The notes under the pieces were generated by a model that was not told the DNA's origin, ran no database searches, and worked only from the letters and a program-made list of their open reading frames with translations. The position numbers and the translations under genes were made by a program. DNA of 36,363 bases, taken from the NCBI GenBank assembly GCA_002841685.1, contig PHAM01000014.1:1-36363 (forward strand), in the 5' to 3' direction. Below, one piece after another: positions 1-36,363 of this stretch. Origin of the DNA: Elusimicrobia bacterium HGW-Elusimicrobia-2 (GTDB lineage: Bacteria; CG03). Numbering within the stretch: the first letter of the stretch is position 1; each line of letters starts with the position of its first letter.

Positions 1-960
1 GCCAATACCCGCCACACGGATGCCGAGATCCGTTCCGTTTCTGGCCATAACGGAGACAATGGTTGATTTTTCAAGGCCGGCTATCGTATCGGCTGTCGCT
101 TTGCAGGCGGCCATCGACACATTGAGATAGCTGTGCGGGTTTGACGCTATGAAGTCAATGATCTCTTTGATAACACTTTTCGCGATTCCCGTCTTGAGAA
201 AAAGAGGTATCAGCTCTTTTATAAGGATATCCGTCGCCGCGACATTCCTGTTGTGGCACTCATCGCCCATCATCAGCGCCTGCGATGTTATGGCTTTTAT
301 ATCTATACCGCCCGGGGACTGCCTGAGAGCCTCATTTATCGAGGGGGCCAAAACATCTTCCATCCACTTGAGATGCTTTAAAACATCGGGGGAATTGGCG
401 CCGAACCTCAGCACTTTTCCAAGCCCCTCGTTCAGCGTGCAGTAGGCCTTATTGCCGAACTTTTTGTTTTCAACGACATAAACCCACATCGAGGAGGACA
501 CCACCCCGGCCATGGGGCCGACAGTTGAATGATGATGGCAGGGTGAAAACTCTATTTCGCCGCGGTCGACGAGAACCTTCGCTTCCTTCAGGTCCGCGGC
601 CAGTCCCTCATAAACGATGGCGCCCAGAACCGCGCCCATAACGGGGCCGCACATATTTTCCTTTGTCACGGGAGGCCCTGCGTGAAGTATGAGGTTTTTC
701 TTCATACCCGGTATCACGTCTTTCGCGCGGGCCGTGGCTATAAGAACGGGCGTTGATTCATTGATCCGGCGGATGCCCTCGGCGTTTGCCGCGTCTATCT
801 CGTCTTTTATCTGTTCGAGCGAATCCAGCAGCGCCGCCATCCCGGTATCGCCCCCGGCAAAAGGCGTGAACCCGGCGTTGCGCACATCAGCGCCCTGCTT
901 TTTCAGCGCGTCGTAGAAAAGATCCACTCCCAGGTTGATTATCTTATCGTTCTTAAACAT
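1..960 (-). CDS. DUF1116 family protein (YlbE/AllG-like, putative oxamate carbamoyltransferase subunit), C-terminus beyond window edge
   Basis: Own reverse translation from ATG at 960: MFKNDKIINLGVDLFYDALKKQGADVRNAGFTPFAGGDTGMAALLDSLEQI...GPPVTKENMCGPVMGAVLGAIVYEGLA...; open to the window edge; directly adjacent to FdrA-like and DUF2877-like ORFs. Confidence 0.85.
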   Translation of the reverse strand, partial: MFKNDKIINLGVDLFYDALKKQGADVRNAGFTPFAGGDTGMAALLDSLEQIKDEIDAANAEGIRRINESTPVLIATARAKDVIPGMKKNLILHAGPPVTKENMCGPVMGAVLGAIVYEGLAADLKEAKVLVDRGEIEFSPCHHHSTVGPMAGVVSSSMWVYVVENKKFGNKAYCTLNEGLGKVLRFGANSPDVLKHLKWMEDVLAPSINEALRQSPGGIDIKAITSQALMMGDECHNRNVAATDILIKELIPLFLKTGIAKSVIKEIIDFIASNPHSYLNVSMAACKATADTIAGLEKSTIVSVMARNGTDLGIRVAGIG

Positions 961-2038
961 CGTCATTCCTCCATTTTATGGTCTGAGCGGAATTTTTGAG
1001 AAACTTCAGCCGCTGGTCGAAAAAGCTCCACGAATCCAGCTTTATAGCGTTCAGCATCATCTTTATTTCTTTTTCATACATTCTTTTGAGCGTGTCTTTT
1101 GAGAGTTCCGGCCACAGCTTTTTTTTGGCTTTTTCAAAGACCGCGTAATCGGCGTAGGGAAAAGGATGCCTCAAATTGTAGATTTCAGGCACGCTGTAAC
1201 CGCTTTTGCTGAGCTGTTCCCAGTACTCGACGATATCCCTGAAATGTTTTCTCCAGTTGAAGGCCCTGGCTCCGACGTCATAAACGGCGCATCTTTCTAT
1301 GCGCGATGAGATAGTCTGAGAGGCCTCGAATTCCGGGCTCAGAAGAGCGTTTGTCCTGATAAGGTCTGTACCGTCTATCGCGAAGGGCAGCTCTCCTTTT
1401 TTCTCGACGAGCTCAAAACGGCCCTCTATGTAAAACACATAAGCCTTGAAATCACGGTTCTTCTTCCTGAATTTTTTCTCATAAGCACTGATGATCTTTT
1501 CCGTGTAAGGCGTGCCTATCGTAAAAAATATGAATCTGTCCAGTTTGACGTCCATGTCCAGTATGCAGTCAAAGCCGTTCTTGAGCGTGGTGCCCGTGGC
1601 TATAACATCCCCCGCTATGAGAGATGTCACGCCTTCAAGCGAGAATTTCCTGTATTGATCGTGCTTTATCTGCCAGTGCTTGCCCTTCTGCACCCGCTGG
1701 GAGGTCATAAAAGAAGCGTTCACTTTTGTGAAACCGTAGCACTTGTAGAACTGTTCTATGAAGTTGAAATTCAGCCCGCCTCTCAGAAAGTGCAGCGCCG
1801 AATATTGCGAACCCCCGTTATCATCTTTGAAAAATTTCATGGCAAACGGAGTTTTGAGAAAATTTTCAATACCCTTCCTTAAAAGATAGGTGTATTCAAA
1901 ACCGTGTATCTCAGGCATATTGAGGATTTTTCTCGTCGCGGGCGTTGAGATTATGTACCTTTCAATGCTTGATGCGGGACATATCCTGTATAGCGCCGCG
2001 TTAGTGGGTCCAGGGATTTTTTTAAGACAATCGTTCAT
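953..2038 (-). CDS. Uncharacterised protein with phosphoribosyltransferase-like motifs, embedded in the fdrA-type operon
   Basis: 361 aa ORF overlapping both neighbours; contains 'ALHFLRGGLNF' and 'LIAGDVIATGTTLKNGF', resembling the type I PRTase PRPP-binding loop (hhh-D-h-hATG-x-T). Confidence 0.6.
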   Translation of the reverse strand: MNDCLKKIPGPTNAALYRICPASSIERYIISTPATRKILNMPEIHGFEYTYLLRKGIENFLKTPFAMKFFKDDNGGSQYSALHFLRGGLNFNFIEQFYKCYGFTKVNASFMTSQRVQKGKHWQIKHDQYRKFSLEGVTSLIAGDVIATGTTLKNGFDCILDMDVKLDRFIFFTIGTPYTEKIISAYEKKFRKKNRDFKAYVFYIEGRFELVEKKGELPFAIDGTDLIRTNALLSPEFEASQTISSRIERCAVYDVGARAFNWRKHFRDIVEYWEQLSKSGYSVPEIYNLRHPFPYADYAVFEKAKKKLWPELSKDTLKRMYEKEIKMMLNAIKLDSWSFFDQRLKFLKNSAQTIKWRNDDV

Positions 2039-3510
2039 TTGGAGAAAAGAATCTCGCGCACGGCCTCAACCGCCTGCCTGTTCGTGTGATAAACAAGAGC
2101 GCCTGCCTCTTCCAGCTTCTTCTGCTGGGCATTATAATCCTGAGGATCGCCATAAGAACCGGTGATGGGAGTGACAAAAATAATACCGGGATTTGTTTTT
2201 GTCGCCTCCACTATCGCTTCCGCAAGCTCTCCGGCGGGGTCATTGTGACAGCCCCATCCGAGGGTGCAGTCCAGCAGTATGACGCCTGTCTGGGGGTCTT
2301 CCGCCTCCTGAGCTATCCTCTGTTTCCTCAGCGTAAAATCCATCATAGGGTGAGGATATCCCCTCGTGAAATCATCTTCGCCCATATCAACAAGGGAATT
2401 TTTGATGCTTTTAAAAACATCCTGAAGCGAAAGATCTTTGTTTATGGGAGTGTTGGAGAAGATCTCAATGTCTTTCAGCAGATAGAGCGCCTCGTAGCAG
2501 AGCGTTCCGCCCGCATATAGAGCGCGGAGATATTTGCCTTTGAGCTTCGGCAGCCTGTGGGCGGACACGGGCAGGACGGCTTTCTCGTTCAGCAGGCGGC
2601 AGGCCCGCACGGCCGCTTCTTCAAGATTGGACGCGAATTTTATGTTGCCGAAATCCTTGAGTTCCATTGTCAGAAAATTGATAACATATTCCTTTCTTCC
2701 CGCCTTGGCTTTTGAAATTATCTTATCCGCCACATCAGCGTCGGGCGGTTTGGATATTATCACGATGACATCGGTGCTCTTATCGCTTTCCAGCAGATCC
2801 ATCGCCGCGAGCAGGCTCAATCCGCCGACGGCGCTTTTTATATCCCTGCCTCCGACGCCTATAACCTGCGACATACCCTGCCCCATCTTGTCTATGGCGC
2901 ATGTCAGCTCCTGAATACCCGAACCCGACGCTCCGGCAATGCCTATGTTCCCCGGCTTGATGACATTGGCGAAGCCGAGACCTTTGCCGTTTATTATACA
3001 GGTGCCGCAGTCAGGGCCCATGAACAGAAGTTTTTTCCCGACAGCGAGTTTTTTGAGCCTTATTTCATCAGAAAGCGGCACATTATCGCTGAATACCATC
3101 ACATTTTTCCCGGCCATCAAAGCCCTTTCCGCTTCCCTGGGAACATATCTTCCGGGGATGGACATCAGCACCAGGGCGGCATCGTCCAGAAGCGCTGTGT
3201 CAAAAGAGCTGTCGGACTCTTCGGCGCTGTCTTTTTCAGAAGATTTAGCGGCCATGACTTTTTGAAAAGACGCGAACATTTTTTCGGCCTCAGCGGTATC
3301 CGCGTCAACCGCGAATATGAGATCGGCACTGAGGGCTTTTTTCCCCTCGTCGGAAAGAAGACCGAGGCTCTCCAGCAGTTCCATGTTCTGGGGAGTCGCC
3401 ATAACGGCTGAAACGTTTTTGTTGGAGAATTCATTCCTCACGCTGTTCGCCGCGTTCATGAGCACCACGGAATCGTTATAATTATCTTTCAGAATAAAAT
3501 TTTTCAGCAT
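2035..3510 (-). CDS. fdrA: FdrA/AllF-like acyl-CoA synthetase-fold protein
   Basis: 491 aa; 'FMGPDCGTCIINGKGLGFANVIKPGNIGIAGASGSGIQELTCAID' and 'VILLDCTLGWGCHNDPAGELAEAI' typical of FdrA. Confidence 0.9.
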   Translation of the reverse strand: MLKNFILKDNYNDSVVLMNAANSVRNEFSNKNVSAVMATPQNMELLESLGLLSDEGKKALSADLIFAVDADTAEAEKMFASFQKVMAAKSSEKDSAEESDSSFDTALLDDAALVLMSIPGRYVPREAERALMAGKNVMVFSDNVPLSDEIRLKKLAVGKKLLFMGPDCGTCIINGKGLGFANVIKPGNIGIAGASGSGIQELTCAIDKMGQGMSQVIGVGGRDIKSAVGGLSLLAAMDLLESDKSTDVIVIISKPPDADVADKIISKAKAGRKEYVINFLTMELKDFGNIKFASNLEEAAVRACRLLNEKAVLPVSAHRLPKLKGKYLRALYAGGTLCYEALYLLKDIEIFSNTPINKDLSLQDVFKSIKNSLVDMGEDDFTRGYPHPMMDFTLRKQRIAQEAEDPQTGVILLDCTLGWGCHNDPAGELAEAIVEATKTNPGIIFVTPITGSYGDPQDYNAQQKKLEEAGALVYHTNRQAVEAVREILFSK

Positions 3511-4220
3511 GCCTTTACAACCTCCGTATTATTTTCGTCAGCTCCGCCGCATGAAACCGCGCGCACGCACTCGTTTTCCGCCATGCCCTTGATGACGCCT
3601 ACAGCCGTGGCGGCGCCCGAGCTGCCGCCGAAAGAAAGTATGGAAAGATCCTCTTCCTTTATAAAGGCGGTTATCTGATCCGAAAATCTCCCGCAAAGGG
3701 CGTGCCTTAGAAAATGCGCGCTCAACGGCGTCGTCTTGGAGAGATCGAGTTTAAAGGGTATTTCCATTCCTCCCATTTTTTTCGCGGCGATGTACCCGAC
3801 AAGGAAATCATCTCCTGAGGGTGTCAGGCCTCCGCCGAGTCCGAGAAGCTTTTTCCAGTTCCTCCCGGCGATGAGGAAATCCAGTATGTTCTTAAAATCA
3901 TCCTGCGCGAGGCGCCATTTATCCTCGGCTCGGGCAGAGGCCTCAAATGAGATGCTGCATTCGGAGGGGAGCTCCAGAGACTTTGCTTCGCCCGATATCA
4001 ATTCCAGCGAAAGCTCATCCATAACCTGTACTTGCTCATACACAGCTTCCGGGAACACAATACCTCCCGGCACGAGCTGGTTGGGGCTTTTGAGAAAAGT
4101 TATGAATTCGCCGGCGGGGTTCCTGAAATAACAGGAATTCGCGTATTTTTTGACAGCGCGCAGCTTAAGAAGAGAGGCCGCGCTTATGAAATCGTCGTAA
4201 TATAGAGCTTTGGCACGCAT
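3504..4220 (-). CDS. DUF2877 family protein (YlbF/AllH-like)
   Basis: 238 aa; 'LLGLGGGLTPSGDDFLVGYIAAKK' motif; overlaps fdrA start. Confidence 0.85.
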   Translation of the reverse strand: MRAKALYYDDFISAASLLKLRAVKKYANSCYFRNPAGEFITFLKSPNQLVPGGIVFPEAVYEQVQVMDELSLELISGEAKSLELPSECSISFEASARAEDKWRLAQDDFKNILDFLIAGRNWKKLLGLGGGLTPSGDDFLVGYIAAKKMGGMEIPFKLDLSKTTPLSAHFLRHALCGRFSDQITAFIKEEDLSILSFGGSSGAATAVGVIKGMAENECVRAVSCGGADENNTEVVKAC

Positions 4221-4324
4221 AGAATCAATTTATCATTTTCAAAAAGAAAAAGCAAATCCGCGAATTTTAGATAATGTAAGTGTCGCCGAAAAAAACGCCT
4301 TATCGGGGATAAGTCACTGTTTGA

Positions 4325-5548
4325 CTAAAATTTTTCGCCCAGAAGATCGCCGAGTTTGCGCGCGGCGCGGGTCAGATATTCCGGAGCGTTTTTAACGGCT
4401 TTTTCCATCTCCATTTTAAAAGGCGTGATCTTTATGAACACCATGTTCTTGTTGTCTTTGATACCCTCTTCCATTTTTCCGGCGAACACCACGACGGTTT
4501 TCCCGTATTCCGCAGCTCTTTGCGCGACATAGCCGAGGGTTTTGCCCGAAAAGCTCTGCGAGTCAACCCTGCCTTCTCCGGTTATCAGCAGATCGCAGGA
4601 AGATATATTGTCATCCAGCTTCAAACATTCCGAAACCGTCTCAATACCCGGCTTTATTTCGGCGTCAAGGAGTCCGGCCATCCCGGCGCCCGAACCTCCG
4701 GCCGCGCCGCCGCCGGGGATACAGCTTACATCTTTTCCCGTCGCGCTTTTTATTATAGAGGCATAATGAGAAAGCGCTTTTTCAAGAAGCATGACTTCGT
4801 TCGGAGACGCGCCTTTCTGCGGCGCGAACACAGCCGCGGCGCCGCGGGGCCCGATAAGAGGGTTTGTCACGTCGGCGAGTGCCGTGAATTTAACGCCTGA
4901 TATTTTTTTTGATAAATGAGAAGTGTCTATCTTAACAAGACCTTTCAAGGCCCCGCCGCCGTCGGGAATATGATTGCCGTGTTTATCCAGAAACTTAACG
5001 CCCATGGCCGCGAGCATCCCCGCTCCGCCGTCAACCGTGGCTGAGTCGCCCAGGCCGACAAAGATTTCGGTGCAGCCTCGCACGAGAGCGTCATTGATGA
5101 GTTCTCCCGTGCCGCGGCTGCTTGTTTCCAAGGGCTTCATATCTTTTTTGGGAAGCCTCGAGAGCCCGCTGGCCGAAGCCAGGTCTATAAATGCCCGCTT
5201 TGAATGCCCCCCGGGCGGGGCTGAAAGTCCGCCGGTAGGCGTGGCCGAAATGAAATAAGACGCCCTCACTTTTTTCCCTGACGGGCCGGTGACCGTTTTT
5301 ATCACTTCCTCACCGCGCAGTGCACTGCCCAGTATCCGAGCAGTGCCCTCGCCGCCGTCGGCAAGAGGCAAAAGCTTTATGTCGGCAAGGAGCATCGACC
5401 TTTCCAGGCCTTCCCTTATGCATGATGCCGCCTCCTCCGCGGAAAGAGATCCCTTGAAACTGTCGGGGCAGACGAGGATGTTCAGCTTGTTTTTTTTGGC
5501 GCGAAGAGCCTCGGCGCGATTAATTCCCTGATTTGTATTTTCCTCCAT
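4325..5548 (-). CDS. Glycerate 2-kinase (GlxK/GarK family)
   Basis: 'NILVCPDSFKGSLSAEEAA', 'LPLADGGEGT', 'FVGLGDSATVDGGAGMLAAMG', 'LLITGEGRVDSQSFSGKT'. Confidence 0.92.
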   Translation of the reverse strand: MEENTNQGINRAEALRAKKNKLNILVCPDSFKGSLSAEEAASCIREGLERSMLLADIKLLPLADGGEGTARILGSALRGEEVIKTVTGPSGKKVRASYFISATPTGGLSAPPGGHSKRAFIDLASASGLSRLPKKDMKPLETSSRGTGELINDALVRGCTEIFVGLGDSATVDGGAGMLAAMGVKFLDKHGNHIPDGGGALKGLVKIDTSHLSKKISGVKFTALADVTNPLIGPRGAAAVFAPQKGASPNEVMLLEKALSHYASIIKSATGKDVSCIPGGGAAGGSGAGMAGLLDAEIKPGIETVSECLKLDDNISSCDLLITGEGRVDSQSFSGKTLGYVAQRAAEYGKTVVVFAGKMEEGIKDNKNMVFIKITPFKMEMEKAVKNAPEYLTRAARKLGDLLGEKF

Positions 5549-5568
5549 AATTTTATTATACTAAAAAA

Positions 5569-6282
5569 ATGCATAAACCTAACATACCCCGTCCGATAAA
5601 AAAAATATGGCGTTTTTTTAAGCCCTTTGTCAGGCAAAGCCTGTTTCCCTTTCTGGGCATTGTTTATTCTCTCCTGTGCTGGGCCCTCATGAAAACCATT
5701 CGGATGAAAGTGGCGGGCGGCGAAAACCAGGACGAAGTGATGGAGGCGGGGAAAAAATACATCTACGGTTTCTGGGACGGCAGGCAGATGATGCTCTTTC
5801 CTTTCGCCGCAGGAAAGAACCTTGTCATCCTCGCGTCGAACTCGGACGCGGGCGAGGTGCTGAAAGTGATACACCGTTTCTTCACGCTGAAAGTCGTGCG
5901 CGGCTCTTCAAGTTCCGAGGGCGCGAGGGCATTGAAAGTGATGGTAAGGGCGCTGAGGGGAGGCTGCAACGGCGCCCTGGCGGTCGACGGCCCTCAGGGG
6001 CCGCCGGAGATAGCGAAAGGCGGCATAATACAGATGGCGAAAATGTCGGGCGCCGTAATACTTCCTCTCTCCGCGGGAGTGAGAAAAAAAATCTTTGTTG
6101 ATTCCTACTGGAACAGGGTGCAGATACCCATGCTTTTCACCAGCGGCCGCTATGTCATAGGCAAAGCAATAGAGGTGCCGCGCTCGGCGAATAGACACGA
6201 TATGGATAAAATGTTAGCATTGTTCCAGATGGAACTGGATAAGATAACAAAGGAAAGCGATGAATTTCGTACAATATTATAA
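5569..6282 (+). CDS. DUF374 domain-containing lysophospholipid acyltransferase family protein
   Basis: 'ILASNSDAGEVLKVIHRFFTLKVVRGSSSSEGARALKVMVRAL', 'AVDGPQGPPEIAKGGIIQMAKMSGAVILPLS'. Confidence 0.85.
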   Translation: MHKPNIPRPIKKIWRFFKPFVRQSLFPFLGIVYSLLCWALMKTIRMKVAGGENQDEVMEAGKKYIYGFWDGRQMMLFPFAAGKNLVILASNSDAGEVLKVIHRFFTLKVVRGSSSSEGARALKVMVRALRGGCNGALAVDGPQGPPEIAKGGIIQMAKMSGAVILPLSAGVRKKIFVDSYWNRVQIPMLFTSGRYVIGKAIEVPRSANRHDMDKMLALFQMELDKITKESDEFRTIL

Positions 6283-7675
6283 AGACCCGGTCATCCGGGA
6301 GCGCATTGCCGAATACTGCGGCGGAGACGCCGATAACCCCGACTCTTTCACCGCGCAATATCTCGTGGGATACGGTCTTGAGCTCCTGCGGGAAAAACAC
6401 ATTGAATTCATGTCCGCCCCCAGGGAATATTTCGATTATCTGCTCGAAAAAAGCCTTGATATATACAGGTCGGTCTGGGACATAGAATCCACGCTGGGCG
6501 TCCTCGACATAGAATACTTTAACATAGACAACCCGGGGAAAATCTACAAAAGCCCCGAAGAGATATTTTCTCTGATAGAACCCGCCTACGCGAAGATCCG
6601 CGAGGTTTTCGCGAGGTTCGGTCTCGTGCCCCTCACCATAATGACCGGACAGGGTTATCATTTCTCATTTAAAATATCGCGCTTCTCCGCAGCGGACAAG
6701 AAACTTGAGGGGATCGGCTTTGTCGCGGACAAACTCAAAAAACGTTATCAGATAATCAAGGGAAGACGGAAGAGGGCTGTTTCAATCAGGCATGGTAAGG
6801 CTTTTGAGGGCATGGGCAAAGTCCTTGAATACGCCGTGCACACTATAATGAAAGAGCTCGCCGGCGAAAATTTCGCCATTCCCTGCGTGATAACCGACGT
6901 AACCATCGGCGAATCGTCACGCGGAAAAAGAGAAGCCCTTTCATTTGACCTCTCAATGTACGGCGACCCTATTTTCATGCGCGACATACGCTGCCCTTTC
7001 AGCACCCATCAGAAAAATAAAATGCAATGGTACAAAGTTGGCAAAGATGCCGCCGACAACATTGCCCCGCGGCTTGCTCTGCCCAGGAATGACACAGCCC
7101 TTAAAAAAATCCTTGAAATCCGCACCAGCCCCGAAAAAACGATAGAATACGCTAAAAAATGTTCCTGCATAATACCGGATTTTTCAAAAGAATTCATGAA
7201 CCTGGTGAATTCATACGAGGCTTCGCGCCTGCGGGGCATACACCGAGATTTCGACGAAACCCAAACGCACACGGAAAAAGAATGGCCTGAAACTTACGAT
7301 ATGCTGGATCCTTTCGCACTGCCTGAATGCACGCGTCTCGCCCTGCTTTTGCCCAACGACAACATCCTGCGGCCTACCAATATCCAGAACCTTGTCAGAG
7401 TCCTTATGTTCAAAGGCTGGCATCCCAAGCACATAGCGGGCCTCGTCACATCCAAATACGAGAGGAAACAATACAACTGGACGGAAAACTGGGAAAAATA
7501 TGACGCCGCCTCACGGGCCAATTTTTATGTGCGGATCTTCTCCGATCTCATACTGACGGGAATTGACGGAGAGATAGACCTCAACTGTGTGTCAGCCAAA
7601 GAAATGGATTTCTGCCTGAAAGAATGGTGCGGGTGGAATTTGAGTGACTTTAAGTTAAAAGGAGAAAACAAGTGA
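6260..7675 (+). CDS. Putative stand-alone archaeo-eukaryotic primase (AEP/PrimPol-like) protein
   Basis: 471 aa; motif I-like 'GVLDIEYFN' (hhhDhE), motif II-like 'MTGQGYHFSF' (sxH), motif III-like 'LSFDLSMYGDPIFMRDIRCPFSTHQKNKM' resembling the hhD...RxPxSxH segment of PriS. Confidence 0.6.
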   Translation: MNFVQYYKDPVIRERIAEYCGGDADNPDSFTAQYLVGYGLELLREKHIEFMSAPREYFDYLLEKSLDIYRSVWDIESTLGVLDIEYFNIDNPGKIYKSPEEIFSLIEPAYAKIREVFARFGLVPLTIMTGQGYHFSFKISRFSAADKKLEGIGFVADKLKKRYQIIKGRRKRAVSIRHGKAFEGMGKVLEYAVHTIMKELAGENFAIPCVITDVTIGESSRGKREALSFDLSMYGDPIFMRDIRCPFSTHQKNKMQWYKVGKDAADNIAPRLALPRNDTALKKILEIRTSPEKTIEYAKKCSCIIPDFSKEFMNLVNSYEASRLRGIHRDFDETQTHTEKEWPETYDMLDPFALPECTRLALLLPNDNILRPTNIQNLVRVLMFKGWHPKHIAGLVTSKYERKQYNWTENWEKYDAASRANFYVRIFSDLILTGIDGEIDLNCVSAKEMDFCLKEWCGWNLSDFKLKGENK

Positions 7676-8259
7676 AAAACATTTTTGTGATTTGCATTTC
7701 ATTGCTGATGATCGCAGGCTGCGCGCCTGTGAAAGTAGGGCGCATGGATTCCGCCGCGGAAGTTGATCTTTCCGGGTACTGGAATGACACCGATTCGCGG
7801 CTCGTGGCGGAAGAGGCGATAAGTGACTGCCTCGGCCGGAGCTGGCTGCCGGACTTCAGCGCCAGCGCAGGGAAAAAACCCAGAGTTATCGTCGGCACTG
7901 TCAAAAACATGTCGAGCGAACACATCGCCACAGACACTTTTGTGAAAGACATGGAAAGAGAGCTCATCAATTCCGGCAAAGTGACCTTTGTCGCCGGTGG
8001 CGCTGAAAGAGAGGAAATAAGACAGGAAAGAGCCGAACAGCAGAAATTCTCCGGAGACGCCAAAGCGTTCTTCAAGGAAAAATCAGCGGACTTCATGCTC
8101 CAGGGCGGCATAAACAGCATACTGGACAGCGCCGGAAAGACAACACTGCGCTATTATCAGATTGAGCTGGAACTCATTGACATGGAAAGTAACGAAAAGG
8201 TCTGGATAGGACAGAAGAAAATCAAAAAGCTCGTCAAGCGTTCCAAGTTCGGCCTTTAA
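7672..8259 (+). CDS. LpoB-like penicillin-binding protein activator lipoprotein
   Basis: Lipobox 'LLMIAGC'; 'PRVIVGTVKNMSSEHIATDTFVKDMERELINSGKVTFV...ADFMLQGGINSI...YYQIELELIDMESNEKVWIGQKKIKK'. Confidence 0.75.
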   Translation: MKNIFVICISLLMIAGCAPVKVGRMDSAAEVDLSGYWNDTDSRLVAEEAISDCLGRSWLPDFSASAGKKPRVIVGTVKNMSSEHIATDTFVKDMERELINSGKVTFVAGGAEREEIRQERAEQQKFSGDAKAFFKEKSADFMLQGGINSILDSAGKTTLRYYQIELELIDMESNEKVWIGQKKIKKLVKRSKFGL

Positions 8260-8262
8260 CCG

Positions 8263-9699
8263 TTGAAAAGCTTTCGTAAAAAATGGGACTGTCCCCATTA
8301 CGGGCGAAGTCGTAGATGGGGACTGTCCCCATTCATATTAGCGTTTTCTTTAATAGCCGGATGTGCCGGAAAGAATTTTTACGCGAAGATAAACGCCGAA
8401 TCCGCCGGAGGGCGCTATGAATCCGCCCTTAAGGACATAGAGACAAACCGTAAGGAATATTACCCTTCCAAGGACACCCTGCTCTATTTTCTGGACTCGG
8501 GCATGCTCTCGCACCTCGCCGGAAAATACAAGGAAAGCAACGAGGCATTTGAAAAAGCCAAAATGCTCTCAGAGCAGCTCTACACAAAAAGCCTCAGCGC
8601 CGAGGGCGCTTCTCTTCTGATAAACGATTCCCAGAAAGCTTATGACGGCGAAGACTATGAGATAGCCATGATCTATCTGATCAAAGCCCTTAATTACGCC
8701 GCCATGGGAGAGGAAAACAGCGCCATGGTTGAGATAAGGCAGCTCGATCATTTCTTCAAAACTATCAGCGTGAACGGCGGCTCGGCTGGGGATGAGGAGA
8801 TAAGGCCCGGCGCCTTATATTTTTCAGCCATCGTCAGGGAATCGGCCGGAGACAGCAATGGCGCCCTCATAGATTATAAAAACGCCATTTCGGCTTTTGA
8901 GAAAAAGGGAACAACGCCGCCCCGCGGCCTGATAAAAGGCTGTTACGCGGCCGCGGTCAATATGGGCTTCCGGGACGAAGCTGATCGTCTGAAAAAAAAT
9001 TACGACCTGAAGCAGAACGAGACCGAACGGGGATCCAGAGAGGAAATAATCATCGTCCATATCAACGGCCCCGCACCGGTGAAGACAGGCCGCACCATTG
9101 AGGTCTCTTTCGGCGACGGATGGGCATACGCCCAAAGCATACAAACAAGCGGCGACGACCAGAAAAAATTCGCGGCGGCAAACGCGGCGGCGAGAGGATT
9201 CGCCTCAAAAAAAACTTTCAGCGTGTCCTTCCCCGAATACACCCAGCCCCCTTACAGCTGCGCTTATTTAAATGTTGAAAGCGAAGGAAAAAAATTTGCT
9301 ACGGAAAAAATCTCGGATATAACTTCCGCCGCTGTCAAGAGCCTGAAAGACCGCATAAACCGCATACGCGCTAAATCTATCGCGCGAGCCTGGATAAAAC
9401 ACGTGCTCGCCAGAGAAGCCGAAAAATCCGCCGAAAAAAGCAGTGGGAAGACCATGGGCATGCTCGTCGGCGGCGGTCTGAGAGCTCTTTCCGCCGCGAC
9501 AGAACAGGCGGATATCAGATCCTGGCGGACATTAGGCGCGGAGATCGCCATTTGCCGTATCCCCGCCGAAGAGGGCACTTTTAATCTGCATCTGGCGATG
9601 AAAAACAGCGCCGGATCCGATCTAGGCGAAAAAATTCTGGGCGGGGTGCAGGTTCAAAAGAACAAAAAAACTTTCCTCTCCGTGCGCACTTTTATCTGA
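8263..9699 (+). CDS. COG3014-like TPR-containing lipoprotein (apparent TTG start)
   Basis: Lipobox 'LIAGC'; 'GMLSHLAGKYKESNEAFEKAKMLSEQL...YEIAMIYLIKALNYAAMGEENSAMVEIRQL'; follows lpoB-like gene. Confidence 0.65.
   Translation: MKSFRKKWDCPHYGRSRRWGLSPFILAFSLIAGCAGKNFYAKINAESAGGRYESALKDIETNRKEYYPSKDTLLYFLDSGMLSHLAGKYKESNEAFEKAKMLSEQLYTKSLSAEGASLLINDSQKAYDGEDYEIAMIYLIKALNYAAMGEENSAMVEIRQLDHFFKTISVNGGSAGDEEIRPGALYFSAIVRESAGDSNGALIDYKNAISAFEKKGTTPPRGLIKGCYAAAVNMGFRDEADRLKKNYDLKQNETERGSREEIIIVHINGPAPVKTGRTIEVSFGDGWAYAQSIQTSGDDQKKFAAANAAARGFASKKTFSVSFPEYTQPPYSCAYLNVESEGKKFATEKISDITSAAVKSLKDRINRIRAKSIARAWIKHVLAREAEKSAEKSSGKTMGMLVGGGLRALSAATEQADIRSWRTLGAEIAICRIPAEEGTFNLHLAMKNSAGSDLGEKILGGVQVQKNKKTFLSVRTFI
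8282..8332. repeat. Pair of GGGGACTGTCCCC-type palindromes
   Basis: ATGGGGAC-T-GTCCCCAT (8316-8332, perfect arms) and AATGGGACTGTCCCCATT (8282-8299, one-base defect). Confidence 0.8.
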
Positions 9700-9736
9700 A
9701 CACATCAAATAGAGTCAAATAGAGGAGACCTGACAA

Positions 9737-9880
9737 AGACAGCGAAAGGTATCCGTCAGGGACGCTCGCGTATGCGGCTCGTCCTCCAGAGGCGGACTTC
9801 GCAAGGCTCAGCTGCCAATTCGCTTCGGGCGTATGTTAAACCCTTGCTCATAGCGCCCTGCCAAACACCTTCCGCTGTCT
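9737..9880. repeat. Dispersed fold-back element, copy 1 (forward)
   Basis: AGACAGCGAAAGG ... CCTTCCGCTGTCT arms; shares 'GGTATCCGTCAGGGACGCTCGCGTATGCGGCT...CTGCCAATTCGCTTCGGGCGTATG' with copies at 12026 and 16922. Confidence 0.75.
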
Positions 9881-9908
9881 CTAAATGGCGGGACGAATTG
9901 AAATAAAT

Positions 9909-10661
9909 CTAAACTGAGAGCTGAAGCTCATCGGCGACGGCCATGAAAAAATCATCCAGATCGTCGCTGATATTCAAAGACAACCGTTCCGCTTTTATGT
10001 TCACGGGGCCTTTGTTCACAAGGACTATTTTACCGTACGCGGAATCGGGAATTGCCGCCGCGGGATAGACTTCCAGAGAAGAACCGATTATGATGAACAA
10101 ATCGCTTTCGCAGGCGAGTTTTACTGATTCTCCGAGGCGCTTTACACCTTCGCCGTAAAAAACGATATCCGGTTTTATCACCACGCCGCAGCCGCATCGC
10201 GGCACTTCCGCGCTCAATATTTTCGGTTCCATCTCGGAATAACTGTATTCTCGCGCGCAGGACATGCAGCGACTCGTCCAGAAACTGCCGTGGAGTTCGA
10301 CAACATTGACCGACCCCGCTTTCTGATGCAGAGCGTCTATGTTCTGCGTTATTATTCCCTTGAGTTTTCCAGTTTTCTCCAGCGCCGAGAAAAAATGATG
10401 GGTGAAAGTCGGCTTTATTTTTTTAAATTGCTGTGTGAAATCTCTTGCGAAATCGTAAAAATATCCGGGCTCTTTCAAAAACTCGTCTATATCAAATAAT
10501 TTCTGCGGATCGTATTTCCCCGAATTGTACAAACCTTTGGCGCCCCGGAAATCGGCCAGGCCCGCGTTCGTTGAACATCCCGCCCCGCTTAGCGCTGCGG
10601 CCGAGCGCGATGCTTCCAAAAGACGGGCAAAGTCGGTGGCGGATTCTTTTCTTATCGGCAC
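9909..10661 (-). CDS. NAD-dependent protein deacylase, SIR2 family
   Basis: 'AALSGAGCSTNAGLADFRGAKGLY', 'GIITQNIDALHQKAGS', 'ELHGSF', CxxC...CxC zinc site, 'IIGSSLEVYPAAAIP'. Confidence 0.92.
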   Translation of the reverse strand: MPIRKESATDFARLLEASRSAAALSGAGCSTNAGLADFRGAKGLYNSGKYDPQKLFDIDEFLKEPGYFYDFARDFTQQFKKIKPTFTHHFFSALEKTGKLKGIITQNIDALHQKAGSVNVVELHGSFWTSRCMSCAREYSYSEMEPKILSAEVPRCGCGVVIKPDIVFYGEGVKRLGESVKLACESDLFIIIGSSLEVYPAAAIPDSAYGKIVLVNKGPVNIKAERLSLNISDDLDDFFMAVADELQLSV

Positions 10662-10665
10662 AGAT

Positions 10666-11424
10666 CTATTTAGCGGCCTGGCGGATTTTGTTCACGGATT
10701 CCCTGTTCATATCCGAGACAAGTTTCTGTATTTTTTTGATATCCATGTCCTCGGGTAAGTCCAAACCCGGCAACATCGAGGACATCTCTTTCAACAGTTT
10801 TTCTATCTCTCCGGGATCAACGCCTTGCAGGACTTTTTCCATCTGTGACAGATCTATATCGTTAATATCCCGCCCGCCGGGGATACTCCCCGGAACTTCA
10901 GGCAGGGATTGCTGCGCTATTTTTGCCAAAGCGATCATCTTTGTCAGCTCCGCGACCTTCTCTGTTTTCATGAAAATATTTTTTTTGGAAGCGGCCTTAT
11001 ACATCCGCGATTTACTGAATATATCAGGCGTGGCGGATCCCGTCAGAGAGATGAACACGTCCACGGACCACATAAGGGCAAGGGACAGGATCGCGGCTTT
11101 CAGAAAACCTATGACGGCGCCGCCGGACCTGTTGGCAAAACGCAGCGCGGCCTTTTTCAAAAAACGGGATTCTACAAGTTTTCCGATGAGGACTATAACG
11201 AAATAGAGAATGAACCACAGCACAACACGCCCGGCGGACTGGATCAGCACATAACTGCCAAGATCGTGTTTAAAGGCCGGCAGGAGCAAGGCGGTCAGGG
11301 GCGCGGAAAAGAAAAAAGCCGCCGCGAAGGCCAGCAGACTGAATATTTCACGAAGAGCCCCTTTGAGAAAGCCCCACGCGAAAAACATCAGCGCTAAGAT
11401 AATGATCAGAGTGTCAGCGTTCAT
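10666..11424 (-). CDS. CvpA family membrane protein (start trimmed to MNADT...)
   Basis: 'DTLIIILALMFFAWGFLKGALREIFSLLAFAAAFFFS...' and further TM segments typical of CvpA. Confidence 0.8.
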   Translation of the reverse strand: MNADTLIIILALMFFAWGFLKGALREIFSLLAFAAAFFFSAPLTALLLPAFKHDLGSYVLIQSAGRVVLWFILYFVIVLIGKLVESRFLKKAALRFANRSGGAVIGFLKAAILSLALMWSVDVFISLTGSATPDIFSKSRMYKAASKKNIFMKTEKVAELTKMIALAKIAQQSLPEVPGSIPGGRDINDIDLSQMEKVLQGVDPGEIEKLLKEMSSMLPGLDLPEDMDIKKIQKLVSDMNRESVNKIRQAAK

Positions 11425-11464
11425 CGTTTTAGTATACAAAACGGATGCTCCCGCGGACAATAGC

Positions 11465-11489
11465 GCCATAGAGGAAACAGCTCTATGGC
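11465..11489. promoter_or_regulatory. Perfect 9-bp stem hairpin in the cvpA/GAF divergent intergenic region
   Basis: GCCATAGAG-gaaacag-CTCTATGGC. Confidence 0.55.
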
Positions 11490-11559
11490 AAATTTAGACA
11501 ATTTAATGTAGAATAAAAAGGTGGTTGTATTGGCGAAACCTGTTTATAAGGAGGGATTC

Positions 11560-12024
11560 ATGAATCACACTGAAGTCATCACGGTAAAAAATCTCGAGGA
11601 AAAAACCGAATACCTTTTAAAATTCTGCCTCTCCTCGATATGCGCCATTCTCTCATCCGACGGAGGCTCCATTATGCTCGTGGATGATGACGGAAAAAAT
11701 CTCACCGTAGCGGCGGCCGCCGGAAGCAACAAGCACGACGCCATCGGAAAAAAAGTTGTCGTCGGAGAAAGAGTCAGCGGGAAAGCCGCGAAAACAATGG
11801 CCTCCGTCCTTATCAAAGGCGAGGTGGACGTGAATTCCGACAAACATTTCCGCGGAATGAAAAAATATGAAAATATCAGTTCCGGCATGAGCGTGCCCTT
11901 TATAAAAAACGGCAAAGCTCGCGGAGTGATAAACATCAAAAGAACAGAAAAAACTGAGTCCCTGACTCAGGAAAATGTTGAAACAGTGGAGATCATAGCA
12001 AAAGAACTCGCTCTCGTTTTATAA
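11560..12024 (+). CDS. Small GAF domain protein
   Basis: ATG at 11560 preceded by AAGGAGGG; 'YLLKFCLSSICAILSSDGGSIMLVDDDGKNLTVAAAAG...GERVSGKAAKTM...SVPFIKNGKARGVINIKR'. Confidence 0.85.
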   Translation: MNHTEVITVKNLEEKTEYLLKFCLSSICAILSSDGGSIMLVDDDGKNLTVAAAAGSNKHDAIGKKVVVGERVSGKAAKTMASVLIKGEVDVNSDKHFRGMKKYENISSGMSVPFIKNGKARGVINIKRTEKTESLTQENVETVEIIAKELALVL

Positions 12025-12025
12025 G

Positions 12026-12145
12026 AATTGGCTCAGCGGTATCCGTAGACGGACGCTCACGTATGAGGTTCGCTACCTATTCGTTTCGGGAACGATGCAA
12101 AACCCCTCACTCATATGGCCCGCTCCGAATACCGCTGAGCCAATT
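12026..12145. repeat. Dispersed fold-back element, copy 2 (forward)
   Basis: Perfect 17-bp terminal inverted repeat AATTGGCTCAGCGGTAT ... ATACCGCTGAGCCAATT; interior matches copies 1 and 3. Confidence 0.85.
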
Positions 12146-12156
12146 ATTTGGTCAAT

Positions 12157-12190
12157 GGCCGTCTGAGGATACTTCTGAGGCGATTGTGAG
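12157..12190. repeat. Remnant of the fold-back element (solo end, reverse orientation)
   Basis: GGCCGTCTGAGGATACTTCTGAGGCG resembles GGCCGTCTACGGATATCTCTGAGGCG at the end of copy 3; flanked by AATGGCCG at 12154-12161 and 12193-12200. Confidence 0.5.
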
Positions 12191-12541
12191 TTAATGGCCG
12201 CCGAGGACGGTGTAGCCGCGCCTTCTCAGATCTTCGGCGAGATCAACCTCCATTTTTACGGCCTGCTTATATGTCATGGGATTGAGATGCTCATAGAGCG
12301 ACGGCATCAGCGCTATACCGTATTTGTGCACCCATGAGCTCGATTTATAACCGCTCATGTGATTCTTGAAACGCTCGGAAACTTTCAGCCCCGTCATACC
12401 CACATAAATGCAGGGTTTATCAAGATCCCTGCTTCTGTTCAGATCAAACACTTTCTCAAACTGCTTGATCCTGTTATCCAGCCTGATCACATAAACGCTG
12501 TAATGTTTCCCGGCCTTAAAGAGCTTTTTTAAAAATCTCAT
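12191..12541 (-). CDS. GIY-YIG nuclease-like protein
   Basis: 'YSVYVIRLD...CIYVGMTGLKVSERFKNHMSGY...AVKMEVDLAEDLRRRGYTVLGGH'. Confidence 0.65.
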   Translation of the reverse strand: MRFLKKLFKAGKHYSVYVIRLDNRIKQFEKVFDLNRSRDLDKPCIYVGMTGLKVSERFKNHMSGYKSSSWVHKYGIALMPSLYEHLNPMTYKQAVKMEVDLAEDLRRRGYTVLGGH

Positions 12542-12544
12542 GCT

Positions 12545-13165
12545 TCAGCGCGCGTAGCGGCTCTTGTACACCTTGAGATCCTGAATTCCCTCGAGGCCGT
12601 ATTCTTTAATTTCTTCGGGCGTGGCGCCGCCCTTGCGGTTCGCCGCGGCGACAAATATGGCGAGGATCTCCTCCAAACCCTCCTCATTGAAAGCGTAAAG
12701 CTCGCTCTCGTCTTTCAGCGTCGTGTAGCGTATGGAATAGTCCAGAAAATCCATAAGGCCGAATATCTGCGATATGATTTTTAGTTTCGCCCTTGAAATC
12801 CTTTTCTTTTTGCGGACAGCCTTATAATACTTTTCCATTTCAGGCCGAGCGTTAAAAACCTTTTGTTCAGCTTTTTGCGCGAGCAGCCGTTTTTTTCTCA
12901 GGGTCGCGGAGCGCTTTTTTTCCTGCCTCAGCGTGTATTCGGCGACGCTGATCGGCACGCCGCACTTGATCGTTTCTATTATGTGCTGCTTGTCAGATTC
13001 GCTGTAGCCGCTCATTGCCTTAACTTTCAAAATCCTTTTCCGCAGTTCCTGATCCCTGATATACAGATAGCCCGAAGCCAGCGCCGCGATGATAAAAAGC
13101 AGTATAAAAAAGCCGCGGGTGTTTCCCCGTCTGACGGCGACTTTGAATTTTCTTTTAATCCTCAT
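12545..13165 (-). CDS. Hypothetical protein with N-terminal transmembrane helix
   Basis: 206 aa; 'RGFFILLFIIAALASGYLYI' TM segment; basic, helical remainder; family not recognised. Confidence 0.7.
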   Translation of the reverse strand: MRIKRKFKVAVRRGNTRGFFILLFIIAALASGYLYIRDQELRKRILKVKAMSGYSESDKQHIIETIKCGVPISVAEYTLRQEKKRSATLRKKRLLAQKAEQKVFNARPEMEKYYKAVRKKKRISRAKLKIISQIFGLMDFLDYSIRYTTLKDESELYAFNEEGLEEILAIFVAAANRKGGATPEEIKEYGLEGIQDLKVYKSRYAR

Positions 13166-13265
13166 TATTGTTTACACTCCGCCCGGCACTCTTTATTATA
13201 ACCGAGTTACAGGAAAACGCAACCATCTGCCAAGAAATCGTTGCAAAACAGAGTTAAAAGAATTA

Positions 13266-13339
13266 CGCGCCTGCAGGGATTCGAACCCCGGGTCCTCTGC
13301 TTAGAAGGCAGATGCTCTATCCGACTGAGCTACAGGCGC
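13266..13339 (-). tRNA. tRNA-Arg (anticodon TCT)
   Basis: Reverse complement GCGCCTGTAGCTCAGTCGGATAGAGCATCTGCCTTCTAAGCAGAGGACCCGGGGTTCGAATCCCTGCAGGCGC+G; 7-bp acceptor stem, anticodon loop CTTCTAA, T loop TTCGAAT; no encoded CCA. Confidence 0.97.
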
Positions 13340-13353
13340 AATAAAGTGCAATA

Positions 13354-13860
13354 TTATTTATTTTTGACGAACAATGCAATAAGCCGCTTACCAAAAAGCT
13401 GCGGCGGGCTTTCCGATTTGGCGACATCGGCAAGAATTTCCTTTATCTTTTCCATCTGTTTGTAACCTTCTGTTTTGAAAGCGTTTTCCCTGCCCCTGAA
13501 AAAAATAGTGACCTTCACTTTATCTCCCATCGACAGGAATTTTTTAGCTTTGCCGACTTTCACCTCTATATCGTGATCGTCGGTGTGCGGCCGGAAACGG
13601 ATTTCCTTGAGAGTGGAAACATGTTTAGGGCCTTTGTTTTTTTTCGCCTTCATATACCTGTATTTAGAATAGTCAACGATTCTGCACACAGGCACTTCCC
13701 TTTCGGACACCTGCATCAGATCAAGCCCTTTCACCCTCGACATATTCAGAGCCTTGAATGTCTCGATCAAACCCACATTGTTCCCTTTTTCATCAATGAG
13801 CTGCACTTTTGCCGCGTTGATCCGCTCGTTGATAGGCGGACCTTTTGTAAATTTTGTCAC
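13354..13860 (-). CDS. infC: Translation initiation factor IF-3
   Basis: 'INERINAAKVQLIDEKGNNVG', 'KEIRFRPHTDDHDIEVKVGKAKKFLSMGDKVKVTIFFRGRE'. Confidence 0.95.
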   Translation of the reverse strand: MTKFTKGPPINERINAAKVQLIDEKGNNVGLIETFKALNMSRVKGLDLMQVSEREVPVCRIVDYSKYRYMKAKKNKGPKHVSTLKEIRFRPHTDDHDIEVKVGKAKKFLSMGDKVKVTIFFRGRENAFKTEGYKQMEKIKEILADVAKSESPPQLFGKRLIALFVKNK

Positions 13861-14561
13861 CTTGTTTTTTCCTCCCGAATTCCATCTTCCAGCATCTTCG
13901 CCGCCATCTCAAAATCTTTTCTATCCGTTAATTTCATATTACAGCTCTCCACGCTGACGATCGCGACAGGCAGGCCCAGTTTTTCCATCACAGCCGCCTC
14001 GTCGGTAAACAGCCGCTTCCCTGAGAGAAGCTTTCTTATTTTATCCAACGCTCCTGTCCTGAAAGCCTGAGGTGTCTGGGCGGCAAAGAGCTTTGTCCTG
14101 TCAAGAGTTTTTTTTACAAAAGCCCCGTCCGTCTCCTTAACCGTGTCATTTATCTTTTCCGCCGCCAGAGCCGCGCCGTGCCTCGATGCGGCCCTCAAGA
14201 CCAATTTGATGAGCTTCTCTTTTATAAAGGGCCTCGCGGCGTCGTGAACGAGCACCGTCCGCGTGTCTTTTCCCATGAACCCAAGAGCGTTAAAGAGCGA
14301 ATCCTGGCGCCTGGCGCCGCCGGCGATAATTTTCAATTTCGGGTTTTCAATCCCGATCTTCCTCACCCATGAGGCTGGAACGGCCAGAAGCACCATGTCT
14401 ATCTCAGCGCTTGCCAGAAGCGCGTCAAGGCTGTGCCTGTAAAGCTCTTTTCCGGCGATCTTCACAAATTGCTTGGGAGAGGCAAAACCCGCACGTGAGC
14501 CGGAGCCCCCTGCCAGGAGCACCGCGCAGGATGGCCTGTGATCACTCCCTGTCATTATCAA
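13857..14561 (-). CDS. ispD: 2-C-methyl-D-erythritol 4-phosphate cytidylyltransferase
   Basis: 'AVLLAGGSGSRAGFASPKQFVKIAGKELYRHSL', 'VLVHDAARPFI', 'AAEKINDTVKE', 'AAQTPQAFR'. Confidence 0.93.
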   Translation of the reverse strand: MIMTGSDHRPSCAVLLAGGSGSRAGFASPKQFVKIAGKELYRHSLDALLASAEIDMVLLAVPASWVRKIGIENPKLKIIAGGARRQDSLFNALGFMGKDTRTVLVHDAARPFIKEKLIKLVLRAASRHGAALAAEKINDTVKETDGAFVKKTLDRTKLFAAQTPQAFRTGALDKIRKLLSGKRLFTDEAAVMEKLGLPVAIVSVESCNMKLTDRKDFEMAAKMLEDGIREEKTR

Positions 14562-15531
14562 GCTTTGCGAATATCATTCTTCCGGCGTCCGTCTGCAGAA
14601 AACTCACAACGATAATTTTTTTCTTCTGACCTATGAAACGCCTCGCGTTATCAACGACTATCATAGTACCGTCGTCGAGATAGCCCACCGCCTGGCGCGA
14701 TTCTTTCCCCTCTTTGAGAAGGAATATATCCAGGGCCTCTCCGGGAAGAACAACCGGTTTGAGCGATTTGGCCAGCAGATTCACATTCAAAACGCCTATT
14801 CCCCGGATCTCGGCCACCTTCGCGAGATTGGTGTCGGATGTCATGAGTTTTGACTTCAGGTCGGCGGTGCATTTGAGCAATTTCTCGTCGGCGGAAGCCA
14901 GCTCCTTATAATCTTTCTCATATATCTTCACCCTCACGCCGGAGTCTTCCTTTTCCAGGAAAGTGATGGTCTGGAGCCCGCGTTTTCCGCGCGTCCTTTT
15001 GGAATCTTCCGAGGAATCGGCGAGGGTCTGAAGCTCGTTGATGACGAAACGCGGTATCACCGCCATACGGCTCAGGAATCCGGCTTTGGCTATGTCGGCT
15101 ATTCTGCCGTCGATAAGGATGCAGGAATCAACTATTATGCTCTCGGGTATCATCCTCTTGGATGTGAAAGAAATGCTCTTATCCAGAAGATACATCTCTC
15201 CTTTTTTCTTCACGGCGATGAGCATCCCGGTGTAAGCGGCCGTTAATTTGATAAGGAGCGAATACTGCTCCCAGACGACTATCACCTTGTCGCTGAAAGT
15301 CACGAGCACAATATAATCTACGGCTTTCACCGCGATAAGACCCAGGACTATACCCATTCCGGCGGCGATGATATCGTCGAGGGGCGCCTTTTCCAGCACC
15401 CATTCAATGAAAATAACCAGCACGGCGGCCCCTGTGCCGATAAGAATACCCTTATGACCGGCCGAAATACTGAAATAACCGATGATGGGACCCAGAATAA
15501 TAATAAAGGTCCTCGAAAACCACATAAACAT
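14542..15531 (-). CDS. PIN/TRAM domain membrane protein (YacL-like)
   Basis: N-terminal TM segments; PIN core 'ESIIVDSCILIDGRIADIAKAGFL...PRFVINELQTLADSSED...KRGLQTI'; next to radA and ispD. Confidence 0.9.
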   Translation of the reverse strand: MFMWFSRTFIIILGPIIGYFSISAGHKGILIGTGAAVLVIFIEWVLEKAPLDDIIAAGMGIVLGLIAVKAVDYIVLVTFSDKVIVVWEQYSLLIKLTAAYTGMLIAVKKKGEMYLLDKSISFTSKRMIPESIIVDSCILIDGRIADIAKAGFLSRMAVIPRFVINELQTLADSSEDSKRTRGKRGLQTITFLEKEDSGVRVKIYEKDYKELASADEKLLKCTADLKSKLMTSDTNLAKVAEIRGIGVLNVNLLAKSLKPVVLPGEALDIFLLKEGKESRQAVGYLDDGTMIVVDNARRFIGQKKKIIVVSFLQTDAGRMIFAKLDNDRE

Positions 15532-15599
15532 AATAAACCTCCAATTGCCCTGCCGCGCTCGCGGAAGGAAATACCGTTACAAACGGGACACAGGCCATA

Positions 15600-16910
15600 T
15601 CAGTTTTTAGCCAGGAGTTCTCCGAGCTGCCTGATATGGCCGACTTCAATCACTTTTATTTTTTTTCCGCGGTAAACCGCGCCGCCTGACGGAACAGCCA
15701 TGGCCTTAAAACCCAGATTTTCCGCTTTTTTTATTCTTTCCTCCAGCCTTGAAACGCCGCGCACCTCGCCGCCGAGGCCTATCTCTCCGGTGAAAACGAG
15801 GTCTTTCGGCATGAGTTTTTTCCTGTACGATGATACGATAGCCGCGGCGGCGGCCAGATCGCTTCCGGGTTCGCTTATGCGGATGCCTCCGGCGACATTC
15901 AGAAAAACATCGCAGGTTGAAAGTTTCAAACCCAGATATCTCTCAAGTATGGCTATTATCAAATAAGCCCTGTTGAGTTCCAGCCCCGTCACCTGACGGC
16001 GGGGATACTGAAAAGAAGATATATTGATGAGCGCCTGTATCTCGGCGATAAACGGCGAACTGCCCTGATAAGAGCACACCGCCGCCGAACCCGGAGCGTT
16101 GCAGCGGCCCGACAGGAAAAAAGCCGACGGATCCTCAACGGTTTCAAGGCCCCTGCCCGTCATGTGAAAAACGGCCAGTTCATTGGTGTTGCCGAAACGG
16201 TTTTTCGTTGAATACAGGAGCCTGTATCCGTGCACGGGGCTTTCCTCAAGATAAAACACCCCGTCCACCATATGCTCTATTATTTTCGGCCCCTGCAAAA
16301 TACCTTCTTTTGTTATGTGCCCTGAAAGAATGAAAGCGGTGTCGGTTGTTTTGGCGTATTCCACTATCAGCGATGTCACCTCTTTGATCGCCGAGGGCGA
16401 GGCGGCCGCCGACGTGGAATTTTTAAATGCCTGCACGGAATCAAGTATGACAATATCCGGTTTGAGACGCGAGGTCTCATGCATTGCTTCGCCTATGTCC
16501 CTTGTGGCGAGAAGTTTCACATCACCGCCTTTCGCGATCCTTTCAGATCTGATCTTTATCTGCGCGAGCGATTCCTCTCCCGTTATGTAAAGCACTTTCT
16601 TGACCGCGGCCGCCGTCTGAAGCAGCAGCGTGGATTTTCCTATGCCCGGAGCTCCCGCCAGAAGAAGCACGGAGCTTTTGACGATTCCCCCGCCGAGCAC
16701 GCGGTCTATTTCTTTTATTCCGGAGCTTATTCTTTCTTCTTTCGACGAGGCCACTTCGGAGATTTTCATTGAAGGCCTGTAATCAGATCTTTTTCCGGCC
16801 CCTTTAACCGCGTCATCCGCTATTTCCGAGAATGTGTCCCATTCTCCGCAATAAGGGCATTTGCCCTGACGGCCGGGCGATTGAAAACCGCATTCTTTAC
16901 AGACAAACAT
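15600..16910 (-). CDS. radA: DNA repair protein RadA (start corrected to MFVCKECGFQ)
   Basis: Zinc motif 'CKECGFQSPGRQGKCPYCGEW', Walker A 'GAPGIGKST', 'KNRFGNTNE', Lon-like C-terminal domain. ORF-track start at 16955 lies in repeat copy 3. Confidence 0.95.
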   Translation of the reverse strand: MFVCKECGFQSPGRQGKCPYCGEWDTFSEIADDAVKGAGKRSDYRPSMKISEVASSKEERISSGIKEIDRVLGGGIVKSSVLLLAGAPGIGKSTLLLQTAAAVKKVLYITGEESLAQIKIRSERIAKGGDVKLLATRDIGEAMHETSRLKPDIVILDSVQAFKNSTSAAASPSAIKEVTSLIVEYAKTTDTAFILSGHITKEGILQGPKIIEHMVDGVFYLEESPVHGYRLLYSTKNRFGNTNELAVFHMTGRGLETVEDPSAFFLSGRCNAPGSAAVCSYQGSSPFIAEIQALINISSFQYPRRQVTGLELNRAYLIIAILERYLGLKLSTCDVFLNVAGGIRISEPGSDLAAAAAIVSSYRKKLMPKDLVFTGEIGLGGEVRGVSRLEERIKKAENLGFKAMAVPSGGAVYRGKKIKVIEVGHIRQLGELLAKN

Positions 16911-16921
16911 ATAAGTACGCC

Positions 16922-17046
16922 GCAAGCAACTCAGACGGTATCCGGAGCGGGCCATATGAGCGAGGAGTTTTGCCCAGCGCTCCGAGCGAATTGGCAGCGA
17001 AGCGCATACCTGAGCGGCCGTCTACGGATATCTCTGAGGCGCGTGC
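16922..17046. repeat. Dispersed fold-back element, copy 3 (reverse)
   Basis: Reverse complement 'CTCAGAGATATCCGTAGACGGCCGCTCAGGTATGCGCTTCGCTGCCAATTCG...CTCGCTCATATGGCCCGCTCCGGATACCGTCTGAG' aligns to copy 2 along its length. Confidence 0.8.
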
Positions 17047-17075
17047 CTTATGACCAAACTTCGGTAAGCGTTTCT

Positions 17076-18413
17076 TCATTTCGCGCCAGTGGCGGCCAGC
17101 GACCCCAATCCGAAAAGATAGGGCAGATCTTCGTCGTAATAGATCAGATTCAGTCCCACCTGAAAATTAGAGCTTTCCATAGCGTCTGATACACCGGCGT
17201 TTACATAAAGCCAGTTCGTGAACCTGATTTTGGCGCTGACATCAACCCAGGGTATCGTTTCGCCGTTTATCTTTCTGTCAAAACGGTAGGCTTTGGATTC
17301 AAGAGACAGTGATTTGAAAGGCTCAACGGATATCCCCACCCCTCCCGCGGATTTTATGAGGCCGCCGAAAATCGTCACAGGCCCGAAAACTCTGCCAAGA
17401 TAAACGTCGGCGGACACGATTTTCTCACCGGTGCTTTCAGAAACATCATATGATGAACCGACCTTCTCCTGTATATTGGACACTCCGAGATAATAAAATT
17501 TGTTCGCCCGGGGCACGATTTTCACGCCCAGGTCGCTGCGGTATTTATTGTCTCCCGTGTTATGCCGGAGTTGATAATTCCAGTAGGTTTTGAAATCCGT
17601 TATTCTGCCAAGGGCTTTCTCGGCGGAACTCGCGGATTTCTTCAGGCTGGACACGGTTTGCCTCACGTCGCCGGCGACTTCCTCATCCGATACCAGAGCG
17701 TCAAAGGCGCCCTCGGAATCATTGAGCTTCACCATGAGTTTGTCTATGCCTTCAAAAGCATCTGTCGCCGAATCAACAAGATCCGGGAATTTCTCAAGAG
17801 CCTCCCTCATGTCCTTGCCTTTGCCGTCAAGGCTGTCGGTGAATTTCCTTATGTTCTTAACGGATTTCTTTATATCCTGAACGATGTCCTTGATATCATT
17901 CTCGTCTTCTATCCCCACATCTATTTTACGCGTAATGTTTCTCACATTATTCAGTATATCCCTGAGAGTTTTGCCGACAGGGTCATCGCCTTCTTCGGGG
18001 TTGAGCGATTCCAGCAGTTCCTCTATGCTGACCGATGAGATCCCTTTGATTGTTTCGCCTGATTTGATGCGGGGAGCAGCCGGGTCGCCGGCGCTCGACT
18101 GAAGATATTTGGTTCCTATAACACCGGTGGAGACGACTCTCACCTCGCAGCCGTGACGCACGGGATATTTGCTGTCTATGCGCACCGTGACTTTCGCCTT
18201 GCCTTCTTCGGTTATCTCAAAATCAACGACTCTGCCGACCTGAACACCGGCTATCCGCACCGGAGAATCGTCGCTAAGGCCGGAAATATCGTTAAAAATT
18301 ATGTAAAAAGTGTAGCCCGGCCGCAGCTGCACTTTTCCGAGCACTATGATGACCGCGGCTGTTACAGCCATCCCGACGGCGACAAACATCCCGACTCTCA
18401 CGCTATTTTTCAT
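17076..18413 (-). CDS. MCE/MlaD family protein with long C-terminal beta-rich domain
   Basis: N-terminal TM plus MCE domain 'YTFYIIFNDISGLSDDSPVRIAGVQVGRVVDFEI', helical middle, C-terminal alternating strands. Confidence 0.88.
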   Translation of the reverse strand: MKNSVRVGMFVAVGMAVTAAVIIVLGKVQLRPGYTFYIIFNDISGLSDDSPVRIAGVQVGRVVDFEITEEGKAKVTVRIDSKYPVRHGCEVRVVSTGVIGTKYLQSSAGDPAAPRIKSGETIKGISSVSIEELLESLNPEEGDDPVGKTLRDILNNVRNITRKIDVGIEDENDIKDIVQDIKKSVKNIRKFTDSLDGKGKDMREALEKFPDLVDSATDAFEGIDKLMVKLNDSEGAFDALVSDEEVAGDVRQTVSSLKKSASSAEKALGRITDFKTYWNYQLRHNTGDNKYRSDLGVKIVPRANKFYYLGVSNIQEKVGSSYDVSESTGEKIVSADVYLGRVFGPVTIFGGLIKSAGGVGISVEPFKSLSLESKAYRFDRKINGETIPWVDVSAKIRFTNWLYVNAGVSDAMESSNFQVGLNLIYYDEDLPYLFGLGSLAATGAK

Positions 18414-18428
18414 ATAATCCCCCGCTTA

Positions 18429-19163
18429 TCATGCTATATCCCCCGCGTTGATAAAGTTCCGCAGGCTTTCCAGCTTCGTGTTTTTAATTTCGTCAACCGT
18501 GCCTATTTCCTGTATCAAACCGTCATGAAGAAAAGCTATTCTGTGGGACACCTTAAAGGCCGAATGCATGTCATGTGTGACCACCACGGAGCTTATCTTC
18601 GTTTGCTTATTCAAATCCAGTATTAAATCGTTTATTGATTCGGCCAGAAGCGGGTCAAGGCCTGTCGTGGGTTCGTCATACAAAAGATATTTCGGCGAAG
18701 TGGCGAGAGCCCGCGCCAGCGCGACTCTTTTTTTCATGCCCCCCGAAAGAGACGAAACGCTCAAAAGTTCGTTCCCCTGCATGCTCACCATAGCGAGCAC
18801 CTCGGTAACCCTTCTTTTTATGGCTATTTCGTTCATTGATGTCAGATGCCTTAATCCAAAGGCCACATTCTCATAAACATTCAAACTGTCAAAAAGCGCG
18901 GAGCTCTGAAAAAGCATTCCGAATTTTGACTGGATTTTAAGAAGTTCCGCTTCATTCAACTTTGAAATATCCACACCATCTATGACTATGCTTCCCCCAT
19001 CCGGCTTGAAAATTCCCAGCACATGTTTGAAGAGAACCGATTTGCCCTGGCCCGAGCCGCCGATCACCGTCAGCACCTCACCGTCGTGAATATCCAGGTT
19101 CAGGCCTTTCAGCACCTCTTTTCCGTTGAAGCTCTTTTTCAGACCCCTTATTTCTATGCCCAT
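18429..19163 (-). CDS. ABC transporter ATP-binding protein (MlaF-like)
   Basis: Walker A 'GGSGQGKSVLFKH', signature 'SLSGGMKKRVALARAL', 'YDEPTTGLDPLLAESI'. Confidence 0.93.
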   Translation of the reverse strand: MGIEIRGLKKSFNGKEVLKGLNLDIHDGEVLTVIGGSGQGKSVLFKHVLGIFKPDGGSIVIDGVDISKLNEAELLKIQSKFGMLFQSSALFDSLNVYENVAFGLRHLTSMNEIAIKRRVTEVLAMVSMQGNELLSVSSLSGGMKKRVALARALATSPKYLLYDEPTTGLDPLLAESINDLILDLNKQTKISSVVVTHDMHSAFKVSHRIAFLHDGLIQEIGTVDEIKNTKLESLRNFINAGDIA

Positions 19164-19927
19164 CAGCCTATTCCCATGCTTATGAGCAGCGACGACATAA
19201 AAAAATCAGTTGTCAGTATCAGCACCATCGCCGTGACAACAGCCCTTGTCGTGGCTTTGCCCACACCTTCCGCGCCGCCTTCCGTGACCAGGCCGTTATA
19301 ACATGAGATCCACGCTATGATCAGGGCGAAAACAAGCGTTTTCAGCAATCCGTGAAAAAGATCCGACAAGCCCATCTGTTTTATTTCTTCCCAGTATTTT
19401 GAAAAAGGAATGCTGAGTTTGTACAAGCCCACGATAAGGCCGCCGAAAATGCCGGCGCAGTTTGAGAAAACGACAAGGAAAGGAAGCACGGCCATAAAAG
19501 CTATGAAGCGCGGCACGCAGATATATTCCACGGGTTCCGTTCCGAGGGTATAGAGAGCGTCTATCTGTTCGGTCACCTTCATGGTGCCGATTTCGGCCGT
19601 CATAGCCGCTCCGGCGCGGCCGGTCACGACAATTGATGTCAGCACAGGGCCGAGTTCCAGAACCATGGAATACCCCACCGCCAGACCCACATAAAGGGGC
19701 TCATTAAAAACGGAACGGAAGGTCTCACCCGTCTGGAGCGCCAGCACCATTCCCGTAAAAAATCCGCACAGAATAGCCAGAAACACGGAATTGACGCCTA
19801 TAAAAAGCATCTGATCAATTGTATTTTTCCAGTTAATATGACCGCGGATAATAGCATGAAGAGTTTTATAAAAAAGCTCAGTGGCGTCCCCTATCTCACC
19901 GAAGGTTTTCTCCAGATATTTGTTCAT
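19163..19927 (-). CDS. MlaE-like ABC transporter permease (start trimmed to MNKYLEK)
   Basis: 'VVTGRAGAAMTAEIGTMKVTEQIDALYTLGTEPVEYICVPRF', 'CYNGLVTEGGAEGVGKATTRAVV'; TAATG overlap with alr. Confidence 0.93.
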   Translation of the reverse strand: MNKYLEKTFGEIGDATELFYKTLHAIIRGHINWKNTIDQMLFIGVNSVFLAILCGFFTGMVLALQTGETFRSVFNEPLYVGLAVGYSMVLELGPVLTSIVVTGRAGAAMTAEIGTMKVTEQIDALYTLGTEPVEYICVPRFIAFMAVLPFLVVFSNCAGIFGGLIVGLYKLSIPFSKYWEEIKQMGLSDLFHGLLKTLVFALIIAWISCYNGLVTEGGAEGVGKATTRAVVTAMVLILTTDFFMSSLLISMGIG

Positions 19928-21012
19928 TATAAGTTCGTATACACGCGCGGCACACGGGATGAGATGCCGCAGCATATCTCATAATTGATGGTGCCCGCCG
20001 TATCCGCTATTTGCGAGGCGCTGATCTCTTCTTTGCCCTGACCGCCCATGAACACAGCCTCATCGCCGATGCCCACTGAAGGCAGATCCGTGACATCTAT
20101 CATCGTCATATCCATGCAGACGCGTCCGGCTATCGGGAAGCGCCTTCCTCGGATCAGCACCTCGCCGCCTTTGGAAAGTTCGCGCCTGATGCCGTCGGCG
20201 TAACCGGCGGGGAGCGTCGCGATAAAGGAATCTCTGTCAGCCTTCCAGTCACCGCCGTAGGATACCCTTTCTCGTCGCTTTATCTTCCTTATGTAAACGA
20301 TCCTGCTCAAAAAACTCATAACAGGCAAAACACCGATGTAAGAACGAAAAGGTTTGAGACCGTAAAGCCCCAGTCCCGGCCTGAAATGGGTGAAGGTGTC
20401 GCGCATGAAAGTCTGGGCCGCGGTGTTGGACGCGTGCAGTATCTTCGGAGAAATGCCGGACGCCTTGAGTTTTTTTATCAGCTTCCTGAAATTTTCCGCC
20501 TGAGTCAGAGTCAACTTCCTGTCCGTGTCAGCGCAGGAAAAATGCGTGTATATGCCCTCGATTTTCAAATTCTTCATTTTGGAGAGTTTGACAATATTGT
20601 CATAAGCTCCCCTGTATCCGAAACCTATTCTGTTCATTCCCGTATCCACTTTGATGTGCGAAGGATAAGGGGAACGCGCCATCTGCGCGAGGGCCCTGCC
20701 AGAATCAAGGGAAGCTATTGTCGGCGTGAGGCGGTATTTTATCACTTCTTTGAAATTGGCGAAAGGATAAATGCTGCCGCCTATGAGAATAGAGCCTTTT
20801 ATACCCGCTTTTCTCAGCTCGATACCCTCTTCAATAAGCGCGACGGCGAATATTTTCACGCCCTCCGCCTCAAGGGCCCGTGATACCTCGACGGCGCCGT
20901 GGCCGTAAGCTCCGGCTTTCACCACCGCTATCACCGGTTTTTTACGGGAAATGCGGCGGTAATTTGTTTTGAGCCTATCCAGATCTATTCTGCAGTAAGT
21001 GGGCCTAATCAT
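19927..21012 (-). CDS. alr: Alanine racemase
   Basis: 'AVVKAGAYGHGAVEVSRAL', 'HIKVDTGMNRIGF', 'GYADGIRRELSKGG', 'GRVCMDMTMIDVTDL'. Confidence 0.95.
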   Translation of the reverse strand: MIRPTYCRIDLDRLKTNYRRISRKKPVIAVVKAGAYGHGAVEVSRALEAEGVKIFAVALIEEGIELRKAGIKGSILIGGSIYPFANFKEVIKYRLTPTIASLDSGRALAQMARSPYPSHIKVDTGMNRIGFGYRGAYDNIVKLSKMKNLKIEGIYTHFSCADTDRKLTLTQAENFRKLIKKLKASGISPKILHASNTAAQTFMRDTFTHFRPGLGLYGLKPFRSYIGVLPVMSFLSRIVYIRKIKRRERVSYGGDWKADRDSFIATLPAGYADGIRRELSKGGEVLIRGRRFPIAGRVCMDMTMIDVTDLPSVGIGDEAVFMGGQGKEEISASQIADTAGTINYEICCGISSRVPRVYTNL

Positions 21013-22439
21013 ACACCGGTCGTGTCTTCGCCAATCGGCCTTTCCAGTTCGGTGAACAGAGAAAATTTCTGCATGAATTTCAGCTCTATCGTGCCGGTGG
21101 AGCCGTTTCTCTGTTTTCCTATTATCACTTCCATCACAGGGTTGGGAACATTCTCGTCGAAATCATCCTGCCTGTGAAGGAAGAGCACAAGATCGGCGTC
21201 CTGCTCAATGGCTCCGGAATCCCGCAGATCCGACAGCCTCGGACGGCTACCCTTGCCTGTGCGCTTTGTGACTTCCCTGGAAAGCTGCGAAAGGGCGATG
21301 ATGGGAACACCGAGCTCTTTCGCCATTATTTTTAAGTCCCTTGATATTTTGGATATTTCGAACTGTCTGCCCTGCCTGCTGTATCTGTCATCCGCCGACA
21401 TGAGCTGGAGGTAATCTATGATTATCAGAGCCAGCCTTCTTTCCGAAGCGAGTTTCCGCGCGCGGGTTTTCATCTCGAGCACCGACGGAGAAGATGCGGA
21501 ATCTATAAAAACCGGATAATTCATGAGTTTGTTGACGGTGGTGTTTATCTTGTCTTCCATCTGGCTGGTGATGCACTGGTCAAGGGTCTCGTACCTGAGG
21601 CTGTTGCCTGAAATATGGGCTTCGGCGGCGAGGATACGCCTGAAGATCTCGGATGAAGTCATCTCCAGGGAGAAAACGCACACGGCCGGGGCTTTGCTGT
21701 CTTTGTGTTTTTTGACGAGCTGCGCGGCCACATTCATGCAGATATTGATCCCCAGAGTGGTCTTGCCGACGCTCGGACGGGCGGCGATGATTATAAGCTG
21801 CCCCGGAGCCATGCCGAAGGTTTTGGTATCCAGCCGTTTGTAACCGAATTTCACTATATCGCTCTGCTGGGCGTCGCCGATACCGCGTATAAAATCCTTG
21901 CCGAGGCCGCTGAGAGTGTCAAAGTCCCTGGCGCTGGTCAGGTCCGATGTCACCTGCATTATGCTCTGCGCGGAACTGTCCATGACCTCCTTGGCGGGCC
22001 GGGCGTCCTTAAAGCACATGTTGATTATGTCGGTACCGGACTGAATGAGCCTTCTGAGCATATACTTGTCTTTCACTATCCTCGCGTAATCGGCGGCGTG
22101 CGCGGACACCTCAACAGTTTCAACCAGATATGAAAGATATTCAATTCCGCCGATCTTCTCAAGCTCATGCTTGCTGTCAAGAGCTGATTGAAGCGTTATC
22201 AGGTCAAGCGGTATGGAATTGGATAGCAGTTCTATGAGAGACTCATATATTATGCGGTGCCTGTCGTCGTAAAACACATCGCCTTTGAAACCTATGACGG
22301 CGCTGACGGTGTGGATGATATCCTTGTCCATCAGCAGCGCCCCGAGAACGGCTCTTTCCGCCTCTATGTCATGGGGGGGGACGTTGAACTCCGCGGAACC
22401 GGCTATGTCCTTTAAATCCGTCTTTTTTTTCGCTGCCAT
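21009..22439 (-). CDS. dnaB: Replicative DNA helicase
   Basis: 'PPHDIEAERAVLGALLMD', 'IIIAARPSVGKTTLGINICMNVA', 'IIIDYLQLM', 'LSDLRDSGAIEQDADLVLFLHR'; no intein. Confidence 0.97.
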   Translation of the reverse strand: MAAKKKTDLKDIAGSAEFNVPPHDIEAERAVLGALLMDKDIIHTVSAVIGFKGDVFYDDRHRIIYESLIELLSNSIPLDLITLQSALDSKHELEKIGGIEYLSYLVETVEVSAHAADYARIVKDKYMLRRLIQSGTDIINMCFKDARPAKEVMDSSAQSIMQVTSDLTSARDFDTLSGLGKDFIRGIGDAQQSDIVKFGYKRLDTKTFGMAPGQLIIIAARPSVGKTTLGINICMNVAAQLVKKHKDSKAPAVCVFSLEMTSSEIFRRILAAEAHISGNSLRYETLDQCITSQMEDKINTTVNKLMNYPVFIDSASSPSVLEMKTRARKLASERRLALIIIDYLQLMSADDRYSRQGRQFEISKISRDLKIMAKELGVPIIALSQLSREVTKRTGKGSRPRLSDLRDSGAIEQDADLVLFLHRQDDFDENVPNPVMEVIIGKQRNGSTGTIELKFMQKFSLFTELERPIGEDTTGV

Positions 22440-22889
22440 TTATTCGGCCGCCGTCACCCAGACTTTGACGGAAGCGCTCACCTCCGGATGAAGCCTGATC
22501 TCCACATCATAAATACCTATTTCTTTTATGGGCTCTTTGATGATCACCGATTTCCTGTCAACATTTATTTTTTTCACGGCGAGAGCTTCGGTTATCTCGG
22601 AAACCCCCAGGGAACCGAAAAGTTTTTTCTCTTCGTGCACATTCTTCGCTATATTGATCTCGGTTTTGGATATCGCTGAGGCTATTTCTTTCGCTTTCTG
22701 AAGGAGCTTTCCCTTTTCGGCGATATAACGCGTTTTCATTTTTTCAACCTGCTGCTCGGAATGCTTCGTCGCTTTCAGAGCGAAATTCCCCGGCAGAAGA
22801 TAATTTCTCGCGTAACCGTCGGAAACGGTTTTGATCTCGCCTATGTCTCCCAGATTCTCAACATTTTTTGTAAGTATGACTTTCATCAT
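22440..22889 (-). CDS. rplI: 50S ribosomal protein L9
   Basis: 'MMKVILTKNVENLGDIGEIKTVSDGYARNYLLPGNFALKAT'. Confidence 0.97.
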   Translation of the reverse strand: MMKVILTKNVENLGDIGEIKTVSDGYARNYLLPGNFALKATKHSEQQVEKMKTRYIAEKGKLLQKAKEIASAISKTEINIAKNVHEEKKLFGSLGVSEITEALAVKKINVDRKSVIIKEPIKEIGIYDVEIRLHPEVSASVKVWVTAAE

Positions 22890-23755
22890 ATCCTCCCTTT
22901 CTTATTGAATTTGATCCATCTTCCCATCACGCCTATGGCCGAGGCCGCCGGCCATATAAAAACAAAAGCAGCTGTCATAACGGCGCTCAGAAACCGTCCC
23001 GCGCCCAGGCGCATCAGCATTGACCATATTATCCCGCAGCCTGAGACAAAAAACAAAAATGCCGACACTGTCAGAAGATTTTCCGACAAATAAGCGGCAA
23101 AAAAATATTTTCCGGCCGCGGACAAAGCCAAAGCCAGAGCCAGCGCGTAAACCGACACGGGTATAGCTTTTGACGCCCTGCCGAAGGATGTTCTTTTCCC
23201 CGTCATAAAACCTATAAACATAAGGTTCAAAAAATAACCGGCAGTTAGCATAATGAGCGCCATTGCGGGAACAATCCTGAAAGCTTTTTCCGCCAGCTCC
23301 GAGGCCTGCGCCCCCGCCATCACTTTCGCGTTCCCTGCGAGGGAAAACAAAAATATTTTGCTTATGGCGCGGAATATCCGGGCCGTGTCAAGGAAGGAAA
23401 AGAACCATCCTCCCGCCACAAGCAGAGCAAGCGCGGCAAAAAAACCCGCGAAAAGTTTTCTGAAATAATCCTCAGGCCTTTTGAGCAGGCCCGCCGCGAT
23501 ACAGCCTGATGCGGCACAGGCAAAAATCAGCCCGCCCGCGGGATTCGCTGTTGCCGCCACGACGGCGATAGCGAGAGCGAGAAGCAGAAAAAAATCAGCT
23601 CTTCTGCCCTGAGCTTTGAGCGTCCCCAGCGGAACCGCCGCCGGAAAATAAAAAACGCTCATGAGCCCCCCCGCCGCAAGCAGAGCCAGCGACATAAACG
23701 CCGCCGGACGCCGGGGCGATCCTCCCTGCGCCGATTGGGGGGAAACTGTCCCCAT
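22886..23755 (-). CDS. DUF2232-like polytopic membrane protein; start uncertain
   Basis: Multiple TM helices; position between rpsR and rplI typical of DUF2232 proteins. The annotated ATG lies in a GGGGAC palindrome; an internal Met (MSLALL, near 23695) is an alternative. Confidence 0.7.
   Translation of the reverse strand: MGTVSPQSAQGGSPRRPAAFMSLALLAAGGLMSVFYFPAAVPLGTLKAQGRRADFFLLLALAIAVVAATANPAGGLIFACAASGCIAAGLLKRPEDYFRKLFAGFFAALALLVAGGWFFSFLDTARIFRAISKIFLFSLAGNAKVMAGAQASELAEKAFRIVPAMALIMLTAGYFLNLMFIGFMTGKRTSFGRASKAIPVSVYALALALALSAAGKYFFAAYLSENLLTVSAFLFFVSGCGIIWSMLMRLGAGRFLSAVMTAAFVFIWPAASAIGVMGRWIKFNKKGRI
23734..23755. repeat. Degenerate GGGGAC...GTCCCC palindrome
   Basis: ATTGGGGGGAAACTGTCCCCAT. 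Confidence 0.5.
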
Positions 23756-23756
23756 A

Positions 23757-23999
23757 TCAGACCGTGTAAGGCAGCAGCGCTATCTGACGGGCTCTTTTGA
23801 TCGCCGTGGTCAGCTCTCTCTGATGCCGCGCGCAGGTGCCGGTGATAACGGAAGGCAGTATGCGAGCGCTGTCACCCACAAAGTTCTGCAGGATACGCAC
23901 ATTTTTGTAATCTATCGCTATTCTTGTTTTACAAAATCTGCATTTTCTTTTCGGCCTTACCGTTTTTGAAAATCTTTTTTTAAATGTTTTTTTTTTCAT
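23757..23999 (-). CDS. rpsR: 30S ribosomal protein S18
   Basis: '[65 protein letters not shown]'. Confidence 0.97.
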
Positions 24000-24018
24000 T
24001 TTTTTCTCCTGTTATTAC

Positions 24019-24450
24019 CTAAAAAGGCACCTCGTCTTCCGACGGGCCGCCCGGGGGCTCATCCTGTATGTTCACCGGTTCAGAATCCGCGGAGGATTCG
24101 CCGCCGGCGCGCCTGGGGCCGCTGGACAGAAACTGCACGGACTGCGCCACCACTTCAAGCTTGGATCGTTTTTCTCCCTGAGGGCTCTCCCAACTGCTGC
24201 TGACAAGCCTTCCCTCTACGAAAACGGGACTCCCTTTCTGCAGATACTGCTTGCAATTCTCGGCCGCTCTGCCCCAAACGGACACGGGAACAAAAGACAC
24301 CTGCTTCTTCTGTTCTCCTGAAACCTTGTCTCGCCAAACCCTGTTACAGGCGACAGTAAAGTGAACCACCATAGCGTCGGTTTTCGTAAAACGTTCCTCG
24401 GGATCCTTCGTGAGATTACCCATGATCATCACTTTGTTGAAATTAGCCAT
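24019..24450 (-). CDS. ssb: Single-stranded DNA-binding protein
   Basis: 'MANFNKVMIMGNLTKDPEERFT...VWGRAAENCKQYLQKGSPVFVEGRL'; acidic tail ending PSEDEVPF. Confidence 0.96.
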   Translation of the reverse strand: MANFNKVMIMGNLTKDPEERFTKTDAMVVHFTVACNRVWRDKVSGEQKKQVSFVPVSVWGRAAENCKQYLQKGSPVFVEGRLVSSSWESPQGEKRSKLEVVAQSVQFLSSGPRRAGGESSADSEPVNIQDEPPGGPSEDEVPF

Positions 24451-24476
24451 TTTCTACCTCCCGCGTTAAACGCCGT

Positions 24477-24764
24477 TCAATCGTCAAGCCTCAGTGTCAG
24501 GAACTTTAGCACCTGCTCGCTGCGTCTGTAAAACAGCGAGAGCTTGTTGGGGACGTCCGACACCAGCGAGGAAAACTTCACATAATAGTAAAAGCCCTCT
24601 TTGTTCTTTTTGATCTCGTAAGCAAGAGTTTTCCTACCCCAGTTCTGTTCCGACAGCACCGCCGTCTTCTTCTCTGACAGGATGCCCTTCACCTCTTTGA
24701 GGATCTCATCCTGCTGCTCCTGAGTAGCGTCAGGATGCACAATAAAAATTGTCTCGTAATTCAC
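24477..24764 (-). CDS. rpsF: 30S ribosomal protein S6
   Basis: 'MNYETIFIVHPDATQEQQDEIL...NWGRKTLAYEIKKNKEGFYYYVKF'. Confidence 0.96.
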   Translation of the reverse strand: MNYETIFIVHPDATQEQQDEILKEVKGILSEKKTAVLSEQNWGRKTLAYEIKKNKEGFYYYVKFSSLVSDVPNKLSLFYRRSEQVLKFLTLRLDD

Positions 24765-24787
24765 GAAACCTCCTTTTTGGCCTTAAG

Positions 24788-24803
24788 TCCGCCGCGAAGC
24801 GGA
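24788..24803 (-). promoter_or_regulatory. Small CCG-containing hairpin in the rpsF 5' leader (possible S6:S18 leader)
   Basis: TCCGC-loop-GCGGA stem upstream of the rpsF Shine-Dalgarno; full motif not verified. Confidence 0.35.
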
Positions 24804-24854
24804 AAAGAAAGCTCTCTGCACAAAATATCGTTGAGTCTTTTTATATAATATCCC

Positions 24855-26930
24855 TCAGAATAAATCAAGCACCCGCTCGTTCAGCGCGATGATCACCGGA
24901 AGAAAAACGAGCGACACGATGGACATCAGCTTGAGCAATATGTTTATGGACGGGCCGGATGTGTCCTTGCATGGATCACCGACCGTGTCACCTATAACCG
25001 TGGCTTTATGGACATCTGAGCCCTTGCCGCCGAGGTTGCCCTCTTCCACATATTTTTTCGCATTATCCCACGCGCCTCCGGCATTGGCCAGGAAAAGGGC
25101 CAGCGGAACACCCGTCACAAGAGAACCCGCCAGAAACCCGCCGAGCGCTTCTGTTCCCAGCAGTGCCCCGACCAGAACCGGCACGAGCACAGCGGCTATT
25201 CCCGGCACCCTCATCTGGGCCAGAGCGCCGTCTGTTGTGATGCTCACGCATCTTGCGGAATCCGGCAAAGCCTTCCCTTCCATGAGGCCCGGTATTTCCC
25301 TGAACTGCCTGCGCACCTCGTCAACAACGCTTGTAGCGGACTTGTTAACCGCCGCCGTTGTAGCCGCCGCGAAAATAAAAGTGATCATACCCCCGATAAA
25401 AAGGCCGCCCACAACTTTCGCGTCAAGGATGTTGATAATGGACATACCTGCGGCATCCTTTGCCAAACCCGCGCTCTGGGCGTATGCCGTAAAAAGAGCC
25501 AGCGCCGTGAGGGCCGCCGAACCTATGGCAAAACCCTTTCCTATGGCCGCGGTCGTGTTTCCGACAGCGTCAAGGTTTTCGGCGCGTTTTCGCACCTCGG
25601 GGCCCATATCGGCCATTTCGGCTATCCCGGCGGCGTTGTCGGCGATAGGCCCGTAAGCGTCAACCGCCACCGTCATGCCTGTTATTGAAAGCATGCCTAT
25701 GGCGGAAAGCGCCACACCGTATATGCCTGCGCATTTGTAAGAGACAACCGTCGCCGCCGCAATGGCAAGAATTGAAAAACCCGTTGAATACATTCCGCAG
25801 GTCAGGCCGGATAGAATGTTCATCGCCGGCCCCGACTTTGAAGCCTCGGCAATTTTCTGTACCTGTTTCCCCGAAGTGTAATATTCCGCCGTATAACCCA
25901 CAATAAGGCCGGCTATGAGTCCGGCGACGATAGCGCCGAAAGGCCCGAACTTGGCTATGGCCGTGTTGTCATACCATAGAACCGTTATCGCCAGAGCCCC
26001 TATAATAAAGAAAACAGATGCCGAAAGAAGGCCGTTTCTCAGAGCCTCCTGAGCGTTGACCTTCGCGCTCGTTTTCACGAAGAATTTTCCGGCTATGGAA
26101 GATAAAAGCCCCCAGCTGATTATAAGAAAAGGCAGAAAAATACCTTTTGCGTCTCCCGCAGCCGCCGCGATGACGCAGGCGGAGATTATAGCCCCGACAT
26201 AGGATTCATAAAGATCTGCGCCCATTCCGGCCACATCCCCCACATTATCTCCCACGTTATCGGCTATGACGGCGGGATTTCTGGGATCGTCTTCCGGTAT
26301 TCCGGCCTCAACCTTTCCCACAAGATCCGCTCCGACATCGGCGGCCTTTGTGTAAATGCCGCCGCCCACCCTGGCGAAAAGAGCCACGGAGCTGGCGCCC
26401 ATGCTAAAACCCACAACGATGCCGGTGACACTGTTGAGGTTAAGGAGAAAATCAGGCGAGGTGAGGCCCAGTTTCCACATAAAGAACATGTACATCAATG
26501 TCAGTCCGAGCAGTCCGAGGCTGGCCACCGAAAGGCCCATGACCATTCCCGCGGGAAAAGCCACATTCAGGGCTTCGTTCAGGCCGATCGACGCGGCCTG
26601 CGCCGTGCGGGCGTTTGCGCGGGTGGCTATGGACATCCCTATGAAACCCGCGAGTATCGAAAAGAGCGCGCCGCTTATAAAGGCGATGGGCATCAGCCTG
26701 CTGAGCGTGAAAAACATTATCACGGCCACAATCAGGACAAAAATTCCGATCTGCCTGTACTCTCTCGAGAGAAAGGCCATCGCGCCGTCATGAATGAGAT
26801 TCGAGATCTCGATCATTTTGGATTTACCCTGAGAAGCTTTCAGGACATGAACCGCAAGGGCCGCCACCGTGATCAAACCCAAGATCCCGCTGATGAGCGG
26901 AATGTAGAAAAAAGAAATCGTTTCAGTCAT
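24855..26930 (-). CDS. hppA: Membrane-bound K+-dependent pyrophosphatase
   Basis: 'ADVGADLVGKVEAGIPEDDPRNPAVIADNVGDNVGDVAGMGADLYES', 'GNTTAAIGKGFAIGSA', 'HKATVIGDTVGDPCKDTSGPSINILLKLMSIVSLV'. Confidence 0.97.
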   Translation of the reverse strand: MTETISFFYIPLISGILGLITVAALAVHVLKASQGKSKMIEISNLIHDGAMAFLSREYRQIGIFVLIVAVIMFFTLSRLMPIAFISGALFSILAGFIGMSIATRANARTAQAASIGLNEALNVAFPAGMVMGLSVASLGLLGLTLMYMFFMWKLGLTSPDFLLNLNSVTGIVVGFSMGASSVALFARVGGGIYTKAADVGADLVGKVEAGIPEDDPRNPAVIADNVGDNVGDVAGMGADLYESYVGAIISACVIAAAAGDAKGIFLPFLIISWGLLSSIAGKFFVKTSAKVNAQEALRNGLLSASVFFIIGALAITVLWYDNTAIAKFGPFGAIVAGLIAGLIVGYTAEYYTSGKQVQKIAEASKSGPAMNILSGLTCGMYSTGFSILAIAAATVVSYKCAGIYGVALSAIGMLSITGMTVAVDAYGPIADNAAGIAEMADMGPEVRKRAENLDAVGNTTAAIGKGFAIGSAALTALALFTAYAQSAGLAKDAAGMSIINILDAKVVGGLFIGGMITFIFAAATTAAVNKSATSVVDEVRRQFREIPGLMEGKALPDSARCVSITTDGALAQMRVPGIAAVLVPVLVGALLGTEALGGFLAGSLVTGVPLALFLANAGGAWDNAKKYVEEGNLGGKGSDVHKATVIGDTVGDPCKDTSGPSINILLKLMSIVSLVFLPVIIALNERVLDLF

Positions 26931-26958
26931 TGTTATAACCTCCTGTTACCAACACAAA

Positions 26959-28128
26959 TCATTTCCCGACACCTTCGGACTTTTCGTCCAAAAAGCCGGC
27001 CAGTTCACTAACAACCAAATCTATATCACTCCTGTCTATTACAAAAGACGGCAAAAAGCGCAGAATATTATCCTTGCAGGCGTTCACCAGAATGCCTTTC
27101 TTAAAAGAATACGCCACCGCTCCGCCCGCTATTGGTTTTTTGAATTCCACACCGATCATAAGCCCTTCTCCCCGTATCTGGCGGATAACGGGGAAACGCG
27201 CGGCGAGTTTTGATAAAGATGCCATAAAATAATCCCCGAGGGCATTTATCCTTTTCAGCATTTTAGCGTCAATGGATCTGAGAGTGGCCAGACCGGCGGC
27301 CACGGAGAGGGGATTCCCCCCGAAAGTGGAACCGTGAGAGCCGTATGTAAAATGTTTTTCAAGGCCCTCACCGAGCACCGTCACACCCAGTGGCAGTCCG
27401 CCGCCGGCGGCTTTCGCCAGAGTCAGTATGTGCGGTTTCACGAAGTATTTCTGAAACGCGAAAAGGCTTCCCGTCCTGCCGAAACCCGTCTGTATCTCGT
27501 CAAAAATAAGGAAGAGCTTGTGTTTCACACAGAGTTTTTTCAGATCCCGCAGAAAAGTTCTCTCGGCCGGATAGACGCCGCCTTCACCCTGCACGGGCTC
27601 GACCAGCACCGCCGCAGTCCGGGGGCTTATGAGTTTTTTCACGGAAGAAATATCATTGAATTTCGCAAAATCAAAACCCGTCAGAAGCGGCCTGAAGCCG
27701 TCATGGAACTTCTTCTGTCCCGTGGCCGAAAGAGTTGACATCGAGCGGCCGTGGAATGAGCCTGAAAAAGATATGATCCTGAATTTATTTCTGCCCTCGC
27801 CAGCTTTTCTGACGAATTTTATCGCCAGCTCATTCGCCTCGGTGCCGGAATTGGAAAAAAACACCTTGCCGGGAAAAGTTTTTTTGATGAGCAGATCGGC
27901 GTATTTTTCCTGATTCATATCCGTGTAAAGATTTGAGACATGCATGTATTTCCCGAGCTGATCTCTGACGGCCTTAATGACGGCTGACGGCCTGTGCCCC
28001 AGAACATTCACGGAGATCCCGGATATAAAATCAAGATATTTTCTGCCGCTTATATCCCATATGTATTTCCCCTGAGCCCTGGCGACAGTGATATGCACCT
28101 TTTTGTAAACAGGGAGTATGTTTCTCAT
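26959..28128 (-). CDS. argD: Acetylornithine aminotransferase-like class III aminotransferase
   Basis: 'YLDFISGISVNVLGHRP', 'FFSNSGTEANELAIKFVRK', 'LIFDEIQTGFGRTGSLFAFQ', 'TFGGNPLSVAAGLATL'. Confidence 0.92.
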   Translation of the reverse strand: MRNILPVYKKVHITVARAQGKYIWDISGRKYLDFISGISVNVLGHRPSAVIKAVRDQLGKYMHVSNLYTDMNQEKYADLLIKKTFPGKVFFSNSGTEANELAIKFVRKAGEGRNKFRIISFSGSFHGRSMSTLSATGQKKFHDGFRPLLTGFDFAKFNDISSVKKLISPRTAAVLVEPVQGEGGVYPAERTFLRDLKKLCVKHKLFLIFDEIQTGFGRTGSLFAFQKYFVKPHILTLAKAAGGGLPLGVTVLGEGLEKHFTYGSHGSTFGGNPLSVAAGLATLRSIDAKMLKRINALGDYFMASLSKLAARFPVIRQIRGEGLMIGVEFKKPIAGGAVAYSFKKGILVNACKDNILRFLPSFVIDRSDIDLVVSELAGFLDEKSEGVGK

Positions 28129-28763
28129 TCTGCGATTATATTAAAATACCGCCTTCTCCGCAAGAAAAAGTTCTTCTCAAAAAACATTTCCTGCATTTGC
28201 CGATAGTCCTCATTTAATTGAATAAGATGTCCATCCTGAGGCATTAAGCGCAAACTACCGGGCTTTGCTAAATCATAACGCGCGTTTGTATCTTTAAAAA
28301 ATAAGGCCTTATGCTCGGCAACTTTTATCAATAATCCAATATTCTCCAGTGCTTTATTAAAAATTGGAGAATCAACCATTTCGAATACATCATAATAATG
28401 CCGGGACATTCTTGGGCGAACTTTTGAACTGTTGCTTATTGCGTGCAATATTGTCGCTTTTTCCCAAAAAGTTCTTTCAGCTCCTAACACACGAACGGAA
28501 GCGCCTTCAATAACCATCTTGTCTGATGCATTCGCAATGTAAGGTTTAATAGACATAGTTTCGACCGGCCAATGATCAGAACGAGCGCCCAATTCAATCT
28601 TAACAACGGGCCTTACATAATTTTCTATGCTGCTTTTCACAACATAAGGATATGCAAACAAAATGGTTTGTCTGTCTGCGTCAGTCGGATCCGGTTCAAT
28701 GCTCCATTCTTCCAAACCGGGTAACGATTTATTAATTTTATCCCTCAATTCAGGTATGATCAC
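28125..28763 (-). pseudogene. AbiEii-like nucleotidyltransferase toxin, C-terminal part (GTG start; -1 frame relative to the N-terminal ORF)
   Basis: 'VIEGASVRVLGAERTFWEKATILHAISN...RMSRHYYDVFEMVDSPIF' typical of AbiEii C-terminal half; GTGA overlap with upstream ORF. Confidence 0.75.
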
Positions 28764-29119
28764 TTCGCTAATTTTTTCTTGACATGAGACTGCCTCAAGC
28801 GCTCCAATCTTCTTTGATTTTCTTTACCACTCTGCTGCTTTTCGGGTTCAATTGATCCCTGACTTACTAAGAACGATCTTTCAATCGAAACATCAACATC
28901 CTCAGAGAATCGCTTAATAATGTTGTAGCATTTTGAAAGAGAGGTGCCCCCTTTAAATGTGAAATGACTGCCTGATTCGGGTAATGAAAAAAGTATTTTT
29001 AGTATCCAGCATACCCAGAAGTCCTTTTCAATCAACTGCGGCATCACATGTAAGTTGTCCGCGGCCACCCCGAAATAGGCTTGCTTGTCATCCTCACTTA
29101 ACAATAAAAATTTATTCAT
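28760..29119 (-). pseudogene. AbiEii-like nucleotidyltransferase toxin, N-terminal part
   Basis: 'PQLIEKDFWVCWILKILF...FTFKGGTSLSKCYNIIKRFSEDVDVSI' (GGTSLSK ... FSEDVD nucleotidyltransferase motif). Confidence 0.8.
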
Positions 29120-29126
29120 ATAATTC

Positions 29127-29726
29127 TCATCTCTGCAATTGTCTGAATATACCGCCTATCCATGCCGGAGCATAACAGATATCTTTTACAAGCCCCTTTT
29201 TATCTTTTTCGGTCAATTTGTATTTAAGTTTTTCTATTACAATTGAATCGACATAATCTCGCTTTAAATAACGCAAAGCCTGAATGACTAAGCCGCTTAT
29301 TTTTCCAGCTGTTGCCATATTTTTGGGAGTTGTTCTTTTTAAAACAATTTGCCTTTTACCAATTTGAAGTTTGCTATTAGGTCCGTCAGTTAGAAAGACA
29401 ATCTTTGCCGGAACCTGCTCTGTTAAACCCAATAGATTCGCAGCATAAGCTCCGGAAGGCTGGATCTTCAAACTACCTCTTCCAGCCAATGCTTGAGCTA
29501 TACGCTCATAATTAGGCGGGATATCCCAAAAATCATGGTGTTTTTTTGGATACTCATAAAGCCCGCAGGCTAATCGGCGGATAGTTCCGGGTTTGACCAA
29601 ACGCCCCAATGCCTGATCTATGGCTGCACGGCTTCCTAAATCAAGAAAATTACTTGGAGTAAACACCCAACCCCTCTTCTTGCCGTATATTCTGCTAAGT
29701 ACCTTATTATTAACGCTTTGCACCAT
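29127..29726 (-). CDS. AbiEi-like antitoxin/transcriptional regulator (DUF6088 type)
   Basis: N-terminal winged-helix-like 'VFTPSNFLDLGSRAAIDQALGRLVKPGTIRRLACGLYEYPK'; precedes AbiEii. ATG at 29726 has AAGGAG spaced 6 nt; the ORF-track ATG at 29732 abuts the SD. Confidence 0.82.
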   Translation of the reverse strand: MVQSVNNKVLSRIYGKKRGWVFTPSNFLDLGSRAAIDQALGRLVKPGTIRRLACGLYEYPKKHHDFWDIPPNYERIAQALAGRGSLKIQPSGAYAANLLGLTEQVPAKIVFLTDGPNSKLQIGKRQIVLKRTTPKNMATAGKISGLVIQALRYLKRDYVDSIVIEKLKYKLTEKDKKGLVKDICYAPAWIGGIFRQLQR

Positions 29727-29741
29727 TTGCATCTCCTTTTC

Positions 29742-29773
29742 TTGTCAGAAAAACTATATACTTTTTCTGACAA
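29742..29773 (-). promoter_or_regulatory. Candidate antitoxin operator/promoter: perfect 12-bp inverted repeat
   Basis: TTGTCAGAAAAA-ctatatac-TTTTTCTGACAA immediately upstream of the antitoxin SD. Confidence 0.75.
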
Positions 29774-29850
29774 AATATCAAGCCTTTTATCTTAGCTTGC
29801 GGATATTTTCCGGCCTTTCGCTTATGCGGGGGAAAAGGGAACGAAAAAGG

Positions 29851-29874
29851 AAAAAGGGGGACGTCCTACTTTTT
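29851..29874. repeat. Imperfect 24-nt palindrome of GGGGACGTCC type
   Basis: AAAAAGGGGGACGTCCTACTTTTT; 20 of 24 positions self-complementary. Confidence 0.5.
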
Positions 29875-29909
29875 CTGCTCCCCTCTCCTGCTTTTTATCG
29901 CGCACGCCC

Positions 29910-30959
29910 TCACTTTTCTTTGCTGATATATACAAGCTGCGTCGGATAGGCGAAATCTATCATGCGCTCCTCAAACTCTTTCTTCAGGGCGAGATTTATC
30001 TTCTGCTGAGCGTCCATGTACTGATTGTAATCGCCGCTCTTGACATAATAAACGCTCTCAAAATCAAGGCTGAAATTCCCGAAAGACAGAAAATGAGAAC
30101 GGTCGAACACGGTGTTGCCGGCGTCCTCAACGGCTTTTTTTATTATCTCCGGGATTATTCTCAGTTTTTCGACGGTGGTCTGATATGTCACGCCTATCTT
30201 GAACACGACGCGCCTCTGCTCCATTCTCTTGTAATTCTTCACCCTTGAATTGGTGAGATCGCTGTTTGAGAATATCATCTGCTCCCCTCCGAGCGAACGG
30301 ATGCGGGTGGTTTTCATGCCTATGTATTCAACCGTTCCCATGAATTCACCGACGATGATGAAGTCTCCGACCTCAAAAGGCCTGTCAAAGAAAATGGAAA
30401 AATAACTGAAGAGATCGCCCAGCAGCGCCTGCGCCGCCAGAGCGATAGCTATACCGCCTATGCCTAGGCCAGCTATAACCGCGGATATTTTGATACCTAT
30501 GTTATCAAGGAAGAATAAGACCGCGGAACCCCATACGATGATATTGATAGTCGTCATTATACCGCCAAGACCTTCCTTGCGCACATGCTCGTCGCGGGCG
30601 ATCCAGAACATATCAATCAAAAAAGCTATGGCGGAGATTATAACCTTCACCGCGAACACCGTCAGTATTGCCGTCGTCGCCGTAGCTATAAGCCTCTCGA
30701 TGGAAGGCGACAATTGAAGAATTCCCAAGCTGAAATAAATAACACCCGTGTAGAGCAGAAGGAAGATCCTGCCGGCGAGTGATTGCAGCCGCATCTTGTC
30801 CGTCGGCACCGTGGATCTTTCACTCAGCTTTTTGAGGCGGCCGGCAACCAGAGCCCTTATCACACGAAGCGCTATAATGCCAGCGGCGAGAGTCACGGCG
30901 CAGATAATATAAGCCCTCACCGTGTTCATCAAAAACACCTTATTCAGAATCTCGTTCAT
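29910..30959 (-). CDS. Small-conductance mechanosensitive channel family (MscS)
   Basis: 'AVIAGLGIGGIAIALAAQALLGDLFSYFSIFFDRPFEVGDFIIVGEFMGTVEYIGMKTTRIRSLGGEQMIFSNSDL'. Confidence 0.93.
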   Translation of the reverse strand: MNEILNKVFLMNTVRAYIICAVTLAAGIIALRVIRALVAGRLKKLSERSTVPTDKMRLQSLAGRIFLLLYTGVIYFSLGILQLSPSIERLIATATTAILTVFAVKVIISAIAFLIDMFWIARDEHVRKEGLGGIMTTINIIVWGSAVLFFLDNIGIKISAVIAGLGIGGIAIALAAQALLGDLFSYFSIFFDRPFEVGDFIIVGEFMGTVEYIGMKTTRIRSLGGEQMIFSNSDLTNSRVKNYKRMEQRRVVFKIGVTYQTTVEKLRIIPEIIKKAVEDAGNTVFDRSHFLSFGNFSLDFESVYYVKSGDYNQYMDAQQKINLALKKEFEERMIDFAYPTQLVYISKEK

Positions 30960-32956
30960 TTTGTTTTCTCCTTTGTCATTTCCATGAATTCCTCAAAATC
31001 TATGACCGCTACGCCCAGCTTCAGCGCTTTCTTATACTTCTCTCCGGACTTTTCTCCCGCGACGACGAAATCCGTTTTTTCGCTCACCGTTCCCGAGGCC
31101 TTCCCGCCCAGCGACATTACGATCTCCTGCGCTTTTTCCCTGGGCATGGGTATTTTCCCAGTGAAAACAAATGTTTTCCCCGCGAGTTTATCCGAAACAG
31201 GCGCGGAATCAGGCGCGGGAAGCACGCCTCTCGTCTTCATTTTTACGAGTATTCCTTCTGTTCCCGGCAGAGCGAAATAGCCCGCTATGGCTTTCGCCCG
31301 CACATCGCCGAGGCCATCTATTTCCTCAAACGCGCTCTCGGGAGCGTCCATTATTTTTTCCAGCGAGCCGAAATGACGTGAAACCAGACGGCAAACCTTC
31401 TCGCCCGAAAAAGGTATTCCCATAGCGAAAAGAAATTTTGAAAGCGGCCGGCGACGGCTTTTCTCTATTCCTTCAAGGAGCGCGGCGGCTTTTTTTTCCT
31501 TAAAAAGCGGGAGCTCCAAAAGCTCTTTTTTACCGAGAGCGTAAATATCAGAAACGTCTTTTATCATGGAATTTTCAAGGAGGCTCTTCACAACTTTCTC
31601 GCCGAGGCCATCTATGTCCATCGCCTTGCGCGAGGCGAAATGGGCGATACCCCTTTCGAGCTGGGCGGGACAGAAAGAATTCGTGCACACAATTCGCACA
31701 TCTTCCTCGTCTTTGTACAGCGGACTGCCGCAGGCCGGGCAAACATCCGGCTCTATTATATCTTTTTCATCACCCACGCGTTTTGAAACGATGACGCCCG
31801 TCACCTTAGGTATGACATCGCCTCTGCGCTCTATCCAGACGCTGTCGCCTACTTTCAGGCCCAGCCGCCCGACCTCGTCAAAATTATGGAGCGTGGCTCT
31901 TTTTATTACAACGCCGCCCAGCTTCACGGCCTTGAGATTCGCCACGGGTGTGACAACACCCGTTCGCCCCACCTGCATATCCACGGATTCAAGGACGGAA
32001 CTGGCCTGCTGCGCCGGGAATTTATAGGCGCAGGCCCAGCGGGGCGCTTTGAGCGTGTGCCCCAGAACACCGTAAAGCTCCATCTCGTTTATTTTTATCA
32101 CCATTCCGTCCGCGTCGTAATCCAGCGACTGCCTTTTGAGATTGAATTCCTCAAAAAATTCCAGCATCCCGCCTACGGAATCAAATTGCCTGATACTGGG
32201 GTTCACCCTCAGGCCCAGAGTTTTGAAATATTCCAGCATCTCGCTGTGCGTCTTTATTTTTGTCGGCGGCACGAGAACGCCCGCCTGATAGAGAAAACAG
32301 TCAAGTTTTCTTTTCGCGGCCCTGGAAGGATCCAGCAGTTTCATCGTCCCCGCGGCGGCGTTGCGGGGGTTGGCAAACAGAGCCTCTCCCGAAAGCGCGC
32401 GCTCGGCGTTGAGCGCGCTGAAAGCGCCCCGGCTCATATACACTTCGCCCCTGACCTCAAGATATTCCGGGAAATTCCCCGAGAGCATGAGAGGCACGGA
32501 TTTCAGCGTTTTCACATTATCTGTGACATCATCTCCTTTCACCCCGTCACCCCGGGTGGCGGCAAGGACGAGTTTTCCCTTTTCATAAGTGAGAGAAATA
32601 CCGATGCCGTCTATTTTAGGTTCCACGACGAAAGTCACGCGCCTTCCGGATACAAGGCGCCTATTTCGCTCTATCCATGTCTTTATATCGTCGCCGCTGT
32701 AGGTGTTTTCCAGCGAGAGCATGGGCGTTTTGTGCACTATGGATCTGAAAGACGGAAGAGGCCCGCCCCCGACCTTCCGGGTCGGGGAATCGGCGCTTAC
32801 AAGAGGGGGATTTTCTTCCTCAATTTTTTTCAGCTCGGAGTATAAGGCGTCATATTCGCCGTCAGATATCTCAGGGCTGTTTTCAGTATAATAGAGTCTG
32901 TTGTGACGGCGTATTTCATTCCTGAGGAAATTGATTCTTTCTTGCGGATCTCCCAT
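30956..32956 (-). CDS. ligA: NAD-dependent DNA ligase
   Basis: 'EPKIDGIGISLTYEKGKLVLAATRGDG', zinc finger 'CPACGSPLYKDEEDVRIVCTNSFCPAQ', C-terminal BRCT. Confidence 0.97.
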   Translation of the reverse strand: MGDPQERINFLRNEIRRHNRLYYTENSPEISDGEYDALYSELKKIEEENPPLVSADSPTRKVGGGPLPSFRSIVHKTPMLSLENTYSGDDIKTWIERNRRLVSGRRVTFVVEPKIDGIGISLTYEKGKLVLAATRGDGVKGDDVTDNVKTLKSVPLMLSGNFPEYLEVRGEVYMSRGAFSALNAERALSGEALFANPRNAAAGTMKLLDPSRAAKRKLDCFLYQAGVLVPPTKIKTHSEMLEYFKTLGLRVNPSIRQFDSVGGMLEFFEEFNLKRQSLDYDADGMVIKINEMELYGVLGHTLKAPRWACAYKFPAQQASSVLESVDMQVGRTGVVTPVANLKAVKLGGVVIKRATLHNFDEVGRLGLKVGDSVWIERRGDVIPKVTGVIVSKRVGDEKDIIEPDVCPACGSPLYKDEEDVRIVCTNSFCPAQLERGIAHFASRKAMDIDGLGEKVVKSLLENSMIKDVSDIYALGKKELLELPLFKEKKAAALLEGIEKSRRRPLSKFLFAMGIPFSGEKVCRLVSRHFGSLEKIMDAPESAFEEIDGLGDVRAKAIAGYFALPGTEGILVKMKTRGVLPAPDSAPVSDKLAGKTFVFTGKIPMPREKAQEIVMSLGGKASGTVSEKTDFVVAGEKSGEKYKKALKLGVAVIDFEEFMEMTKEKTK

Positions 32957-32972
32957 TAAAAAAAATCCCCGA

Positions 32973-33239
32973 TCAGCTTCTTTTTCTTTTGTGTCGCCAT
33001 TTTCTGCATGTCTGGAAATGCGGCACCCATGCTAGAAAAATATTGCCTTCATCGTCGGCGCAATTCACCTTACGGGTGTTGAAAGGCCATCTCCTGCCGT
33101 TCTTGAGATCCTTCCACACTATTGTCTGACCGCAGAATTTGCATCTTGATGACTGCGTTGGATCCGTTTCGATATCAAAAGTTTTTTCTATTCTGGACGC
33201 GCTGAAACCGCCGAATATCTTTTTAAAAAAACCGCTCAT
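32973..33239 (-). CDS. Small putative zinc-binding protein
   Basis: 88 aa; 'CKFCGQTIVWKDLKNGRRWPFN...HFQTC' Cys/His pattern; overlaps nusB stop. Confidence 0.65.
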   Translation of the reverse strand: MSGFFKKIFGGFSASRIEKTFDIETDPTQSSRCKFCGQTIVWKDLKNGRRWPFNTRKVNCADDEGNIFLAWVPHFQTCRKWRHKRKRS

Positions 33240-33637
33240 TTTCCGTTCCCTCCCGTGTTCTCTCCGTCTTCGGCCGCCCTATTCAGTATGCCGTTTATAA
33301 AAGCGGGCGATTTCTCCGTCGAATAGGTCTTGGCCAGCTCCACCGCCTCGTTGATAGCGATGCGCTTGTCTATCTTCATCGCTTTTATCTCGCTGATCCC
33401 CATGCGCAGTATCAGTTTATCAACCTGCCCTATCCTGCTCAGTTCCCAGTTCTTGGAATAACGCGATATGATCTCGTCGCAGAATTCCGTGTTTTTCTTA
33501 ACGGTGTCCACAAAGTTTCTAATGAATCCGTACTGCTTGTCATCTTCGTATTGTACGAGAAAATCATCCATATCCTTGCCCATAGAAGCCTCATAAAGGC
33601 AGTCCAGGACCCTTTTTCTCGCCTGCCTTCTCGTCAT
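33236..33637 (-). CDS. nusB: Transcription antitermination factor NusB
   Basis: 'RRQARKRVLDCLYEASMGK', 'IDKRIAINEAVELAKTYSTEKSPAFINGILNRA'. Confidence 0.92.
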   Translation of the reverse strand: MTRRQARKRVLDCLYEASMGKDMDDFLVQYEDDKQYGFIRNFVDTVKKNTEFCDEIISRYSKNWELSRIGQVDKLILRMGISEIKAMKIDKRIAINEAVELAKTYSTEKSPAFINGILNRAAEDGENTGGNGK

Positions 33638-34092
33638 ATTTTCGTCATCAGATCCATCATCTCAAGGCAGGCCCCGGCCGCCGAGGCGCCGCGGTTGCCC
33701 GCTTTCGCTCCGGCCCTTTCTATGGCCTGCTCGAGCGTTTCCGCCGTGACGATACCGTATATGACGGGCATACCGCTCTTTGTTCCCAAGTCGCTTATGC
33801 TCTTGGCGAGGCTGGCCGAAATATATTCAGAATGCGGCGTGTCGCCTTTTATCAGCGCCCCGAGACAGATAATACCGTCGTAACCCTTGTCCGTCATGGC
33901 CTTTGCGACGGTGCCTATCTCAAAAGAGCCCGGCACCCAGACGCACTCAATATCCTCGTCGCGCACGCCGTGGCGTATGAGCTCATCCCGCGCTCCGGCC
34001 AGAAGCCTGCCCGTTATGAATTCATTGAAGCGGGAGACGCATATCCCCACTCTTTTTCCATCACCCTTTAAATTGCCTGTCACTTCTCTCAT
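33634..34092 (-). CDS. ribH: 6,7-dimethyl-8-ribityllumazine synthase
   Basis: 'VGICVSRFNEFITGRLLAGARDELIRHGV', 'VWVPGSFEIGTVAKAM', 'ICLGALIKGDTPHSEYIS'. Confidence 0.95.
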   Translation of the reverse strand: MREVTGNLKGDGKRVGICVSRFNEFITGRLLAGARDELIRHGVRDEDIECVWVPGSFEIGTVAKAMTDKGYDGIICLGALIKGDTPHSEYISASLAKSISDLGTKSGMPVIYGIVTAETLEQAIERAGAKAGNRGASAAGACLEMMDLMTKI

Positions 34093-34184
34093 TTATTCCT
34101 CCCATACTTTCCCCATTCTACCATCTAACCTGCATTATTCACAACCAAAAATCTTCTCATGATGAATAACTCCGGATTAACATA

Positions 34185-35636
34185 TCATTTTTTTAGCTTC
34201 CAGCGTCCTGCTTTGTCCGAACCAATGCGTTTTAGTATGCCTTCTTTTTTTAATTTCTTTATCTGCCACTCTATGCCTTTTGGACTAATCCCTATTTTAT
34301 CAGCTAACTCTTGCATAGAAATATCGGGGTGCTCTTTTACAAAAGCAATTATTTTCTCCCTAGTTTTCTCCCTAGTTTTCTCCCTAGTTTTATCTGTAGT
34401 TTTATCCGTAGTTTTATCCGTAGTTTTATCCGTAATCTTCTCCCTATTTTTAAATGGCTTTAACGGAAAAACTATTTTGTAATAATCAAAGCCGGACTCA
34501 ATGATTGGTTTTTTATAATATTTCTTCCAGCCGTTAATCATTTTATGGAATCCGCTTCCCTGTCCTTCTGAAAGCTTCAAAAATCTAAACATTTTCGCCA
34601 CATAAAAATTTCTCGGCTGAGAATAGTCCTCTTTTAATATGTATTCAAGAGGTTTGGGCAAACCTCCGGGATTAAAAAACTCAATTCTGTCGGCAAAAAA
34701 CCTTATACGCGCATTAGCGGGACTAAAATAATCGGTATGCATTAAAAGATTTACCAGAGCTTCTCTCAATGCCTGTAAATGAGGCGGGTCATCATCGCGC
34801 GCGCCGTTTTTAAGCTTAAAAGGCACTTCAATTTTCGGACTTAACCGCTCATAAATGTCAAAGAATGACCGGTAGAGGTTTTTTTCTGAATTTAATCTAA
34901 AAGTATAGCGGGTTTCTCCGTCAGAAAAGGATATTCCAGGTATTTCAATATAATCAATCCTGTAATTTACAAGTTCACTGCCCAAAGCGTCCTCAGTTCC
35001 AAAAACTAAAAGCCCCGCATAAGTAACTCTGTCGTTTTTAAGCGCCCCCATTTTTTCCAAAAAGCCCTTATCTCTTAATTTCAAATATCTATGCGCGGGA
35101 TTTTTTGACGCGAAAAAGTTTCGGAATTGTTCTATTGTCTTTGTGTCCAAGTCTTCCAATTTAAGCGATGTAAGCTCTTTATTCTTGTCCTCAAAAGAGG
35201 CGTGACGATAAAAAGAATCAATTTCCTCGGCTGTGGCGCGCTGGTCGCCTGAGCCGGTGCGTATAAAAGTATTTTTGTTTGTCTCCCCGTAATAAACCGG
35301 CCTGTCCTTGGTTGTCTTTTGAGGGATATAAAATGTTAAAACCGTTTTCTTTACAAAGTCATATTTCTTACACAGAGGCTTAATTTTTTTATTAAATTTT
35401 CCGCTTCTTAACGCTGTAGTAAAATCCTGTTCTATCTTCTCCGGATTCCGCACTCCCGTAATTTCATAACTTTTCCCGATCTTTTTTACACCGAAAATCA
35501 GCCATCCCCCCGACGTGTTTGAAAATGCGGAAACAGTCGGCCAGCTGTTTTTGGGAATTTCTGACTTTGCTTCTTTGACTTCAAAATCTTCCCACTCAAT
35601 ATCTTCCAGCCTTTTTATCAGTTCTTTTTTATCCAT
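34185..35636 (-). CDS. AlbA_2 (Schlafen-like) / HATPase domain transcriptional-regulator-like protein with C-terminal winged HTH
   Basis: 'SAFSNTSGGWLIFGVKK', 'LREALVNLLMHTDY', 'RIEFFNPGGLPKPL', 'GQGSGFHKM', C-terminal 'ISMQELADKIGISPKGIEWQIKKLKKEGILKRIG'. Confidence 0.87.
   Translation of the reverse strand: MDKKELIKRLEDIEWEDFEVKEAKSEIPKNSWPTVSAFSNTSGGWLIFGVKKIGKSYEITGVRNPEKIEQDFTTALRSGKFNKKIKPLCKKYDFVKKTVLTFYIPQKTTKDRPVYYGETNKNTFIRTGSGDQRATAEEIDSFYRHASFEDKNKELTSLKLEDLDTKTIEQFRNFFASKNPAHRYLKLRDKGFLEKMGALKNDRVTYAGLLVFGTEDALGSELVNYRIDYIEIPGISFSDGETRYTFRLNSEKNLYRSFFDIYERLSPKIEVPFKLKNGARDDDPPHLQALREALVNLLMHTDYFSPANARIRFFADRIEFFNPGGLPKPLEYILKEDYSQPRNFYVAKMFRFLKLSEGQGSGFHKMINGWKKYYKKPIIESGFDYYKIVFPLKPFKNREKITDKTTDKTTDKTTDKTREKTREKTREKIIAFVKEHPDISMQELADKIGISPKGIEWQIKKLKKEGILKRIGSDKAGRWKLKK
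34352..34447 (-). repeat. 12-bp in-frame tandem repeat (~8 units) encoding (T/R)-(D/E)-K-T linker
   Basis: TTTTCTCCCTAG x3, TTTTATCTGTAG, TTTTATCCGTAG x2, TTTTATCCGTAA, TCTTCTCCCTAT. Confidence 0.9.
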
Positions 35637-35710
35637 CTTAAATAAACGCGTTTAACGGCGCATAATCTTTAACATACGCCCGCCACTGCTTCGGTAACTA
35701 TCGCTTTTTT

Positions 35711-36175
35711 CTACCATTCTGGATGTGATTTTGAAATCAGCTCCCCCGTTGCCGGGTTATAATCCCAATCTCCCTCCGGAATTTTCGCTATATATCGCGG
35801 ACTTAATTCTTCAAGTGACGACGGGGAAACGCCTGCTTTATCATTATAATAAATAGAAATAGCCGTTCGAAGCCCCGCGAGATTCGCTTTAATTTCCGCC
35901 ATATTAACTTGACTATTTATTTGGTCAATTCGTTCGGAAAATTTTAAATTTTCTTTCTGAAGCGCGGGATTTTTTTCCTGTGGTTTTAACTTTTTGGTTT
36001 CTATTGTGTCTTCTCCCATACAGCCGCCCATCACCACCATAACCAAAAGCGCAAATACTTTTAAAACATTTTGTTTTTTAACCGGCATATGACATCCTAT
36101 TTTTTCAACCAACTCCCCTGCTCCTTCTAAATTTCCGTTTTTATTATACATAATCCTCTCAATTCCGGCACTCAT
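35711..36175 (-). CDS. Putative lipoprotein with pseudopilin-like C-terminus; start probably the internal MPVKKQNVL near 36088
   Basis: 'MPVKKQNVLKVFALLVMVVMGGCMG' lipoprotein signal; C-terminus 'AEIKANLAGLRTAISIYYNDKAGVSPSSLEELSPRYIAKIPEGDWDYNPATGEL'. Confidence 0.6.
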   Translation of the reverse strand: MSAGIERIMYNKNGNLEGAGELVEKIGCHMPVKKQNVLKVFALLVMVVMGGCMGEDTIETKKLKPQEKNPALQKENLKFSERIDQINSQVNMAEIKANLAGLRTAISIYYNDKAGVSPSSLEELSPRYIAKIPEGDWDYNPATGELISKSHPEW

Positions 36176-36212
36176 TTATTTAGCCCCGCCTTTATTTTGC
36201 CCAAACTTCACA

Positions 36213-36241
36213 TTGCTAAAATCCCCTAATCGTGCTATACT
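36213..36241 (+). promoter_or_regulatory. Sigma70-like promoter
   Basis: TTGCTA - 17 bp - TATACT, followed by AAAAGGAGG and ATG at 36261. Confidence 0.55.
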
Positions 36242-36260
36242 CTCAAAAGGAGGATAAACC

Positions 36261-36317
36261 ATGAGCTCACTCCAAAAAGCATTAAACTTGTCATTTCGAC
36301 CGAAGGGAGAAATCTAA
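36261..36317 (+). pseudogene. Short ORF (MSSLQKALNLSFRPKGEI*) terminated within an invading palindromic repeat
   Basis: Good SD and ATG; last codons derive from the TGTCATTTCGACCGAAGGGAGAAATCTAA repeat. Confidence 0.5.
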
Positions 36318-36363
36318 AATGCTTATAATACAAAGATTTCTCGTCGCTACGCTCCTCGAAATG
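36289..36363. repeat. Palindromic repeat (TGTCATTTCGACCGAAGGGAGAAATCT ... AGATTTCTCGTCGCTACGCTCCTCGAAATG), truncated at window end
   Basis: Arms CATTTCGA..GAGAAATCT and AGATTTCTC..TCGAAATG are inversely complementary. Confidence 0.75.

Follow-up and report, generated by a model that had tools for sequence, protein, structure and literature searches.

The question raised by this locus is what an archaeo-eukaryotic primase (AEP)-like protein is doing among lipid and envelope genes on a bacterial chromosome. The window, by which we mean the whole stretch of DNA that was analysed, is the 36,363-nucleotide contig PHAM01000014.1 of Elusimicrobia bacterium HGW-Elusimicrobia-2. A 471-aa open reading frame at 6260-7675 on its forward strand had been proposed from the sequence alone, and this frame was borne out, with every quoted motif found at its stated residue. 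The 23-nt overlap with a DUF374 gene and the LpoB gene downstream were also recovered (Table 1), the latter call (7672-8259) matching PF13036 with an E-value of 1.8e-38, but the COG3014-like label given to the following gene at 8263-9699 found no support in Pfam or NCBIfam. In comparison with a 91%-identical relative (L010), the primase gene shows 36, 18 and 157 differences at codon positions 1, 2 and 3, respectively; 157 of the 211 differences thus fall at third positions, and 142 of the 184 changed codons are synonymous. This codon-position pattern indicates that the reading frame is a real gene under purifying selection. Its GC3 is 0.587, with values of 0.56-0.66 in neighbouring genes. Chance occurrence of the motifs can be excluded, since identical motif residues are found in two families, here called A (that of the window protein) and B, which are approximately 27% identical.

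Table 1. Coordinates in the window of the primase gene (P0001), its neighbours and its predicted functional elements.
Feature	Position	Strand	Remarks
DUF374 acyltransferase gene	5569..6282	+	Upstream; 23-nt overlap with the primase gene
Single-chain PriS-PriL(CTD)-like primase-polymerase gene (P0001)	6260..7675	+	471 aa
AEP motif I, GVLDIEY	6497..6517	+	D83 and E85, predicted metal ligands; predicted strand 77-88
AEP motif II, TGQGYHF	6644..6664	+	H134; predicted strand 132-140
AEP motif III, SFD	6941..6949	+	D230, predicted third metal ligand; end of predicted strand 225-230
Motif IV, RDIRCPFSTHQK	6980..7015	+	R241, R244, S248, H250, Q251, K252
PriL-CTD-like helical domain, LPxC...C-x8-C-x4-CG	7319..7642	+	Predicted Fe-S (or Zn) site
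LpoB lipoprotein gene	7672..8259	+	Downstream; 4-nt overlap with the primase gene stop codon

The AEP motifs are strongly conserved. D83-x-E85 (motif I, hhhDhD/E) occurs without exception among the full-length proteins of families A and B, the sxH of motif II (G132-Y-H134) is invariant among full-length members, and so is the aspartate of the motif III hD (F229-D230). R244, the motif-IV arginine typical of the PrimPol-PV1 supergroup, is invariant across the family. In the window protein the core of motif IV reads R244-C-P-F-S-T-H250, with R244 in strand 242-244, and the spacing between R244 and H250 equals the six residues between R231 and N237 of PolpTN2. Where the window protein has motif II, plasmid-borne archaeal PriS-like proteins read SGQGVHV or SGRGYHI.

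In order to place the fold, AlphaFold2 models of the whole window protein (22-sequence input; pLDDT 88.6, pTM 0.91) and of the whole family B paralog (pLDDT 88.9) were searched with Foldseek. The top 24 PDB matches of the window protein were all AEPs, with probabilities up to 1.00, and included LigD-PolDom, Prim-PolC, human PriS, CAPP, archaeal PriS and poxvirus D5/E5; the paralog matched the same leading AEP families. The E-values were borderline (best 2.8e-3; TM 0.3-0.5), suggesting that the window protein is a divergent AEP. In the model the catalytic D, E, H and D and the motif-IV arginine lie on the expected strands in AEP order, and from these strand positions we infer that they would cluster in an active site. 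The AEP identity proposed by the sequence-only reading, for which AlphaFold and Foldseek had been named as the check, is therefore upheld by the nature of the best PDB matches and by the placement of the motifs. Profile comparison of the N-terminal half with a PriS set by hhalign gave a score of 30.9 (shuffle maximum 22.5) with a probability of only 18%. Sequence searches of the window protein against Pfam, NCBIfam, PHROG, PADLOC and the PDB returned nothing significant, and PF01896 (PriS) had no match at E<=1, whether in the proteins or across the entire genome. Matches of the window protein to the Terminase_5, RPE65 and IclR families fell below threshold and were dismissed.

The remainder of the protein contains a second domain (residues 354-461) of the form LPxC...PTxxQxxxR...GWHPKxIAGL...NC-x8-C-x4-CG. 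Its cysteines C357, C443, C452 and C457 occur in every Cys-type member, and family B lacks the set. A PPC/PC...C-x(8-10)-C...C pattern is found in primase fusions of Thermus phages, haloviruses and a methanogen virus and in PriL-like proteins of archaeal plasmids. When untrimmed C-terminal ends were compared by hhalign, the domain matched the viral fusions and archaeal PriL-like proteins with 86.7% probability and a score of 43.2, which was reached by none of 150 column shuffles (best 22.5) or by the reversed control (11.3). The full-length family matched the viral fusions at 94.4% (E 9.5e-8; 91-94% over the fusion comparisons) in a single collinear alignment that starts at motif IV and extends across the four-Cys domain. 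A comparison with two Thermus phage primases alone gave a probability of 0.2%; it was too shallow, and archaeal plasmid PriS/PriL-like pairs and further viral fusions were therefore added. Against the plasmid PriL-like proteins alone the C-terminal match was weak (4.5%). The best score to PF04104 (DNA_primase_lrg) was 14.7 bits against a cut-off of 22.4, with an E-value of 0.02 over the C-terminal region of L007, and a search of the window's own genome with this profile gave no match. A PriL consensus and a yeast PriL segment served only as queries to retrieve relatives; one non-decisive comparison (FLyc) took in the yeast segment with its sequence corrected from the PDB.

On these sequence comparisons, the window protein is best described as a PriS-like and a PriL-CTD-like domain in one chain, with no obvious PriL NTD; purifying selection acts on both domains. 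Of the earlier description as a stand-alone AEP, then, the AEP part stands, and the stand-alone part does not, given the fused domain of the PriL Fe-S type and the second AEP paralog in most genomes of the family. By ungapped counting from the PriL cysteine, the PriL arginine that is essential for initiation (R355 in yeast) falls on Gln376 in the window protein, whose de novo initiation may therefore be altered or missing; the viral fusions also have no arginine at this position and carry one four residues earlier. On haloarchaeal plasmids (L051, L055-L061, L065), a PriS-like gene directly precedes a gene for a 'primase-associated protein', which has a PriL-like Cys pattern at its C-terminus and is matched by 87 plasmid records.

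A second AEP, of the Cys-less family B, is present in 6/7 genomes of the window's family; in the window's own genome it lies at G000:C58:10079-11263, and in G004, which is 63% complete, only family A was detected. In three genera the family B gene stands between genes for a PHP phosphoesterase and clpC (L002:560-4183, L032, L033), and in L002 the reading frames of this arrangement overlap. One genome (G043) has a second copy of a different, Cys-bearing type, and that type is the only one in its two phylum mates. In UBP18 and KR13, A and C copies, both Cys-bearing, form a tandem near cysS (L007:7995-10822, L008:3435-6612); in L008, about 27 aa are inserted in frame between the third and fourth cysteines of the second tandem copy. 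G100 has two copies besides family A, arranged in tandem: a B-like AEP and, encoded directly upstream of it, a very divergent third AEP-like protein (L046:679-2235, G100:C105) of 519 aa with the motifs FMLDIE and SGKGYHF. The catalytic residues are kept in all A, B and C copies of our residue table, the two extra G100 copies standing outside it. The Cys-less paralog is predicted to be an Fe-S-independent counterpart. The PriL-CTD is known to hold the initiating nucleotide, and PriX, a relative without the cluster, can take its place (PMC5700102), which makes a Cys-less paralog less odd.

Within the window's class, all 8 genomes sampled contain family A, against 0/8 from other classes of the phylum. 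Outside the phylum, 3 of roughly 80 genomes sampled had it, and in the small phyla to which these belong family matches were present in 3/3, 2/2 and 1/2 genomes; family A also occurs in UBP18 and in one unclassified bacterium. One match, in G032, was an unrelated thioredoxin-reductase frame and was rejected. Amino-acid identity to the window protein tracks kinship, being 97, 91 and 85% within the genus, 72, 66 and 64% within the family and 50% within the class, and within the phylum the family tree agrees with the taxonomy of the hosts. PEUP01000005 is a close relative of the window from the Elusimicrobiota. Those relatives whose flanking DNA extends far enough preserve the acyltransferase-primase-LpoB order. 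Searches of 50,697 phage and 72,556 plasmid records, a scope outside which IMG/VR lies, found no relatives. The primase gene is native, chromosomal and vertically inherited, as seen from its GC3, purifying selection and the kinship pattern. The chromosomal, non-mobile location that had been read from the sequence is thus confirmed by native composition, vertical pattern and the lack of relatives in those phage and plasmid records, and the window annotation agrees that no helicase, integrase or plasmid gene lies beside the gene.

Housekeeping genes characterise the window (rplI-dnaB-alr, ssb, radA, ligA, nusB, infC), with dnaB, ssb, radA and ligA 8-25 kb from the primase gene in ordinary clusters of this kind. 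The acyltransferase and LpoB genes are taken as co-transcription partners only, with no hint of a DNA role. In two phyla (G033, G007), an AP_endonuc_2/xylose-isomerase TIM-barrel gene follows the AEP gene (L017:2888-3727, L018:940-1764); the AP_endonuc_2 family contains some AP endonucleases and mostly sugar isomerases. Elsewhere in the window, an AbiE-type toxin-antitoxin locus occupies 28125-29732 on the reverse strand, with a DUF6088 (AbiEi-like) gene at 29127-29732 whose GC3 is 0.34 against about 0.60 elsewhere, and AbiEii spread over two frames (28760-29119 and 28125-28763, covering profile positions 2-58 and 81-225). The locus resembles a foreign insertion in which AbiEii has been split or frameshifted. 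Also on the reverse strand, 953-5548 encodes a 361-aa unknown protein, an FdrA-like acyl-CoA synthetase, an AllH-like protein and a glycerate kinase, a cluster that suggests oxamate/allantoin-type metabolism in the host bacterium.

DnaG scored above its cut-off in 19/19 genomes checked, so the window AEP is not the sole primase of its host and a replicative-primase role was rejected. Ku was found in 0/9 genomes (the window's genome and eight relatives), so the AEP is not an NHEJ polymerase, and that role was likewise rejected. With these roles eliminated and the active site conserved, the most likely answer is an accessory primase-polymerase that works at gaps or stalled forks; an accessory role of the PrimPol type would, as judged from gene content, be compatible with both the presence of DnaG and the absence of Ku. 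We consider it probable that the gene encodes a single-polypeptide primase-polymerase, an AEP joined to a PriL-CTD-like domain and passed on vertically, which would serve in vivo as an accessory repriming or gap-filling enzyme. In such an enzyme D83, E85 and D230 of the AEP domain would support two-metal nucleotidyl transfer, and H134, R244 and H250 would grip the incoming nucleotide. The four-Cys domain is predicted to bind a 4Fe-4S cluster (Zn being possible) and would help to hold the initiating nucleotide and the template. Acting alongside DnaG in an accessory capacity, the enzyme could then make or extend short primers wherever chromosomal DNA is exposed as a single strand, either to reprime at stalled forks or to fill gaps.

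A different possibility is that the protein is not a primase at all but a gap-filling polymerase like Prim-PolC or LigD-PolDom, working in excision repair or end joining, with the C-terminal domain positioning it on DNA. LigD-PolDom and Prim-PolC are indeed its top structural matches, DnaG already supplies primers, and the AP_endonuc_2-family gene follows the AEP gene in two genomes (G033, G007). We nevertheless regard this as unlikely, as Ku is absent from the nine genomes, no ATP-dependent ligase gene adjoins the AEP gene (the ligA of the window is NAD-dependent and far off), and a PriL-type domain is typical of primases and not of PolDom enzymes. The lack of any DNA-repair gene in the operon, and the coupling of the paralog to a PHP phosphoesterase and clpC, which suits RNA or stress metabolism no less than DNA metabolism, could also point to an AEP that has been exapted and has given up acting on DNA, for instance an RNA-end or nucleotide-signalling transferase; the retention of catalytic residues, nucleotide-binding residues and the PriL-like domain together, as in known primases, makes this very unlikely. 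A domesticated or cryptic primase of a mobile element, without any role for the host, would agree with the finding that bacterial PrimPol-PV1 AEPs lie nearly all in integrated mobile elements (PMC5862659), and the closest architecture matches that we found are viral. With no integrase, helicase or phage genes alongside, native GC3, purifying selection, kept gene order, a tree that follows host taxonomy and no relative in the phage and plasmid records searched (IMG/VR being outside them), we consider this explanation highly improbable.

If the accessory primase-polymerase reading is extended to the whole family, an inherited second priming system, of archaeal/eukaryotic type, may persist beside DnaG in several lineages of bacteria, namely one class of Elusimicrobiota, UBP18 and small candidate phyla. 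It would consist of a single-chain PriS-PriL(CTD) Fe-S primase, often accompanied by a catalytically intact paralog whose cluster was lost in some lineages, and would restart replication after fork stalling. We offer this wider proposal tentatively, at somewhat below even chances. A family with a PriL-type fusion, fixed and inherited in bacterial chromosomes beside DnaG, would offer a test of dedicated bacterial repriming, and the A/B pair, with and without cysteines, would be a natural comparison for the function of the PriL Fe-S cluster. The family could also inform how PriS and PriL became joined. As the window protein is small, single-chain and expressible, these points are directly testable.

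The fusion architecture itself is known from archaea, plasmids and viruses; this bacterial chromosomal family had no precedent in the sources searched. No paper linking Elusimicrobia with AEPs was found in the literature searched, though absence there is not proof of novelty. Published surveys place bacterial AEPs mostly in mobile elements (PMC5862659), with others in the LigD and Prim-PolC repair systems, and the PrimPol-PV1 supergroup has its home in mobile elements, whereas the window gene has housekeeping surroundings. The mycobacterial Prim-PolC and LigD-PolDom enzymes, the best Foldseek matches, are bacterial chromosomal AEPs with repair roles, but they have no PriL-like domain and are tied to ligase and Ku, partners that were not found for the window AEP.

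PriS-PriL fusions occur in Nanoarchaeum equitans and in DPANN cluster 2/Undinarchaeota (PMC7414124). Like the window protein, they are PriS-like and PriL-like in a single chain, chromosomal and vertically inherited (N. equitans being compared by description only); they differ in being archaeal primases of hosts without the bacterial DnaG replisome, whereas the host of the window has DnaG, and similarity of the window protein to the PriS and PriL families (PF01896, PF04104) is below detection. A fusion is also known in PolpTN2 of the Thermococcus plasmid pTN2 and in a Bacillus provirus (PMC3973330). PolpTN2 resembles the window protein in its fusion and its four conserved cysteines, and it synthesizes primers and polymerises dNTPs (PMC3973330), but it is a 923-aa plasmid protein with both PriL NTD and CTD and no motif-II histidine, whereas the window protein is half that size and has His134. 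By record annotation, the 'eukaryotic type primase' of Thermus phages P23-45/TSP4 and the primase of haloviruses HCTV/HVTV have the small subunit N-terminal and the large subunit C-terminal. They share the collinear order of AEP motifs followed by a PPC/PC...C-x8-C...C domain, but are viral replication genes of approximately 310-385 aa, those of HCTV adjoining PCNA and RFC genes, and pairwise BLAST detected no similarity between them and the window protein. The Cys-less paralog has its parallel in Sulfolobus PriX (PMC5700102), which is related to the PriL Fe-S domain, has no cluster and stands in for that domain at initiation; PriX, however, is a separate non-catalytic subunit, whereas the paralog is a whole AEP with its catalytic residues intact.
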